Origin: Luteithermobacter gelatinilyticus
Lineage (GTDB): Bacteria; Pseudomonadota; Alphaproteobacteria; Sphingomonadales; Emcibacteraceae
Reading direction: 5' to 3'
Assembly (NCBI RefSeq): GCF_005849285.1
Contig: NZ_CP040517.1
Coordinates: 1,432,501-1,496,500, forward strand
Length of the DNA stretch: 64,000 nt
Part shown: piece after piece, positions 1-64,000 of the stretch
Layout: each line of letters begins with the position of its first letter
How positions within the stretch are numbered: the stretch's first letter is position 1
Made by a program: the position numbers and the translations under genes
The notes under the pieces: generated by a model
Databases searched by the model: none
What the model was told of the DNA's origin: nothing
The model's input: the letters and a program-made list of their open reading frames with translations, nothing else

Positions 1-103
1 AGGGTGCCGGCTTCAGGCTCCGCTGTTACCTGAAAATGAGTCGTTTCGCAAAAAGAGGGGGTCCCGCAACGGGAGGTATTGGACAAAGACATGCTCTGTT
101 TTC

Positions 104-209
104 CTTAATACGATGATGTTTCTTTCGCAGAGAGTTGGTCCATAAGGGACCGGCCCGGCCTTACGCGAAGACCGGGAACATAATTCGAAAGAGACACATT
201 CGTATTAAG
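104..209. ncRNA. Candidate structured RNA (unidentified)
   Basis: Bases 104-113 pair with 200-209 (10 bp) and 117-127 pair with 186-196 (11 bp, one G-U), separated by a symmetric 3x3 internal loop. This long helix encloses two further hairpins: 137-141 with 147-151 (GGTCC/GGACC, loop ATAAG) and 154-162 with 168-176 (nine pairs, one mismatch, loop ACGCG). The fold is a three-way junction. A small hairpin TCCCG-CAA-CGGGA lies just upstream at about 62-74. It sits 75 bases before queF, so it could be a 5' leader or an independent small RNA. It does not look like a preQ1 riboswitch, 6S RNA, SRP RNA, RNase P RNA or tmRNA as I know them. Because the helix is self-complementary the strand is not settled. 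Confidence 0.5.
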
Positions 210-284
210 TAAAACCGTTTCATGGCTTTGATCTTTAGAAAATATGGAGTAAGAAGTCAACAATGTTGATGAAGAGGTAAGCCG

Positions 285-749
285 ATGAGTAAGGAAATTT
301 ATAAAGGTTTGTCCCAGTTGGGCGGAACGGCGAAACTGCCTGAAAGCCCCGAACAGGCGGTGCTGGAAAAGGTTCCCAACCCGCGGCCGGACTCCCGATA
401 TTTTGTACGTTTTACCTGTCCCGAATTCACTTCTCTATGTCCGGTCACCGGACAGCCTGACTTTGCCCATCTGGTCATTGATTATGTGCCGGACGGGTTT
501 CTCGTCGAGAGCAAGTCGCTGAAGCTCTATCTGCATTCTTTCCGTAACCATGCCGCTTTTCATGAAGACTGCACAGTTGGAATTGGGGAGAGGCTGGTGG
601 AAGAATTAAAACCACACTGGCTGAGGATTGGCGGATACTGGTATCCGCGTGGCGGTATTCCCATTGATGTCTTTTTTCAGACCGGCACGCCACCCCAAGG
701 GGTCTGGATTCCGGACCAAGGGGTTCCCGCTTATCGGGGCAGGGGATAA
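285..749 (+). CDS. queF: NADPH-dependent 7-cyano-7-deazaguanine reductase QueF
   Basis: QueF reduces preQ0 to preQ1 with NADPH in queuosine tRNA modification, in the cytoplasm. The protein is 154 residues, the short one-domain (unimodular) type. The catalytic cysteine is Cys52 in the context [12 protein letters not shown], with the partner aspartate at Asp59; the NADPH-binding stretch [15 protein letters not shown] follows at about residues 77-91. The ATG is preceded by GAGGTAAG at a good distance. It converges on queC-queE, which make its substrate. Identification is firm. Confidence 0.96.
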
Positions 750-834
750 CACCTGACATGATTGCCAGGCCCCAGCGCTGTGCTTTGCTCTGAAAACGCG
801 GTTCTTACCAAAAGTGTTCTCAGGAAATTTATTT

Positions 835-1509
835 TCAGGGAATTTGCAGGATCTTGTGGGTCTGTAGACTGAGCCGCCATTGGGGATGGCGCCGGCAGTA
901 GTCCAGCGCCTTGCGGGTATTGTCCTGTCTGAATTTTTCGGTGTCCTGCCCGTTTGCGTCGGGGCCAAATCCGTCCATGGGTTGTAGAAAAAAATGCTTA
1001 AAGGCCAGATCAGCCACATCTTCCGGGCGAATGTTTTCCTGTGGATAAACCAGCTTCAGCTCATGTCCCTGTTTCTGGACAAGGTTAGTGAGGGATTTGG
1101 GGCTGACGCAGATCCAGTCCACTGTTTTCGGAACGGGCAGGCTACCGTTGGTTTCGACGGCTACTTCAAACCCTGCGTCGTGAAAGGCCTCGATCAGAGG
1201 CTCGTCCAGCTGTAGCAGGGGTTCGCCGCCGGTGCAGACAAGATATGGGCGTCCCCGATCCTGTGTGTTTTCCTGCCATAGCCTTGCGGCGGCGCGGGCC
1301 AGTTCCTGTGGTGAGGCAAATTTGCCGCCGCCGGGGCCATCGGTGCCCACAAAATCCGTATCACAAAAGCGGCATGTGGCGTTTTCACGGTCCTTTTCCA
1401 GCCCGGACCAGAAATTGCAGCCGCTGAACCGGCAGAAGATGGCGGCCCGGCCGGTGCGTGCCCCTTCACCCTGAAGGGTATAAAAGAGTTCCTTTACACT
1501 ATAGGTCAT
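835..1509 (-). CDS. queE: 7-carboxy-7-deazaguanine synthase QueE (radical SAM)
   Basis: QueE is the radical SAM enzyme that turns 6-carboxytetrahydropterin into 7-carboxy-7-deazaguanine in preQ0 synthesis. The 224-residue protein starts with the QueE signature [12 protein letters not shown] and has the family's unusual CX14CX2C iron-sulfur motif, Cys31, Cys46 and Cys49, instead of CX3CX2C. A glycine-rich SAM motif (CTGGEPLLQ) follows. Its ATG overlaps the queC stop by four bases, so the two are translationally coupled with queC first. queD was not seen in the window. Confidence 0.95.
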
Positions 1510-2213
1510 GATGTCATGGCATCCTGGTAGGGAATGGGGTCCCTGGCGTTTGCTTCGGCAAATCCCTTGAGGCGCAGCAGGCAGGCGTCACATTGGCCGC
1601 AGGCCGCGCCGTCTTTTGCCGGATCATAACAGCTGGTGGTTAAACTGTAATCCACCCCCAAAGACAGCCCCGTGCGGATAATTTCCGCCTTGGACATGTG
1701 AATCAGCGGGGTGTGGATGTTCAATTTCCGGTGGTCTTGGGTGCCGGCCTTGGTGGCCAGATTGGCCATTTTTTCAAAAGCGGCAATAAATTCAGGGCGA
1801 CAATCCGGATACCCGCTGTAGTCCAGTGCGTTCACGCCGATAAAAATGTCGTTGGCGCCAAGGACTTCGGCATAGGCAAGGGCAAAGGACAGGAAAATGG
1901 TGTTGCGGGCCGGGACATAGGTGACCGGCACATCTTCGCTCATATCCTCATGGCTGCGTCCCTTGGGCACAGGGATATCGTCCGTCAGGGCGGATCCCCC
2001 GAAAATCCCCAGATCAATTTCGGCAACCACGTGATGGCTGATTTGCATGCTTTGCGCGACTCGCCGGGCGGCTTCTAGTTCAATGGTGTGACGTTGCCCA
2101 TAACGGAAGCTCAACCCGTATACCGCGAATCCCTGATCCCGGGCAATGGCGACACAGGTGGTGGAATCGAGTCCGCCGCTTAATAAAACTATGGCTTTTT
2201 TGATTGCCGTCAT
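1506..2213 (-). CDS. queC: 7-cyano-7-deazaguanine synthase QueC
   Basis: QueC uses ATP and ammonia to convert 7-carboxy-7-deazaguanine to preQ0. The 235-residue protein has the N-terminal PP-loop SGGLDST at residues 12-18, and four zinc-binding cysteines near the C-terminus (Cys195, Cys205, Cys208, Cys211). It is the first gene of a queC-queE operon read leftward; the 207 bases between it and the divergent DUF2889 gene must hold both promoters. Confidence 0.96.
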
Positions 2214-2420
2214 TTATTTGTCTTCTCCAGTTGCAAGTGCCCTCACATAACGCAAAAGCGCTGAAAGGGCCATATGCATTATCATAAGTTTACGGTATTG
2301 GCGGCATGAAGTACATTGCATGAAGCATTTGCGTGTCTTCTGCCATGAAGAAATCCTCAGGAACGCAAGTTTTGTGAGGGTTTCGTAACCCCCGTGAGCA
2401 TCCTAGTCAAGGAGTGACAT

Positions 2421-3056
2421 ATGCCTCTGTCTGAGCCTGCTGCTCGTAAACGACTTCACACCCGCACCATTATTTGTGATGGATATGAACGCGAAGATGG
2501 CCTTTGGGATATCGAAGGTCATATGACGGATGTCAAGAGTTATCCCTTTGAAAACCGTTGGCGCGGACCCATCCAGCCCGGCGACCCCATTCATGACATG
2601 TCCATTCGTATGACCGTGGATGATGATCTGGTGATCCGGGATATTGAAGCGGTGACCGATCACAGCCCCTTTGAAATGTGCCCGCATATTACCGCCGCTT
2701 ACAAAAAACTGGTCGGGGTCAGGATCGGCCCCGGTTGGCGCCGGGAAATCAAAACACGGGTCGGGGGTGTTGAGGGATGTACGCATCTGACAGAACTGTT
2801 TACGCCGCTGGCAACCGTCGCCATTCAGACAGTGATGACGGCCCTGATGAAACGCCGGGAACAGCAGAAGAAAGAGCTTGGAAAGGATCTTGCGGATTCC
2901 CGCAAGAAGAAACGTCCGCCCGTCCTCAATACCTGCCATGCTTGGGCCAGTGATTCCCCGGTGGTCAGGGAACATGCCCCGGATTTTTATACCGGGCCGG
3001 ATTTGCCTAAATTGGATTTGCCTAAATCGGATCTGTCTGGGAACAAGGCCGGATAG
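2421..3056 (+). CDS. DUF2889 domain protein
   Basis: A 211-residue protein of the DUF2889 family, common in Alpha- and Betaproteobacteria and of unknown function. Recognisable features are the N-terminal RKRLHTRTI-like segment, the GLWDIEGHMTD motif, the block DDDLVIRDIEAVTDHSPF, and GPGWRREIKTRVGGVEGCTH. The C-terminal 40 residues are low-complexity: a short lysine-rich stretch is followed by an imperfect duplication of a DLPK-type unit, so the tail is probably disordered. It is read with an ATG at 2421 preceded by AAGGAG. Confidence 0.85.
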   Translation: MPLSEPAARKRLHTRTIICDGYEREDGLWDIEGHMTDVKSYPFENRWRGPIQPGDPIHDMSIRMTVDDDLVIRDIEAVTDHSPFEMCPHITAAYKKLVGVRIGPGWRREIKTRVGGVEGCTHLTELFTPLATVAIQTVMTALMKRREQQKKELGKDLADSRKKKRPPVLNTCHAWASDSPVVREHAPDFYTGPDLPKLDLPKSDLSGNKAG

Positions 3057-3079
3057 GCTCTCAAAAAGCGAAAATGAAA

Positions 3080-3108
3080 AAGGGTTCGGTCTGAATAACC
3101 GAACCCTT
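3080..3108 (-). terminator. Rho-independent terminator after tRNA-Asn
   Basis: An 11-bp perfect stem (AAGGGTTCGGT, 3080-3090, with ACCGAACCCTT, 3098-3108) is followed on the minus strand by a T-rich run. It lies six bases past the tRNA-Asn CCA end. It may also stop transcription from the DUF2889 gene on the other strand, but that side lacks a T-run. Confidence 0.85.
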
Positions 3109-3113
3109 CGAAT

Positions 3114-3189
3114 TGGCTCCCCGAGCAGGACTCGAACCTGCGACCCATAGATTAACAGTCTACTGCTCTACCAACTGAGCTATCGGGGA
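3114..3189 (-). tRNA. tRNA-Asn (GTT)
   Basis: A 76-base cloverleaf read on the minus strand. The acceptor stem TCCCCGA pairs with TCGGGGA, the discriminator is G, and CCA is encoded. The anticodon loop CTGTTAA gives anticodon GTT, and the T-loop GTTCGAGTC is standard. Confidence 0.97.
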
Positions 3190-3231
3190 TCAGAAAATTC
3201 TGTCCCGGCGGTGTGCGCCGCCAACGCGCAC

Positions 3232-3260
3232 CTTATACAAAGAGAAAAAACATCTGCCAA
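3232..3260 (-). promoter_or_regulatory. Promoter of tRNA-Asn
   Basis: On the minus strand TTGGCA (3255-3260), a 17-bp spacer, and TATAAG (3232-3237) form a near-consensus sigma-70 promoter about 40 bases before the tRNA. The -10 is followed by GTGCGCG, a GC-rich discriminator of the kind found at stringently controlled stable-RNA promoters. Confidence 0.7.
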
Positions 3261-3718
3261 TAAAAAAATTCAAAAAATTGCAAAAATTATTTCGCTGATA
3301 TCCGCACAGGGAATTTGCCTGAAATCGTGTTAAACAATCACGTATACTCCCAAAGGGATTCGCCCCACTGGGCGCGCTGTTGTCTGCCTCATTCCGGGTG
3401 ATTCCTGGATTGTGGCACAAATGAGACATTTTGCTCGCTGGTCTTCCGTGGGCAGGGAAAAAAAACAGACGGACTTAAGCATCTGTAAATGTTGCAAATT
3501 GAAACCGCCGATAACTGTATATCAACCTATCTTCGGATAAGGGCGTTGACAGGTTTGTCAGCCACTGGATAGCATTTAGGCACTGTTAAGGTTAATGAAG
3601 GTTATTTGGCAAAAAACTTTAACATTTCGGGCAAAATCATCGTGTTCAGAGTGACGATTTTAAGCTTGGAGTGAGAACTGTTACGCTGAGCGCGAAAAGA
3701 ATATGGTGGGTTATATTT
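3261..3718. other. Non-coding stretch, no gene seen
   Basis: About 460 AT-leaning bases between the tRNA-Asn promoter and the next convincing start. I see no conserved ORF or RNA here. It must contain the promoter of the hypothetical gene that follows; an in-frame GTG at 3671 is an alternative start for that gene. Confidence 0.5.
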
Positions 3719-4180
3719 ATGGATTTATCACCGGTGAATTCCAGCCACGTTCATATTGAATGGCTGGAAGAAAAGATTGGCATTGTGCGGGTGTATGACC
3801 GACCTGTCAATGCGCTGCAAATGGCTCAGGGAGTCCCTTATATCTTTTTCACTGTAGTGCAAGTTGATTCCGATAAAAGGGCGTTGTTCAAAGGGGCTCT
3901 CAAATTTCCGTTACGGGCATTGAAGCTGATCATTAATTACGCCCGTGCTCACACGGACTGGAAAATGATCTGGTGGGAAAGGCCCTCGGCGGGATACAAT
4001 GTGTATCTGGATCTGCAGGCGGATGAGGGCGGCAAATACCGGATCATTAAAAGCCATTATAAAAATAAGCTGGATAAAAATAATCTGAACCCTGAACAGC
4101 AGATCAGGACATATGATCCCGACGATAGGGCAAATGAGTCCGAAACAGGGGACTTTCATCAGCTGGCTCTGGCGGAATAA
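3719..4180 (+). CDS. Hypothetical protein
   Basis: I do not recognise this 153-residue protein. It has no signal peptide or membrane segment. Tryptophan, tyrosine and lysine are common (for example DWKMIWWERPSAGYNVYLDL), and the C-terminal 40 residues are polar and probably flexible. The ATG at 3719 is preceded by GGTGGG at ten bases; a GTG at 3671 in the same frame would add 16 residues. It lies between two tRNA genes that face the opposite way, so no operon partner gives a clue to its job. Confidence 0.55.
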   Translation: MDLSPVNSSHVHIEWLEEKIGIVRVYDRPVNALQMAQGVPYIFFTVVQVDSDKRALFKGALKFPLRALKLIINYARAHTDWKMIWWERPSAGYNVYLDLQADEGGKYRIIKSHYKNKLDKNNLNPEQQIRTYDPDDRANESETGDFHQLALAE

Positions 4181-4324
4181 CGGGTCGCAGCAAACAACGG
4201 CTCTCGTCAGATACAAAAAATCTGGTGGGAATACTCATGGGACAGTGTTTCCCGAGCCCTGAACAATGCGCCAAATGGCACACCCTGAATAATCGAATAA
4301 CCTATTGATATTAAGAGAAAGTTA

Positions 4325-4398
4325 TGGAGGTGCGGACCGGATTCGAACCGGTGTACACGGATTTGCAATCCGCTGCGTAGCCTCTCCGCCACCGCACC
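4325..4398 (-). tRNA. tRNA-Cys (GCA)
   Basis: A 74-base cloverleaf on the minus strand. GGTGCGG pairs with CCGCACC, the discriminator is T, and CCA is encoded. The anticodon stem-loop GGATTGCAAATCC gives anticodon GCA. The T-loop GGTTCGAATCC is canonical. Confidence 0.97.
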
Positions 4399-4736
4399 TT
4401 AGCCTTCCTTGCAAAAAAGGAAGAGTTCCTGATTCCGGGAGAACATTTCGTATTTATTTTTGTATCTACAATAAGGAGATCATTCCCTTACGAAAGAGCC
4501 CTCCGAAATGGCGTTGCATCTTTTTACACCCTCATTTCTTTTTTTCAAGTCTTAATGTTGTCATCTGACGTTCGTAATTTTTCAGCCCGGCGAGAGTTGA
4601 AAAGCGTAAAGATGGAAAAGAGCAAAGGCGTTTTGTCGTTAAGTTCCCTCCTTTGATCGAGACAATGTTGTCAAGCCGACCCGGACCCTATATATATGCA
4701 GCAACATTTTCGGGATAACATTTAGGACATTGTTCG
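4399..4736. other. Intergenic region upstream of pcm and tRNA-Cys
   Basis: No gene is visible in these 338 bases. They hold a short imperfect hairpin just upstream of tRNA-Cys (CCTTCCTT with AAGGAAG near 4403-4423) and the pcm promoter near the right end. The sequence is AT-rich with several pyrimidine runs. Confidence 0.5.
4668..4696 (+). promoter_or_regulatory. Probable pcm promoter
   Basis: TTGTCA at 4668-4673, a 17-bp spacer and TATATA at 4691-4696 form a plausible sigma-70 promoter about 40 bases before the pcm ATG. Confidence 0.55.
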
Positions 4737-5390
4737 ATGACACACTCAGTCCAGGCCAGAACCAACATGATCGAAGGGCAATTGCGCCCTAATCAGATCA
4801 CCGACCAGAAAGTCATAGATGCCATTGCTTCCGTTAACCGTGAAAAATTTGTGCCCCGTTCGCTGGCAGGGGTGGCGTATCTGGATGAAGACATTCCAGT
4901 CGGGGAAGGCCGGTATTTGATGGAACCAATGGTTTTTGCCCGTCTTGTTGAGGCGGCGCATGTAAGACCGACTGACCTCGTTCTGGATATTGCTTGTGGC
5001 ACGGGGTATTCCTCTGCCGTTTTGGGGCGTCTTGCAGAGGCCGTTGTCGCCCTTGAAGAAAATGAAAAGCTTGCGGCACAGGCCACTGAACTACTTTCAG
5101 AGGAAGCTTGTGATAATGTGGCGGTGGTGAATGGCCCTCTCAAAGAAGGGCTTGCGGCACAGGGGCCTTTTGATGTGATTTTTATCAACGGCATGGTGGA
5201 TGAAGTTCCGCAAAATATTCTGGAACAGCTCACGGATGATGGCCGGGTTATTTGTGTCTTGAATGAAAATGGCGTCGGAAAAGCCTGCATTCTAACGTAT
5301 AAGGAAAAAATTCCGGGCAAGCGGGTGTTGTTTGACGCCGCGGTTCCAAAGCTGGAAGCCTTTGCCAAGGATCCGGGATTTGTATTCTGA
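4737..5390 (+). CDS. pcm: Protein-L-isoaspartate O-methyltransferase family protein
   Basis: A 217-residue SAM-dependent methyltransferase of the PCMT family, which repairs isoaspartyl residues in damaged proteins. It has the family N-terminus (MIEGQLRPNQITD, RPNQI...V..AI..V.RE.FVP), and motif I LVLDIACGTGYSSAVLGRL at about residues 81-99. In alphaproteobacteria this gene usually sits directly before tolC, as here, and some such copies lack proven repair activity, so the function is by family. AGGA lies nine bases before the ATG; a start at the internal Met11 is possible. Confidence 0.88.
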   Translation: MTHSVQARTNMIEGQLRPNQITDQKVIDAIASVNREKFVPRSLAGVAYLDEDIPVGEGRYLMEPMVFARLVEAAHVRPTDLVLDIACGTGYSSAVLGRLAEAVVALEENEKLAAQATELLSEEACDNVAVVNGPLKEGLAAQGPFDVIFINGMVDEVPQNILEQLTDDGRVICVLNENGVGKACILTYKEKIPGKRVLFDAAVPKLEAFAKDPGFVF

Positions 5391-5549
5391 AGCGGAAGGG
5401 GCAGGGATGTTTTTCTTGCCGAAACCTTTTGTCAATAAAACTGGTGTATGACCAGTGCATTGGTTTTGAATGAGTTGATTTGAGTGGATCGTTATTGATC
5501 TGGATATAAATTGGCGGGGCGGAAAATCGTCCTGTTTCGGGGATGTAAA

Positions 5550-6914
5550 ATGAAAAAAACGTTATGCGGCATTTCCGTCTGTCTTCTGGCAACAGCCAGC
5601 CTGACGTCTTTGGCATATTCAGAGTCCTTGAAGGAAATTCTGGAAACCGCCTATGTCAGTAACCCGACGCTGAAAGCGCAACAGGCGGCAGTGCGTGCAA
5701 CGGATGAAAATATTGCACAGGCAAGATCCGGATGGCTGCCGTCAATCACCGCCAACGGTTCGGTGAGTTATCAGGACACCACAAGTGAAAGCCAAATTTT
5801 CCGTAGTGGCACCCTGTATCCCAAAAGCGCCAGTATCACCCTGCAGCAGCCCCTTTTCACCGGTTTTCAGACCGTGAACAATACCAAACAGGCCCGCAAG
5901 CAGGTGGAAGCCGCCCGCTCGCAGCTTACTGAGACGGAACAGCAGGTTCTTTTGGAAGCGGTGACGGCCTATATGGATGTCAAACGGGACGAAGCCGTTC
6001 TGGCTCTGACCAAGAATAACGTTTTGGTGCTTCAGCGTCAGCTCGAAGCCAGTGAAGACCGCTTTCGGGTCGGGGAAATCACCCGGACGGACGTGGCCCA
6101 GTCCCGGGCGCGTTTATCCCGGGCTATAACCGAGAAGTTTCAGGCAGAAGCGGCGCTTACGGCCAGCCGGGCGGCCTTTGCCCGGATTGTCGGCATGTCT
6201 CCGGCAACTCTTGACGAAGTGAGCGCCCTGCCATCCCTGCCGGCCTCGGAAGAAGCGGCGCTGGAGATTGCTCTGCGCAACAATCCAATACTGGCGGCAG
6301 CAAAATTTACCGAAGAGGCTGCCCGCTACAATGTAAAAAGTCAGTTCGGAGGCCTAAGTCCTCGGCTCGACCTGGAGGCCAGTTACAGTAAATCATGGGA
6401 TTCCAGCACTATTGTCACCTCCTCTTCAACGGCGGAAGTGGTCGCGCGCATGACAGTGCCGCTGTATCAGAGCGGGGCCCAGTCTTCCAGGATTCGCCAG
6501 GCCAAGCAGATTGAAAACCAGCGGCGCCTGGAGGTTGTCGCTGCGGAACGCCAGATTCAGGAGACGGTTCAGAATGCCTGGGAAGGGTATCGGGAAGCAA
6601 CCGCACGAATTCAGTCCACGGCGGATCAGGTCGAAGCCAATGAAATTGCATTGGACGGGGTGCGTCAGGAAGCGGAAGTCGGCTCCCGGACAACCTTGGA
6701 TGTTCTGGATGCCGAACAGGAACTTCTGGATTCCCGGGTGCAGCATGTTCGTGCCATGAGGGACCAGGTCGTTGCCGCCTACACATTGTTACGGGCCATT
6801 GGAAAACTGACGGCCCGCGACCTTGAACTGGAGGTGCCGTATTACGATTCCCGAAAACACACAGAACGCGTGGATGGCAAGATTTATGGATGGGGCGTTG
6901 ACGACGAAGAGTAA
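5550..6914 (+). CDS. tolC: TolC family outer membrane efflux protein
   Basis: A 454-residue outer membrane factor that forms the trimeric exit duct for type I secretion and RND efflux. It begins with a signal peptide (MKKTLCGISVCLLATASLTS, cleavage near residue 24), followed by two outer-membrane-efflux repeats of long helices and short strands. Landmarks are the LKEILETAYVSNPTLKA opening, QPLFTGFQTV in the first repeat, and EVGSRTTLDVLDAEQELL in the second. ATG 5550 gives a proper signal peptide; an upstream in-frame start would not. The neighbours pcm and popZ are the usual alphaproteobacterial order. Confidence 0.93.
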   Translation: MKKTLCGISVCLLATASLTSLAYSESLKEILETAYVSNPTLKAQQAAVRATDENIAQARSGWLPSITANGSVSYQDTTSESQIFRSGTLYPKSASITLQQPLFTGFQTVNNTKQARKQVEAARSQLTETEQQVLLEAVTAYMDVKRDEAVLALTKNNVLVLQRQLEASEDRFRVGEITRTDVAQSRARLSRAITEKFQAEAALTASRAAFARIVGMSPATLDEVSALPSLPASEEAALEIALRNNPILAAAKFTEEAARYNVKSQFGGLSPRLDLEASYSKSWDSSTIVTSSSTAEVVARMTVPLYQSGAQSSRIRQAKQIENQRRLEVVAAERQIQETVQNAWEGYREATARIQSTADQVEANEIALDGVRQEAEVGSRTTLDVLDAEQELLDSRVQHVRAMRDQVVAAYTLLRAIGKLTARDLELEVPYYDSRKHTERVDGKIYGWGVDDEE

Positions 6915-6957
6915 TCCTGTCGTTTCAGAATATGCCGATCCGCAAAAAGAGGCTTTG

Positions 6958-7003
6958 AAAAACACTTTCCGCCAGTCATGAATTTGACCGGGAAGTGTTT
7001 TTT
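6958..7003 (+). terminator. Rho-independent terminator of tolC
   Basis: AAACACTTTCC and GGGAAGTGTTT form an 11-bp stem with one G-T pair around a 19-base loop, followed by a T-run. It lies about 45 bases after the tolC stop. Confidence 0.75.
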
Positions 7004-7024
7004 GTTTAAAGACAAGGAGGAATT

Positions 7025-7105
7025 GTGATCAAAAGGTCAGCATTCTGTCGGTTTCCATTCTGCAAAATGCGGACCTGCATTGCGTTTATAGGGGTGCGCC
7101 TTTAA
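7025..7105 (+). CDS. Possible 26-codon small ORF or leader peptide
   Basis: A GTG at 7025 is preceded by a near-perfect Shine-Dalgarno AAGGAGGA (7014-7021) only 3 bases away, and opens a 26-codon frame ending in TAA. The peptide is basic with three cysteines (AFCRFPFC, RTC). It lies between the tolC terminator and popZ, in a 355-base region with no other gene. The last codons overlap TATAGGGGTGCGCC, which resembles a -10 box plus discriminator, so the stretch may instead be only the popZ promoter. Weakly supported. Confidence 0.25.
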   Translation: MIKRSAFCRFPFCKMRTCIAFIGVRL

Positions 7106-7269
7106 GTTTGCACCATGATCTAAAAACCTTGATAATGGCTCATAATTCAATAAAGGTGTACAGTTAAGCGAGAACTGCATTACATTGGATCATAAGGGGA
7201 TCATTTCGACAGCGAGGAGCCGGGCAAGCTCCACTGACCTGACGAATATCATCGAGCGAGACATAAAGC

Positions 7270-7854
7270 ATGAGCGAAACGGACGGCCAAGAAGAACCAA
7301 GTATGGAGGAGATCCTCGCCTCGATTCGCCGGATCATTTCCGAAGATGAAGAGGAAAGGGAGGAAAAGAAGCCTGTAGAGGAGGCCTCATCTGCCCCTGA
7401 ACCGGAACCCGAGCCGGACCCTGAACCGGAACCGGAACCCGAACCCGAGCCCGAAGAAGAAATTCTTGAGCTGACGGATATGGTTGAGGAGGAAGGGGAG
7501 GATATCGAACTGGAAATCGACGATGAACCAGAACCCGAGCCGGACCCCGAGCCTGAACCGGAACCGGAACCTGAGCCTGCTCTGGCGGGAATGGACATAG
7601 ATGACGTTGATCCGGCCGAAGGCAAGGATATTTTGATGTCCGAAGGGCCTTCTGCTGAGGCCATGGGGCAATTTCAACGGCTTTCAGCTCTGTTGACCTC
7701 AGGATATGAAGGCTCCGGTAATACGCTGGAAGACCTGGTGCGTGAATTGCTCAAGCCAATGCTGAAAAGCTGGTTGGATGAAAATCTGCCGCCCATTGTG
7801 GAGCGCATGGTCGCCAAGGAAATCGCTCGTCTGGCCCGGACCAAAAAACCGTAA
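7270..7854 (+). CDS. popZ: PopZ polar organizing protein (DUF2497 family)
   Basis: PopZ assembles a polar hub that anchors the chromosome origin through ParB and recruits cell-cycle proteins. The 194-residue protein has the three expected parts: an N-terminal recruitment helix ([21 protein letters not shown], residues 9-29), a long acidic proline-rich linker made of Pro-Glu and Pro-Asp dipeptides (about residues 39-110), and the C-terminal oligomerization helices ([20 protein letters not shown] and [16 protein letters not shown]). The linker is almost pure PE repeat in two blocks, more repetitive than I would expect. Position between tolC and valS is conserved. Confidence 0.93.
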
Positions 7855-7860
7855 GTTTTG

Positions 7861-7920
7861 GGACATAATTCCGGATAAAATTCTGGACAAGATTCTGGAT
7901 AAAATTCTGGGCAAAACGCT
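7861..7920 (+). repeat. Tandem 12-bp repeat, five units
   Basis: Five successive 12-bp units follow the popZ stop: GGACATAATTCC, GGATAAAATTCT, GGACAAGATTCT, GGATAAAATTCT, GGGCAAAACGCT. The unit length is a multiple of three and would read as a repeated DKIL peptide, but no start or frame supports translation. It lies in the popZ-valS gap. Confidence 0.8.
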
Positions 7921-8055
7921 GGATTTTTCACGGATGGGCGTCTATCTTGGCGCAAAATGAAACAGGAAGGGCCGCCGGGCTCTTCTCTTTTTTTGACTTA
8001 TGCCTTTTGGGGCGCATTCTGGCCCCTGGACAGGACGCAAAAGAAAGAGTTTTAG

Positions 8056-10713
8056 ATGCTGGAAAAAACTTTTGATTTTTCAACGGCGGAAAAAAGAATT
8101 TACGATGCCTGGGAAAAAAGCGGGGCATTCAAAGGCGGGCAGCGCCCCGAGGCGGAACCTTTCACCATTGTCCTGCCGCCGCCCAATGTGACGGGCAGTC
8201 TGCATATCGGCCATGCGCTTAATCATACGCTTCAGGATATTCTGATCCGCTTTGAACGATTGCGCGGCAAGGATGTTTTATGGCAACCTGGTATGGATCA
8301 TGCGGGGATTGCCACCCAGATGGTGGTGGAACGGCAACTGGATGAAGAAGGAATTTCCCGTCGTGACCTGGGGCGGGAAAAATTTATCGAACGGGTGTGG
8401 CAGTGGAAGGAACAATCCGGCGGCATGATCTTTAACCAGATGCGTCGCTTGGGACAGTCCTGTGATTGGAGCCGTCAGCGCTTTACCATGGATGAAGGGT
8501 TCCATGAGGCTGTACTTAAGGTATTTGTGGAACTGTATAATGCCGGCCTGATTTACAAGGACAAACGCCTTGTTAACTGGGATCCCAAACTGAAAACCGC
8601 CATTTCTGATCTGGAAGTGGAACAGCGGGAAGTCAATGGCCATTACTGGCACTTCAAATATCCGGTTGACGGGGAGGAAGGCCGTTATGTTGTTGTGGCC
8701 ACCACTCGGCCCGAAACCATGCTGGGCGATGTGGCCGTGGCGGTCCATCCCGACGATGAACGGTATCAGGACCTGATCGGCAAGACCCTGACCCTGCCTC
8801 TGGTGGGGCGCAAGCTGATTGTGGTGGCGGACGAACACGCCGATCCGGAAAAAGGCTCCGGGGCGGTGAAGATTACTCCGGCCCACGATTTTGACGACCA
8901 TATGGTGGGCAAACGCCACAATCTGGAAAACATCAATATTTTTGATGACGAGGCGCGGACCAATGACAATGTACCGGAAAAATACCGGGGGCTGGACCGC
9001 TATGAGGCCCGCAAACGCGTCGTGGCGGACATGGAGGCGTTGGGGCTTCTGGAAAAAGTGGAAGACACGGTTCACATGGTTCCCTATGGAGACCGTTCCG
9101 GCGTGGTCATTGAGCCCTGGCTCACGGATCAGTGGTATGTGAACGCGGCGGAACTGGCTAGGGAAGCCATTGCCGCCGTTGAAGACGGCCGTACCAAATT
9201 TGTGCCCAAGCAATGGGAAAAAACCTATTTTGAATGGATGCGCAACATTGAACCCTGGTGTATTTCCCGGCAGCTGTGGTGGGGCCACCAGATTCCGGCC
9301 TGGTATGGGCCGGACGGCGAAACCTTTGTCGCCATGAGCGAAGAAGAAGCCCGCAAGGCTGCCCATGATCATTATGGGCGGGATGTGGAGCTTGTTCGTG
9401 ATCCGGATGTGCTGGATACCTGGTTTTCCTCAGCGCTCTGGCCGTTCGGCACGCTGGGCTGGCCCGATGAAAATGATCCCTTCCTCAAACGTCATTACAA
9501 GACCGATGTGCTAGTGACCGGATTTGACATTATCTTTTTCTGGGTCGCGCGCATGATGATGGATGGCCTGCATTTCATGAAAGACGTGCCGTTCCATACC
9601 GTCTATGTCCATGCCCTAGTGCGGGACGAATTTGGCGCCAAGATGTCCAAAAGCAAGGGCAATGTGATTGACCCGCTGGAACTTGCGGACAAATACGGCG
9701 CGGATGCGTTGCGGTTTACCCTCGCCGCCATGGAGGCCCAGGGCCGGGACATCAAAATGTCCGAAAAACGGGTCGAAGGGTATCGTAATTTCGGTACCAA
9801 GCTATGGAATGCGGCGCGGTTCTGTGAAATGAATGACTGTTTCGGGCTGGGCGCTTTTGATCCGGCCTCGGCCAAACTGGCGGTCAATAAATGGATCATC
9901 GGCGAAGTGATGAAAACGGTGGACAAGGTCACCAGTTCGCTGGAAGCATTCCGCTATAACGAGGCGGCGGGTGCCATTTACCATTTCACCTGGGGCACCT
10001 TCTGTGATTGGTATATCGAGTTGATCAAACCTCTGTTCCAGGGGGATGATGAAGCGGCCGCCAAAGAATGCCGTCAGACGGCCGCCTGGGTCATTGATCG
10101 GATTCTGGTGTTGTTGCATCCGTTTATGCCGTTCATTACCGAAGAATTGTGGCAGGCGCTCAGTGATCAGCGCGAGACACCGCTCATTCTGGCCCAGTGG
10201 CCGCATAAGGATGACCACCTCATTGATGCGGAGGCCGGAGCGGAAATGAACTGGGCCATTTCGCTGATTTCGGAAATTCGCACGGCACGGGCGGAAATGA
10301 ATGTGCCGGCAGGAGCAAAAATTCAGATGTTGTTGAGCGGGGCTGATGCGCGTTCAAAGACAGCGCTGGAAAATCATCGGGAGGTGATCATGCGTCTGGC
10401 GCGCCTGGAAAGCATTGCACTACATGAGGGGGAAGCTCCGAAAGGCGCTATTCAGGTGGTGCTTGGCGAAGTGAGTGTTTTCCTGCCGGTGGCTGATGTT
10501 ATTGATATTTCGGAAGAGAAAAAACGGCTCGAAAAAAATCTGGCTAAGCTGGAAAAGGAGATGGCCGGTTTGCGCGGACGGCTCGGCAATGAAGCTTTTC
10601 TCGCCAAGGCCCCGGAAAAGGTGGTTATGGAAAGCCGGCAGGCGTTGGCCGAAGGGGAAGAGAAAATCGCCAAGACCAAAGCCGCTCTCAAGCGTCTGGA
10701 CGCCATGGAGTAA
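8056..10713 (+). CDS. valS: Valyl-tRNA synthetase
   Basis: Class I aminoacyl-tRNA synthetase charging tRNA-Val. The 885-residue protein has the HIGH signature in [16 protein letters not shown] (HIGH at residues 50-53), the CP1 editing domain, and KMSKS at residues 529-533. The anticodon-binding domain follows, and a C-terminal coiled coil ([20 protein letters not shown]) closes the protein, as in ValRS. Length is slightly below the E. coli enzyme (951), normal for the alphaproteobacterial form. Confidence 0.98.
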
Positions 10714-10753
10714 GTGGTATGGATGTCACAGCATAAAGGACGTTTGTCCGATG

Positions 10754-10782
10754 AAAAAGCCGGGGACAGCTCCGGCTTTTTT
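10754..10782 (+). terminator. Rho-independent terminator of valS
   Basis: AAAAGCCGG (10755-10763) pairs with CCGGCTTTT (10772-10780), and the stem runs into a T-tract. It is about 40 bases after the valS stop. Confidence 0.85.
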
Positions 10783-10819
10783 ATATGGTCTTGGACAAGT
10801 TTATATGGCCTTGGACAAG
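10780..10819 (+). repeat. Tandem 20-bp repeat, two units
   Basis: TTTATATGGTCTTGGACAAG is followed directly by the same 20 bp with one change (C for T). It begins in the T-tract of the valS terminator. Confidence 0.85.
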
Positions 10820-10950
10820 GAAAAATTGGCATCACCAGAGAAAAACGAGGCAAGCAGAAGTGTTTGGCCCTGTCGTAAAATGGGGACAAAACCGGGAGTG
10901 CTGAGGTCTGAATTTTATTGTCCGATTGTAGGAGGCGGAAAAATCTTTTA

Positions 10951-10969
10951 TTATATCTATTAGATATAA
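10951..10969. promoter_or_regulatory. Palindrome before the acyl-CoA ligase gene
   Basis: TTATATCT and AGATATAA are perfect 8-bp arms around ATT. The dyad ends 12 bases before the ATG and directly precedes the ribosome binding site GGAGG, a suitable place for a repressor. No regulator gene is adjacent, so an operator role is inferred. Confidence 0.4.
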
Positions 10970-10981
10970 ATGGAGGCGATA

Positions 10982-12484
10982 ATGGATCCTAAATTGTATT
11001 ATTGTGGGACGGAGCTGCCGGTGTCCCGGTTGCATTATCATGCGGCACAGGTGGCGACGGGCCTGCATGATGCCGGGCTTGTGGCTGGTGATCGTATCGC
11101 CATTATGATGCGTAATGATGCCCCGTATCTGGAAGCAATGTTCGGGTCTTCTTTCCTTGGGGTGTATGCCGCCTCCCTCAACTGGCATTTAAAAGGTGAG
11201 GAGGTTGCCGCTATCGTGCGGGATTGCGGGGCGAAGATGCTGGTTGTTCATGCGGACCTGTACCGCCGTGTGAAGGCGTCTTTGCCACCGGAAATTCGCA
11301 TATTATGCGCCGAAACGCCCGCCGCAATTTGCGCGCAGTATCGTCTTTCTGAAGAGGAAAGCCGCATCCCGGAAGGGCTGGAAAACTGGCATGACTGGCG
11401 TGACAGTTTTGATCCCTGGGCCGGAGACCCTGCGGGAATATGGAAGAGCCTGATTTACACGTCCGGAACTACGGGAACGCCCAAGGGAGTCTTGCGCTAT
11501 ATCGACGATCCGGCCCGGGCGGAGCAATTGCTTCGAGAGCTGGCAGCTGCCTTTGGCCTCGAACCCGGCAAGAAGGTGGTCATGTGTGGGCCTCTATATC
11601 ACAGCGCAACTAACGGCTATACCAGTTGTGCGCTCAAACTTGGCAATGATGTGGTGTTAATGGAGCGTTTCGATGCAGAGGAACTCTTACAGGTCATTGA
11701 GCGCTACAAAATCACTCATCTGCATATGGTGCCGACCATGTTTGTGCGTCTTCTGCAATTGCCACAGGCGGTCAGGGATAAATATGACCTGAGTTCCCTG
11801 GAGCATGTCACCCATGGGGCGGCGCCCTGTCCGCTTGATGTCAAGCGCCAGATGATTGACTGGTGGGGACCGGTGATCAACGAATATTACGGGGCAACGG
11901 AATGTGGCCTGATGGCGACCATCAGCAGCGCCGAATGGCTGGACCGGCCGGGATCGGTCGGCCGCGCCCGCCCCGGCACTGAAATCCGCATTTATGACGA
12001 GACCGGCGCTTTGTTGCCAGCCGGGGAAATCGGCGATATTTATGTGAAAAATATCGCTTCCGATACCTTCACCTATTATCAAAAAGACGACCTGAAAACC
12101 ACCATCAGCCGCGACGGGTTTGTCACCAATGGCGATATGGGGTATCTGGACGAGGCGGGGTATCTTTACATCTGTGACCGGCGCAAGGACATGATCATTT
12201 CCGGCGGCGTGAATATCTTTCCGGTGGAAATCGAAGATGTGCTGTCCCGCCATCCCCTGGTTCGTGACTGCGCCGTGTTTGGCATTCCCCACCCGGAATA
12301 TGGCGAAGAAATTGTCGCGGCCATTGAAAGCGACGGGGAAATTCCATTGTCAGAGTTACAAAACCTGGTGCGGGAACATCTTGCGGATTACAAAGTGCCC
12401 CGTCAGTTTCGCTTTTATGACCATCTGGCGCGTGAAGACAGCGGTAAGATTTTCAAACGCAAAATCCGGGAGGATTTTCTCTAA
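10982..12484 (+). CDS. Fatty-acid/acyl-CoA ligase family protein (AMP-binding)
   Basis: A 500-residue member of the ANL superfamily, which activates a carboxylic acid as an acyl-AMP and transfers it to CoA. The P-loop LIYTSGTTGTPKGV lies near residue 155, YYGATECG near 305, the hinge DRRKDMIISGGVNIFPVEIE near 400, and the catalytic C-terminal lysine in REDSGKIFKRKI. The ATG at 10982 is chosen because GGAGG sits five bases upstream; an ATG four codons earlier is in the same frame. It converges on the aminotransferase gene. The substrate cannot be read from sequence; medium or aromatic acids are both possible. Confidence 0.85.
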   Translation: MDPKLYYCGTELPVSRLHYHAAQVATGLHDAGLVAGDRIAIMMRNDAPYLEAMFGSSFLGVYAASLNWHLKGEEVAAIVRDCGAKMLVVHADLYRRVKASLPPEIRILCAETPAAICAQYRLSEEESRIPEGLENWHDWRDSFDPWAGDPAGIWKSLIYTSGTTGTPKGVLRYIDDPARAEQLLRELAAAFGLEPGKKVVMCGPLYHSATNGYTSCALKLGNDVVLMERFDAEELLQVIERYKITHLHMVPTMFVRLLQLPQAVRDKYDLSSLEHVTHGAAPCPLDVKRQMIDWWGPVINEYYGATECGLMATISSAEWLDRPGSVGRARPGTEIRIYDETGALLPAGEIGDIYVKNIASDTFTYYQKDDLKTTISRDGFVTNGDMGYLDEAGYLYICDRRKDMIISGGVNIFPVEIEDVLSRHPLVRDCAVFGIPHPEYGEEIVAAIESDGEIPLSELQNLVREHLADYKVPRQFRFYDHLAREDSGKIFKRKIREDFL

Positions 12485-12490
12485 GCTATC

Positions 12491-13786
12491 CTATCCGAGC
12501 ACCGCGTCCAGGCTTTTCTCCAGCTTGTGCAGAAGTTCGTCAATTTCCGCTTCACTGATGATCAAGGGAGGGCAGATGGCGATCACATCGCCCAGATTGC
12601 GCAGGATCAGCCCGTTTTTCAGGCACTCAGAAATCACTTTCGGCCCTGATTTCTCCACCTTAAGTTCCAGCGCAGCAATCAGCCCCACGCCGCGCACATC
12701 GCCCACCAGTTCGTGAGACCGGAATTTTTCCAGTTTGTTCTGCAGGTAGCGACCGGTCCGGGCGGCCCGGGCAAAAATATCGTCGCGCTCGTAAATTTCC
12801 AGCACCTTCAGCGCCACGGCGGCGCAGACCGGATGTGCGGAATAGGTAAAGCCGTGACCAAACACGCCCACCTCATCGCAGGCGTCGATCATGGCCTGAT
12901 ACATTTCCTCAGGGAAGGCGACGGCGCTGAGCGGCAGATAGGCACTAGTCAGCGCCTTGGCAAAACTCATGGTTGTGGGGGTGATGTTGAAAGTATCCGC
13001 GCCAAACGCCTGGCCTGTGCGCCCAAACCCGCAGATGACCTCGTCATCAATCAGGAAAATGTCATATTTTTTCAGCAGCGCCTGCAGCTTTGTAAAATAA
13101 CCTTGCGGCGGCAGGATTACCCCGCCCGCGCCCATGATCGGTTCGGCGATCATGGCGGCAATGGTGTCGGGGCCTTCCCGTAGAATGAGTTCTTCAAGAT
13201 TGTGCATCAGCCGGTCGGTGAAGCCCGCCTCGCTTTCACCCGGTTCGCCAAAGCGGTAATAATGCGGGCAGTCGGTATGCAGAAAGCCCTCTAGCGGCAG
13301 GTCAAACAGCGCATGATTGACGGGAATACCCGTGAGGCTTCCGGCGGCCAGCGTCACGCCGTGATAGGCGAGGCGGCGGCTGATGATTTTTTTCTTTTCC
13401 GGTTTGCCGATGGCGTTGAAATAATACCGCATCAGCTTGACCTGGGTATCGTTGGCATCGGAACCAGAGGAGCCAAAAAACAGCCGCGCCTCGGGGACCG
13501 GCAGCATTTCGCGCAGTTTTTCGCCGAGCTTTATGCCCGCCTCATGGCTTTTGCCGGAAAACATATGGGCAAAACCCAGCTCTCGGATGGTCTCAGCGGC
13601 CACCTCGGCTACTTCCTCATTGCCGTATCCCAGCGCCGTGCACCACAGCCCGGCCATGCCTTCGAGATATTGTTTGCCCTTGTCGTCCCATTGATAGACG
13701 CCCTGGCCGCGGACCATCACCTGCGGGCCTTGTTCTTCGATTTGTCGGAAATTGGTGGTTGGCGGAATGAGCGGATAAGACGACAT
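12491..13786 (-). CDS. Class III PLP-dependent aminotransferase (omega-transaminase type)
   Basis: A 431-residue fold-type I aminotransferase resembling beta-alanine/putrescine/amine:pyruvate transaminases. It shows the N-terminal LEGMAGLWCTALGYG block, the PLP phosphate cup FFGSSGSDAND, SRRLAYHGVTLAAGSLTG, the PLP-binding DDEVICGFGRTG, and the Schiff-base lysine in MSFAKALTSAYLPLSAV. Family members move an amino group from an amine or omega-amino acid to pyruvate. Six bases separate its stop from that of the convergent acyl-CoA ligase gene. The exact substrate is not determined. Confidence 0.9.
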   Translation of the reverse strand: MSSYPLIPPTTNFRQIEEQGPQVMVRGQGVYQWDDKGKQYLEGMAGLWCTALGYGNEEVAEVAAETIRELGFAHMFSGKSHEAGIKLGEKLREMLPVPEARLFFGSSGSDANDTQVKLMRYYFNAIGKPEKKKIISRRLAYHGVTLAAGSLTGIPVNHALFDLPLEGFLHTDCPHYYRFGEPGESEAGFTDRLMHNLEELILREGPDTIAAMIAEPIMGAGGVILPPQGYFTKLQALLKKYDIFLIDDEVICGFGRTGQAFGADTFNITPTTMSFAKALTSAYLPLSAVAFPEEMYQAMIDACDEVGVFGHGFTYSAHPVCAAVALKVLEIYERDDIFARAARTGRYLQNKLEKFRSHELVGDVRGVGLIAALELKVEKSGPKVISECLKNGLILRNLGDVIAICPPLIISEAEIDELLHKLEKSLDAVLG

Positions 13787-13902
13787 GCAACATCCTCTTG
13801 TTAATGTGGTTTTGCTGGATCATATCATATCGCTACGCCCTGCCTAGGGGGAGAAGTTTTGGCGTCAGGTTCAGGGCGGCGGGTCAGGAAGTTTTTGGAA
13901 AT

Positions 13903-14454
13903 TTAAAGTTTCGCCACCTCACTTTCCAGAATAGCCCATCTTTCATGGTCGCGCCATTGGCCATTGATGTGCAGATATTCCGGCGAGAAGCCTTCCTTGC
14001 GGAAGCCCAGGCTTTTGACCAGGGCAATGGAACGGCTGTTGCCCGGCTGGATGTTGGCTTCGATCCGGTGCAGGCCGGCTTTGTTGACCGCAAATTTGAG
14101 CACCAGTTTCAACCCTTCGCGCATATATCCCTTGCCGGCGACCTGCGCCGCCCCGTAATAGCCGAGACTGGCGGAGCGCACGGCCCCCATCAGGATATTA
14201 TTGAGATTGATTACCCCCACCAGCTCATTGGTGTCATTGCTGAACAGGAAAAAACCCAAAACCCGGCCCTCCCGAATCCGCTCCAGATAATCTTCATAAT
14301 GACGCGACGTTTCGGTATGAATAATCCAAGGGTAATGATAGGTTGCGTTTTTCCGGATAAAATCCAGATAGACATTTTTCAATGCCGGGGAGGGGGCGAG
14401 AAGATGCACCAGCGCGCCCTTGTCAAGGGGGCGGATCGGCAGGATTCTGATCAT
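13903..14454 (-). CDS. GNAT N-acetyltransferase (RimJ/RimL type)
   Basis: A 183-residue acetyl-CoA-dependent acetyltransferase. It has the RimJ-like central pattern GFFLFSNDTNELVGVINLNNI, the substrate loop SLGYYGAAQVAGKGYMREGL containing the acetyl-CoA pyrophosphate loop, and the C-terminal LHRIEANIQPGNSRSIALVKSLGFRKEGF typical of enzymes acting on protein N-termini. It lies 20 bases after the parC stop, on the same strand, so it is probably cotranscribed with parC. The target is unknown. Confidence 0.88.
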   Translation of the reverse strand: MIRILPIRPLDKGALVHLLAPSPALKNVYLDFIRKNATYHYPWIIHTETSRHYEDYLERIREGRVLGFFLFSNDTNELVGVINLNNILMGAVRSASLGYYGAAQVAGKGYMREGLKLVLKFAVNKAGLHRIEANIQPGNSRSIALVKSLGFRKEGFSPEYLHINGQWRDHERWAILESEVAKL

Positions 14455-14474
14455 CTCGCAACTCCCCGGATGAT

Positions 14475-16712
14475 TTATTTGAAGCGGTTGTTTTGCGGGA
14501 AACCGTGCGGCGGCATACGCCCGACCTGACCGCGTTTCCCGGTCCAGGGGGTCAGGTCCGTTTCGGTTCGTGTCTTGCCGCCCTTCATGGGCCAGCTCAG
14601 ACCGTCTTCCCGGCGGAAGCAGATAATGTCACTGAGTGTTGCTTCCCGGTATTTCTGCAGAATGGCTCCGCGGCCCCGATTCATGACCGGCATGTCTTCT
14701 AGCGGGAAAATCAGCAGTTTGCGGTTGCGCCCGACAATGGCCACCATATCCTGATCTTCTTCAACCTGGATCACGCTGTGGGGTTTGTTTTTCCCGTCCT
14801 CGGTGTTCAGGATTTGCTTCCCGTTGCGGGTGGCCGCCACCACATTGTCGGCGTCGGTCATAAACCCGCGTCCCATATGGGTCGCGATAATCAGCTTGCT
14901 GCCCGGCCTATAAGGTAACAAGGAGACGATTTCCTCGTCATTTCCCAAGTCCATCATCAATCGCACCGGCTCGCCATGTCCCCGTCCGCCCGGCAGTTTA
15001 TCCGCACCGAGGGTGTAAAAACGTCCATTGGAGGCAAACAGCAGAATCTTGTCGGTCGTATAGGCATGGAAGGCAAATTTTCCCTTATCCCCTTCCTTGT
15101 ATTTGATGTTGTCATCTATGGCTACATGGCCTTTCATGGCGCGGATCCAGCCTTTTTCGGAACAGATGACGGTGATCGGTTCCTTTTCAATCATGGCTTC
15201 AATGGGGATGACTTCCGCTTTCGGGGCCTCGGCAAAGCTGGACCGGCGGCGGCCCAGCTCGGTTTTTACGCCAAAACGGGCCTTGATGCCGCGAATGCCG
15301 TCGGCAATAACCTGCCATTGTTTTTCTTCATTTTTCAGAAGATCTTCGAGGTCGGCTTTTTCCGCTTCCAGTTCTGCATGTTCGCGACGGATTTCCATTT
15401 CCTCCAGCTTGCGCAGCGAGCGCAGACGCATGTTCAGAATGGCTTCCGCCTGTACGTCACTGAGTTCAAAGGTTTTGATGAGCTCCTGTTTGGGGTTATC
15501 CTCTTCCCGGATAATGCGAATGACTTCATCCAGATTGAGATAAGCAATCAAATACCCCTCAAGAATCTCAAGACGATGGTTGATCTTACCGAGCCGATGA
15601 CGTGAGCCGCGCAGCAGCACGTCCAGCCGGTGATCGAGAAACGCCTGCAAGACTTCACGCAGGGACATGACGCGGGGAAGGGTGCCCTTGTCAATCACAT
15701 TCATATTGAGCGGGAAACGGATTTCCAAATCGGTCAGCCGGAACAGGCTTTCCATCAGAACTTCCGCTTCTACCGTGCGGCTTTTCGGTTCAAGCACAAT
15801 ACGGATATCATCGGAACTTTCGTCCCGTACATCGGCCAGTATGGGCAGTTTCTTTTCATAAATCAGATCGGCGATTTTTTCGATCAGTTTTGATTTCTGC
15901 ACCTGATAGGGGATTTCCGTCACCACGATACGATACTGGCCGCGTCCGGTATCCTCCACTTCCCACCTGGCGCGTAGGCGGAAGCCACCGCGTCCGGTGG
16001 CATAGGCCTGGACAATGCTGTCATGAGGTTCGACAATCACCCCGCCGGTGGGAAAGTCCGGTCCCGGCAGGCGGTTGACCAGCTGTTCAATGCTCGCATT
16101 GGGGTGTTTGATCAAATACAGAAGCGCATCACACAATTCTGAGGCATTATGAGGTGGGATGCTGGTGGCCATGCCCACGGCGATCCCCGAGGCCCCATTG
16201 GCCAGAAGATTAGGGAAGTTGGCCGGCATCACCACCGGTTCCTGGTCTTCGCCATCATAGGTTTCGCGGAAATCGACCGTATCTTCGTCAAGCCCTTCCA
16301 TGAGCGCGATGGCAACTTCGGTCAGGCGCGCTTCGGTATAGCGCATGGCGGCAGCATTATCGCCGTCAATATTGCCGAAATTGCCCTGACCATCCACCAG
16401 TGGGTAACGTACCGCAAATTCCTGCGCCAGGCGCACCATGGCGTCATAAACCGCCTGGTCTCCGTGCGGGTGATATTTACCGATCACATCCCCCACCACG
16501 CGGGCGCATTTCTTAAAACCCGTTTCCGGATTCAGTTTCAGCAGCCGCATGGCATACAAAAGCCGCCGGTGAACCGGTTTCAGGCCGTCACGCACATCCG
16601 GCAGCGAACGGGACATAATGGTGGATAAGGCATAAGATAAATAACGCTCCCCCAGCGTATCGCCAAGTGGCGCGTCAATGATGGTGTCTTGAATTTCTGG
16701 TCGTGTCGTCAT
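14475..16712 (-). CDS. parC: DNA topoisomerase IV subunit A
   Basis: ParC is the DNA-cleaving subunit that decatenates daughter chromosomes with ParE. The protein is 745 residues from the ATG at 16712, which gives the expected start [20 protein letters not shown]. It has the [16 protein letters not shown] motif, the quinolone-resistance region [17 protein letters not shown], and the active-site tyrosine in AMRYTEARL. The C-terminal beta-pinwheel is present but short, and no GyrA-box (QRRGGKG) is seen, which separates it from GyrA. An upstream in-frame ATG would add ten hydrophobic residues and is less likely. Confidence 0.95.
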
Positions 16713-16788
16713 AGGCAGACTATAGCAAGAAAATTTCAGCACGCCACAAGATGTTGCGGAGCTGTTGAAAAAAAATAGCTGATAAGGG

Positions 16789-18462
16789 TTATCCGGTTTC
16801 GCACAAAGTGTCTATGGCGCGGCCCCGGGCGTTTTTCTTCAGCATCTCCCCCTGTTTTTTGGTCGCCATAATCTCGCGGGCTTTGGCGTAAGCCGGGTCC
16901 TGCCAGAAAATCAGGCAGCCATTGCACCCCCGTCCGCAACACCCTTCAACCCCTAACCGCGGCGTTTTAAAGCGTCGCTCCATATTCCGCAGGTCTGTGC
17001 TTTCCTTGAGCCGGTCAAGTTTCTTGCGGTACTGGCTTTCGGTGCCCGCACCCTGTTCCAGTTTGGTGGCTTCCCGGTCCAGTTTCAGGCGGTCCCATTG
17101 CTCCCGGGTCAGGGCCCGTTCTTTGCGGATGATGGTCATGGGCGGGACGTCATTTCTTAAAACTTCGGGGTCTTCCTGGTCAAACCAGTTGAACGGAAGC
17201 CGGATCATAGGTTTCATGCCCGCGTTAACCACATCACTCACTTTGCCGGTCTTGGCGTCGATAAATTCATAGATCCGCAGGAAAATGGTTTCGCGGCGAG
17301 TGGGACTGACCAGTTCCAGAACATCCCCGGCTTCGATGCGGTTTTTGACCTCCATGACAAAACTGTCGTCCTCCACCCGGTCAATCAGGCCGGCGAATTC
17401 CCATTCCGCAAGCGAGGCGGTGTTCTCATAATTATGGGCATAATTGGTCAGCCGCCCATTATGGAAAGCGAGGGTATAACCCCGGTTCTGTACTGTCTCC
17501 AGTTCGGCAAAATAGGGCTCCGGGGACCAGTTGTCCGGGTCTTCATACCAGTCGTCAATGGCCATCCGGTAAGCTCGCGCGACCAGCGCCACATAATACT
17601 GGCTTTTGTTACGGCCTTCCACCTTAAGACTGTCTACGCCAATACGCAGATAATCGTCCAGCTTCGGCATCAGGTTCAGATCCTTGGAGTTCAGGATGTA
17701 GGACCCGCGTTCATCTTCTTCGATCGGCAGCAGTTCCCCCTCACGTGCTCCTTCCTCCAACAGGAATTCAAACAACTCAATGGTATGTTCATTAAGCTCC
17801 AGTTCCTTGACGGTGCCGTCTTTCAGGCGCATGTGGACCTTGTAGTTCCAGCGGCAGCTGTTGGCGCAATTGCCCTGGTTGGCACCGCGTTCGCTCATGA
17901 AATTGCTGAGCAGGCAGCGCCCGGAATAGGTCATGCACATGGCCCCATGCACAAAGGCTTCCAGTTTGATGTCCGGGCATTTCTCCCGGATTTCAACCAA
18001 TTCCGCATATGAGACTTCGCGGGCCAGCACAACAAGAGAGGCGCCCTGTTCCTGCCAGAATTTTACGCTCAGCCAGCTACAGACATTGGCCTGTGTGGAC
18101 ACATGAAGTTCCAGTTCCGGTGCGCGCTCCTTGACATACTGGAATACGCCCGGATCGGCGACAATCACCCCGTCGGGTTGGACTTTTTTCACCGTATCTA
18201 CATATTGTTCCAGCTTGGGCACGTCCTTGTTATGGGAAAACAGGTTAAGCGTAAGATAGACACGTTTGCCATGGGCATGGGCGAATTTGATGCCTTCGAC
18301 CACATCGTCCAGGGTAAATCCCGATTTGGTGCGCAGGGACATGTCCGGCGTGCCGAGATAGACGGCATCGGCACCATATAGAACGGCCATTTTCAGGCGT
18401 TGCAAATCGCCGGCCGGCATGAGAAGTTCGCTGCGTTCGGGGCGTGTGACTTTTTTGACCAT
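16789..18462 (-). CDS. U32 family protein (TrhP/YegQ-like) with C-terminal Cys cluster
   Basis: A 557-residue member of the former peptidase U32 family. The YegQ/TrhP branch takes part in tRNA U34 hydroxylation, and the Ubi branch in oxygen-independent ubiquinone synthesis. The N-terminal TIM-barrel part has [20 protein letters not shown] and ADAVYLG. The signature [19 protein letters not shown] and the following [11 protein letters not shown] supply the iron-sulfur cysteines. The chain is about 100 residues longer than YegQ: the extra C-terminus has a coiled segment and then CCGRGCNGC at residues 508-516. That cluster recalls the small Oxidored-like cysteine motif. The TrhP assignment is the best guess. 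Confidence 0.82.
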
Positions 18463-18542
18463 AAGACTTTCCTGATATACCCTGAATTCCTGCAGTCGGT
18501 ATACTAACAGATGCTCAGAAAATAAACAAAAATCCGTGCGCT

Positions 18543-19271
18543 TCAGGCCACATAATCCATGAGCCGCCGCCGGGAATGCGGGATTTTTCTGCCATGTGGA
18601 CCAAACATGTATCTTTCCAGAAAAAATTCCGTGAGGTTGAGCCCGTCGCGCACATCTTCGATCGTAACGTTTTGGCCATTGCCCACAAGAAAGGCGGGCA
18701 GGGGCAGCAGTTTGTCATGATAAGGCTTTCCCGCAGTGGCGGAAACAGCCCGGCCCGAGCGGGGGGAGACATAGATCAGGTCTTCTGTCACACCGGTGGC
18801 GGCGCAGCAGCTCAGATCCAGCCCGAATCCCAGCTCACTGAGTACCCCCAGTTCCCAACGGATCAGCAGCGGTCCCCAGTGAAGAACGTCTTCGTCACCT
18901 TGATCCACCATATCCAGCAGAGCAATCAGGCTGTCCAGCAGGGGTCTATGTTGTTCCCGTTCAGGCAGGCAGGTGGACAGGACCGCCGTGACCGCATTCA
19001 GCACGGCGAGCTTTGCAGGCGCGTAAAGAAACGCGGCCGAACGGGTTTGCCGCAATTCTACCTGAAAAGTTCCCAGATGGCTTTCCAGGCGGCCGCGCCA
19101 GTGAACTTCTACCTCGTTGCCGGGCTGCAAGATTCCGCGCAGGCGTCGGCTCATGCCCCCCTTGACCAGTCCGCCATGCCGACCGTGACACCGGGTCAGC
19201 ACGTCAATAATGGCGTCGAATTCGCCATGTTTGCGCAAACTCAGAATAATGCCGTCGTCCCGCCAGTCCAT
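18543..19271 (-). CDS. recO: DNA repair protein RecO
   Basis: RecO works with RecR to load RecA on SSB-covered gaps. The 242-residue protein starts at ATG 19271 (MDWRDDGIILSLRKHGEFDAI), which matches the family N-terminal OB fold, with GGTGAG as ribosome binding site. The C-terminal helical part has the RFELGLLxxLGFGLDL-type segment (RWELGVLSELGFGLDLSCCA); of the usual zinc cysteines only the adjacent pair CC is clear. An ATG 13 codons upstream is an alternative start. Confidence 0.92.
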   Translation of the reverse strand: MDWRDDGIILSLRKHGEFDAIIDVLTRCHGRHGGLVKGGMSRRLRGILQPGNEVEVHWRGRLESHLGTFQVELRQTRSAAFLYAPAKLAVLNAVTAVLSTCLPEREQHRPLLDSLIALLDMVDQGDEDVLHWGPLLIRWELGVLSELGFGLDLSCCAATGVTEDLIYVSPRSGRAVSATAGKPYHDKLLPLPAFLVGNGQNVTIEDVRDGLNLTEFFLERYMFGPHGRKIPHSRRRLMDYVA

Positions 19272-19418
19272 GCTCACCAGTCCATTCTTGTTCTTTCCCG
19301 TGATCCCCAAGTCATAGCTGTTCCGGGGGATATTGCCAAGAGTGTCGAAGAGACCGTCTCGCTTTGCGCTTTGGCGCGGAAATGTTAGACTTCAATTTTA
19401 TCATCTGGGAGAAGAGGA

Positions 19419-19712
19419 ATGTCCCACCAAGCCGCCCAAAATATTCCGGAAGGTTTTCACACCATTACCCCTTATCTGATTAATGAAAATGTGCGGGATG
19501 TGATTGCCTTCCTGCAATATGTGTTCGATGCAGAGGTCAAAAGTCTGACCCCACATCCGGAATATTCCGATAAGGTGATGAATGCAGAAGTCAGAATCGG
19601 CAACAGCATGATCATGATGGCTGATACGCGGGAGGATGTTCCGCTTTTCCCGGCAATACTTTATGTATATGTGGATGATGTGGACGCTGCCTATGCCCGG
19701 GCTTTGGAAAAA
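19419..19712 (+). pseudogene. VOC (glyoxalase/bleomycin-resistance fold) gene, 5' part, split by IS
   Basis: The first 98 codons of a VOC superfamily protein of the PhnB-like type: IPEGFHTITPYLINENVRDVIAFLQ, a beta-alpha-beta-beta-beta unit with MIMMADTRED, then the start of a second unit. The frame runs into the inverted repeat of the inserted element and stops at 19736 after eight foreign codons. Joining base 19713 to 23094 restores an intact 149-residue protein, so the gene was whole before the insertion. Function of the original protein is unknown; relatives include metal-dependent dioxygenases, lyases and resistance proteins. Confidence 0.93.
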
Positions 19713-19713
19713 G
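19706..19713. repeat. Target-site duplication, left copy
   Basis: GGAAAAAG directly precedes the left inverted repeat, and the identical 8 bp follow the right inverted repeat at 23086-23093. Eight base pairs is the duplication size usual for ISL3-family elements. Confidence 0.96.
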
Positions 19714-19737
19714 GGGTATACGGATTTAATGGTTGAT
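19714..19737. repeat. Left terminal inverted repeat of the ISPpu12-type element
   Basis: A 24-bp end beginning GGGTATACGGATTTAATGG. Against the reverse complement of 23062-23085 it differs at three positions only (6, 7 and 14). Confidence 0.96.
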
Positions 19738-19771
19738 GGGGCACCTTCACCCCATCAATCTGATACCACCC

Positions 19772-21061
19772 TCAGATGGTTGATAGATCGACTCCGTAGT
19801 TGAGTTCCTCTGCGAAGTCCGGCAGTCCGTAACCGATGGTTTTCTTGTAGAAAGGAGAGACCTTCGCAGTCGGTGCCTTCTTCTTGTGCTTCGTGGTGTA
19901 GAGCATTCGTGCCCGCATCACCTCGAAGGAGTAACCGCGCCCTTCACGGTTCTTGTCCTTGGCCAGTCGGTTGATGGACTCCGTGTAAGCGTTGGTGACG
20001 GGCATGTCCGTCTCGAAGTAGGTCATGGTCTCTTCGCGCCAGTTTCCCACTGCCCTGACCAGATCGCTCCAGACTTCCTTTTGGCCCTTCGGGATGGTGG
20101 CTATCCACTCGTCCAGGGCGGCTTCTGCCTGGAGCCGTGTGGTGGCGTCCCAGATGCCGTAGAAGCGCTCCTTGTGCTCGTAGGCGGCCAGCAGTTGCGG
20201 GAACGCGCCTGTCCAGGTCTCCATGATGAGGCGCTCCCGGTCTGAGACTTCGTGAGCGCGTTTCAGCAGGATTTTCCGGTCTCCCTTGAGAGTCCGGCTC
20301 TGGGACGGTTTCAGCTCCTTTCTGAGGCCCTTGCGCACTCTCTCTAGGGCATCGTTGGCCATGCGCACCACATGGAACTTATCGACCACGATACGGGCCT
20401 GGGGCAGCACAGCCTTGACCGCTGCCCGGTAGGGGTTCCACATGTCCATGCTGACGATCTCGACCTTCTGCCGGTCTTTCAGATTCATCAGGTAGTTGGT
20501 CACCACGTCCTGGCGGCGGGTGGCCAGCAGGTCGAGCAGGGTTCGCTCCTCAATGTTGGTCAGAATGCAGCGGTAGCGCTTGTTCAGGTATAGCTCGTCA
20601 ATGCCCAGGATGCGGGGCGTCTCGAAGCGGTGCCAGCGCCCCAGGAACTCGGCGCGGGCGTTGAAGATGTCGCGCACCGTCTTCTCGTCCAGGCCGGTCT
20701 GTGCCGCCACAAAGGTGTAGGGGTGGTTGAAGGATTCCTTCTCCACGTACTCATGCAGCCGCAGTGTCATACGGAATCCGTCCACCATCTCCGGTAGCTG
20801 GGGCCTGAATGTTGTCTTGCAGGCCCGGCAGGTGTATCGGCGGCGGACCACCCAGAGAGTGACCCGCTTGCCGTGGATGGGCAGATCACGATAGGGAACG
20901 TCACGCTTGCCGAACCGTACGAACTCACCCTGCACGCCGCATTCCTCGCAGGCGATGGGATCGGGCACGTCCACCTGGAAGTGCATTTCGTCGTCGGTTG
21001 ATTTGCAGCCCAGTACTTGGTATTGCGGCAGGTGAAGGATGTTGTCGGGAAGTTCGGTCAT
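19772..21061 (-). CDS. tnpA: ISL3 family transposase
   Basis: A 429-residue DDE transposase. The N-terminus has a zinc-finger of the zf-ISL3 type (CEECGVQG, then CRACKTTF at about residues 77-84), then a helix-turn-helix region. The catalytic residues are visible as Asp in ILGIDELYLN, Asp in SMDMWNPYR and Glu in NAYTESINR. It lies next to the left end of the element and reads toward that end. The reading frame is intact. Confidence 0.96.
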   Translation of the reverse strand: MTELPDNILHLPQYQVLGCKSTDDEMHFQVDVPDPIACEECGVQGEFVRFGKRDVPYRDLPIHGKRVTLWVVRRRYTCRACKTTFRPQLPEMVDGFRMTLRLHEYVEKESFNHPYTFVAAQTGLDEKTVRDIFNARAEFLGRWHRFETPRILGIDELYLNKRYRCILTNIEERTLLDLLATRRQDVVTNYLMNLKDRQKVEIVSMDMWNPYRAAVKAVLPQARIVVDKFHVVRMANDALERVRKGLRKELKPSQSRTLKGDRKILLKRAHEVSDRERLIMETWTGAFPQLLAAYEHKERFYGIWDATTRLQAEAALDEWIATIPKGQKEVWSDLVRAVGNWREETMTYFETDMPVTNAYTESINRLAKDKNREGRGYSFEVMRARMLYTTKHKKKAPTAKVSPFYKKTIGYGLPDFAEELNYGVDLSTI

Positions 21062-21082
21062 GGTGTTGTATAGGCGTAGGTG

Positions 21083-21595
21083 TCAGTCAGATCCATCCGA
21101 CTCGGCATTGGTGTTTGCTTTTTTACCCAACAAGCTGCTGGAAACGAAAAGTAAGGCACCGAGGACAATTGCAATATCAGCCAGGTTGAAGGCCGGCCAA
21201 TGCCAGTCTCGCCAATAGAAATCAAAGGAATCCACAACATAGCCGCGAAAGACCCGGTCAATCAGGTTGCCCATGGCGCCACCGAGGATAAGACTGTAAG
21301 CGATGGCTTCTCCTTTATGACGATTTTCAAGGATCAGCTTGATCAGAAAAATCGAGACCACTACCGCGATTCCGATAAAAAAGTAGCGCTGCCAGCCTCC
21401 ACCATTCGCAAAAAGACTGAATGCGGCACCGGTGTTCCATAGGTGCACCCAGTTAAAGAACGGGGTCACCGAAACATACTCGCCATAGGCCATTGATTGC
21501 TGCACCAGCCACTTTACAGCCTGATCAGACGCTGCCAGCAGGCCCGATATGGACAATAGGGCATACGGCGAGAGCTTTTTGCCAATAATGAGCAT
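21083..21595 (-). CDS. lspA: Signal peptidase II (IS cargo copy)
   Basis: LspA cleaves prolipoprotein signal peptides in the inner membrane. The 170-residue protein has four membrane segments and both catalytic aspartates, Asp113 in GNLIDRVFRGYVVD and Asp140 in FNLADIAIVLG. It lies inside the mobile element, three bases after the stop of the cation efflux gene on the same strand, so it is cargo and not the host copy, which should be elsewhere in the genome. The same pairing occurs in lead- and cadmium-resistance modules (pbr operons). The ATG start gives a normal family N-terminus. Confidence 0.95.
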   Translation of the reverse strand: MLIIGKKLSPYALLSISGLLAASDQAVKWLVQQSMAYGEYVSVTPFFNWVHLWNTGAAFSLFANGGGWQRYFFIGIAVVVSIFLIKLILENRHKGEAIAYSLILGGAMGNLIDRVFRGYVVDSFDFYWRDWHWPAFNLADIAIVLGALLFVSSSLLGKKANTNAESDGSD

Positions 21596-21598
21596 TAT

Positions 21599-22495
21599 TT
21601 AACCCTTCAACGCCAAAATGCGTCTGGCACCGTTAAGTACAATGCCCCCCGCGATGGTGCCGATAATCAGATCCGGATAATTGGAACCGGTCCACGCGAC
21701 CAGGGCGCCGGCGGTGATGACCCCCAGGTTGATCACCACGTCGTTGGCCGAGAATATCCAGCTTGCCTTCATGTGCGCCCCGCCTTCCCGATGTTTGGAT
21801 ATGAGCAGCAGACAACTGGTATTGGCAATCAATGCGAGGAATGCGATAGCCATCATCACCAGCGATTCAGGCTCACTACCGAATACAAAGCGTCTCACCA
21901 CCTCTACGAGCACGCCCACAGCCAAGATCAGTTGCAGTACACCAGCAAGATGCGCGGCACGTACCTGCATTTTCACGCTATGTCCAACCGCATAAAGGGC
22001 AAGCCCGTACACCGCCGCATCGGCAAAATTGTCCAGGGATTCTCCAATCAGGCCGGTGGACCGGGCGATCAGACCGGCAGTCATTTCCACCACGAACAGA
22101 AGTGCATTGATGCCGAGCAACCAGCGCAGGGTCCCGGATTCTTGCTTAGCAGAAGCTGCCGAAAACTCGGCGGCCTTGATGGTCTCCGGATTTGCAGCGA
22201 CGGTTTCCTGAAGCGAGGCGCCTAGCCCCAAGGTCTTCAGTTTCGAGGTGACGGGCTCGACCTCGCCGTCATGCACGACCTTCAGCCGGCGGTTCGACAA
22301 GTCGAAGGACAGCGCCCGAATCTCCTCAAAGCCGTTCAGGGCTAGGCGAATCATTCGTTCTTCTGATGGACAGTCCATCTTCGGCACGGCATAAACACTG
22401 ACCCATCTCCCTGGCGCCTCGGAGGAGGCCTGTATATCGGTATCCGCTGCGGACGTTGCATCACCGCCACAGGCGCCACCACAGGATTTGCTCAT
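21599..22495 (-). CDS. Cation diffusion facilitator-like metal efflux protein (IS cargo)
   Basis: A 298-residue metal efflux protein from ATG 22495, with GGAG eight bases upstream. The first 30 residues contain a cysteine-rich metal-binding start (SCGGACGG), followed by a small ferredoxin-like domain with MDCPSEE, as in heavy-metal-associated domains. Six membrane segments follow from about residue 125, with the CDF metal-site motifs ESLDNFADA and FSANDVVINLG. The cytoplasmic C-terminal CDF domain is missing, which is usual for the ISPpu12 protein. It probably exports Cd, Zn, Co or Pb. It is transcribed from the MerR-type promoter with lspA. Confidence 0.88.
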   Translation of the reverse strand: MSKSCGGACGGDATSAADTDIQASSEAPGRWVSVYAVPKMDCPSEERMIRLALNGFEEIRALSFDLSNRRLKVVHDGEVEPVTSKLKTLGLGASLQETVAANPETIKAAEFSAASAKQESGTLRWLLGINALLFVVEMTAGLIARSTGLIGESLDNFADAAVYGLALYAVGHSVKMQVRAAHLAGVLQLILAVGVLVEVVRRFVFGSEPESLVMMAIAFLALIANTSCLLLISKHREGGAHMKASWIFSANDVVINLGVITAGALVAWTGSNYPDLIIGTIAGGIVLNGARRILALKG

Positions 22496-22528
22496 GATAC
22501 GACTCCACTTGAACAATGTTGTGGTACC

Positions 22529-22559
22529 ATTTAAAACTATAAAGCTACTATAAGGTCAA
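22529..22559 (-). promoter_or_regulatory. MerR-type promoter with 19-bp spacer
   Basis: On the minus strand TTGACC (22554-22559) and TTAAAT (22529-22534) are separated by 19 bp. The overlong spacer is the hallmark of MerR-family targets, which are active only when metal-bound regulator twists the DNA. The spacer holds an imperfect dyad built on TATAG and CTATA. It drives the efflux and lspA genes; the regulator gene reads the other way. Confidence 0.8.
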
Positions 22560-22590
22560 TAGAGTAAAGAATCCGTTGGGGAGGAGGCTG

Positions 22591-22998
22591 ATGCGCATTG
22601 GTCAGTTGGCGCAGTTGGTAGGGGTCGAAACACAGACGATCCGCTTCTATGAACAGCAGGGCTTGTTGCCGCCGCCTGATCGGCAGGACAACGGTTACCG
22701 TGTCTATACCGAGAAGCATGGTGAGGGGCTGGCCTTCATCCGTCGCTGCAGAATCCTGGGCCTGTCACTGGCTGAGATTCACGAACTACAGAGCTATCAG
22801 GACGACCCTCATCAGCCTTGTACCGCCGTCAACACCTTGCTCGATGATCACATCTCTCATGTGCGGTCGCAGATAACCGCTCTGCAAGCGCTTGAGAAAC
22901 AACTCGTTTCACTGAGAGCGAGTTGCAACGATGACCGGGAAGTTGAGGCGTGTGGGGTTCTTGCTGGAATTAGCGAAGGAAACATGCACCAGCAGTAG
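22591..22998 (+). CDS. MerR family metal-responsive regulator (CadR/PbrR-like, IS cargo)
   Basis: A 135-residue MerR-family activator from ATG 22591, preceded by GGAGGAGG. The winged helix is at the N-terminus (MRIGQLAQLVGVETQTIRFYEQQGLLPPP), followed by the dimerization helix. The metal ligands Cys77, Cys112 and Cys121 match the spacing in CadR and PbrR, which sense Cd, Zn or Pb. It is divergent from the efflux gene and should activate the 19-bp-spacer promoter between them. Confidence 0.92.
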   Translation: MRIGQLAQLVGVETQTIRFYEQQGLLPPPDRQDNGYRVYTEKHGEGLAFIRRCRILGLSLAEIHELQSYQDDPHQPCTAVNTLLDDHISHVRSQITALQALEKQLVSLRASCNDDREVEACGVLAGISEGNMHQQ

Positions 22999-23061
22999 GT
23001 GAAGCATCAACCAGATAATCCGATGAGATGCCGGTCTGTCTCACTCTCATGCAAAGGTAAG

Positions 23062-23085
23062 ATCAACCATTTAATCCGCTTACCC
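23062..23085. repeat. Right terminal inverted repeat of the ISPpu12-type element
   Basis: A 24-bp end, the reverse complement of which begins GGGTAAGCGGATTAAATGG. It pairs with the left end at 21 of 24 positions. Confidence 0.96.
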
Positions 23086-23093
23086 GGAAAAAG
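23086..23093. repeat. Target-site duplication, right copy
   Basis: GGAAAAAG, identical to 19706-19713, immediately outside the right inverted repeat. Confidence 0.96.
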
Positions 23094-23248
23094 GCGCTGA
23101 AAGCCTGATGGAGCCGACGGATATGTTCTATGGTGACCGCAATGCTGGGGTCCGGGATGCGACGGGCAATCAGTGGTGGATTGCCACCCATCAGGAAGAT
23201 TTAACAGAAGAGGAAATGCATCGGCGTCTGCAGGAACAAAAGCTCTAA
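23094..23248 (+). pseudogene. VOC gene, 3' part, split by IS
   Basis: The remaining 50 codons of the VOC gene, in frame once the insertion and one duplication copy are removed. The restored tail reads KGAESLMEPTDMFYGDRNAG, then VRDATGNQWWIATHQED, and ends in TAA. The DMFYGDR..GVRDxxGNxWWIATH block is typical of PhnB-like VOC proteins. It has no start of its own and is unlikely to be translated. Confidence 0.92.
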
Positions 23249-23574
23249 TGGCTGATGCTGTTAGAAAACAGATTCACCACCATTACCCCGAGCACAATCA
23301 GGCCGATGCCGAAGATGGCGGCAAAATCCAGTTTCTGGCCAAACAGAACAAACCCGATCAGTGAGATAAGCACAATACCCAACCCGCTCCAGATGGCATA
23401 GGCAATGCCTACCGGCATGGTCTTGAGGGTGAGCGCCAGAAAAAAGAAAGAGGCGATATAGGCCATAATCATCAGTGACACCGGACCAATGCGCGTAAAT
23501 TGCTGAGACGCCTGAAGGGCGGAGGTTCCGATCACTTCCAGAACAATGGCCGTAAACAAATAGAGGTATGTCAT
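23245..23574 (-). CDS. Small multidrug resistance (SMR) efflux protein
   Basis: A 109-residue, four-helix SMR transporter of the EmrE/QacE type, which exchanges protons for cationic compounds. The essential membrane glutamate is Glu13 (IVLEVIGTSAL), and the GIAYAIWSGLGIV and GFVLFGQKLD motifs are present. It starts 23 bases after dctM with a clear TGGAG site, so it is probably the last gene of the TRAP operon. Its stop overlaps the end of the disrupted VOC gene by four bases. Confidence 0.93.
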   Translation of the reverse strand: MTYLYLFTAIVLEVIGTSALQASQQFTRIGPVSLMIMAYIASFFFLALTLKTMPVGIAYAIWSGLGIVLISLIGFVLFGQKLDFAAIFGIGLIVLGVMVVNLFSNSISH

Positions 23575-23597
23575 AATATTTCACTCCAGAAATCGAC

Positions 23598-25196
23598 TTA
23601 CGAGGCGGAACGGAAAATAACCTCTGGCAGCCAAGTGGTCAGTTCCGGCCAAAACCACAAAAGGATCAGCGCAAAGATTTGGATGATCACATAGGGGATC
23701 ACCCCCCGGTAGATGTCCGATGTTTTGACCGACTCCGGCGCGACACCGCGCAAATAAAACAGGGCAAAGCCGAAAGGCGGGGTGAGGAAACTGGTTTGCA
23801 GATTCATAGCCATCATCACCCCAAGCCAGACAGGATTGATATCCATCATCAACAGCACCGGCGCCACTATCGGTACCACGACAAACGTAATTTCGATAAA
23901 ATCGAGGAAAAAGCCCAGAACAAACATCACCAGCATCACCAGGATCAGGGCGCTGAGTTTACCGCCGGGCAGGTCCGAGAGAAACTCATGAATATATTCA
24001 TCGCCCTCGAACCCTTTGAAAACCAGAGAAAACAATGCGGCCCCGATCAGGATCACAAAAATCATGCTGCTGATACGGGTGGTATTCTGCATCACTTCCT
24101 GGAGAACTTTCTGTCCCTGAAGGCGCAGCAGGCTGACCACAATACCCCAGATGATCAGGCCGCAGAACAGGCTGGCGCTCAGTACCGCAATCTTGTCCAC
24201 GGGGCCGGCATCCTCCTGGTCCAGGCGCAGGTCAAAAAATTGGTTGAGCAGCAATAGGCCAGCCAGGCCTATGCCGGCGGCATAAACGGCACGGGTATCC
24301 TGTGATCCTGCCCTGTGCCCAGCCATTAATGTGGCCCCGACAGCACCCACGGCAGCGGCTTCGGTGGGAGTGGCTATGCCGGCCAGAATGGAACCAAGAA
24401 CAGCAATGATCAGCAGAATAGGTGGCAGAAAAGCCCCCATAATTCTGCTAAGCGGTACGTTCTGTATATCTCCCGTGGGACTAGTGCCGTCCGTAGCCGC
24501 CTGATGCAAGGGGACGCTGTCAGGTTTCAGAATGGCCAGCGCGGTCTGATAGGCAATATAAAGCAAAACAAGTCCCAGCCCCGGCAGCAGCGCGCCGGCG
24601 AACAGGTCACCCACAGACAGGGGTTCCGGTGACCAGTTGCCCATTTCAAGCTGGGCGGATTGCCAGGCGGAACTGAGCTGATCACCTAGCAGGATGAGCA
24701 CAATACTGGGGGGAATAATCTGTCCCAGCGTGCCGGCCGCAGCGATGGCACCGCCAGCATGGGCGGGACTGTAGCCCCGTTTCAGCATCGTGGGCAGGCT
24801 CAATAATCCCATGGTTACGACAGTTGCCCCCACAATACCGGTGCTGGCCGCCAGCAGGGCCCCCACGATGGTGACGGAAATCCCCAACCCGCCACGAACA
24901 CGGTTCATCAACAGAGCCATGCTTTCTAGAAGCTCTTCCGCCAGCCGGCTGCGTTCCAGCATAACCCCCATGAAGACAAACAGGGGTACGGCCAGAAGAG
25001 TGTCATTGGTCATGATGCCATAAATACGTTCCGGAATCAGGGCGATGAAATCAGCGTCGAACTCTCCAAAGGATATGCCTATGGCGGCAAAAACAAGCGC
25101 AGTTCCGCCCAGCGCAAAGGCCACGGGAAAACCGGAAAGCAGCAGCAGACAGGCGGAAACAAACATCAACAGATCAAGCAGGGCATTAAGTTCCAT
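23598..25196 (-). CDS. dctM: TRAP transporter large permease (DctM)
   Basis: The large membrane subunit of a tripartite ATP-independent periplasmic transporter, which imports organic acids using the sodium gradient. It is 532 residues, about 100 longer than DctM of Rhodobacter; the extra length is an insertion with extra hydrophobic segments in the middle (residues about 200-360). Family landmarks are the GFPVAFALGG start, PLFVFMGVMLERS, GIVGATVVTMGLLSLPTML and FITPPFGFALFYLRG-like LTPPFGFALFYLRG. The first base of its start shares the last base of dctQ. Confidence 0.93.
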   Translation of the reverse strand: MELNALLDLLMFVSACLLLLSGFPVAFALGGTALVFAAIGISFGEFDADFIALIPERIYGIMTNDTLLAVPLFVFMGVMLERSRLAEELLESMALLMNRVRGGLGISVTIVGALLAASTGIVGATVVTMGLLSLPTMLKRGYSPAHAGGAIAAAGTLGQIIPPSIVLILLGDQLSSAWQSAQLEMGNWSPEPLSVGDLFAGALLPGLGLVLLYIAYQTALAILKPDSVPLHQAATDGTSPTGDIQNVPLSRIMGAFLPPILLIIAVLGSILAGIATPTEAAAVGAVGATLMAGHRAGSQDTRAVYAAGIGLAGLLLLNQFFDLRLDQEDAGPVDKIAVLSASLFCGLIIWGIVVSLLRLQGQKVLQEVMQNTTRISSMIFVILIGAALFSLVFKGFEGDEYIHEFLSDLPGGKLSALILVMLVMFVLGFFLDFIEITFVVVPIVAPVLLMMDINPVWLGVMMAMNLQTSFLTPPFGFALFYLRGVAPESVKTSDIYRGVIPYVIIQIFALILLWFWPELTTWLPEVIFRSAS

Positions 25197-25738
25197 TACA
25201 GAAGACCCTCCTGATGGTCTGCATCGTCATGGGTTTTGCCGCGTAAGGTGTTTAGACTGTGCAGGGTGAGGCTGATGCCCTGCAAAAAAAGCGAAACGAC
25301 AAACAGCAGAATAAGGCTTTTGAGAAGATAGACGGCCTGAATGCCGCTGGATTCTATGCTGCCTTCACCCGCCGCCCAACTGTCGGCAATATAGGGCCAT
25401 GACATCCAGCAAATCACGCCAAGCATGGGAAAAAGGAATACAAGGCATCCCAGAAGATTAACAAGGGCCTTGCGCCGCGCAGAGAAGCGGGAATAAAACA
25501 CATCCACCCGCACATGGCCGTTATGTTTCAGCGTATAACCGGCAGCTCCCAGAAAAATCAGGCTGTGCAGATACAGCAGGCTCTCCTGAAAAAAAATGCT
25601 GCCGGTGCGGAAGATGTAATGGCTGACCACCACCCCGAACTGTGTAAGGACCAGCGCCAGCGTTGCCCAGGAAATGAGCCGGCCCAGCCGGTCATTGAAA
25701 TGATCAATTATTCGGGTCAGTTTTGTTACCATCGGCAA
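25196..25738 (-). CDS. dctQ: TRAP transporter small permease (DctQ)
   Basis: A 180-residue four-helix membrane subunit that pairs with DctM. The segments LISWATLALVLTQFGVVVSHYIF, LLYLHSLIFLGAAGYTLK and the GHVRVDVFYSRFSARRKA loop are typical of DctQ. It starts 20 bases after dctP and overlaps dctM by one base. Confidence 0.92.
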   Translation of the reverse strand: MPMVTKLTRIIDHFNDRLGRLISWATLALVLTQFGVVVSHYIFRTGSIFFQESLLYLHSLIFLGAAGYTLKHNGHVRVDVFYSRFSARRKALVNLLGCLVFLFPMLGVICWMSWPYIADSWAAGEGSIESSGIQAVYLLKSLILLFVVSLFLQGISLTLHSLNTLRGKTHDDADHQEGLL

Positions 25739-25758
25739 AGCAAAAAGCAGGACATGTT

Positions 25759-26865
25759 TCAGATTTTTTCGCCAAAATTTTTCGGCAGGCGGCGATTGGC
25801 GAGATAAGGTTCATCAGCAATACCGCTCCATTGCATGGCACTACGCCGGGTTTCCATGTAGCTGTTATAAATGCGCCGGGACAGGTCATCACTCATGCCC
25901 ACTTCGCGAACCACTTCTGCGGCAGTGTCCGCCAGAGCCTGCATGATTTCATCGGAAAAACGCCGCACCTTGACCCCGTGCTTTTCTTCCAGTGTGCGCA
26001 GGGCCGTGGCATTCTGGGCGTTGAATTCGGCGATGGACTGCTGATAATGATAGGCGGCTATGGCACGGATGGTGGTTTTTTGCGCCTTGGAGAAGCTGCT
26101 CCAGACGTCCTTGTTAAAGCCGAGGGCCACGGACGCGCTGGGTTCATGAAACACAGAAGTGTAATAATAAGGGGCGATCTTGTAGAAACCAAAGGCCAGA
26201 TCGTTCCAGGGGCCGATCCATTCGGAAGCATCAATATTGCCCTGGCTGAGCGCCAGAAAAATTTCTCCGCCGGCTTTTGTGACGGGCGTGGCGCCGAGCC
26301 GCTTGAGGATTTCCCCTCCCATGCCGGGGATTCGCATACGCAGCCCCTTGAAGTCCTCAAGTGAATTGATTTCCTTTTTGAACCATCCGCCCATTTGCAT
26401 GCTGGTATTGCCGCACAGCAGGGATTTGATCTGGAACTGCCCGGCCAGTTCGTCCCAAAGCGCCTGTCCACCGCCATAATCTATCCATTGCACCATTTCC
26501 CGGGCGGTCAGGCCAAATGGCACGGCCCCGAAAAAGGCAAAAGCCTTGTGTTTGCCCTGCCAGTAATAATCCACGCCATGATAGATGTCGGCCTTGCCGC
26601 CGGAAACCGCATCGAAGGCACCTAGCGCAGGAACCAGTTCACCGGCTGCATAAACCTTGATATCAATTTCTCCTTCCGTGGCGGCCTTGATGTCTTTGGC
26701 TATCTGTTCCGCACGGGTTCCCAGCCCCGGAAAATTTTTGGGCCAGGTGGTCACCATTTTCAGTTTGCGTTTGCTTCGGGCATAAGCCGGGGTGGCCAAA
26801 GAAGCCGTGGCAAGAGAACCGGCTCCGCCGAGAGCGGCGCTTTTAAGGAAGGAGCGGCGTTTCAT
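25759..26865 (-). CDS. dctP: TRAP transporter solute-binding protein (DctP)
   Basis: The periplasmic ligand-binding subunit, 368 residues, first gene of dctP-dctQ-dctM. The N-terminus is a twin-arginine signal (MKRRSFLKSAALGGAGSLAT, cleavage near AYA), so it is exported folded. The segment LRMRIPGMGGEILKRLGATP carries the arginine that grips the ligand carboxylate. The overall pattern (GGGQALWDEL, MGGWFKKEI, LSQGNIDASEWIGPWND) resembles TakP-type proteins, which bind 2-oxo acids as dimers. A 2-oxo acid or similar carboxylate is inferred, not shown. Confidence 0.92.
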   Translation of the reverse strand: MKRRSFLKSAALGGAGSLATASLATPAYARSKRKLKMVTTWPKNFPGLGTRAEQIAKDIKAATEGEIDIKVYAAGELVPALGAFDAVSGGKADIYHGVDYYWQGKHKAFAFFGAVPFGLTAREMVQWIDYGGGQALWDELAGQFQIKSLLCGNTSMQMGGWFKKEINSLEDFKGLRMRIPGMGGEILKRLGATPVTKAGGEIFLALSQGNIDASEWIGPWNDLAFGFYKIAPYYYTSVFHEPSASVALGFNKDVWSSFSKAQKTTIRAIAAYHYQQSIAEFNAQNATALRTLEEKHGVKVRRFSDEIMQALADTAAEVVREVGMSDDLSRRIYNSYMETRRSAMQWSGIADEPYLANRRLPKNFGEKI

Positions 26866-27060
26866 GACGTGTCCCTATTTTTAAACTTTGTGTGTTCAAA
26901 TTTTCTGCTGATTTTTCTTCAGGCGGCAAAGTATAAATCGCCTTTCCGTAAAGACAATAGAGGAACATGGAAAAGCCGAAAAAAGCGATGTCATCGCAAG
27001 CCCCTGAAAGAGGTGTGGCGATCCATTTTCGTTGTTCAGGGCTGGACGCGGTCAAGAAGA

Positions 27061-27825
27061 TTATTTTTTTATAAACCACCCGTCGGGGCCGAGCATCTCG
27101 ATAGGTTTGAAATTCTGTTTATAGGCCATTTTGGGGCTGTTCTGCACCCAGTATCCCAGATAAACATGGTTCATGAAATATTCCCGGGCCAGGGCGACGT
27201 GGTTAAGAATGATATAAGTGCCTAAGCTGCGCCGGCGCATGGATTTCTGCACGTCGTAAAAACTGTAGACCATGCTCAGCCCGTTCTTGAGTTCATCGGT
27301 CAGGGCCACGGCAACAAGCCGTCCCTTGTCTGCGGGGGCTTCCTGTAACGTGTTCTGGGGACAAGCTGTCGTGAGTCGGTATTCGACAAGGTGGGTATGA
27401 ATGGGACTGCATTCCACCATATCCTGGTATTCCTGGTAAGACATGCCCACCATTCCCCCGTCCGGATGCCGTGCCGAGAGATATTGGTGCAAAAGGGCGT
27501 ATTGTTCCTGTGTGGCCTTATTGGGAATTACCGAAACTTTGATGTCCTGGTTATAGCGAATGATTCTTTTCTGGGTGCGGTTCGGTATAAATTTCTGTAC
27601 TGGGATGCGCACAGAAATGCACCGGCTACAATTTTCGCAGGTCGGGCGATAGACAATATCCTGACTGCGCCGGAACCCCACCTGGGCTAGCGAGTCGTGT
27701 AATCCTTCAGGGGCCTTGCCCTTGAGTTCCGTAAACACTTTTCGTTCCATCAAATTCGGTAGATACGGACAGGGCGAGGCAGCGGTGACGTAAAACCGCG
27801 GAAATTGTGATGACTGATCCGTCAC
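27061..27825 (-). CDS. bpt: Aspartate/glutamate leucyltransferase Bpt (bacterial ATE)
   Basis: Bpt adds leucine from Leu-tRNA to proteins with N-terminal aspartate or glutamate, marking them for ClpAP. The 254-residue protein has the family start FYVTAASPCPYLPNLMERKVF, the cysteine pattern CENCSRC after GFRRSQDIVYRP, and the C-terminal SLGTYIILNHVALAR and YLGYWVQNSPKMAYK. It is a single gene, with 195 bases to dctP. Confidence 0.95.
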   Translation of the reverse strand: MTDQSSQFPRFYVTAASPCPYLPNLMERKVFTELKGKAPEGLHDSLAQVGFRRSQDIVYRPTCENCSRCISVRIPVQKFIPNRTQKRIIRYNQDIKVSVIPNKATQEQYALLHQYLSARHPDGGMVGMSYQEYQDMVECSPIHTHLVEYRLTTACPQNTLQEAPADKGRLVAVALTDELKNGLSMVYSFYDVQKSMRRRSLGTYIILNHVALAREYFMNHVYLGYWVQNSPKMAYKQNFKPIEMLGPDGWFIKK

Positions 27826-27888
27826 AACACTTCTCGTTATCTGTTTACAATTTCAGAATAAAGTAGTTCAAAACCGTAAACAAGACAT

Positions 27889-27932
27889 AAAGAAGGCCCA
27901 AAGAAGGCCCAAAGAAGACCCAAAGAAGACCT
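27889..27932. repeat. Tandem 11-bp repeat, four units
   Basis: AAAGAAGGCCC twice, then AAAGAAGACCC and AAAGAAGACCT. The array runs directly into the 38-bp dyad repeat that starts at 27932. Confidence 0.85.
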
Positions 27933-27969
27933 AGAGTGAATTGTGAATAGGTTGACTCAATTCACTCTA
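27932..27969. repeat. 38-bp dyad repeat, copy 1
   Basis: Perfect 12-bp arms TAGAGTGAATTG and CAATTCACTCTA around a 14-bp loop TGAATAGGTTGACT. On the minus strand the first three bases are the TAG stop codon of the SLC13-type transporter gene. Other copies are at 34930, 49507, 55736 (half) and 60993. Confidence 0.95.
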
Positions 27970-29835
27970 AGGCAGTTGATAATACCACGGGACCATAACG
28001 GTAAAGGCCACCCATAACAGGAGAATGAGGGGGATGCCAACCTTCATGAAATCACTGAATTTATAGTTACCGGGTCCCATCACTAAAAGATTGGTTTTGT
28101 AACTCATGGGGGTGGCAAAGGAACAGTTGGCTGCGAAAATTACGGTGGTCACAAAAATCATTGGGTCAAGGTCGAGCCTGTGCCCCAGATTAATGGCAAT
28201 CGGTGTAAACAGAACAGCCGTGGCATTGTTGCTCAATACATTGGTAAAGATGGCGACGAGCAGGAAAAGTGCCGAGAGGATAACCAGAATGCTGGCGCCG
28301 GCAAAAAGATCCAGCATGCGATGCGTGAGATAGGCCGCCCCACCGGTGGCTTCCAGCGCGGCGCCCATGGCCAGGGCGGCCCCAATCAACATGAAAATCC
28401 GCCGGTCAACGGCGCGGCTGGCCTGGCGAATATTTAGACAACCGGTAAGAATCATGGCAAAGGCCCCGAGGGTGGCGGCAACGGCAATGGGCAAAATGCC
28501 GCTGGAGGCGGATGTCACGACGGCTGTAAAGATTCCCAGTGCCTTCCAGCTGTCGGTGCGTACCGGTACTTCGCTGGTGGACCATTCCATAAGCAGCACA
28601 TCGCGATTGTTGCGCAGGCGGCGAATCTGATCCCGGTTGCCGACAATCAGCAGAACATCGCCCGCTTCAAGACGGATGTCTTCGATGGAAGTGCGCACCA
28701 TGCGGGAACGACGCTGAATGCCAACAATATTGCAGCCCCCCTGAAGATAAAAACCCACCTGTTCAAGGGTGCGCCCGTCAAGCCGGGAGGCCGGGGCCAC
28801 AATGACTTCGGCAAGATGCAGGCCTTTTGCCTCTTCCTGGCTGTCGGTTGCCTGAGGGGTGCCGTCTTCGACAAATCCTCGGGAAACGGCCAGCGCGCCT
28901 TTCATCAGATTGGGGGTCTTGGCGATTTTTTCCGTAAGCACTCTGCGGGTGGTGGCGAGGATAAGGGAATCGCCTTCGCGCAGGGTAATATCATCAAAGG
29001 GCGGCAGAAAGATTTTTCGCCCCCGTTTGATCAGCCGGGTGGTCATGCCTGAAAGGTCAGGGAACATCCCGGCGACCGCACTTTTGCCAATCAGGGCATT
29101 ACCATCCACCAGATCAATCTGAACGATAAACTGTTTACCACTGGGGCGGATGGATTGTTCGGTGTTCTGATGTTTCTGGGGCAATAATTTAGGGGCAATG
29201 AACAAAACGTAGATCATGCCCACACCGGCCAGAAATAGCCCGGGAACCGTGAATTCGAAAAAGCCGATTTCCCGGCCGGTCTGTACCTTATACACCCCCG
29301 CAACCAGCAGGTTGGTGCTGGATCCGATCAGGGTGGTCATGCCGCCCAGGATGGCCACGAAACTCAGGGGCATGAGTACCAGACTGGGCGATTTATCCAT
29401 CTTGTCCATCAGCATGATGATGATGGGGATAAAAATCACCACCACCGGGGTATTGTTGAGAAACGCGCTGATGGCACTGACAGCCACAAGGCACAAAAAA
29501 ATCAGGGTCCGTGGGTAATTGACCCCATGTTTCACAAGAATCTGTGCCGGGGTCTCAAGAGCCCCTGTCTGGACGATGCCCTGTCCCATGACCAGAAGCG
29601 CCAGAACCGCAATCAGGGCCGGGTCGGCAAATCCGGATAACAGGGTTTTAGTGTTCAGAAGAAGTTGGCCATCTGCTGAGGTCAGCGGCATCACATGGAA
29701 CAGCACCAACAAGACGGAAACTACCCCTAAAGAGGTAATCTCCAACGGAATATGGTCCATGGCGTAAAACAGGATGGCGACGCCGATCACGGCAAAGGTC
29801 AACCACATATGAAGTGAAGGGGCCATATATTCCAT
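27967..29835 (-). CDS. SLC13/DASS-type permease with two RCK-C domains
   Basis: A 622-residue membrane protein of the divalent anion/sodium symporter clan. An N-terminal membrane half with FLNNTPVVVIFIPIIIMLMDK is followed by two cytosolic RCK-C (TrkA-C) domains at about residues 205-390, then a membrane half with ANCSFATPMSYKTNLLVMGPG. The NNTPVVV and NNATAVL repeats are the paired substrate/sodium motifs. The related bacterial proteins are often labelled sulfur deprivation response or potassium-uptake-like. The likely cargo is a dicarboxylate or sulfate; RCK-C domains suggest ligand gating. The stop codon lies inside the 38-bp dyad repeat. Confidence 0.9.
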   Translation of the reverse strand: MEYMAPSLHMWLTFAVIGVAILFYAMDHIPLEITSLGVVSVLLVLFHVMPLTSADGQLLLNTKTLLSGFADPALIAVLALLVMGQGIVQTGALETPAQILVKHGVNYPRTLIFLCLVAVSAISAFLNNTPVVVIFIPIIIMLMDKMDKSPSLVLMPLSFVAILGGMTTLIGSSTNLLVAGVYKVQTGREIGFFEFTVPGLFLAGVGMIYVLFIAPKLLPQKHQNTEQSIRPSGKQFIVQIDLVDGNALIGKSAVAGMFPDLSGMTTRLIKRGRKIFLPPFDDITLREGDSLILATTRRVLTEKIAKTPNLMKGALAVSRGFVEDGTPQATDSQEEAKGLHLAEVIVAPASRLDGRTLEQVGFYLQGGCNIVGIQRRSRMVRTSIEDIRLEAGDVLLIVGNRDQIRRLRNNRDVLLMEWSTSEVPVRTDSWKALGIFTAVVTSASSGILPIAVAATLGAFAMILTGCLNIRQASRAVDRRIFMLIGAALAMGAALEATGGAAYLTHRMLDLFAGASILVILSALFLLVAIFTNVLSNNATAVLFTPIAINLGHRLDLDPMIFVTTVIFAANCSFATPMSYKTNLLVMGPGNYKFSDFMKVGIPLILLLWVAFTVMVPWYYQLP

Positions 29836-30159
29836 TCAGAATCAGTCCTGTATTTTCAGAAAAACTTCAGATCCGTTCAGAGCTCTGGACCTGCGGGAGT
29901 AGAGAAAAACACACGGTGCCACGACTTTTTTCAAATGATCTCCCCTGTGTATAAGCTTATATAAGCGGCATATAGACAGCCTATAGGGTGCATATTGTGT
30001 TATGTTTTCCTCTGGGATCATAACAATCTCTTTGATGTCTGTCCCTTAAAAATTTCCTGCAATTTTATGGTGATAAGCCGGCTGACAGGTAAAATTCCGG
30101 TCGTCCCGGCAGTAACAATCGGCAAAAAATGGAGGGAATCTGGAGCAATTCCCGAGCAA
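29836..30159. other. Intergenic region between SLC13-type gene and motB
   Basis: No convincing gene in 324 bases. It should hold the promoter of the leftward transporter gene. A perfect 12-bp palindrome GCTTATATAAGC is at 29955-29966, followed by TATAGGGTGC, which resembles a -10 box with a GTGC discriminator. Confidence 0.45.
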
Positions 30160-31056
30160 TTAAAGGAAATTTTGAGGCAGGGTCGGGGCTTCCCTGAGCA
30201 GAAGAATGGTAATCCTGCGGTTTTCAGGTCTGTTGGGCCGGTCCGGCAAAAGAGGTTCTGTGGCGGCTTTGCCGAGCACCTCGGCAAAACGGTCTTGAGG
30301 AACGCCACGGGATAACAATACCCGACGGCTAGTATTGGCGCGGTCTGCGCTCAGTTCCCAGTTGGTATAGTCCGATCCGCGCCGGAACACCGTGGCATCG
30401 GTATGACCGGTTATAGAGATGCGGTTGGGCATTTTTTCGATAACCCCGGCAATATTACCGATCATTTTTTCCGCATAACCATAAAGCTCCGCCGTACCGG
30501 GCTTAAACATGGCGCGATTGTCCTTGTCCACCAGCTGGATGCGCAAGCCGTCCTCGGTAATGTCAATCAGAACCTGATCACGCAGTTCAGCCAGTTCCGG
30601 ATTTTCCTGGATACTTTGACGCAGCTGTTCGGACATTTCTTCAAAAATATCCTGCTCACGCTGCGCCATCATGTCCTCAAGGGTCTTTTCCTGTTCGCTC
30701 GCGGCTGTATCTTCTTTGGCTCTCCCGTCTGACGGTTTATTCATGACCTGTTGTTGCGGGGTTGGAAGGGATACGGTTACGGCGCTGGACTGGGAGCCAT
30801 CGGTATTCAATGAAACCCCGCCCAGAATATCGCCTGAGCCGGTCGAACTGCTGGTGCTGGCCGCAGTGGGAGAGAAATAATCGGCGAGCCCCTGGCGCTG
30901 TTCCTCGGTTGTGGCGTTCATCAGCCAGAGTAAAAGGAAAAACGCCATCATGGCGGTTACAAAATCCGCATAGGCCACTTTCCAGGCCCCGCCGTGATGT
31001 CCGCCGGAAACCTTTTTGATCCGTTTAATGATGATTGGGCGATTTTCTCCCGCCAT
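30160..31056 (-). CDS. motB: Flagellar motor stator protein MotB
   Basis: MotB forms the proton-conducting stator with MotA and holds it to peptidoglycan. The 298-residue protein has a basic start with GGHHGGAWKVAYADFVTAMMAFFLLLWLM, in which Asp in AYADF is the proton-binding residue, a plug region, a flexible serine-rich linker, and a C-terminal OmpA-like domain with ISITGHTDATVF and NWELSADRANTSRRVLLS. Start 31056 is supported by GGAG seven bases before the ATG and the typical MotB N-terminus; longer in-frame starts exist. motA is 6.5 kb away, not adjacent. Confidence 0.95.
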   Translation of the reverse strand: MAGENRPIIIKRIKKVSGGHHGGAWKVAYADFVTAMMAFFLLLWLMNATTEEQRQGLADYFSPTAASTSSSTGSGDILGGVSLNTDGSQSSAVTVSLPTPQQQVMNKPSDGRAKEDTAASEQEKTLEDMMAQREQDIFEEMSEQLRQSIQENPELAELRDQVLIDITEDGLRIQLVDKDNRAMFKPGTAELYGYAEKMIGNIAGVIEKMPNRISITGHTDATVFRRGSDYTNWELSADRANTSRRVLLSRGVPQDRFAEVLGKAATEPLLPDRPNRPENRRITILLLREAPTLPQNFL

Positions 31057-31225
31057 TCTGCTCCACCAGTTGCGCCGAGTTTTATATTCCGTCCCATGAT
31101 GGGGAGTTCTGGTTAATATAAGGTTATTAAACAGAAAAAAGTGATGTTTATTCCAAGGGCGAACTGGGGCCAGTTGCCGGGACATATTTCATTCCGCAGG
31201 CTCCTGGCCCCAAGAAATAATATAG

Positions 31226-31254
31226 GAAAAAATAGGGACAGATGATGTCCCTAT
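31226..31254 (-). terminator. Rho-independent terminator of ilvA
   Basis: On the minus strand a perfect 9-bp stem (ATAGGGACA with TGTCCCTAT, loop of five) runs into TTTTTT. The ilvA stop codon TAG is inside the stem itself, so translation ends on the terminator. Confidence 0.85.
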
Positions 31255-32534
31255 AGGTCCTGGGACCGGTTGACATGAACAACAAAACCTTCGTCCCGCA
31301 GCGCTTGGAGGATATCCAGCAGATGCTGCCGGTCACGGGTCTCAAGGGTGACATTGGAATAAGTTTCCTTGGCCGGAAGTTCCGTAAACAGGCGGTGATG
31401 GGATACATCAATAATGTTGCCGCCAAGACGTCCGATAATACCGGAAATCTGGGCTAGGGCCCCCGGCACATCCAGCAGCTCAATCCGCAGGCGTGTGATG
31501 CGCCCTTCCCGGACCAGCCCCCGCATCAGAAGGGAGGCCAACAGACGGGGATCTATATTGCCGCCGCTGAGGACCAGACCGACCTTTTTATCCCTAAAGA
31601 CTTCAGGATTCATCATCACCGCTGCAAGCGGCGCCGCACCAGCGCCTTCCGGGACGGTTTTTTCTATGGTCATCAGCATACATACGGCCTGTTCCAGGGA
31701 ATCCTCATTAACCAGAAAAATATCGTCTACCAGCCGTTTACAGATCTTGCCGGTCAAGTCTCCGATGGTCTTGACCGCAATGCCTTCTGCCAAGGTCGAT
31801 CCCCTGGGCTCATAGTCATATTTGTTGATGGCCCGGTGCAGAGAAGGAAAGCGTTCGGCCTGGACGCCGATAACCTTGATGTCGGGTTTCATGGATTTGG
31901 CGATGGTTGCAATGCCCGCTATCAGCCCGCCGCCGCCTACCGGCACCACCAGTATATCCAGATCCGGGCAGTCTTCCAGCATTTCCAGACCGATGGTGCC
32001 CTGCCCGGCAATCACATGGGGATCATCAAAGGGGTGCACTAGCGTATACCCCTTTTCCGCGGCAAGTTCTTTGGCATATTCGGCAGTATCATCAAAGCGT
32101 TCGCCATGCAGCACGACTTTGGCACCATGTTCTTCGGTCTGGCGAACCTTGACGAAGGGCGTGTTGACTGGCATGGCAATTGTGGTGGGGATGCCGAGCC
32201 GCGCACCGTGATAGGCAACTCCCTGTGCGTGATTACCGGCAGAAGCGGCAATAACACCGGCTTTTTTCTGCGCTTCGCTCAGGTTGATCAGTTTGTTCAG
32301 TGCCCCGCGTTCCTTGAATGATGCCGTGAACTGCAAATTTTCAAATTTGATGTAAATCTCGGCTCCGGTAATCTGGGACAGGGTAATGGAACGTGTCGTC
32401 GGCGTGCGAATAATCGCGTCCTTCAACGCTTCAGCCGCTTTTTGGACATCACCATAGGTAACGGGAGCAAAGTCTGCTACCGCTTCGGGCTTTGCTGTTT
32501 TGCCCATCTTGGAAGGGACACGTTCTGTTTTCAT
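31251..32534 (-). CDS. ilvA: Threonine ammonia-lyase
   Basis: A 427-residue PLP enzyme that deaminates threonine to 2-oxobutyrate, the first step of isoleucine synthesis. The PLP lysine lies in FTASFKERGALNKL, and the phosphate loop is GGGGLIAG. The C-terminal 80 residues form a single ACT domain (RLRIELLDVPGALAQISGIIGRLGGNI), as in the shorter type with one ACT domain; the 514-residue E. coli IlvA has two. ACT domains usually bind an amino-acid effector. Downstream is its own terminator; upstream is the small membrane protein gene. Confidence 0.93.
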   Translation of the reverse strand: MKTERVPSKMGKTAKPEAVADFAPVTYGDVQKAAEALKDAIIRTPTTRSITLSQITGAEIYIKFENLQFTASFKERGALNKLINLSEAQKKAGVIAASAGNHAQGVAYHGARLGIPTTIAMPVNTPFVKVRQTEEHGAKVVLHGERFDDTAEYAKELAAEKGYTLVHPFDDPHVIAGQGTIGLEMLEDCPDLDILVVPVGGGGLIAGIATIAKSMKPDIKVIGVQAERFPSLHRAINKYDYEPRGSTLAEGIAVKTIGDLTGKICKRLVDDIFLVNEDSLEQAVCMLMTIEKTVPEGAGAAPLAAVMMNPEVFRDKKVGLVLSGGNIDPRLLASLLMRGLVREGRITRLRIELLDVPGALAQISGIIGRLGGNIIDVSHHRLFTELPAKETYSNVTLETRDRQHLLDILQALRDEGFVVHVNRSQDL

Positions 32535-32649
32535 GATCTTTGGATCTGTGCTTTCCAGTTAAAAATTTCATTGGCTATGGTTGTTCATATATTGCGGAAA
32601 GCCGAAAATGTCCAAAATTAAATGCCAATATCCCGAAAAAATATGAAAT

Positions 32650-32850
32650 TTAAAAATAGCAAAAAATGCCATAACAGCTGCCAAAGCCGTAACGGAAGAT
32701 AAAATAGAATAAAATATCGAGGAGCAGCAAAAACACAAAAGACGGCATGCCGGCATATAGAAGAATGTACAATATGCCCCAACGTGTCATTCTGGGACGG
32801 TCGATTTTGTGCCCCATAACGGTTTGTATATGTTTTTTGCGACGAAACAT
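32650..32850 (-). CDS. Small membrane protein, unknown
   Basis: A 66-residue protein with a basic N-terminus (MFRRKKHIQ, HKIDRPRMTRWG) and one or two membrane segments (GILYILLYAGMPSFVFLLLL, DILFYFIF). I do not recognise a family. Its ATG lies six bases beyond a TATAGT -10 box, so the mRNA would be leaderless or nearly so. The codon pattern is AT-rich, unlike the neighbours. The gene lies between ilvA and the FemAB-like gene on opposite sides. Confidence 0.55.
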   Translation of the reverse strand: MFRRKKHIQTVMGHKIDRPRMTRWGILYILLYAGMPSFVFLLLLDILFYFIFRYGFGSCYGIFCYF

Positions 32851-32856
32851 AGGCGC

Positions 32857-32862
32857 ACTATA
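32857..32862 (-). promoter_or_regulatory. -10 box for the small membrane protein gene
   Basis: TATAGT followed by GCGCCT and then directly the ATG (minus strand). The upstream -35 is weak (TTAAAA at 17 bp), but the -10 and GC-rich discriminator match the tRNA-Pro promoter at 55130. Confidence 0.5.
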
Positions 32863-32948
32863 AGAGTTTCACTTTAATTTTTAAACAGATACCGTAGTAT
32901 GATAAAAAATTTCTTGAAATTCTTGCTCCCAGGATCGGAATTTACCGG

Positions 32949-33950
32949 ATGAGACCCGGAAACGCCCAAGACATGGTGGAAATACAAGAAACGAAAATCT
33001 GCCCCCCTGATATTCACCTGGACTGGAATGGGCTGTCGCAAGTGGAATGGGAAAACCTTCTTTCTCAGGCGAAAGGCGTTTCCTTGCAACAAAGCTGGGC
33101 GTATGGGGCGGCTTTGGTGGAGCGCGGGGCAAAAGTCCGGCGCTTTGTGGCCTGTCGCAATAACAGGCCGATCGCTTTGGCCCAGGTGATTGTGCGATCA
33201 TATTACGGCGTGTTCCGGATGGTCACATTAATGCGCGGGCCCGTCTGGCTGGTCGAGCTTTCCACACAGGAAAAGCTTGAGGTGTTGAGGCAGATTCGCG
33301 CCCTGTACCCACGGCGACAACGATATTTCCTTATTCTGACACCGGAGGAAGAGGCCCCCAACATGGCCCGCGCCATGATACGGCACGGATTTCATCAGGT
33401 CATTACGGGATATTCCACCTCTCTTGTGTCTCTTGAGGGGGACGGGGAACGGCTCTGGGCCGGCCTGTATGGCAAATGGCGTAATCAGGTGCGCAAGGCC
33501 CAAAAGGCCGGGCTTGTTGTTCGTTTTGGGGGATATGATCATCCGTTGACAGACTGGCTGCTGTCCCTGGAAAAAAAACAGCAGACGGAAAAAAACTACC
33601 GGGGCCTGCCGGTCAGCCTGGTGGAAGCGTTTGACCGGCACTGTCTGAAAAGTTCAGGGGTGATAACGGCATTTGTTTATGCACGATCAGAACAGGATGA
33701 GCCGCTCGCCGCTGCCATGTTTTTGGGACATGGGGCGGGAGCCACCTATCATATTGGCTGGAACAGCAAATGGGGGCGGAAATCCCATGCGCTTAACCTG
33801 CTGTTGTGGGAAAGTCTTCTGCATCTGAAAAAGGAAGGATACCGGGTTCTGGATCTGGGGGGAATGAATACGGTGGACAGCGCGGAACTCACCCGTTTTA
33901 AACTGGGGCTTGGCGGCGAGGTAAAGCGCCTGATCGGATCATATATGTAG
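32949..33950 (+). CDS. FemAB/GNAT-type peptidyl- or acyltransferase
   Basis: A 333-residue protein with two GNAT-like halves, similar to FemAB and lipid II:glycine glycyltransferase proteins. The first half has LLSQAKGVSLQQSWAYGAALVERGAKV, the second GLYGKWRNQVRKAQKAGLVVRF and AFVYARSEQDEPLAAAMFLGHG, followed by SHALNLLLWESLLHLKKEGYRVLDLGG. Gram-negative members act on cell-wall or surface-polysaccharide precursors or use an aminoacyl-tRNA; the substrate here is open. It shares a direction and an 8-base gap with the lipoprotein gene that follows. Confidence 0.8.
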   Translation: MRPGNAQDMVEIQETKICPPDIHLDWNGLSQVEWENLLSQAKGVSLQQSWAYGAALVERGAKVRRFVACRNNRPIALAQVIVRSYYGVFRMVTLMRGPVWLVELSTQEKLEVLRQIRALYPRRQRYFLILTPEEEAPNMARAMIRHGFHQVITGYSTSLVSLEGDGERLWAGLYGKWRNQVRKAQKAGLVVRFGGYDHPLTDWLLSLEKKQQTEKNYRGLPVSLVEAFDRHCLKSSGVITAFVYARSEQDEPLAAAMFLGHGAGATYHIGWNSKWGRKSHALNLLLWESLLHLKKEGYRVLDLGGMNTVDSAELTRFKLGLGGEVKRLIGSYM

Positions 33951-33958
33951 AGAGAGAT

Positions 33959-34891
33959 ATGGAGAAACGGGCCTCCGGGAATTTCTGCAGAATGAGGCAA
34001 CAAAACAGACCTGTTTTTCTGCGTCTGATGTTTTTGATCCTGTGGGGGAGTAGCCTTGGGGCATGCAGCGTGCCGCAGCGTGATGAAGTTCGCAGTCTTG
34101 ATCCGTTTAGGCGGCAGCTGGAAACGCTGGACGGCTTTCCTTATGGATTGAGTATTCGGGATCTGGGACCGCTCAGATATGGCACTGTCCGGTTCCCACT
34201 TTGGTTCGTTGAGGATCCAGAGGCATATGATCCGCTGTTGTCGGTATTGGTGATTGGCGGTGTCGACGGACGTGATGAGTTTTCCATGGCCCTGATGCAG
34301 GAAAACCTGAACCGTCTGGCCCAGGAAAGGGAGGGGGAGCGGATACGCACCGATTATGTGCCGTTACTCAATCCTTATGGTTATGTCTATGCCAGCCATT
34401 TGACCGGCCAGGGACAGGACCTGTCCGGGGGAATACCGGAACGGTTGCCCCAGGAAATTGACCGGATTATGCCGTTGATACAGCAAAAAAAATATGATCT
34501 GGTGATCCTTCATATGGGACGCGACCATGCCGGGGGACTGGGCGTGGATCTCTGGCCGCCGCCCCGGTTATCCTCTGGCCAGGAAGGATCATCCAGCCAG
34601 GGATTATCTGGCCAGTCCCGGTTTCAGGAGCATCTGGCCGATCACATCAGTTTTACGTTGTCACGGGTGCGCGACCGCGGTTTTCCGGTTGAAAACCGGG
34701 GGCGGCAAATGACGGTGCAGGAACCGGCGCGACAGGACGCGCCTCTGCCGGCGGTATTATCCCTGCGGGCGGCGGCGCCGGTTGTGGTTCTTCACACGCC
34801 TCGCCATGAACAGATGGAAATCCGCATAGGCGCGCATCTTCTGGCCCAGAATACTCTGATCAGATTGTTCGCCAGAAACCAGCCCAACTGA
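33959..34891 (+). CDS. Putative lipoprotein with zinc-carboxypeptidase-like core
   Basis: A 310-residue protein with a lipoprotein signal ending LGAC (Cys36 if started at 33959). The core has VLVIGGVDGRDEFSMALMQENLNRLA and YVPLLNPYGYVYASH, which recall the M14 carboxypeptidase/AstE fold (IHGDEP and NPxG blocks). The zinc-binding HxxE is not present as such: the position reads VDGRDE, so the enzyme may be inactive or use another site. A serine-glycine-glutamine-rich stretch lies at about residues 203-223. It follows the FemAB-like gene by eight bases and may act in the same envelope process. Confidence 0.6.
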   Translation: MEKRASGNFCRMRQQNRPVFLRLMFLILWGSSLGACSVPQRDEVRSLDPFRRQLETLDGFPYGLSIRDLGPLRYGTVRFPLWFVEDPEAYDPLLSVLVIGGVDGRDEFSMALMQENLNRLAQEREGERIRTDYVPLLNPYGYVYASHLTGQGQDLSGGIPERLPQEIDRIMPLIQQKKYDLVILHMGRDHAGGLGVDLWPPPRLSSGQEGSSSQGLSGQSRFQEHLADHISFTLSRVRDRGFPVENRGRQMTVQEPARQDAPLPAVLSLRAAAPVVVLHTPRHEQMEIRIGAHLLAQNTLIRLFARNQPN

Positions 34892-34929
34892 AAACGGATT
34901 CTTGCTTGTTAAGGGCATATTGACGCCTC

Positions 34930-34967
34930 TAGAGTGAATTGAGCCAACCTATTTGCAATTCACTCTA
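34930..34967. repeat. 38-bp dyad repeat, copy 2 (inverted)
   Basis: The same perfect 12-bp arms as copy 1 (TAGAGTGAATTG, CAATTCACTCTA), with loop AGCCAACCTATTTG, the reverse orientation of the others. It lies 38 bases after the lipoprotein stop. Confidence 0.93.
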
Positions 34968-35333
34968 AGCTGGCCATCAGCCTTCCACGCTGGGGTGTGG
35001 GGACATGAATTTGTCATTTATCCTCATGGTTTTTATGGTTTTTCTGCCGTCGCGTGTGCCAAATAAGTCCGGGGTCTTTTGGGCCAACATGAAGATCTTA
35101 AAAATAGTATATATGTGTTATTTTCAACCATAAGAACTTAATATACCCTTTAAAAAAGCCTTTTAAAAAAGATCGTGTTTTGGCTTTTGTCTTTTGGGGA
35201 GAGCTTGAAAACAGGTTTGGGACATCCCTTGAGGCTTGGGGGCAGAGCTGCGGGTTTCTGGCGGGCGTTACCGTGTAGCTTATCCTCGGGGTCAAATAAA
35301 TAAGAAAGCTCGGGAACGGAAAAAGGACAAAGA
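34968..35333. other. Intergenic, no gene seen
   Basis: About 365 bases downstream of the second dyad repeat. I see no coding pattern or RNA. It is more AT-rich from 35098 to 35180 and leads into the decayed accessory region. Confidence 0.45.
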
Positions 35334-35505
35334 TGGATGGTGATGCCGCCGCTTCTTCTGGAGCAATACCGGATTTTTAGAGCCAGCCCCTCTGCGGTGG
35401 CCGGGCAGCCGACAATGTCTCCTGCCGGACAGGGAGAGACAGCGCAAGCGACAGGTGGGAATGGGGCAACATCAAATATGACGGGTCAGCCGCTGGGAAA
35501 TGAAA
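35334..35505 (+). pseudogene. Degenerate coding remnant
   Basis: Two frames look coding in turn: the first starts at ATG 35334 (MDGDAAASSGAIPDF) and stops after 15 codons, the second continues with a Gly/Thr/Gln-rich run (GQPTMSPAGQGETAQATGG). A frameshift in an old exported or repeat-rich protein is the simplest reading. No family can be named. Confidence 0.35.
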
Positions 35506-35516
35506 AAATGGGGACA

Positions 35517-35597
35517 GGAAAAAATGGGGACAGTATACTATTTATAATCTTATTCACTACGTTCTCGATTAAATAGTATACTGTCCCCATTTTTTCC
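35517..35597. repeat. 28-bp perfect inverted repeat with 25-bp loop
   Basis: Arms 35517-35544 and 35570-35597 are exact reverse complements over 28 bp; the core is GGGGACAGTATACTATTTA. A truncated extra copy of the left start lies just before at 35506-35517. A third, single arm is at 36820-36843. Very similar GGGGACAGTATACTATT sequences occur around REP-associated tyrosine transposases in proteobacteria (from memory), but no transposase is here. Confidence 0.9.
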
Positions 35598-35730
35598 CGT
35601 GCTCGGGCTGATCGGCGGCGGCGATCTCGGCAATGAGCTGTTCGGCGACGGCGGCAACGGAAATGATCTTTACGCGGCCAATGACAATGGCCTGGTCAAT
35701 AGGCGTTGGCCGAGGGAGATTGCGGCATGA
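35598..35730 (+). pseudogene. RTX-like repeat remnant
   Basis: In one frame this reads GLIGGGDLGNELFGDGGNG followed by NDLYAANDNGLV, a degenerate glycine- and aspartate-rich calcium-binding (RTX-type) pattern, and ends at TGA 35730. It has no start and is cut at its left end by the inverted repeat. It probably comes from the C-terminal part of a secreted repeat protein. Confidence 0.4.
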
Positions 35731-35814
35731 GGGGGCAAGGGATGGGAAAACATCTGGCCCAAAACACCGGTCCCACAACGGGCACGCGCAAGGTGATGGA
35801 GTTGGGTGGATAAA

Positions 35815-36681
35815 ATGATCTTATTAATTCATATCGGGGGCTTGATTGGTTGGTTTTTGATCTGTTGGGCGGCTGTTCGTCTGTGTCTTTGCGTAGCACA
35901 ACGTTATAAATGGTTGAGCCGTAAAAAGAATTATTCAGTTCTGAGGAAAGTCATCCTATTCGTTGTTTTTGCAGCGCCCTTTTCATCAGATATTTTTTTC
36001 TATTTTTATCAAGCCATCACCTTTCCTTATGTCTGCGATCGTTTGGCGGGATATCAGCCCAAAAATCCACAAAAACTGACTTCTATAATCAATTCAACAG
36101 AAGATGGGGCGACATATTTTTATTATCTACCGTTGCCGGGCGTAGAATTTGTAGAGTGGAAAAAGAACACGCCCAAGGGCCAGGGAACATGGAAAGGGTT
36201 CCCCGCGGGCCTGTACCGGTTTGCCTATTATCCGCAAGGGGCCCAGGAATGTGGTGATCTTGTTGTGTTCGATACGAAAATTAATGACAGGATGGCATCA
36301 TTGCAAAAGCTTTATCAGGAAAAAGAATATCCTTTGGCGGATCGGGCGGGACAGTGTATCGGCGTGGAACAGGTCGAAACATTCCAAGCAAAATATACGA
36401 TCACTTCGTCGAAGGATCGCCACTACCCATCGGGTTTTGGTTATGATGTTGATTTACGTTCCATTCGACTTCTTGACCGGCGAAGCGAGCAGGTAGTGAG
36501 TATATTCAACTTGGTTAATGCCACTTATCCTGCACCGGTTCTCAATATCTTTTTGGGAATTACAGGGTTCATTGGCTGCGTAAATACTGACAGTACATAT
36601 ACGGAGTTTGAGCCTGTTCGCGGTCGTATCATGGAATATGACAAATTTAGTATCGAGCGTGGCTTCTTTATTTTGGACTAA
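35815..36681 (+). CDS. Hypothetical membrane protein in decayed accessory island
   Basis: A 288-residue protein I do not recognise. Two membrane helices lie near the N-terminus (about residues 2-24 and 42-60), then a 170-residue domain with aromatic residues and four cysteines, and a further hydrophobic stretch (PVLNIFLGITGFIGCV) near 240. ATG 35815 has GGTGG five bases upstream. The gene is AT-rich compared with its surroundings, intact, and lies between RTX-like and Rhs remnants. Such a gene placed behind a polymorphic toxin is often an immunity or accessory protein, but that is inference only. Confidence 0.6.
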   Translation: MILLIHIGGLIGWFLICWAAVRLCLCVAQRYKWLSRKKNYSVLRKVILFVVFAAPFSSDIFFYFYQAITFPYVCDRLAGYQPKNPQKLTSIINSTEDGATYFYYLPLPGVEFVEWKKNTPKGQGTWKGFPAGLYRFAYYPQGAQECGDLVVFDTKINDRMASLQKLYQEKEYPLADRAGQCIGVEQVETFQAKYTITSSKDRHYPSGFGYDVDLRSIRLLDRRSEQVVSIFNLVNATYPAPVLNIFLGITGFIGCVNTDSTYTEFEPVRGRIMEYDKFSIERGFFILD

Positions 36682-36697
36682 TTTGAAGGGGGAAAAA

Positions 36698-36844
36698 ATG
36701 TCAAATATTATTGAAAAGCCTTGGGCAGCCGCGACTACCAAATTCAAGGTCAAAGCTTATGAATCCGCTTTAAGGGCAAAAGCTGCTTATGCCAGTTTTG
36801 ATAAAAGTAGTAAAAATGTAAAAATGGGGACAGTATACTATTAA
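36698..36844 (+). CDS. Truncated small ORF ending in the GGGGACAGTATACTATT repeat
   Basis: ATG 36698 has AGGGGG six bases upstream, and follows the membrane protein by 16 bases. The frame gives MSNIIEKPWAAATTKFKVKA and a further Ala/Lys-rich helix. The last seven codons and the stop come from the repeat at 36820-36843, so the original gene was longer and was cut when that sequence arrived. The original function is unknown. Confidence 0.5.
   Translation: MSNIIEKPWAAATTKFKVKAYESALRAKAAYASFDKSSKNVKMGTVYY
36820..36843. repeat. Single arm of the GGGGACAGTATACTATT repeat
   Basis: AAAAATGGGGACAGTATACT followed by ATTA, the same as the arm at 35520-35544 over about 22 bases. With the pair at 35517-35597 it brackets the membrane protein gene, 1.3 kb apart. 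Confidence 0.85.
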
Positions 36845-36939
36845 TCTATATTTATAGATGGAATCGAGTTGCGCTTTGTCTGTTCTTTGAAAATGTTCAA
36901 TATTTTTCTTTTGCTGTCCGGTTGGTTTGTCGGATCTTG

Positions 36940-37362
36940 ATTTATACTTACGACGACAGCGGCAATCTCACCTCCGGCGGGGCGACTGGCTGCTTTATGC
37001 CTATGACGCGCTGGGACGAAAGGTGAGGAAGTTGCAGCAGACGGGCGGGGCCTATGGCGCCATCGGCATCACCTGTGCCGCGTCCCGGACCAATGTCTAC
37101 TACGCCTATGACCTTGTGGGGCGGCAGACCCGGCTGCGGTTTGGCGACAACAGCCATGTGATCGATCACGCCTATAACGGGGCGGGCCCTTGACGACCTT
37201 TCAACCCTGATGTCCAAATATCCCGTTCCTCTGGAAGCCGGGATCGGGGGGATAGAGGCTTTGGAGTTTGCTGCCAATGAAGAATATCTTCTGGCGTATG
37301 ACAGTTTGTTGGAGGCTGGTTTTGCCATTGCCGCGATAGGGTTGTCGGATACTGTTTCGTGA
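36940..37362 (+). pseudogene. Rhs/YD-repeat protein remnant with frameshifts
   Basis: Three frames in turn carry recognisable sequence. The first (from 36940) is YTYDDSGNLTS. The second (from about 36975) is LLYAYDALGRKV and NVYYAYDLVGRQTRLRFGDN, classic YD repeats of Rhs and wall-associated proteins. The third (from about 37190) is ALDDLSTLMSKYPVPLEAG and runs to TGA 37362. At least two frameshifts separate them, and no start is present. It is the relic of a large surface or polymorphic-toxin protein. Confidence 0.75.
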
Positions 37363-37616
37363 AGTGTACAACTCGGCATTCGTCAAAGAGGATCGTCATC
37401 CTTACCGTCCCATATGAAACTTGATGTGTTGGCTTTAGACACAAGCTTTCAGCAATAGCTGTGCATAGCCCTTAAAAACTTTCGGTTTTTAGCACTACAT
37501 TAAACCTTGCTTAACGACCTTTAACTATAACTGTCTCAAATAAGGACACTGTTAGAGTCGGAAGAACCTGTACAACCAGGTGCTCCGGGTCCTCAAGGAT
37601 AAAGGGTCAAGTCAGA
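37363..37616. other. Intergenic region upstream of motA
   Basis: About 250 bases with no gene. A small hairpin AAAAAC-TTTCG-GTTTTT near 37474-37490 could end transcription from the remnant region. The motA promoter must lie here, but no clear flagellar sigma motif is visible. Confidence 0.4.
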
Positions 37617-38492
37617 ATGCTTGTTATAATTGGTCTTATCATCGTAATTGTGATGGTTTTCGGCGGCTATGTGCTGGCCGGGGGAAAAATGGCGCCCATC
37701 CTGAAAGCCTTGCCCCTCGAAGGCATGATCATCGGGGGGGCCGGGGTCGGGGCGTTCATGGTCAGCAATGGCGGCCGGGTGATCAAAAAAGGCGTGGCCG
37801 GGCTTGGGAAAGTCATCAAGGGCCCCAAATGGAAGGCGGAAGATTACAAGGATCTTTTGAGCCTGATGTTTCTACTTACCAAGCTGATCAAGACCAAGGG
37901 CGTAATCGCCTTAGAACCGCATATTGAAAATCCGCACGACAGCAAGATTTTCAACAATTTCCCCAAACTGGCCGGTGACCATCATGTGGTGGACTTTATT
38001 TGTGATTATCTGCGGATGACCACGATGAATTTTGACGATCCGCATCAGGTTGAGGATGTCATTATGAAGGATCTGGAAAAACACCACCACGAAGCCAGCG
38101 AGGGCGCCCATGCGTTAGCGGTGCTGGGGGAATCCTTTCCGGCGTTGGGGATTGTGGCCGCGGTGATGGGCGTGATCAAGACCATGGGCAGCATCGATCA
38201 GCCTATCGAAGTTCTGGGGGCCATGATTGGCGGGGCGCTGGTGGGAACTTTCCTGGGGATTCTGCTGTCTTATTGTGTAACAAGTCCCATCGCCGCCCGG
38301 TTGCAGCAGATCATTGATGAGGAAGGCCACTTCTTCCATGTGATCAAGGATGTACTGATTGCTCATCTGCACGGCAACGCCCCCCAGATTTCTGCCGAAA
38401 TCGGGCGGCGCAGCGTGCCCGCAGACATGCAGCCCAGCTTCTATGAACTTGATGAAGCGGTTCAGGAACTGCCCAATGACCTGCTGAATTAA
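37617..38492 (+). CDS. motA: Flagellar motor stator protein MotA
   Basis: The 291-residue proton-channel subunit of the stator. It has the MotA start LVIIGLIIVIVMVFGGYVLAGG, a second helix (MIIGGAGVGAFMVSNGG), a cytoplasmic loop with charged residues, and the paired C-terminal helices containing FPALGIVAAVMGVIKTMGSID and LVGTFLGILLSYCVTSPIAARL. It stands alone, 6.5 kb from motB, which faces the other way. Confidence 0.95.
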   Translation: MLVIIGLIIVIVMVFGGYVLAGGKMAPILKALPLEGMIIGGAGVGAFMVSNGGRVIKKGVAGLGKVIKGPKWKAEDYKDLLSLMFLLTKLIKTKGVIALEPHIENPHDSKIFNNFPKLAGDHHVVDFICDYLRMTTMNFDDPHQVEDVIMKDLEKHHHEASEGAHALAVLGESFPALGIVAAVMGVIKTMGSIDQPIEVLGAMIGGALVGTFLGILLSYCVTSPIAARLQQIIDEEGHFFHVIKDVLIAHLHGNAPQISAEIGRRSVPADMQPSFYELDEAVQELPNDLLN

Positions 38493-38521
38493 TCGGGATT
38501 GGGTCTAATTGCTATAATATA

Positions 38522-39601
<1,080 letters not shown>

Positions 39602-39831
39602 TTATTTTATAAATACAAATGCTATGCGCCCATTTTATCGAAAAACGGCGCAAAAATCTTTGAAAAAGCCTCGGGCGGGGTAGGGTATTCCTACAAACGG
39701 CATTTTTCCCGATTTGTGGTTTTTTAACGGCTATTAACAGCTTGTTAGGGGTTCTTGGGGTATATCTTGGGAGGTTTTGAGAAATCATTGCTTAAATTTT
39801 GAAATGTTAAGGACAACCCGAGGCAAGCCAT

Positions 39832-40347
39832 ATGTCAATTGCACCTCACAGCAGTACTCTGATCGGAGGGCATGAAACCCCGGAAGCGCGCACAAAACAC
39901 AATTTTCTGGAGTGTCTGCGCCTGATTGAACGGTTGCACCGCCGTATGTTGGACATCGTCAAAAATCGCCTTGATAGCATGGGAATGGCCGACATTAATA
40001 GCGTCCAGGCCCTGTTGATTTACAATATTGGTGATCATGAAATGACAGCAGGAGACCTGAGAAGCCGGGGATATTATCTGGGCTCCAATGTGTCCTATAA
40101 TCTCAAAAAACTGGTGGAGGGCGGATATATCATGCAGGAGCGTTCCGAACATGACCGCCGGGCACTCCGGATCTGGTTGAGCGACAAGGGCAAAGAAGTC
40201 TGCCGTCTGGTGAACGAGCTTTTTGATGAAAATTTGGATATTATCAAGGAGCGCTCCATATTTGAGGATCAGGATATTACGCAATTGCGCAATGCCCTGC
40301 GTAATCTGGAGAGTTTCTGGAGTGATATGTTGAGATTTCAGATCTGA
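39832..40347 (+). CDS. MarR family transcriptional regulator (LdtR-like)
   Basis: A 171-residue winged-helix regulator. The HTH has DINSVQALLIYNIGDHEMTAGDL and RGYYLGSNVSYNLKKLVEGGYI, and the wing is RSEHDRRALRIWLSDKG. It resembles LdtR from Rhizobiales, which controls an L,D-transpeptidase and stress genes. It stands alone before hemA. Its own target is not evident. Confidence 0.85.
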   Translation: MSIAPHSSTLIGGHETPEARTKHNFLECLRLIERLHRRMLDIVKNRLDSMGMADINSVQALLIYNIGDHEMTAGDLRSRGYYLGSNVSYNLKKLVEGGYIMQERSEHDRRALRIWLSDKGKEVCRLVNELFDENLDIIKERSIFEDQDITQLRNALRNLESFWSDMLRFQI

Positions 40348-40401
40348 TGATTGACATAAATCATCGCCAGCGCGCGCCCTATTCTGATAAAAGAATGCTA
40401 T

Positions 40402-40433
40402 AATGCCTCTGAACCTCCTGTTCAGGGGCATTT
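40402..40433 (+). terminator. Rho-independent terminator after the MarR gene
   Basis: AATGCCTCTGAAC pairs with GTTCAGGGGCATT (one G-T) around CTCCT, followed by TTTG. The T-run is short. Confidence 0.7.
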
Positions 40434-40541
40434 GATTATGTGATATGGCGGGCCGATTGTCGTGGGCGAGGGGACGGTTTTTTTCTTCCCTTGAGCGCCA
40501 TTATCGGGTACCACATGAGAAGTTTCTTAAAGAAGTAAGGC

Positions 40542-41768
40542 ATGACGATGGATTATGATCGCATTTTTTCGGACGCTCTCAAGAAAATCAAGTCAGAGGG
40601 GCGGTATCGGGTCTTTATGGACATCGAACGTCAAAAAGGCGAGTTCCCCAAAGCCATCTGGCATGTGGATGGCCAAACCCGTGAAATCGTGGTTTGGTGC
40701 GGAAATGATTATCTTGGCATGGGGCAGCATCCGGTTGTGATCAAAGCCATGGAAGACGCGCTGGACAAGGTGGGCGCCGGCGCCGGGGGCACCCGCAATA
40801 TCTCTGGCACCAACCATTATCATGTTCTTCTGGAACAGGAACTTGCGGACCTTCATGGAAAGGAAGCCGGGTTGCTTTTTACCTCCGGTTATATTTCCAA
40901 TGAGGCGACCTTGAGCACTATGGGCAAGCTGATGCCCGGTTGTGTGATCTTTTCCGATGAGCTGAATCACGCCTCTATGATCAGTGGCATCAGAAACAGC
41001 GGATGTGAAAAACATGTTTTCCGGCACAATGACGTGGATCATCTGGAAGATTTGCTGAAACAGACAGATCCGGAACGCCCCAAACTGATTGCCTTTGAAT
41101 CCGTTTATTCCATGGATGGCGATTTTGGGCCAATCGAGGCGATCTGCGATCTGGCTGATAAATACAACGCGCTGACATATCTTGATGAAGTGCATGCCGT
41201 GGGCATGTATGGACCGCGGGGCGGCGGCGTTGCTGAGCAGTTGGGCCTGATGGACCGGCTGACTGTGATTGAGGGCACGCTGGGCAAGGCGTTTGGCCTG
41301 ATGGGCGGGTATATCACTTCGACTCATAATATTGTGGATGCAGTGCGCAGTTTTGCGCCAGGATTTATTTTTACCACGTCCCTGTCGCCAGTGCTTGCGG
41401 CCGGTGCGCTGGCCAGCGTACGGCATTTAAAAATCAGCAGCACGGAACGGCAGGAGCATCAGGAGCGGGCGGCAACCCTGAAACAAATGATGCGCGACGC
41501 CAGCCTGCCGGTCATGCCGTCCACCAGTCATATTGTGCCTGTTCTGGTCGGGGATCCGGTGATCTGCAAAAAAGCTTCCGATATGCTGTTGAATGATTTT
41601 GGCATTTATGTTCAGCCGATCAATTATCCCACGGTGCCGCGCGGGACGGAACGTCTGCGCTTTACACCATCGCCGCTGCATACGGATGAAATGATGCAAC
41701 ATCTTGTCGAAGCATTGCGGGCGGTGTGGGACCGGCTGGATATTGACAGGGTTTCCTGCGCGGCCTGA
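40542..41768 (+). CDS. hemA: 5-aminolevulinate synthase (Shemin pathway)
   Basis: The PLP enzyme that condenses glycine with succinyl-CoA, the first step of heme synthesis in alphaproteobacteria. The 408-residue protein has the [13 protein letters not shown] start, [40 protein letters not shown], and the PLP lysine Lys249 in EGTLGKAFG, one residue from the catalytic lysine of Rhodobacter ALAS. A start at the second ATG (two codons later) is possible. A short gene of unknown function follows 33 bases on. Confidence 0.97.
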
Positions 41769-41801
41769 TCTCGGGCTTCTGGATACAACGGGCAACGGGC
41801 C

Positions 41802-41990
41802 ATGAACCGTGATCATGAAGAAGAATTCCTGGTAGAGTTCATTCAGGTGGGCAATTCCGTCAAGGTATCAGCGGTTGATCCCAGAACCGGTCGGGAAGTG
41901 TCCATTGTGGGCTCCCCTCGTGCCAGTCAGGCCGAGCTTAGCCGTCTGGCCATCAATAAACTGAAATATGTTCTTTCCAGGGAACAATAA
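41802..41990 (+). CDS. Small conserved alphaproteobacterial protein
   Basis: A 62-residue soluble protein with the pattern VEFIQVGNSVKVSAVDPRTG, then EVSIVGSPRASQAELSRLA and INKLKYVL. It has no catalytic motif I know. I think it belongs to the small DUF6898 group seen next to hemA or glyA in alphaproteobacteria, but the family name is from memory. Confidence 0.65.
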   Translation: MNRDHEEEFLVEFIQVGNSVKVSAVDPRTGREVSIVGSPRASQAELSRLAINKLKYVLSREQ

Positions 41991-42213
41991 GTCTTTTGTC
42001 ACTGTCCGATCATTTTCGATATCGCGAGGATACAAGGCAGAAAGCTGTCGTGTGAGTAATACGATACGCTGTTCAGGCAGGCGGGATTTGCAACAAAAGA
42101 GTCTTTTTTACCATACAGATGGTAGGCAAGCGGCAGATCATATGATATGAAGCGCCATAGAGTTTGGCACGCCACAGGCCGCCGGGCGGCCATGATCCAG
42201 GGAACTTGTCGAG

Positions 42214-42648
42214 ATGTCCAAAGAAACCATTGCCTTAGCCAGCGATCACGGTGGTTTTACCCTGAAGAAAATCCTCAAGGAAGAATTGGAAAAAGCGGGT
42301 TATGATCCCCTTGATCTGGGATGCCACAGCCTTGAGTCGGTGGATTATCCCGATTATGCCGAAGCCATGGCGCAGTGTCTTGCCGAGGGCCGGGTGTCTC
42401 GCGGGGTTCTGATCTGTGGGTCGGGTATTGGTATCAGTATTGCCGCCAATCGCCACCGGCATGTGCGGGCGGCCCTTGTCCATGACGGTCTGACGGCACG
42501 GTTGTCCCGGGAACACAACAACGCTAATGTCCTGGTGCTGGGGGAACGTACGACAGGTGTGGATGTGGCCCGCGATTGCCTGCATATTTTTCTGAATACG
42601 GACTTTGAAGGAGGTCGGCATGAACGCCGGGTCGCCAAGATGTCCTGA
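42214..42648 (+). CDS. rpiB: Ribose 5-phosphate isomerase B
   Basis: RpiB interconverts ribose 5-phosphate and ribulose 5-phosphate. The 144-residue protein has the SDHGGFTLKK start, the catalytic Cys68 in ICGSGIGISIAANR, and SREHNNANVLVLGER. It lies 80 bases before glyA on the same strand, a frequent pairing in alphaproteobacteria. Confidence 0.95.
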   Translation: MSKETIALASDHGGFTLKKILKEELEKAGYDPLDLGCHSLESVDYPDYAEAMAQCLAEGRVSRGVLICGSGIGISIAANRHRHVRAALVHDGLTARLSREHNNANVLVLGERTTGVDVARDCLHIFLNTDFEGGRHERRVAKMS

Positions 42649-42727
42649 CGGCAGATTGCCGGTTTAAATGCTGGCACATATCCAGAAACTTACGACACAA
42701 AATTTTGAAAGGTAAGGATTGAGTTCC

Positions 42728-44008
42728 ATGTCATCTTTTGATCTGAAAAACTTCTTCACGGCACCGCTTGCAGACACGGATCCTGAAATTCTTGAGGCTA
42801 TCAATAGCGAAATGGGTCGCCAGAGAGAGCATATTGAGTTGATCGCTTCTGAAAATATTGTCAGCCGGGCCGTGCTCGAAGCGCAGGGATCAATCCTTAC
42901 CAACAAATATGCCGAAGGCTATCCGGGCCGGCGTTATTATGGCGGGTGCGAATTTGTGGATGTGGCGGAAAGCCTAGCCATTGAGCGGGCGAAAAAACTG
43001 TTTAATGCGGGTTTTGTAAATGTGCAGCCCCATTCCGGGGCCCAGGCCAATGGCGCTGTTATGATGGCTTTGCTGAAACCGGGTGATACGATCATGGGGA
43101 TGTCTCTTGATGCCGGGGGGCATCTGACGCATGGTGCGCCGCCAGCCCAAAGCGGGAAATGGTTCCATGCGGTTCAATATGGTGTACGCCGGGAAGACGC
43201 CCTGATTGATTTTGATCAGGTCGAGGCATTGGCCAAGGAACATCGCCCGAAACTGATTATCGCCGGCGGATCGGCTTATCCCCGGGTGATCGACTTTAAA
43301 CGCTTCCGGGAGATTGCCGATGAGGTGGGGGCCTATCTCATGGTGGATATGGCGCATTTCGCCGGGCTGGTTGCCGGGGACGCGCATCCCAACCCCATGG
43401 AATTTGCACATGTGGTGACAACCACGACACACAAGACCCTTAGAGGGCCGCGGGGCGGCATGATCCTCACCAATGACGAGGCCATCGCCAAAAAGATCAA
43501 TAGTGCGGTTTTTCCTGGCCTGCAGGGCGGTCCGCTGATGCATGTGATTGCAGCCAAGGCTGTTGCCTTTGGCGAGGCCCTGCGTCCTGAATTCAAACAA
43601 TATGCCGCCAATGTGGTCGCCAACGCCAAGGTCCTGGCTCAAAAGCTGAAAGATGGCGGGTGCGACATTGTTTCCGGTAGTACCGATACGCATCTGATGC
43701 TGGTAGATCTGCGGCCCAAAGGGCTGACCGGTCGGGATGCAGACGCTTCACTGGGGCGGGCGCATATTACCTGCAACAAAAACGGTGTGCCGTTTGATCC
43801 CGAAAAACCCATGGTCACGTCAGGCATCCGGCTGGGAACCCCCGCCGGCACCACCCGCGGGTTCGGGACTGCCGAATTCGAAAAAATCGGCGATTATATC
43901 GTTGAGGTTCTGGACGGTCTGGTGGCCAACCGGGAAGATAATTCTGCTGTGGAAAATGCCGTACGTGAAAAAGTTGTTGCCTTGTGCCAGGAGTTCCCCA
44001 TTTATTAA
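42728..44008 (+). CDS. glyA: Serine hydroxymethyltransferase
   Basis: A 426-residue PLP enzyme that converts serine and tetrahydrofolate to glycine and methylene-tetrahydrofolate. The core is present: [41 protein letters not shown], and the PLP lysine Lys236 in [16 protein letters not shown] 42728 is chosen; a TTG three codons upstream is in frame but less likely. AAGGTAAGG precedes it. nrdR and the riboflavin genes follow on the same strand. Confidence 0.97.
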
Positions 44009-44065
44009 AAGGGAATTCATATTACAATAGGGCAGTTTTAACGGATACGTGCAGAGGAGAGCCTG

Positions 44066-44536
44066 ATGCGGTGCCCATTTTGTGGAAATGATGACACACA
44101 GGTCAAGGACTCCCGTCCGACCGAAGATAATTCCGCAATCCGCCGCCGGCGCTCCTGTAGCGCTTGTGGCGCCCGCTTTACTACCTTTGAGCGGGTGCAG
44201 CTGCGCGAGCTTACGGTGCTGAAGAAAAACGGGCAGCGCGTTCCGTTTGAACGGGAAAAGCTGGAACGTTCCATTCGTCTGGCACTGCGCAAACGGCCTG
44301 TGGATGAAGAAAAGGTGGAACGCATGATCAATGGGATTGTGCGCCAACTGGAAAGCATGGGCGAAAGCGAGATTGAATCGAAACAGATCGGCAAACTGAT
44401 CATGGAAGGTTTGGGCAATCTGGACAAGGTGGCTTATGTGAGATTTGCCTCCGTGTATAAAAACTTCCGCGAGGTCAAGGATTTCGAGGACTTTGTTGGC
44501 ACCCTTGCCGGTGAGCCGGAACCCGAAAAAACCTGA
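44066..44536 (+). CDS. nrdR: Transcriptional repressor NrdR
   Basis: NrdR represses ribonucleotide reductase genes when loaded with dATP. The 156-residue protein has the N-terminal zinc ribbon (Cys3, Cys6, Cys31, Cys34) with [17 protein letters not shown], then the ATP-cone starting [18 protein letters not shown]. The usual alphaproteobacterial order glyA-nrdR-ribD is kept. Confidence 0.97.
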
Positions 44537-44631
44537 GACAGACAGGCTGTAGCAGGCCGTGAAAGGGGTCGGGCAGGCCGGCAGTAACCGTCCGGCATCA
44601 CACAAATCGCTTTGGAAAAGGGCTTGGGGCT

Positions 44632-45744
44632 TTGAAAAAACAGGAGCAACAGGACAGAGACTATATGGCTGCGGCCCTGTCACTGGCCCGGCGTGGGTTG
44701 GGGCGTGTGGCGCCCAACCCCGCGGTGGGCTGTATTATTGTGGACAGCCAGGGGCATGTGGCCGGTCGGGGCTGGACACAACCGGGCGGTCGCCCCCATG
44801 CCGAAACGATCGCCCTAAATCAGGCCGGGGACAGAGCCCGGGGCGGCTGTGCTTATGTGACGCTGGAACCCTGTGCCCATCATGGGCAGACCCCGCCCTG
44901 CGTGGAAAGTCTGATTTCTTCGGGCATCAAACGGGTTGTCGTGGCAACTACGGATCCGGACCGGCGCGTGAATGGCAAGGGACTGGACATTCTCAGACAG
45001 GCCGGCATCGAGGTGCAGAGCGGGGTTCTGAAAGAGGCCGCTGATGAGGTTAATGCCGGTTTCTTTCTCAAGGTTCAGCAGAACCGCCCTTTGGTTACAG
45101 CCAAGATTGCCTCGACCCTGGACGGCAAGATTGCGCTGGCCAATGGAAAAAGCCAATGGATCACCGGCGCCGAGTCCCGGGCGCGCGGCCATGCCTTGCG
45201 GGCCGTCCATGACGCTATTTTGACTGGAATAGGCACGGTTTTGGCAGATGATCCCGCACTCACCTGTCGTTTGCCGGGGCTCGAAGAGCGCTCGCCCATT
45301 CGCGTGGTGCTGGATAGGGAGTTACGCCTTCCCGCTGAGTGTCAACTGGCGCAGACTGCAGCTGAAATTCCGACATGGGTCATGACGGCCTGTGAAGAGC
45401 GCGAGAAAAAACAAAAACTTGCCGATTTGGGAATAGAGGTGATTAATGTCGCTGTAGGGGGCGATGGTAAGTTGTTTCTGCCCGAAGTGATGAAATCCCT
45501 GGCGCAAAGGGGAATTACCCGGCTTTTGACGGAGGGAGGCGGAAAACTTAATGCTTCCCTGATCCGGTCAAGTCTGCTAGACCGTCTTGTGTGGTTCAGG
45601 GCCTCTTCGCTGATTGGTGAAGACGGGGTATCGGCTGTTGGCCTTCTTGGTCTGGAAAAGCTGGAACATATGCCGCGCTTTACAAAAATCTTTGATGGAG
45701 TTGCAGGCGCTGATTGCTGGGAAGAATACAGGATAACGTACTGA
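44632..45744 (+). CDS. ribD: Riboflavin biosynthesis protein RibD (deaminase/reductase)
   Basis: A bifunctional enzyme: the N-terminal cytidine-deaminase-like domain removes the amino group of the pyrimidine, and the C-terminal DHFR-like domain reduces the ribosyl. Zinc ligands are His56 and Glu58 in RPHAETIAL, and Cys81 and Cys90 in EPCAHHGQTPPC. The reductase part begins near residue 145 (RPLVTAKIASTLDGKIAL). The start is taken as TTG 44632, which gives the usual RDYMAAALSLARRGLG opening; ATG 44665 would cut it. ribE follows with one base between. Confidence 0.93.
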   Translation: MKKQEQQDRDYMAAALSLARRGLGRVAPNPAVGCIIVDSQGHVAGRGWTQPGGRPHAETIALNQAGDRARGGCAYVTLEPCAHHGQTPPCVESLISSGIKRVVVATTDPDRRVNGKGLDILRQAGIEVQSGVLKEAADEVNAGFFLKVQQNRPLVTAKIASTLDGKIALANGKSQWITGAESRARGHALRAVHDAILTGIGTVLADDPALTCRLPGLEERSPIRVVLDRELRLPAECQLAQTAAEIPTWVMTACEEREKKQKLADLGIEVINVAVGGDGKLFLPEVMKSLAQRGITRLLTEGGGKLNASLIRSSLLDRLVWFRASSLIGEDGVSAVGLLGLEKLEHMPRFTKIFDGVAGADCWEEYRITY

Positions 45745-45745
45745 A

Positions 45746-46345
45746 ATGTTTACAGGAATTGTTACGGATATCGGCCGCGTCAGAGCCATTGAGCATAAAG
45801 GTGATACTCATATGGTGATTGAAACCGCCTATGACACGCACAGTATAGATATCGGGGCCTCCATCGCCTGTTCTGGTGTCTGCCTGACAGTGGTGGACAA
45901 GGGGGAGGACTGGTTTAGTGTGGATGTGTCTGCCGAAACACTATCGCGTACGGTCCTGGGAGACTGGGCCCCTGGCAGCCGGATCAATCTGGAGCGGGCC
46001 TTGAAAGTAGGGGATGAGTTGGGCGGGCACATTGTCACCGGGCATGTGGACGCCGTGGGCGAGGTCATCAGCCGTAAACCTGACGGAGAGTCGTTGCGGT
46101 TGCAGGTTTCGATACCTGAAGCGCTTGCAAAGTTTGTTGCCGAAAAGGGGTCTATTACCATTAATGGCGTTTCCCTGACCGTTAATGAAGTAACAAAGGA
46201 TGAACAGGACCGCCATCTGTTTGGCGTCAACATTATCCCGCATACACAAGAAAAAACCACGTTTAACGAGATCCGCGCGGGCGATCGGGTCAATCTTGAA
46301 ATTGATATTCTGGCGCGTTATGTAGCCAGAATGAATGAGCTATAA
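45746..46345 (+). CDS. ribE: Riboflavin synthase (alpha subunit type)
   Basis: The last step of riboflavin synthesis, dismutating two lumazines. The 199-residue protein has two lumazine-binding repeats, beginning MFTGIVTDIGRV and GHIVTGHVDAVGEV. The first repeat has the conserved SIACSGVCLTV, the second SITINGVSLTV. It is named ribE in most bacteria with this type (ribC in E. coli). Confidence 0.95.
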   Translation: MFTGIVTDIGRVRAIEHKGDTHMVIETAYDTHSIDIGASIACSGVCLTVVDKGEDWFSVDVSAETLSRTVLGDWAPGSRINLERALKVGDELGGHIVTGHVDAVGEVISRKPDGESLRLQVSIPEALAKFVAEKGSITINGVSLTVNEVTKDEQDRHLFGVNIIPHTQEKTTFNEIRAGDRVNLEIDILARYVARMNEL

Positions 46346-46362
46346 TTGAAGGCCGGAATACC

Positions 46363-47502
46363 ATGCCACACAGGTTTTTATCCCCCATTGAAGACGTTTT
46401 GGAAGATGCCAAAAATGGTCGTATGTTCATTCTTGTGGATGACGAGGACCGGGAAAACGAAGGTGATCTGATTATTCCGGCCCAAATGGCGACGCCCGAA
46501 GCGATCAATTTCATGGCCAAATATGGTCGGGGGTTGATCTGTCTGGCGCTGACCCGGGAACGGGCTGACGAGCTGGGCCTTGAAATGATGTCCAGGGACA
46601 ATGGCACCCGCCATCAGACCGCGTTTACGGTTTCCATTGAAGCCGCCGAAGGGGTGACCACTGGCATTTCCGCAGCCGACAGATCCCATACTATCGCCGT
46701 GGCCATCGACCCGACCAAAGGCCGGGAGGACATCGTCACGCCCGGACATGTTTTTCCGCTTATCGCACGCCAGGGCGGGGTTTTGGTGCGGGCTGGCCAT
46801 ACCGAAGCTGCGGTTGATGTGGCCCGATTGGCAGGTCTTATTCCGGCCGGTGTGATTTGCGAAATTATGAATGATGATGGCACCATGGCACGGCTGCCGG
46901 ATCTGGTGGAATTTGCCAAAAAACATAATTTGAAAGTGGCGACCATTGCGGACCTGATCGCCTATCGCCGCCGTTATGACAACCTGATCGAACGCACTGC
47001 GACAACCAAAATCGAGTCCGAATTTGGCGGGACTTTTGATGTTCACTCCTATGTGGTCAAGGATGACTTCAATCAGCATCTTGTGCTGACCAAAGGCAAA
47101 ATTGACGGCAGCAAACCCGTCTTGGTCAGAATGCATCCGATGAATATTTTTGAAGATATTCTGGGTGAAGCAGGTCCGCGCCGTAATCAGCTGCAAAAAG
47201 CGATGGTGGAAATCGGCAGGGAAGGCAGCGGAGTGATTGTGGTGCTGAGAGAAACCAAGAGATTTTCGCTCACCGACGTGATCGAGCATAAGCAGAACGT
47301 TCTGCCTTCCCCGGTCAAGAATCTGAAAAATTATGGGATTGGCGCCCAGATACTTGTGGATCTGGGGATCAAGGACATCATTTTGCTGTCCAATTCCAAC
47401 CAGCATGTGGTGGGCATTGAAGGTTATGGCCTGAACATTGTTGAACACCGCAAATTTGATGAAGCCATCGATATTCGTTTCGTGGATAAAAATACTGCAT
47501 AA
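46363..47502 (+). CDS. ribBA: 3,4-dihydroxy-2-butanone-4-phosphate synthase with degenerate GTP cyclohydrolase II domain
   Basis: The N-terminal 205 residues are a complete DHBP synthase, with the metal site FILVDDEDRENEGDLI (residues 23-38) and VRAGHTEAAVDVARLAG. The C-terminal domain looks like GTP cyclohydrolase II, but all three zinc cysteines of the GCH2 motif are missing (the region reads HPMNIFEDILGEAGPRRNQL), and the catalytic YLRQEGRGIGL stretch is VLRETKRFSL. It therefore probably makes only the four-carbon unit, while a separate RibA elsewhere should make the pyrimidine. The domain may help assembly or regulation. Confidence 0.93.
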   Translation: MPHRFLSPIEDVLEDAKNGRMFILVDDEDRENEGDLIIPAQMATPEAINFMAKYGRGLICLALTRERADELGLEMMSRDNGTRHQTAFTVSIEAAEGVTTGISAADRSHTIAVAIDPTKGREDIVTPGHVFPLIARQGGVLVRAGHTEAAVDVARLAGLIPAGVICEIMNDDGTMARLPDLVEFAKKHNLKVATIADLIAYRRRYDNLIERTATTKIESEFGGTFDVHSYVVKDDFNQHLVLTKGKIDGSKPVLVRMHPMNIFEDILGEAGPRRNQLQKAMVEIGREGSGVIVVLRETKRFSLTDVIEHKQNVLPSPVKNLKNYGIGAQILVDLGIKDIILLSNSNQHVVGIEGYGLNIVEHRKFDEAIDIRFVDKNTA

Positions 47503-47523
47503 ACCAGATTCTGAGGCCCTTAT

Positions 47524-47964
47524 ATGTCAGAAAAACTTAAATTATTAATTGTTGAAGCGCGCTTTTATGAAGATTTGGCTGATGAGCTGGTCAAGGGGGC
47601 CATGGCGGCCCTTGATGCGGCGGGCGCAGAATATGATCGGATCAGTGTGCCGGGGGCGTTTGAAATACCGGCGGCCATACGGTTTGCCGCAGACAGCGGG
47701 CAATATGATGGCTTTGTCGGACTCGGGGTTGTTATCCGAGGTGAAACGACACATTACGATTATGTCTGTGGTGAAAGCGCCCGCGGTCTACAGGACCTGG
47801 CCATCCGGGACCGTCTGGCTATTGGCTACGGTATTCTGACGGTTGAAAACAGGGAACAGGCTTGGGCGCGGGCGGCAGTTGATCGGGGCAACAAAGGTGC
47901 GGCGGCAACGGAAGCTGCGCTCAGGATGATTGAACTGAAACAACAATATGGGTTAAGTCGCTGA
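47524..47964 (+). CDS. ribH: 6,7-dimethyl-8-ribityllumazine synthase
   Basis: Lumazine synthase joins the RibD and RibB products. The 146-residue protein has KLLIVEARFYEDLADELVKGA, VPGAFEIPAAIRFAA, GVVIRGETTHYDYV, and the catalytic histidine in THYDYVC. Its TGA overlaps the nusB ATG by one base. Confidence 0.96.
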   Translation: MSEKLKLLIVEARFYEDLADELVKGAMAALDAAGAEYDRISVPGAFEIPAAIRFAADSGQYDGFVGLGVVIRGETTHYDYVCGESARGLQDLAIRDRLAIGYGILTVENREQAWARAAVDRGNKGAAATEAALRMIELKQQYGLSR

Positions 47965-48422
47965 TGACGGAAAAAGCCATGAAAGGCGGCGGGGCCAGAA
48001 GTGCCGCGCGGCTCGGCGCGGTTCAGGCCCTTTACCAGATGGAAGTCAACGGGGAGACCGCCGGCGAGGTGGTGCCGGAATTTCTCAAATACCGTCTGGG
48101 CACCGAAATTGAGGGTGATTTGTATAACGAAGCCGATCAGGAACTTTTTACGGACCTGACCAAGGGGGTAGAGCTTCGTTTGGAGGAAATTGACGCGCTG
48201 GTGGCTTCGGCGTTGAGTGATGACTGGACTCTGGACAGGATCGAGTCTGTGGCGCGGGCCATTCTGCGGGCCGGTACTTATGAACTTCTGGCCCGTCCAG
48301 ATATCCCCACCAAAGTCATCATTAATGAATATGTGGATCTGGCGAAGGCTTTTTTTGAGGACAGCAAGCCCGGCTTTGTCAATGGCGTATTGGACAAGCT
48401 GGCGCGGATTACCCGAAGCTGA
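47964..48422 (+). CDS. nusB: Transcription antitermination factor NusB
   Basis: A 152-residue all-helical protein that binds boxA RNA with NusE in rRNA antitermination. Helices follow the family pattern: SAARLGAVQALYQMEVNG, EIDALVASALSDDWTLDRIE, ARAILRAGTYELLARPDIPT, and KVIINEYVDLAKAFFEDSKPGFVNGVLDKL. ribH-nusB-thiL is the standard alphaproteobacterial order. Confidence 0.96.
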   Translation: MTEKAMKGGGARSAARLGAVQALYQMEVNGETAGEVVPEFLKYRLGTEIEGDLYNEADQELFTDLTKGVELRLEEIDALVASALSDDWTLDRIESVARAILRAGTYELLARPDIPTKVIINEYVDLAKAFFEDSKPGFVNGVLDKLARITRS

Positions 48423-48513
48423 ACCCGCGACAGCACCTTGCGAAAGGGGCCGACAAGAGCCACCAGTAAAGAAGACCCCCAGCACAGGAAAGCTCTCAGA
48501 ACAGGAGAGACCT

Positions 48514-49509
48514 ATGAGTTCCGGCGAATTCGATCTCATTTACCGGTATTTTGCTCCTTTGGCCGGGGAGGGGGCCCCTGCCTTCGGGCTTCAGGATGAT
48601 GCTGCGGTTTTCCAAACGGAACCGGGACAGGAATTGGTATTGACCAAGGATGCGCTTGTCTGTTCTGTACATTTTCTGGAGACCGACGCGCCGGATATGT
48701 TGGCCCGCAAGGCGTTGCGGGTTAATCTTTCGGATCTGGCCGGCATGGGAGCTGATGCCAAAGGGTATCTTCTGGCCCTGGCGCTGCCGCAAAAGATGAC
48801 GGCGGAACAGCGTCGGAACTGGGTGGCGGCTTTTACCAAAGGGCTGGCGCAGGACCAGCAGGAATTTTCCCTGACCCTTCTGGGGGGAGATACGGTGTCC
48901 ACCCCAGGACCCCTGACCATCTCGCTGACGGCTCTGGGTACGGTGCCAAAGGGCAGGGCGCTGCACCGTTTCGGGGCCCGGGCAGGGGATGTGATCTATG
49001 TTTCTGGCACGCTGGGGGATAGTGCCATCGGGCTGGCCCTGCGACAGGGAACGCTGGAAGAACCGGACGTCAAATGCCGGGATTTCCTTGTCGATCGTTA
49101 CCTTTTGCCGCAACCGCGTCTTGCGCTTGGACGGGCCCTTCGGGACCTGGCCAGCGCAGCCATGGACATTTCCGACGGATTGATTGCTGATCTGCGGCAT
49201 ATCTGCGAGGCCTCAGGTCTGGGGGCTCGTATTTTTGAATCTGATCTGCCATTCTCCCCGGCGGCGGGTAAGGTTTTTGAAAGATTCCCCGCATATAACA
49301 AAAAAGTATGGCAGGGGGGGGATGACTATGAAATGTTGTTCACCGTGCCGGAAAACCGGGAAAAGGAGGTTACGGCTCTTTCCCAGGAACTGGGACTCTC
49401 CTTGACCAGAATTGGACAAATGACGCAAAGCAGGGAACTGCATCTGCTGGATCAGGATCATCGTGATGTGTTACAGACAGGCGAGACGGAAGGTTTTAGC
49501 CACTTCTAG
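48514..49509 (+). CDS. thiL: Thiamine-monophosphate kinase
   Basis: ThiL phosphorylates thiamine phosphate to thiamine diphosphate. The 331-residue protein starts at ATG 48514 with AGGAG nearby, and has MSSGEFDLIYRYFAPL, GLQDDAAVF, VLTKDALVCSVHFL, and the DISDGLIADLRHI motif. A longer reading from upstream would overlap nusB and is not supported. The TAG stop is the first three bases of a 38-bp dyad repeat copy. Confidence 0.95.
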   Translation: MSSGEFDLIYRYFAPLAGEGAPAFGLQDDAAVFQTEPGQELVLTKDALVCSVHFLETDAPDMLARKALRVNLSDLAGMGADAKGYLLALALPQKMTAEQRRNWVAAFTKGLAQDQQEFSLTLLGGDTVSTPGPLTISLTALGTVPKGRALHRFGARAGDVIYVSGTLGDSAIGLALRQGTLEEPDVKCRDFLVDRYLLPQPRLALGRALRDLASAAMDISDGLIADLRHICEASGLGARIFESDLPFSPAAGKVFERFPAYNKKVWQGGDDYEMLFTVPENREKEVTALSQELGLSLTRIGQMTQSRELHLLDQDHRDVLQTGETEGFSHF

Positions 49510-49544
49510 ATTGAGTTGTGGATAGATTGTCTTAATTCACTCTA
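49507..49544. repeat. 38-bp dyad repeat, copy 3 (diverged)
   Basis: Arms TAGATTGAGTTG and TAATTCACTCTA around TGGATAGATTGTCT. Length is exactly 38 bp as in the other copies, but several positions have drifted. Its TAG is the thiL stop codon. Confidence 0.85.
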
Positions 49545-49583
49545 GAGTTGAGATTTAAAACCAAATAAAGGCAGGGGAACAGA

Positions 49584-50084
49584 ATGGCTGAAGACAATAT
49601 ATCTGTGGGAAACGGTCAGTCAGGGGGGAAAAAATTTCTGATTGTCGGCCTTCTGGCCGGGCTTGTGATTGGCGGCGCCGCCGGGGGAGCGGCGTTTCTG
49701 TTTCTGGGTGCAGAAACAGGCGGAATGGCGCCCGGTGCTGCGCAGGAAAAGAAAGATCCTCCAAAGCCCAAAGATATTCATTATGTGAAGATGGAGCGCT
49801 TTACCGCCCCTCTGGTCCATAAGGGGCGGGTGTTGAATTATGTGGTCATGGACCTGTCCATCGAAGTGGAAAGTAATGAAAACAAGCTTCTTGTGGTCAG
49901 GAATCTGCCGTTGATTCGCAGCGCTTTGCTTCAGAGCGTTTCGGAAACACCCATTGGCCGGAAAGACAATCCCTATATGGTGGACTATCAAGCCTTTTCG
50001 GATAGAATGAAAAAAATCAGCAACGAGGTTATCGGCAAAACCGCCGTCAACAAGGTTCTCGTGGTGGAAGTCCGGGCCCATTAA
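49584..50084 (+). CDS. fliL: Flagellar basal body-associated FliL-like protein
   Basis: A 166-residue inner membrane protein with one helix (FLIVGLLAGLVIGGAAGGAA, residues 18-38) and a periplasmic domain with RNLPLIRSALLQSVSETPIG near the C-terminus. FliL surrounds the MotAB stator in the motor. The linker is proline- and lysine-rich. No flagellar neighbours are near; it stands between thiL and bamE. The name is by family, and another FliL copy may exist. Confidence 0.82.
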   Translation: MAEDNISVGNGQSGGKKFLIVGLLAGLVIGGAAGGAAFLFLGAETGGMAPGAAQEKKDPPKPKDIHYVKMERFTAPLVHKGRVLNYVVMDLSIEVESNENKLLVVRNLPLIRSALLQSVSETPIGRKDNPYMVDYQAFSDRMKKISNEVIGKTAVNKVLVVEVRAH

Positions 50085-50175
50085 AATAAACTGTAGTGAC
50101 GAGACGCTGCTGAGCGGTCCGGCATATGTTCAAGTATGTGTTCAAACCGGGAAGGTGTGACGGCCTGGCCAGCTG

Positions 50176-50640
50176 TCAGTTGCCGGCTTGGGGTGTTGAG
50201 GGATTGCCGGCGCCAAAGCGGCCAATATTGCCGAACAGTTCCTTGAAGAAGCCAAGTTCCTTGCCATAGGTTTTGGTCTTGTCCCCGGACATAGCCACTT
50301 CCTGAAGATCCTCCAGGGTATATCGATCAACCTTAGTCACGTAGCCGTCTTCGTTAAAGCGGATGGCAATAATATCGAGTTCGGTGATGTCTTCCGAAAA
50401 GAAGGCAAGCTGCTCGGAACGCTTTGTGTAATAATACCAGTTCAGATTATCAAATGTTGATGTGGCGGTCGGACTGCCCAGCATGCTCTGTACGGAATCC
50501 TGTGTATCGACTTGGGGCCGGATGGCGGATACCATTGTCTCGTCGGCCATGTATCCCCGTACATATTTGCGAGGAGAGCAGGCACCGATTGCAAGGATAA
50601 CCAGGGTCAGCAGAAAGAATGTCTTCTTTGAAAGTGTCAT
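50176..50640 (-). CDS. bamE: Outer membrane protein assembly factor BamE (SmpA/OmlA)
   Basis: A 154-residue lipoprotein with lipobox LAIGAC, followed by RPQVDTQDSVQSMLGSPTATSTFDNLNWYYYTK, the BamE fold. It is part of the BAM complex for outer membrane protein insertion. ATG 50640 gives the normal signal; an upstream ATG five codons earlier is in frame. Confidence 0.93.
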   Translation of the reverse strand: MTLSKKTFFLLTLVILAIGACSPRKYVRGYMADETMVSAIRPQVDTQDSVQSMLGSPTATSTFDNLNWYYYTKRSEQLAFFSEDITELDIIAIRFNEDGYVTKVDRYTLEDLQEVAMSGDKTKTYGKELGFFKELFGNIGRFGAGNPSTPQAGN

Positions 50641-50832
50641 ATGCAGTCGAGCCACCTAAATCAGTCTGTACAGTTTTGTTTGCAGTTTGGCCGCCGGCAT
50701 GATACCTCAGGCGCAAATCTGCTACAAAATGGCATCAGCAGACAGTCTAGTCAAATGTTTTAGGCAAATCTTCCACTACCCTGAATGCCATTTCCAAACA
50801 GGTGAAGCAGGAAGAATTCCGGAACGACGCAA

Positions 50833-51369
50833 ATGTTTGATTTTTTACGACGGCGAAGCAAACTGAAAAACGCAGCATATCAGCTCTTTGATGCTGTTGT
50901 GGAACAGTCCCGGCAACCTTATTTTTATACGCGCCTTAAGGTGGCGGATACGCTGGATGGACGATTCGACCTGATCTGCCTGCATATGATTCTGCTATTG
51001 CGGCGCTTGGCTGTGGAAAATGGTAAGAACAGTGCTCTCCTGCAGCGTTACCTACAGGAGGTGATGTTTGAAAATCTGGATCTGTCATTGCGCGAGATGG
51101 GGGTCGGTGATCTGAGTGTGGGCAAAAAAATCAAGGCGATGGCCGAGGCCTTTTATGGCCGCAGACAAGCCTATGAGGAAAATTTTCACGACCGGACCGC
51201 CCTGAAGCTGGCACTGTTGCGCAATATGTACCGCGGGCAGGAACCGGAATCAGAGAAGCTTGAGGCCCTTGTGGAATACATCCTGACCCTTGACGCGCAC
51301 CTTGAAAACCAGACGTTGAGCAATATGTATCAAGGACAGGTCAACTTTGACGGCCTCATAGAAGGTTAA
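50833..51369 (+). CDS. Ubiquinol-cytochrome c chaperone family protein (CBP3/UQCC1-like)
   Basis: A 178-residue helical protein of the family of yeast Cbp3 and human UQCC1, which help assemble cytochrome bc1. Recognisable stretches are FYTRLKVADTLDGRFDLICLHMIL, LQEVMFENLDLSLREMGVGDLSVGKKIKAMAEAFYGR and EALVEYILTLDAHL. DUF177 follows by eight bases. Confidence 0.92.
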   Translation: MFDFLRRRSKLKNAAYQLFDAVVEQSRQPYFYTRLKVADTLDGRFDLICLHMILLLRRLAVENGKNSALLQRYLQEVMFENLDLSLREMGVGDLSVGKKIKAMAEAFYGRRQAYEENFHDRTALKLALLRNMYRGQEPESEKLEALVEYILTLDAHLENQTLSNMYQGQVNFDGLIEG

Positions 51370-51377
51370 GACTAGAC

Positions 51378-51941
51378 ATGACGTCACACACACCAGTTTC
51401 TGAACTATCCCGCCCGGTTGATATTACGACATTGCCCAAATCAGGACGGGAGTTTGTGATCGAAGGCAGCCCGGAAGAATGTGCGGCTCTGGCCCGAAGA
51501 TTTTCCGTTGTTGATATTCGTTCTTTGCAAAGCCACTGCCGTTTGGAACCTGCTGCGGACGGGCAGGGGGTGCGATTTGTTCTCAAAGGCAGGGTTGAAG
51601 CTGATATTGTGCAGCTCTGTTCGATCAGTCTTGAAGAAGTTGTGGAACAGGCCCAGGAAGACTTTATTATTTATTTTGTAGATGAAAAATATGCCACGAT
51701 GGCCCCCGCGACAGAGATTGAAATCCGTCCGGATGAAGAGGATCTGGAGGTGATGACCTCCAGCATTATCGACATCGGGGAACAGGTTGCTCAGCAGTTG
51801 GCTCTTGCCATTAATCCTTATCCCCGTTCCGCCAGTGCAAAAGGCGATGAACTGGGATACAAAATCCTGCAGGAAGACGACCCATCGCTTGCAGAGGAAA
51901 AAAAGAATCCCTTTGCAATTTTAAAAGGTCTTAAAGATTAA
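51378..51941 (+). CDS. DUF177 (YceD) family protein
   Basis: A 187-residue protein of the YceD family linked to large-subunit rRNA processing. The cysteine pair usual in the family is reduced: CSISLEEV is present. Acidic C-terminus with IDIGEQVAQQLALAINPYPRS, the strongest motif. It comes just before plsX, as in many bacteria (normally yceD-rpmF-plsX); rpmF is not here. Confidence 0.88.
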   Translation: MTSHTPVSELSRPVDITTLPKSGREFVIEGSPEECAALARRFSVVDIRSLQSHCRLEPAADGQGVRFVLKGRVEADIVQLCSISLEEVVEQAQEDFIIYFVDEKYATMAPATEIEIRPDEEDLEVMTSSIIDIGEQVAQQLALAINPYPRSASAKGDELGYKILQEDDPSLAEEKKNPFAILKGLKD

Positions 51942-51979
51942 GACTTGAAGATCAATGATATTTCTTTATTGTCGGGCCG

Positions 51980-52036
51980 TTAACAGGATAACAACAGGTA
52001 CAGTATAATATGTCCAGTATACTATAATGTACTGTA
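51980..52036 (+). promoter_or_regulatory. Probable plsX-fabH promoter with dyad
   Basis: TTAACA (51980-51985), an 18-bp spacer and TATAAT (52004-52009) form a strong promoter. A dyad overlaps it: TACAGTA (51999-52005) and TACTGTA (52030-52036), with the palindrome AGTATACT between. A second TATAAT is at 52023. This may be an operator for a fatty-acid regulator. It shares CAGTATACTAT with the repeat at 35517. Confidence 0.55.
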
Positions 52037-52105
52037 CTGCGTTCAGGGAATATGACGATTTGGTCGTGGGGTATGGTTGCCCCCTCATCAGGAATAAGGG
52101 TTATC

Positions 52106-53167
52106 TTGACACGGGAATTGATCATAGCACTGGATGCCATGGGTGGCGATGATGCGCCGGAAATCGTCGTGGAAGGGGCAAGTCTCGCTCGGGAAAGGTA
52201 TCCGACAGTAAAGTTTATTTTGTTTGGCGACGAAACGGCAATTGTGCCTTTGGTCACCAGGTACCCATTATTAAAAGAAGGATGTGAAATCCGCCATACC
52301 GATAAGGTGGTTTCCGCCGAAGAAAAACCTAGCCAGGCCTTAAGACGCGGCAGGGAGTCTTCCATGGGCTGCGCCATCCAGGCGGTCAAGAATGGAGAAG
52401 CATGTGCAGCAGTGTCTGCCGGAAATACAGGGGCCCTGATGGCGATGGCCAAATTTATGTTGCGCACCATGCCGGGTATTGATCGTCCGGCACTGGCATC
52501 GCTTCTGCCAACGTCCAACGGCGAAAGCATCATGCTGGATCTTGGGGCCAATGTGGAATGTGACGAAAACAACCTGGTTCAGTTTTCGATCATGGGTGCG
52601 GCGTTTGCCAGAACGGTGCTGGGCGTGAGCAAACCTTCCGTGGCGTTATTGAATGTGGGGGTGGAAGAACTCAAAGGCAATGACGTGATCAAGAACGCCG
52701 ACCGCATGTTGAAAGAAGCTGATCTGCCCATGAATTATGTGGGCTTTACCGAAGGTCACGGTCTGGCTAGCGGTGAGGTTGATGTGGTGGTAACCGATGG
52801 TTTCACCGGCAATGTGGCCCTGAAAATGGCGGAAGGAACAGCCAAGATGATTTCCGGACTTCTTTCCGCGGCCCTGAAAGATTCCATTTTCTCCAAAATT
52901 GGGTATCTCTTTGCTCGCTCTTCATTGCAGGGACTCAAGGACCACCTCGATCCCAACAATCATAATGGTGCCGTATTTATGGGGCTCAATGGTCTGGTGA
53001 TCAAAAGTCATGGCAGTGCCAACGGGTCCGGTTTTGCCAGCGCCGTCGGGGTTGCTGTGGATATGGCAGTCAATGATCTGGCGGGAAAAATTACGGTTGA
53101 TCTGAAAAATTTTGAAGGGCATATGCAAGGCCAAACGGAGATGTTGGCCGAGGAAAAAGTTATATGA
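52106..53167 (+). CDS. plsX: Phosphate acyltransferase PlsX
   Basis: PlsX makes acyl-phosphate from acyl-ACP for phospholipid synthesis. The 353-residue protein is read from TTG 52106 ([18 protein letters not shown]), which matches the family N-terminus exactly; an ATG at 52052 adds 18 residues without family support. Other landmarks are [33 protein letters not shown] and [14 protein letters not shown]. Its TGA overlaps the fabH ATG by four bases. Confidence 0.93.
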
Positions 53168-54141
53168 GTGTGATACGTTCCGTCATTGCTGGCTGTGGCT
53201 CTTACCTTCCTGAAAAGGTGGTAACCAACAAACAATTGGAAGATGTTGTCGATACGAGCGATGAGTGGATCATCGAGCGTACCGGTATCCGGCAACGCCA
53301 TATTGCGGCAGAAGGGGAGCTCACTTCTGACCTGGCGCTTGAGGCGTCAAAACGGGCGCTGGCCGATGCCGATATGACAGCCGATGAGCTGGATTTGATT
53401 ATTCTTGCAACGGCTACCCCGGACCAGACCTTTCCCTCTACAGCCACGCGGGTTCAGGCTGCCCTGGGGATGACGCACGGTGCCGCGTTTGATGTCCAGG
53501 CAGTTTGTTCGGGGTTTGTGTATGCCCTTGCAACGGCGGATAATTTTATCAGATCGGGGCAGGCCAGAAATGTTCTGGTGATTGGAGCCGAAACCTTTTC
53601 CCGTATCCTTGACTGGGAAGATCGTACCACCTGTGTGCTTTTTGGCGACGGCGCCGGCGCCGTTATCCTGAGCGCGCATGAAGGCGAGGGGAAAAATACG
53701 GATCGTGGCATTCTCACGACCCATCTGCATTCTGACGGGCGTTATAATGACTTGTTATATGTGGATGGCGGGCCGTCATCTACCAAATCCACCGGTTATC
53801 TGCGGATGAAGGGGCGCGAAGTATTCCGGCATGCGGTGAAAAATCTGGCTGATGTGGTTGGCGAGTCGCTCCATGCTGTGGGGCTGGCAGCGGACGATGT
53901 GGATATTGTGGTGCCTCATCAGGCCAATAAACGTATTCTGGACGGAACCGCCAAAAAACTGGGTATTGATCCGGAAAAAATCGTGATGACTGTCCACAAG
54001 CATGCCAACACCTCGGCGGCGTCTATTCCGCTGGCGCTGGATGAAGCCGTCAAGCAAGGGCGAATCAGTACTGGTGATGTGGTGATTTTGGAAGCCATGG
54101 GCGGCGGATTCACCTGGGGAGCGTGTCTTCTTCGGTGGTAG
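53164..54141 (+). CDS. fabH: 3-oxoacyl-ACP synthase III
   Basis: FabH starts fatty-acid synthesis by joining acetyl-CoA with malonyl-ACP. The 325-residue thiolase-fold enzyme has the catalytic triad Cys115 ([13 protein letters not shown]), His252 (VPHQANKRI) and Asn282 ([10 protein letters not shown]), plus [10 protein letters not shown]. The plsX-fabH pair is standard. Confidence 0.97.
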
Positions 54142-54282
54142 AGGGCCTCTTTTTAACCGGATTACGGTCATTTTTCGCTAAAATACACATTATCCACTTC
54201 TTTAGGAATTTCTGTCATCCCTTTGATATTGACGGAATATTTAGCCTGAAGTACGCTATCTCAGCAACAAGGATGAAGTGAT

Positions 54283-54585
54283 ATGAGCGGAAAAACAATT
54301 ACACGTGCCGATTTGAGCGAAGCGGTTTATCAGGAAGTGGGCTTGTCACGCAATGAGTCTGCGGAACTGGTGGAAACGGTTCTGGAAGAAATCTCCCAAA
54401 ATCTGATTAACGGGGATAATGTCAAAATTTCATCTTTCGGAAGTTTTATTGTCCGGGATAAGGGAGGGCGCATTGGCCGAAATCCCAAAACAGGCGAGGA
54501 AGTCCCCATTGAACCCCGTCGGGTTCTGGTTTTCCGTCCGTCGCAGGTTCTTAAGGACCGGGTGAGCCGGCTGAAAAAAGACTGA
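54283..54585 (+). CDS. ihfA: Integration host factor subunit alpha
   Basis: A 100-residue nucleoid protein that bends DNA as a heterodimer with IhfB. It has [46 protein letters not shown] with the DNA-clamping RNPKTG, and [13 protein letters not shown]. In alphaproteobacteria it sits between fabH and a MerR gene, as here. Confidence 0.96.
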
Positions 54586-54599
54586 ACGCGAAGACAGCA

Positions 54600-54646
54600 G
54601 GGGGCACGGCCGAAACGCGCTGTTCGGCGATGGGATAGGTGCCCCC
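54600..54646 (+). other. Nested stem-loop between ihfA and the MerR gene
   Basis: An outer 8-bp stem (GGGGGCAC, 54600-54607, with GTGCCCCC, 54639-54646) encloses an inner hairpin (GCCGAA, 54609-54614, with TTCGGC, 54623-54628). No T-run follows, so it is not a classical terminator; it could mark an RNA-processing site or limit read-through. Confidence 0.6.
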
Positions 54647-54671
54647 AAAAATTGAAAAGGGACCTTCCCGG

Positions 54672-55118
54672 ATGGCGTCACGTCAGGAAAAATCACCCAA
54701 CGCTTATCGTACCATCAGTGAAGTGGCGGAAGCTATGGACGTGCCCCAGCATGTTTTGCGGTTCTGGGAAAGCAAGTTCAGTCAGATCAAACCGATGAAA
54801 CGCGGCGGTGGCCGACGCTATTACAGCCCCGAGGACGTTGAAGTAATTCAGGCCATTCGCACTCTGCTTCATGAAGATGGGTATACCATCAAGGGCGCCC
54901 AGAAGCTTTTGCGGGAACAAGGGGTAAAAAACATTGTGCAGCATTATGTCCAAGGGGTGGGCAGAGCTGAGAAAAAAGCTGCTGAGCAACCGGAAGCAGC
55001 CCTATCCGGGACGGCGGAAGAACCCCTGATCACCGTGTCTCTCAAAGAGGAATTAGGGCAATTACGGGAAGATTTAAAAAATATCCAAAAAAAGCTCAAA
55101 GGTGAGTTGCCCAAATAA
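54672..55118 (+). CDS. MerR family transcriptional regulator (ihfA-linked)
   Basis: A 148-residue regulator with the MerR helix-turn-helix ([48 protein letters not shown]) and no metal-binding cysteines. It belongs to the uncharacterized MerR group that always follows ihfA in alphaproteobacteria. The C-terminal coiled-coil is [23 protein letters not shown] 54672 is preferred; a longer reading begins upstream. Confidence 0.9.
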
Positions 55119-55135
55119 AAAACAGGCGCTATAGT
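55107..55135 (+). promoter_or_regulatory. Promoter of tRNA-Pro
   Basis: TTGCCC (55107-55112), a 17-bp spacer and TATAGT (55130-55135), then GCGCCC. It overlaps the end of the MerR gene and lies about 60 bases before the tRNA. Two short hairpins fill the leader (CTTTCAC-AAA-GTGAAAG; GCCCCTTTGGGG). Confidence 0.7.
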
Positions 55136-55195
55136 GCGCCCACTTTCGCACTTTCACAAAGTGAAAGAGGCCCCTTTGGGGTGACAAGGATTTAC

Positions 55196-55272
55196 CGGAA
55201 TGTAGCGCAGCCTGGTAGCGCACTTCACTGGGGGTGAAGGGGTCGTCGGTTCAAATCCGGCCATTCCGACCA
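55196..55272 (+). tRNA. tRNA-Pro (GGG)
   Basis: A 77-base cloverleaf: CGGAATG pairs with CATTCCG, discriminator A, CCA encoded. The anticodon loop CTGGGGG gives GGG. T-loop GTTCAAATC. Confidence 0.97.
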
Positions 55273-55278
55273 ATAAAA

Positions 55279-55312
55279 GGCCCTGCAATCCAACGGATTG
55301 TGGGGCTTTTTT
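55279..55312 (+). terminator. Terminator of tRNA-Pro
   Basis: GGCCCTGCAATCC and GGATTGTGGGGC form a stem with one mismatch, followed by TTTTTT. It begins seven bases after the CCA end. Confidence 0.85.
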
Positions 55313-55329
55313 AAAATCTTCTTTCTTTT

Positions 55330-55719
55330 TTAATCTTCCGGCGCTTGTCGCTCTGGATAACAGGCGTCATATTCCCAGCCCGCCCGGAGCTTGTTTTTTC
55401 CTTCCACCGACAGGGTGCGTTTCATCAGCTTGCGAAACTCCAAACAGTCCACCGTTTCTGAAAACTGATGCCCCGTCTGATCAGGATAATAGTCCCGGAC
55501 GATGGTTTCCAGATCGGTCTGTCCCCGTTTATAATCCGCTTGGGAGATGGCAAAGACAAATTCTTTCCCATCCGGCTGAATGACCCGCATGACAAGACGG
55601 GGCAACTGTTGTTCTTTCTGGTATAACCAGTTGGAATAAAGCTCGCCCCCGTAAAAAACGGCAAGTACCAGCAAGAGCAGGCCAATGACGGTGAGTTGTG
55701 ATTTGTTGAGACCAAACAT
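55330..55719 (-). CDS. Hypothetical membrane-anchored protein
   Basis: A 129-residue protein with an N-terminal membrane helix (LTVIGLLLLVLAVFYGGELY) and a soluble domain with two cysteines (VDCLEFRKLM, YDACYPERQ). No family is recognised. It faces tRNA-Pro, and its promoter side contains the truncated fourth dyad repeat, 17 bases before its start. Confidence 0.6.
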   Translation of the reverse strand: MFGLNKSQLTVIGLLLLVLAVFYGGELYSNWLYQKEQQLPRLVMRVIQPDGKEFVFAISQADYKRGQTDLETIVRDYYPDQTGHQFSETVDCLEFRKLMKRTLSVEGKNKLRAGWEYDACYPERQAPED

Positions 55720-55735
55720 GTTTTTCCTCCCATTC

Positions 55736-55761
55736 TAGAGTGAATTGTGAATAGGTTGACC
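55736..55761. repeat. 38-bp dyad repeat, copy 4 (left half only)
   Basis: TAGAGTGAATTG and the loop TGAATAGGTTGACC are present; the right arm is lost (only CATTC remains). It is the copy most like copy 1 in its left half. Confidence 0.85.
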
Positions 55762-55815
55762 CATTCTGCCGGTCAGGTCTGGCCCAGTCCCTGCGGGGGG
55801 GGGGCTGGCCGTACC

Positions 55816-55853
55816 CCAGAGTCAGCCCCCATTACCAGAGTCAGCCCCCATTA
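55816..55853 (+). repeat. Tandem 19-bp repeat, two units
   Basis: CCAGAGTCAGCCCCCATTA twice, with no mismatch. No function is apparent. Confidence 0.9.
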
Positions 55854-55955
55854 ATTGTGTTCATTCTGCACGGCGCCTGGTTCCTTTTAATCCATAAAAA
55901 AACAATGATCAAAGCTTGATCTGCGGGATATTCTGACAGATACTGCCATACAGAC

Positions 55956-55967
55956 AAACGTTCGTTT
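55956..55967. promoter_or_regulatory. Palindrome AAACGTTCGTTT, possible operator
   Basis: Perfect 5-bp arms AAACG and CGTTT around TT, 130 bases before the ACAD gene. TetR-type repressors of fatty-acid genes bind similar dyads, but no such regulator is adjacent. Confidence 0.4.
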
Positions 55968-56097
55968 TGTTTTGGGATATATTTTCCGTAAGATGAACGG
56001 TGTCAGAAACCCTGGCCCGCCGTGAAATATTGTCTGGAAAATGTATAATATCCCTTCCGGCAGCGGACGATGACAATCAACAGAGGAGAGGCGGTTT

Positions 56098-57357
56098 ATG
56101 GATTTTGACTATTCGGACAAAGTGAAACAGTTGCGGGATAAACTGACGGCTTTTATGGACGCCTATGTTTATCCGGCAGAGCAGGACTATTTCGCCCATA
56201 TTGCACCGGAGTCGCGGCGCTGGACAATCCCGCCGATCATGGAGGAATTGAAGCAAAAGGCCCGGGCCGAAGGATTATGGAACTTGTTTTTGCCGGACTC
56301 TGAATATGGGGCAGGTTTAAGCAATCTGGAATACGCCCCGCTGGCGGAAATCATGGGGCGTTCCGTTATCGGAGCTGAGGTGTTTAACTGTAATGCGCCG
56401 GACACCGGTAATATGGAAGTTTTGGTGCGTTATGGCACCGAGGCACAGAAAAAAACGTGGCTTGAGCCACTGCTGGAAGGCAAAATCCGCTCAGGTTTTG
56501 CCATGACTGAACCGGATGTGGCGTCTTCTGATGCCACAAATATCCAGTGCGCCATTACTCGGGAAGGGGATGAATATGTCATCAACGGGCGCAAATGGTG
56601 GACCAGCGGTGCCATGGACCCACGCTGCAAGATCTTGATCCTTATGGGTAAAACCAATCCGGAAGCAGATATTCACCATCAGCAGTCCATGATTCTAGTG
56701 CCCATGGATACAGCGGGTGTCAAGGTTTTGCGTCCGCTGCATGTTTTTGGTGATGATGATGCCCCGCATGGTCATGCCGAAATACTTTTTGAAAATGTGC
56801 GCGTCCCGGTTGAAAACATCCTTCTGGGCGAGGGGCGAGGGTTCGAAATTGCCCAAGGGCGGTTGGGGCCTGGCCGCATTCATCACTGCATGCGTCTGAT
56901 CGGGGTGGCACAACGAGCGCTCGAAGCGATGTGTGTTCGGGCCGAGGATCGGGTAGCCTTTGGCAAACCGCTGAGCGCTCAGGGGTCGGTGCGCGAGGAT
57001 ATCGCCCGTTCCCGCTGCGAAATTGAACAGGCCCGTCTGCTGACCCTCAAGGCGGCGGACAAGATGGATAAGGCCGGCAACAAGGCAGCGCGAGATCTGA
57101 TCGCCATGATCAAGATTGTAGCGCCAAAAATGGCCCAGAACGTCATTGACCGGGCCATACAGATTCACGGTGGCGGCGGTGTCTGTCAGGACTTTTTCCT
57201 GGCCCGGGCCTTTGCCTATGCCCGCACCCTGCGACTTGCGGACGGTCCCGACCAGGTGCATATGGCGGCCCTCGCCAAACAGGTGCTGCGTGAGTATGCC
57301 CCCGCTAAAGATATACTGTTGAAAAATATGCTACTGTCTGTATGGAGGAAGGCGTGA
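56098..57357 (+). CDS. Acyl-CoA dehydrogenase (ACAD10/11-like)
   Basis: A 419-residue flavoenzyme. The central FAD-binding [20 protein letters not shown] and RKWWTSGA motif, and the C-terminal [31 protein letters not shown], are typical of ACAD10/11 and of LvaC-like enzymes. The usual catalytic glutamate region is replaced by the ADGPDQVH pattern. In bacteria and mammals this branch works with an aminoglycoside-phosphotransferase-like kinase, which is the next gene. The two overlap by 16 bases. Confidence 0.93.
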
Positions 57358-58397
57358 CAGCATCGATAAAACATCTTGATGAAGAAAAATTGTGCCGTTA
57401 TCTGGAACAAAATCTGGCCGGGTTCCGGGGGCCTTTGAAGGCACAGAAATTTTCGGACGGTCAATCCAATCCCACTTTTAAGATCGAGGCGGCTTCCGGT
57501 TCATATGTGCTGCGCCGCAAGCCGCCGGGTAAGCTGTTGAAATCGGCCCATGCCGTGGATCGGGAATTCCGGGTTCTCAAAGCACTGGAAAAAACCGATG
57601 TGCCGGTGGCGACACCGTATCTGTTGTGTCAGGACGATAATGTTATTGGCAGCTGGTTTTATGTCATGTCTTATGAAGAGGGCCGCATTTTCTGGGATCC
57701 GGTTTTGCCGGATCTCTCCCGGGAAAAGCGGCTGGCTTATTATGATGAAATGAACCGGGTTCTGGCGGCCATTCACGGGGTGGATATTCAGGCCGTAGGA
57801 CTTGAGGATTATGGCAAGCCCGGCAATTATTTTGCACGTCAGACCCGGCGCTGGTCGCAGCAATATGAGGCCAGCCGCACCGACCGGATCGAAAGTATGG
57901 AGTTTCTGATGTCGTGGCTACCGGATCATATTCCGGAAGATGAGGGGCAATGCTGCCTGATTCATGGCGATTTCCGACTGGATAATATGATTTTTCACCC
58001 CGATCGGCCAGAAGTCATTGCGGTTGTGGATTGGGAACTATCCACTTTGGGGCACCCTCTGGCAGACCTGTCTTATCAATGCATGCAATGGCGCCTGCCA
58101 CAGAGTTCACCAGGTATCAAAGGTCTGGGGGGCGTGGATCGACGGGCCCAGGGATTGCCGACTGAACGGGAATATGTGCGCCAATATTGTGAGCGCCGCG
58201 GTATTGCACACATTGAAAACTGGTCCTTTTATCTGGCGTTCAATTTTTTCCGGCTCGCCGCCATCATTCAGGGGGTTTACAAGCGGGCGTTGGAGGGAAA
58301 CGCTTCCAGCGATCAGGCAAAAAAACTGGGAAGCATGACCCGAATTGTGGCAGATTATGCTCTGGATGTTATTGAACAGGGGGAGGAGGTCTTATGA
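57342..58397 (+). CDS. APH-family phosphotransferase (ACAD10/11 kinase-like)
   Basis: A 351-residue protein with the aminoglycoside-phosphotransferase fold. The ATP-binding start is [27 protein letters not shown], the catalytic loop is IHGDFRLDN and the metal-binding loop [16 protein letters not shown]. Fused ACAD10/11 of animals has this domain in front of the dehydrogenase; Pseudomonas LvaA is the free form that phosphorylates 4-hydroxyacyl-CoA. Overlaps its neighbours, so it is tightly coupled. Start at 57342 is the longest and retains the whole domain. Confidence 0.92.
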
Positions 58398-59164
58398 CTT
58401 GTGAGAGTTATGCCGACAAAGTGGTGATGATTACCGGTGCTGGCTCCGGACTCGGCCGGGCGGCCGCCTGCGCCTTTGCCAAGGCCGGGGCAAAACTGGT
58501 GCTTTCAGATCTGCACCAGGCCGAACTGGAAGAGACGGCCTTTCTGGCGCGCGAAGTCGGCGGCGAGGTTCTGTGGCGTCTTTGTGACGTTCGCAATAAG
58601 GAACAGGTTATTGAGAACGTGGTTGCTGCCGAAGAAACATTCGGTCGGATTGACGTGGCGATTAATAATGCGGGTGTGGAGCATGCCCTAAAGCCCCTGG
58701 CCCAATGTGACACGGAAGAATGGGAACAGACACTGGACGTCAACCTCAAGGGGGTGTTTTATTGTATGAAATATGAGTTGCAGCAGATGATCCGGCAAAA
58801 TGCCGGTGTTATTCTGAATGTAGCCTCCATTGCCGGAATCAGCGGTGCCCCGGGACTTGGTCCCTATGCGGCCAGCAAACATGGTGTCGTGGGACTGACC
58901 CGAACCGCCGCGGCCGAAAATGCCCGGTACAATATTCGCGTTAACGCCATCTGTCCGGGTGGCACTGCAACCCCTATGGTTGAACGTTATCTGAACAGGG
59001 AAGAAGACGATAATGCGGTGCGTAAGCTTATCGGCATGGTCCCCATGCGGCGTCTGGCCCGCGTCGAGGAAATTGTTGATGGCATGTTGTGGCTGTGTTC
59101 TGACCGAAACAGCTTCATGACCGGTCAGGCTGTCGTCTTCGACGGGGGACTGACGGCTATTTAA
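58394..59164 (+). CDS. SDR family oxidoreductase
   Basis: A 256-residue short-chain dehydrogenase. The NAD(P) motif is TGAGSGLGRAAA, the NNAG is INNAGVEH, and the active-site Tyr and Lys are in YAASKHG after the serine in VASIAGISG. ATGA overlap with the phosphotransferase gene. It likely oxidises a hydroxyacyl-CoA or reduces the keto product in the same pathway. Its last eight bases overlap the convergent Lrp gene. Confidence 0.93.
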   Translation: MTCESYADKVVMITGAGSGLGRAAACAFAKAGAKLVLSDLHQAELEETAFLAREVGGEVLWRLCDVRNKEQVIENVVAAEETFGRIDVAINNAGVEHALKPLAQCDTEEWEQTLDVNLKGVFYCMKYELQQMIRQNAGVILNVASIAGISGAPGLGPYAASKHGVVGLTRTAAAENARYNIRVNAICPGGTATPMVERYLNREEDDNAVRKLIGMVPMRRLARVEEIVDGMLWLCSDRNSFMTGQAVVFDGGLTAI

Positions 59165-59645
59165 GGCCGAAAGGGATAGTGGTGTTTTTGGTCACTGTCC
59201 GCAAGGAGAAATTGGATTTGATTTGACTGACACCGGGCAGGGCGGTCAGCACATCCATATGCAGGCGTTCATAATCCGAAGCGTCAGCAACAATCACCCT
59301 GAGCAGGTAGTCCGCATCCCCGGACATCAAATAACATTCCATGATTTGCGGGCATTCCCGGACTTTGCGCTCAAATTCCGCGAGTTTTTCCTTGGTCTGT
59401 TTTTCCACTGTTATCTGAACAAAAACATTGTCCGGCAGGCCGGCAGCGCTTTGATCCACGATGGTGGAATATCCCTTGATGACATGATGCTCTTCCAGGG
59501 CCTTGACCCGGCGCAGACAGGCGGACTGGGACAGGCCGACCCGGTCGGCCAGGTCCGCATTGCTGATGCGCCCATTTTTCTGAAGCTCGTCCAGAATAGC
59601 ATGATCAATCTTGTCTAATTTCACATTATCAAATTTATGTCTCAT
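59157..59645 (-). CDS. Lrp/AsnC family transcriptional regulator
   Basis: A 162-residue regulator from ATG 59645: helix-turn-helix (LDKIDHAILDELQKNGRISNADLADRVGLSQSACLRRVKALE) and the RAM domain with MECYLMSGDADYLLRVIVADASDYE. It is divergent from alanine dehydrogenase, the usual arrangement for AldR-type activators. A longer start upstream exists but adds a hydrophobic stretch unlike the family. Confidence 0.93.
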   Translation of the reverse strand: MRHKFDNVKLDKIDHAILDELQKNGRISNADLADRVGLSQSACLRRVKALEEHHVIKGYSTIVDQSAAGLPDNVFVQITVEKQTKEKLAEFERKVRECPQIMECYLMSGDADYLLRVIVADASDYERLHMDVLTALPGVSQIKSNFSLRTVTKNTTIPFGLK

Positions 59646-59762
59646 AATTATAAAATAACGCAATAATATTCGAAAAATCAACACAGATGTCATCTAATTT
59701 GCAAGGACATTCGGCCCATCTTCAGATATTCTGTCAGACAGGTGAAAAATAGGAGCTTCAGA

Positions 59763-60869
59763 ATGATTGTCGGTGTGCCAAAGGAAATCAAAAACCATGA
59801 ATATCGCGTTGGTCTGACCCCGGCCAGCGCTTCAGAATTTGTCAGGAACGGTCACAAAGTGGTGGTGGAAACCCGTGCAGGTGAAGGGGTCGGCTTTACG
59901 GACGAGGATTACCGGGCAGTAGGGGCGGAAATTCTCTCAACGCCGGAAGAAATTTTCGAGCAGGCGGAAATGATCGTCAAGGTCAAAGAACCCCAGCTTA
60001 ATGAATGCGCCATGCTGAAAGAGCACCATGTGCTCTATACCTATCTGCATCTGGCGCCAGATCCGGCCCAGACCGATGCGCTACTCAAATCGGGATGTAC
60101 GGCCATTGCCTATGAAACCGTCACCAATGATGCAGGCGGTTTGCCGCTGCTGGCGCCGATGAGTGAAGTCGCTGGCAGAATGTCCATTCAGGCTGGCGCG
60201 CATGCGCTGGAAAAAGCGTCTGGTGGGCGGGGTCTATTGTTGGGTGGTGTACCCGGCGTGGCGCCGGCCAAGGTAGTGATTATCGGGGGCGGCGTGTCTG
60301 GGATGAACGCCGCAGAAATGGCTGTTGGCCTCGGGGCGGATGTAAGTGTTTTTGACCGTAATCCGGATGTGTTGCGGCGGTTGGACAGCCGATTCCGTGG
60401 CAGTGTCAAAACCCGTTATTCCACGGGTCATGACCTGGAAGAGGCCGTGCTTGGCGCGGATCTCGTGATCGGGGCGGTGCTGGTGGCGGGGGCGGCTGCA
60501 CCGAAACTGGTCAGCCGGGATATGGTTAGCCAGATGAAGGATGGGGCGGTGCTGGTGGATATTTCCATCGACCAGGGCGGTTGTTTCGAGACCTCCCATC
60601 CGACCACTCATGCCGATCCCACCTTTATTGTGGATGGTATAGTCCATTATTGTGTGGCCAACATGCCGGGTGCTGTGGCACGGACCTCAACCTTTGCCCT
60701 GAATAATGCGACCCTTCCTTTTGGTCTGGCTCTGGCTAACAAGGGCTGGAAACAGGCATGTAAGGATGATCCGCATCTGAAAAACGGTGTTAATGTGTCT
60801 GGCGGGTTTGTGACTTATGAAGCCGTTGCTCGCGACTTGGGCAAGGAATATCGTCCGCTGGATCTGTAA
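59763..60869 (+). CDS. ald: Alanine dehydrogenase
   Basis: A 368-residue enzyme that converts alanine to pyruvate with NAD. The start ATG 59763 has AGGAGC six bases upstream and gives [20 protein letters not shown]. The active-site Lys75 (VKVKEP) and His96 (LYTYLHL) are at their exact family positions, and the NAD site is [15 protein letters not shown]. Its expression probably depends on the divergent Lrp protein. Confidence 0.96.
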
Positions 60870-60909
60870 ACGAATAAATCCCTCCCTTCTATAAGACCTC
60901 CCAAACCTT

Positions 60910-60937
60910 GAGGAAGCCGCCAGGCTTCCTCTTTTTT
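60910..60937 (+). terminator. Rho-independent terminator of ald
   Basis: GAGGAAGCC (60910-60918) and GGCTTCCTC (60923-60931) form a perfect 9-bp stem, followed by TTTTTT. Confidence 0.92.
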
Positions 60938-60992
60938 GTGCTTTTCCATTTTTGTTCATGACGACGCTTGCCATAAGTTTTGTTTGGAGCTT

Positions 60993-61030
60993 TAGAGTGA
61001 ATTGCGATCAGGTTGGCCCAATTCACTCTA
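60993..61030. repeat. 38-bp dyad repeat, copy 5
   Basis: Perfect 12-bp arms TAGAGTGAATTG and CAATTCACTCTA around CGATCAGGTTGGCC. It stands between the ald terminator and the malic enzyme gene. Confidence 0.93.
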
Positions 61031-61105
61031 GGCAAATCCTTTCATCTATGCTTTATAAAGAAAAATAACGGATGAGCAGCGCAAACCTAAGGTGGACAGA
61101 AATAA

Positions 61106-63412
61106 ATGGCCGACGATAAATTCAAGGAAACTTCCCTTCGTTATCACACGGAACCCGTTCCCGGCAAACTGGCGATTGTGCCGACGAAACCCCTGGCGAA
61201 CCAGCGGGATTTGGCTCGGGCCTATTCGCCCGGGGTGGCTTTTGCCTGTGAAGCCATAGTGAAGGATCCGGCAGAGGCCGCCAATGTGACGGCCCGAGGC
61301 AATCTGGTTGGGGTGATTTCCAATGGGACAGCCGTTCTTGGGCTGGGCGATATTGGCCCGCTGGCATCGAAACCGGTCATGGAAGGAAAGGCGGTTTTGT
61401 TCAAAAAATTTGCCAATATCAATGTGTTCGACATCGAAATCAACGAGAAGGATCCGGACAAGCTGGTGGACATTATTGCCGCTCTGGAACCCACTTTCGG
61501 GGCGATCAATCTGGAAGACATCAAGGCCCCTGAATGTTTCATTGTGGAAAAGGCGCTCAAGGAACGCATGAACATTCCCGTCTTTCACGATGATCAGCAT
61601 GGGACAGCTATTGTGGCCGGGGCAGCCATTTATAACGGTCTGCGCATTGTGGACAAGAAACTTGAGAACGTAAAACTCGTCTCCACGGGCGGTGGGGCCG
61701 CCTCATTGGCCTGTCTTGACCTTTTGGTGAACATGGGACTACCGCGAGAAAACATCACTCTGGTCGATAGGGAAGGGGTTGTTTATGAGGGGCGAGAGAC
61801 GGATATGAATCCCTATAAGGCCCGTTACGCGCGAAAAACCAGAGAGCGCACACTGGACGAGGCGATTGTGGGGGCGGATGTCTTTTTGGGGCTTTCCGCG
61901 CCAGGAATTTTGAAACAGGAAATGGTGAAAAAGATGGCGCCGCGGCCGTTTATCCTGGCGCTGGCTAATCCGGTTCCCGAAATCCTGCCGGAAGACGCCC
62001 GTGAGGCCCGTCCCGACGCGATCATCGCCACAGGGCGGTCCGATTATCCCAATCAGGTCAATAATGTACTGTGTTTCCCGTTTTTGTTCCGGGGCGCATT
62101 GGATGTGGGCGCTACCACCATCAATGAGGAAATGAAAATTGCCGCGGTCAAGGCCATTGCGGATCTCGCCTATCAGGAATCGGAAGAACAGGTGGCCAAT
62201 GCCTATCGCGGCGAGGAACTGAAATTCGGTCCGGATTACATCATCCCCAAACCGTTTGATCCACGTCTTATTCTGGAAGTGGCTCCTGCCGTTGCCAAGG
62301 CCGCCATGGATACCGGTGTGGCCACGCGGCCGCTTGTGGATGTGGAAGCGTACCGGGAAGAACTGGGCAATTTCGTATTCAAGTCAAATATGCTGTTGCA
62401 GCCGGTCATTGAAAAGGCGAAGCAGGATATTCAGCGGGTCATCTATGCCGAAGGCGAAAATGAATCCGTGCTTAGGGCGGTGCAGGCCGTGGTGGATGAA
62501 AATCTGGCCCAGCCTATTCTGATTGGCCGACCGGATGTCGTGGCCCGTCGGATAGACCGGCTGGGGCTGCGGCTCAAAGCGGGAGAGGATTATGAGTTGA
62601 TCAATCCGCAACAGGATGATCGCTACCGGGAATACTGGCAGACCTATCACCGTCTGGTGGGGCGCAAGGGGGTATCCATCGAAGCCGCCAAGACCATTGT
62701 CCGGACAAATACCACAGTCATTGCCGCGCTCGCAGTCTTGCGCGGCGATGCAGATGCCATGATTTGCGGCACTTATGGGCGGTTTGATTTTCATATCCGA
62801 TATATCATTGATCTGATTGGCAAGCGCAGCGACACACGGAAAATCTCGACTTTAAGCACGCTGATTCTTCCGCGCCAGACTCTGTTCCTCGCAGATGCCT
62901 TCATGGGGGTGGATCCGGATACGGACCAGATTGTAGAAACCACCATTGCCGCGGCTAAAAAGGTAGAGGATTTCGGCATTAAACCGAAAATTGCCCTGTT
63001 GTCGCATTCCAACTTTGGGTCTTCGCGTGAGCCGTCCGCCCGGAAAATGCGCAAAGCCGCCGCCATACTCAGAGAACAATATCCGGACATGGAAGTGGAC
63101 GGTGAAATGCATGCCGCGGCGGCCCTGGATGAAACCCTGCGCAATCAGCTGATCACCGACAGCCGGCTGAAAGGGGCCGCTAATTTGCTGATTTTCCCCA
63201 ATCTTGATGCGGCCAATATCGGTTTGGATCTTGTCAAGAATATTGACAATGGTCTTCTGGTAGGGCCCATTCTTCTGGGGACAGCGATGGCGGCCCATAT
63301 TGTGACGCCGGCCACCAGCGCGCGCGGCATTCTGAACATGACCGCCATTGCCGCTGTCGATGCCCAGAAAGTCAAGGCTCGAAATCAGGCCCAGGACGGC
63401 GCTAGCGCATGA
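61106..63412 (+). CDS. maeB: NADP-dependent malic enzyme with phosphotransacetylase-like domain
   Basis: A 768-residue bifunctional-type malic enzyme, converting malate to pyruvate and NADPH. The N-terminal part has [28 protein letters not shown] and [11 protein letters not shown]. The C-terminal third, from about residue 430, is a PTA-like domain ([24 protein letters not shown]) that lacks proven acetyltransferase activity and often serves in regulation by acetyl-CoA. This is the large alphaproteobacterial form. Confidence 0.96.
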
Positions 63413-63611
63413 GCTGGGTATCCTGACCGGTATGCAGGGCAATGAGGTGGCGGACCATCAGCAAAATAACCAGTACAGCCACAAACTGGATGCCGTTCCA
63501 CGGAATGGTCCAAGCTTTGCCGAGCGGTTTGGGGCGACGGGACATGAAATTGGCAAAGGCGGTAAGCAGCGCACATAGTGTCAAAATTACATAGGTGGTC
63601 ATTTCATTCAT
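63402..63611 (-). CDS. Small two-helix membrane protein
   Basis: A 69-residue protein with two membrane segments (TYVILTLCALLTAFANFM and FVAVLVILLMVRHLIALH) and a short loop with RRPKPLGKAW. Its 3' end overlaps maeB by 11 bases on the other strand. No family is recognised. It lies divergent to ctaA, 125 bases apart. Confidence 0.6.
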   Translation of the reverse strand: MNEMTTYVILTLCALLTAFANFMSRRPKPLGKAWTIPWNGIQFVAVLVILLMVRHLIALHTGQDTQLMR

Positions 63612-63736
63612 GCAGGATGGTTCCGAACAACTTTTATGCTTCTTTTACGCTTGATGACTGCGCTATTGGTACCCGGTCCCGGAAGATTGTCAAGCTCCGC
63701 CCGGAAACTGTGAAAAACCGAAACAAAGGTGTGTCT

Positions 63737-64000
63737 ATGCATGACAGTGTAACCCGAACAAACAACCGCCAGATCGCCGTGTGGCTTTTTTCGGTTTGTG
63801 CGCTGATCTTTCTGATGATTGTAGTGGGAGGTATTACGCGCCTGACCGAATCTGGTCTGAGCATGGTGAAATGGCATCCCATTCACGGGGTCATACCGCC
63901 CCTGAATGAAAGTCAGTGGATGGAGGAATTCGAAGCCTACAAAGCCTATCCTGAATATCAGAAGGTCAACCGGGGCATGAGCCTAGGGGAGTTCAAAGCC
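63737..64000 (+). CDS. ctaA: Heme A synthase, COX15/CtaA (5' part, cut by the window edge)
   Basis: The first 88 codons of the enzyme that oxidizes heme O to heme A for cytochrome aa3. The N-terminus has the first membrane helix (VWLFSVCALIFLMIVVGGIT) and the conserved RLTESGLSMVKWHPIHGVIPPL with its heme-linked region, then the EFEAYKAYPEYQKVN block characteristic of the COX15 (type 2) form. ATG 63737 is preferred; GTG 63731 is in frame. Confidence 0.93.
   Translation, partial: MHDSVTRTNNRQIAVWLFSVCALIFLMIVVGGITRLTESGLSMVKWHPIHGVIPPLNESQWMEEFEAYKAYPEYQKVNRGMSLGEFKA

Follow-up and report, generated by a model that had tools for sequence, protein, structure and literature searches.

A 38-bp dyad repeat of Luteithermobacter gelatinilyticus, probably the shortest class of an IS630-derived MITE family

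A short dyad at the ends of genes

What is a dyad of only 38 bp that turns up five times in 64 kb, mostly just after genes, and how did it come to be there? The window, i.e., the whole stretch of DNA that was analysed, is 64,000 nucleotides long and is C1:1432501-1496500 of the single-contig genome of 3,145,891 bp (3.15 Mb). A preliminary description of it proposed a dispersed family of dyads with 12-bp arms and placed copies at 27932, 34930, 49507, 55736 and 60993, and all five sites are to be found there. The arms that it took to be common to the copies are perfect at three of them. The first, at 27932..27969 on the + strand, ends in CTA, which reads TAG on the opposite strand and is the stop codon of a CitMHS transporter gene at 27967-29835(-). 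The second, at 34930..34967 on the - strand and 38 bp 3′ of the ORF 33959-34891(+), holds the reverse complement of the loop, which bears out that both orientations occur. The third, at 60993..61030(+), lies 123 bp 3′ of the alanine dehydrogenase gene 59742-60869(+). The dyad at 49507..49544(+) is decayed, with three arm mismatches; it opens with TAG, which serves as stop codon to an AIR-synthase-like gene at 48217-49509(+). What had been regarded as a dyad that lost one arm, at 55736..55782(+), is no such thing: its 47 bp, with a single arm, are one terminus of a longer MITE, of ~270 bp when complete and truncated here, and are 97.9% identical to the corresponding end. That copies differ in how far they have decayed is borne out. 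Similarly, that all are intergenic is correct only in part, as the terminal TAG or CTA of two copies (27932 and 49507) is a neighbour's stop codon.

Arm matches in the window with no more than two mismatches number 10, compared with a mean of 3.9 and a largest count of 8 in 100 shuffles. A short tandem array of AAAGAAGGCCC / AAAGAAGACCC units, at window 27890-27931, abuts the dyad at 27932, and CCGGAACCCGAG-type repeats at window 7362-7589 lie within an ORF, in a Pro-Glu-rich stretch. As to a known RNA family, Rfam matches within the window are tRNAs only.

Distribution in this and other genomes

Is the family limited to the five window copies? The whole genome has 124 dyads, defined by two 12-bp arms with 14 bp between them and no more than three arm mismatches, and a reversed-pattern control gives 0, so that it clearly is not; no dyad is present in 59 other genomes from the family and order to which this one belongs, a set with no same-genus genome in it. 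With exact 10-bp arms there is no dyad family in 84,980 other GTDB species genomes, bar one match in Staphylococcus pasteuri, and there is nothing in an IMG/VR scan. In Staphylococcus pasteuri the two strands match at one and the same position, which is inevitable for an exact symmetric pattern, and the match is taken as a chance palindrome rather than as a shared family; a phage-borne family is rejected, the IMG/VR scan being empty.

The statistics that follow are from a sample of 100 evenly spaced 20-kb stretches (2.0 Mb, 64% of the genome), with genes called by a home-made hexamer score instead of a standard gene finder. Dyads in the sample have sharp borders and flanks that are unrelated to one another. 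Their numbers per tenth of the chromosome are 10, 11, 6, 7, 16, 5, 4, 7, 4 and 10, and the richest tenth, with 16, holds the window together with the GC-skew maximum at 1.54 Mb, the probable terminus.

Ends held in common with an IS630-family element

Many apparent half copies in the sample run on into either of two conserved sequences, which are the ends of longer elements of ~270-296 bp. Their core is GC-rich, they lack a long open frame and, like the dyad, they have a terminal inverted repeat of ~23 bp, TAGAGTGAATTGTGAA(T/G)AGGTTG. This repeat also lies at the two ends of a 1058-bp insertion sequence, present in two copies that are 98.8% identical and have different flanks. Over its first 23 bases the left end of this insertion sequence, TAGAGTGAATTGTGAAAAGGTTGG, matches the dyad end at 22, and its right end, TAGAGTCTTTTGTTAATAGGTTT, is more diverged from the MITE ends than the left one is. 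The insertion sequence codes, in two frames that overlap at AAAAAAAA, for an IS630-family transposase (PF13358, E 7e-37 and 1e-36; NCBIfam transpos_IS630, E 1e-45) with, by inspection, a DD34E-like spacing of acidic residues. There is an A8 run at the frame overlap in both IS630 copies (L133 and L134, ~1405-1415), which fits programmed frameshifting.

Do related elements have similar dependents elsewhere? A genome from another family of the order contains a homologous IS630 (84% aa) and, alongside it, ~160-266-bp MITEs of its own, whose ends resemble the ends of that IS and whose core is weakly similar to the 270-bp core here. Another genome of the order has an IS630 relative with six transposase copies, and there four end matches were found and no sign of MITEs.

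The copies fall into sharp length classes of 37 bp (n=5), 38 bp (n=75), 44 bp (n=9) and ~270 bp, with none for the reversed control. Near-full-length long forms number 10 in the sample, and intermediate deletions of 143, 177 and 205 bp are also present. The 38-mer consists of the first 32 nt of the long-form left end (...GGTTGGCT-CAATTC) followed by ACTCTA, and ACTCTA is what comes after CAATTC at the other terminus of the long form; of the ~23-bp repeat, the 38-mer has the whole at one end and 12 bp at the other. In our own junction alignment the 44-mer and three of the five 37-mers (...GACCCATTCACTCTA) are fusions at ATTC. To judge from these sequences, deletion within the 270-bp element, with CAATTC or ATTC as the microhomology at the junction, would account for the 38-, 44- and 37-bp forms.

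A second composite repeat, of ~170 bp and with CTAG-type borders (CTAGTGTGGTGAATTTGAAG ... CAGAGTCAGAAGACTAG), has eight copies in the sample, at C1:577961, 586064, 452932, 1179490, 2312979, 2896123, 2911665 and 3051978 (L051, L047, L070, L086, L105, L110). In 5/8 its right border adjoins a dyad, a long-form end or a partial end, in constant orientation.

TA targets and an empty site

Tc1/mariner/IS630 elements show strict TA integration (PMC5481204). The borders of the dyads are Y-TA ... TA-R in 71/80, and the corresponding proportion for non-coding TA sites is 18.5%. Adjacent copies at 2903844/2903880, and again at 2426336/2426372, have one TA in common, which fits TA as the target that an element of that type duplicates. 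At C1:224158, 1394273, 1998540, 2141680, 2426372 and 2993685 the left border is CA and not TA, mostly in copies of an ATGAG-like loop type, and these count against the derivation of the dyads from IS630 MITEs, since a fresh TA duplication would not give CA.

Can a site be seen as it was before a dyad arrived? Within this genome, a search with the flanks of copies joined together brought up composite repeats alone. The distance from the AIR-synthase-like stop codon at the 49507 locus to the next ATG is 74 bp, i.e., 38 plus the expected 36. Among the orthologues from the family that could be read to their end, finishing at the corresponding ...HF* residue, the next ATG follows after 15-39 bp and no dyad is present. 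The orthologous site is empty in relatives and the lengths differ by 36 bp, though the relatives are too diverged for the empty site to be base-exact. Beside 27932, the CitMHS gene ends within one or two residues of where its orthologues end.

The dyads, then, are short, non-coding and multi-copy (38 bp, 124 copies, with 270-bp forms lacking a long open frame), have a terminal inverted repeat in common with an IS630-family element, closely at the left end and less so at the right, and duplicate a TA target on insertion, as the Y-TA-R flanks, the common TA of adjacent copies and the orthologous empty site attest. We have little doubt that they belong to an IS630-derived MITE family, as its shortest class. 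As an explanation of the whole, we think it likely that an IS630 element has been reduced nearly to its terminal inverted repeats. The 38-mer would be 34 bp of element between two TA target duplicates, with the 34 bp made up of ~25 bp of one end joined to the outermost ~10 bp of the other. The transposase, probably produced by frameshifting at the A8 run, would act in trans, inserting the short forms at Y-TA-R sites, and copies in genes and promoters would be purged. Such purging would leave survivors 3′ of genes and at stop codons of the TAR type, where the protein is unchanged because the element supplies its own TAG. It is a natural case in which a TA target and a TAG end allow a stop codon to be occupied with the protein unaltered.

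A unit that moves, or scars of a longer one?

Did the 38-bp form multiply, or was it made afresh at each place? In the latter event a 270-bp MITE would have inserted at each site and been deleted later between its CAATTC direct repeats, and the 38-bp form would never have moved. The nearly precise excision of Tn10 offers a comparison. That the 38-mer is the exact product of a deletion across a 6-bp repeat of the 270-bp form is in keeping with this, as is the existence of the intermediate deletions; deletions at this microhomology could happen repeatedly in place, and a 38-mer with an incomplete end, having the full repeat at one end only, may be a poor substrate for the transposase. However, dyads and full-length 270-bp forms stand at ~80 to 10 in the sample, and the loops of the two differ. 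Position 17 is G in 11/80 dyads vs 20/42 long-form ends (p=1e-4), position 24 is A in 23/80 dyads vs 2/20 strictly defined left ends, and a loop subgroup with ATGAG, comprising five dyads, has no member among those 20 left ends. Furthermore, two identical 38-mers with eight derived changes are present at unrelated loci and have no long counterpart. In the other MITE-bearing genome there are no short forms among the matches listed, though its ends do not have the same repeat. Deletion in place at every site is accordingly a doubtful account of the short forms, and multiplication of the 38-bp form as its own unit is, in our judgement, the somewhat better founded proposal. On whether the 34-bp segment, two fused IS630 ends of which one is only ~12 bp, is the transposing unit and has given >120 copies, our opinion is evenly divided. 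A transposing segment of this size would rank with the shortest mobile elements in nature, and would be a test of how an IS630 transposase can bring two ends together on so little DNA.

Why after genes?

No dyad of the 80 in the sample is inside a called gene. For 79 there is a neighbouring gene on either side, and of these 37 occupy convergent gaps, vs 17% expected from permissible YTAR sites (p=1e-9), and six divergent gaps, vs 27% expected (p=2e-5). The enrichment at gene 3′ ends that the preliminary description anticipated is strong, 54/79 being no more than 30 bp from a gene end vs 28% expected (p=2e-13), and the picture of a dispersed, lineage-specific dyad family concentrated after genes holds good. 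In 26/79 the dyad's own first bases are the TAG stop of the gene, vs 15% expected (p=1e-4), and 12 further gene ends fall inside a dyad in other frames.

Could these positions instead reflect what the dyads do in RNA? Selection for bidirectional transcription termination, or for stabilisation of mRNA 3′ ends, might have driven their spread, and for this there are the excesses just given in convergent gaps and close to gene ends, along with a predicted hairpin of -13 to -14 kcal/mol (z -4 to -6); that predicted for the 44-mer is -25 kcal/mol. However, an intrinsic terminator needs a T-run after its hairpin, and at least five T in the next 8 nt are found in only 2/160 flanks, so that possibility is rejected; also, compensatory double changes, at 4 vs 2.3 expected, do not make a convincing case for selection on RNA structure. 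In addition, the same bias of position in RUP, SPRITE and IS elements is read, in the portions of PMC3049150 that deal with them, as weak purifying selection after genes. It is very unlikely that such a function drove the spread, and co-option as a 3′-end element at some loci is possible.

Scarcely credible is mobilisation by a RAYT of what would be a REP family, a stand-alone family of palindromes for which the preliminary description had suggested a search for a RAYT or other transposase, since, though the palindromes are short, of high copy, extragenic and after genes and the genome has one Y1_Tnp gene, that sole gene is flanked by ATACTGTCCCC inverted repeats and not by dyads, neither end has an unpaired GTAG or CGTC tag (TAG is paired, the flank base is C or T in 151/160 ends and the base before TAG is G in only 2/160), and the dyad's end is carried by an IS630 element. 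The inverted repeat GGGGACAGTATACTATTT ... AAATAGTATACTGTCCCC flanking the Y1_Tnp (RAYT-like) gene (L031, ~1345-1423 and 2130-2185) also has a copy in the window at 35514-35600, and is a REP-like family of its own. Beside isolated dyad ends at C1:1105594 (L068) and C1:2172717 (L082) is CGTCATGGCGAG, which looks like the CGTC-type REPs described in Alphaproteobacteria.

Comparison with known systems

At 38 bp the dyads are, to our knowledge, unusually short among bacterial MITEs, for which PMC2229807 gives a range of 100-200 bp. In one genome there is a complete size series, from a 1058-bp IS through a 270-bp MITE to end-to-end fusions of 44, 38 and 37 bp, in which the deletion junctions are directly readable, and it provides a route by which REP-like palindromes could arise without a RAYT.

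The GTAG and CGTC families of REP/BIME are likewise palindromes, of 20-40 bp, high in copy and found after genes and between convergent genes, but the dyads have no GTAG or CGTC tag, no link to RAYT, and ends and targets of IS630 type (PMC3733652). QMITE1 and QMITE2 of Coxiella burnetii, like the dyads, are MITEs whose copies overlap the 3′ ends of genes and provide stop codons; in contrast, they are 150-400 bp long with variable target duplications of 2-3 or 7-11 nt (PMC5896051). The Correia/NEMIS elements of Neisseria, of ~107 and 155 bp in the section of PMC2229807 on them, are depicted there with a 24-bp TIR, TA termini, two size classes arising by internal deletion or insertion, and hairpin transcripts, all of which recall the present family. 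However, by that description they are about three times longer and from a different host, and the exact-arm search disclosed no such family in the genomes of other species.

Closest is RUP of Streptococcus pneumoniae, a 107-bp repeat for which mobilisation by IS630-Spn1 has been proposed (relevant sections of PMC2229807 and PMC3049150). As described there, it too has IS630-like ends, a TA target, ~110 intergenic copies, an excess between convergent genes and a transposase available only in trans. At 38 vs 107 bp, in an unrelated host and confined to this genome in the searches made, the dyads are not members of the pneumococcal repeat, and the RUP descriptions in those sections are without a size series of end-to-end fusions. 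On the features tested, the dyads belong with IS630-derived MITEs such as RUP, and differ from them in their extreme shortness and in the size series that has been preserved alongside them.
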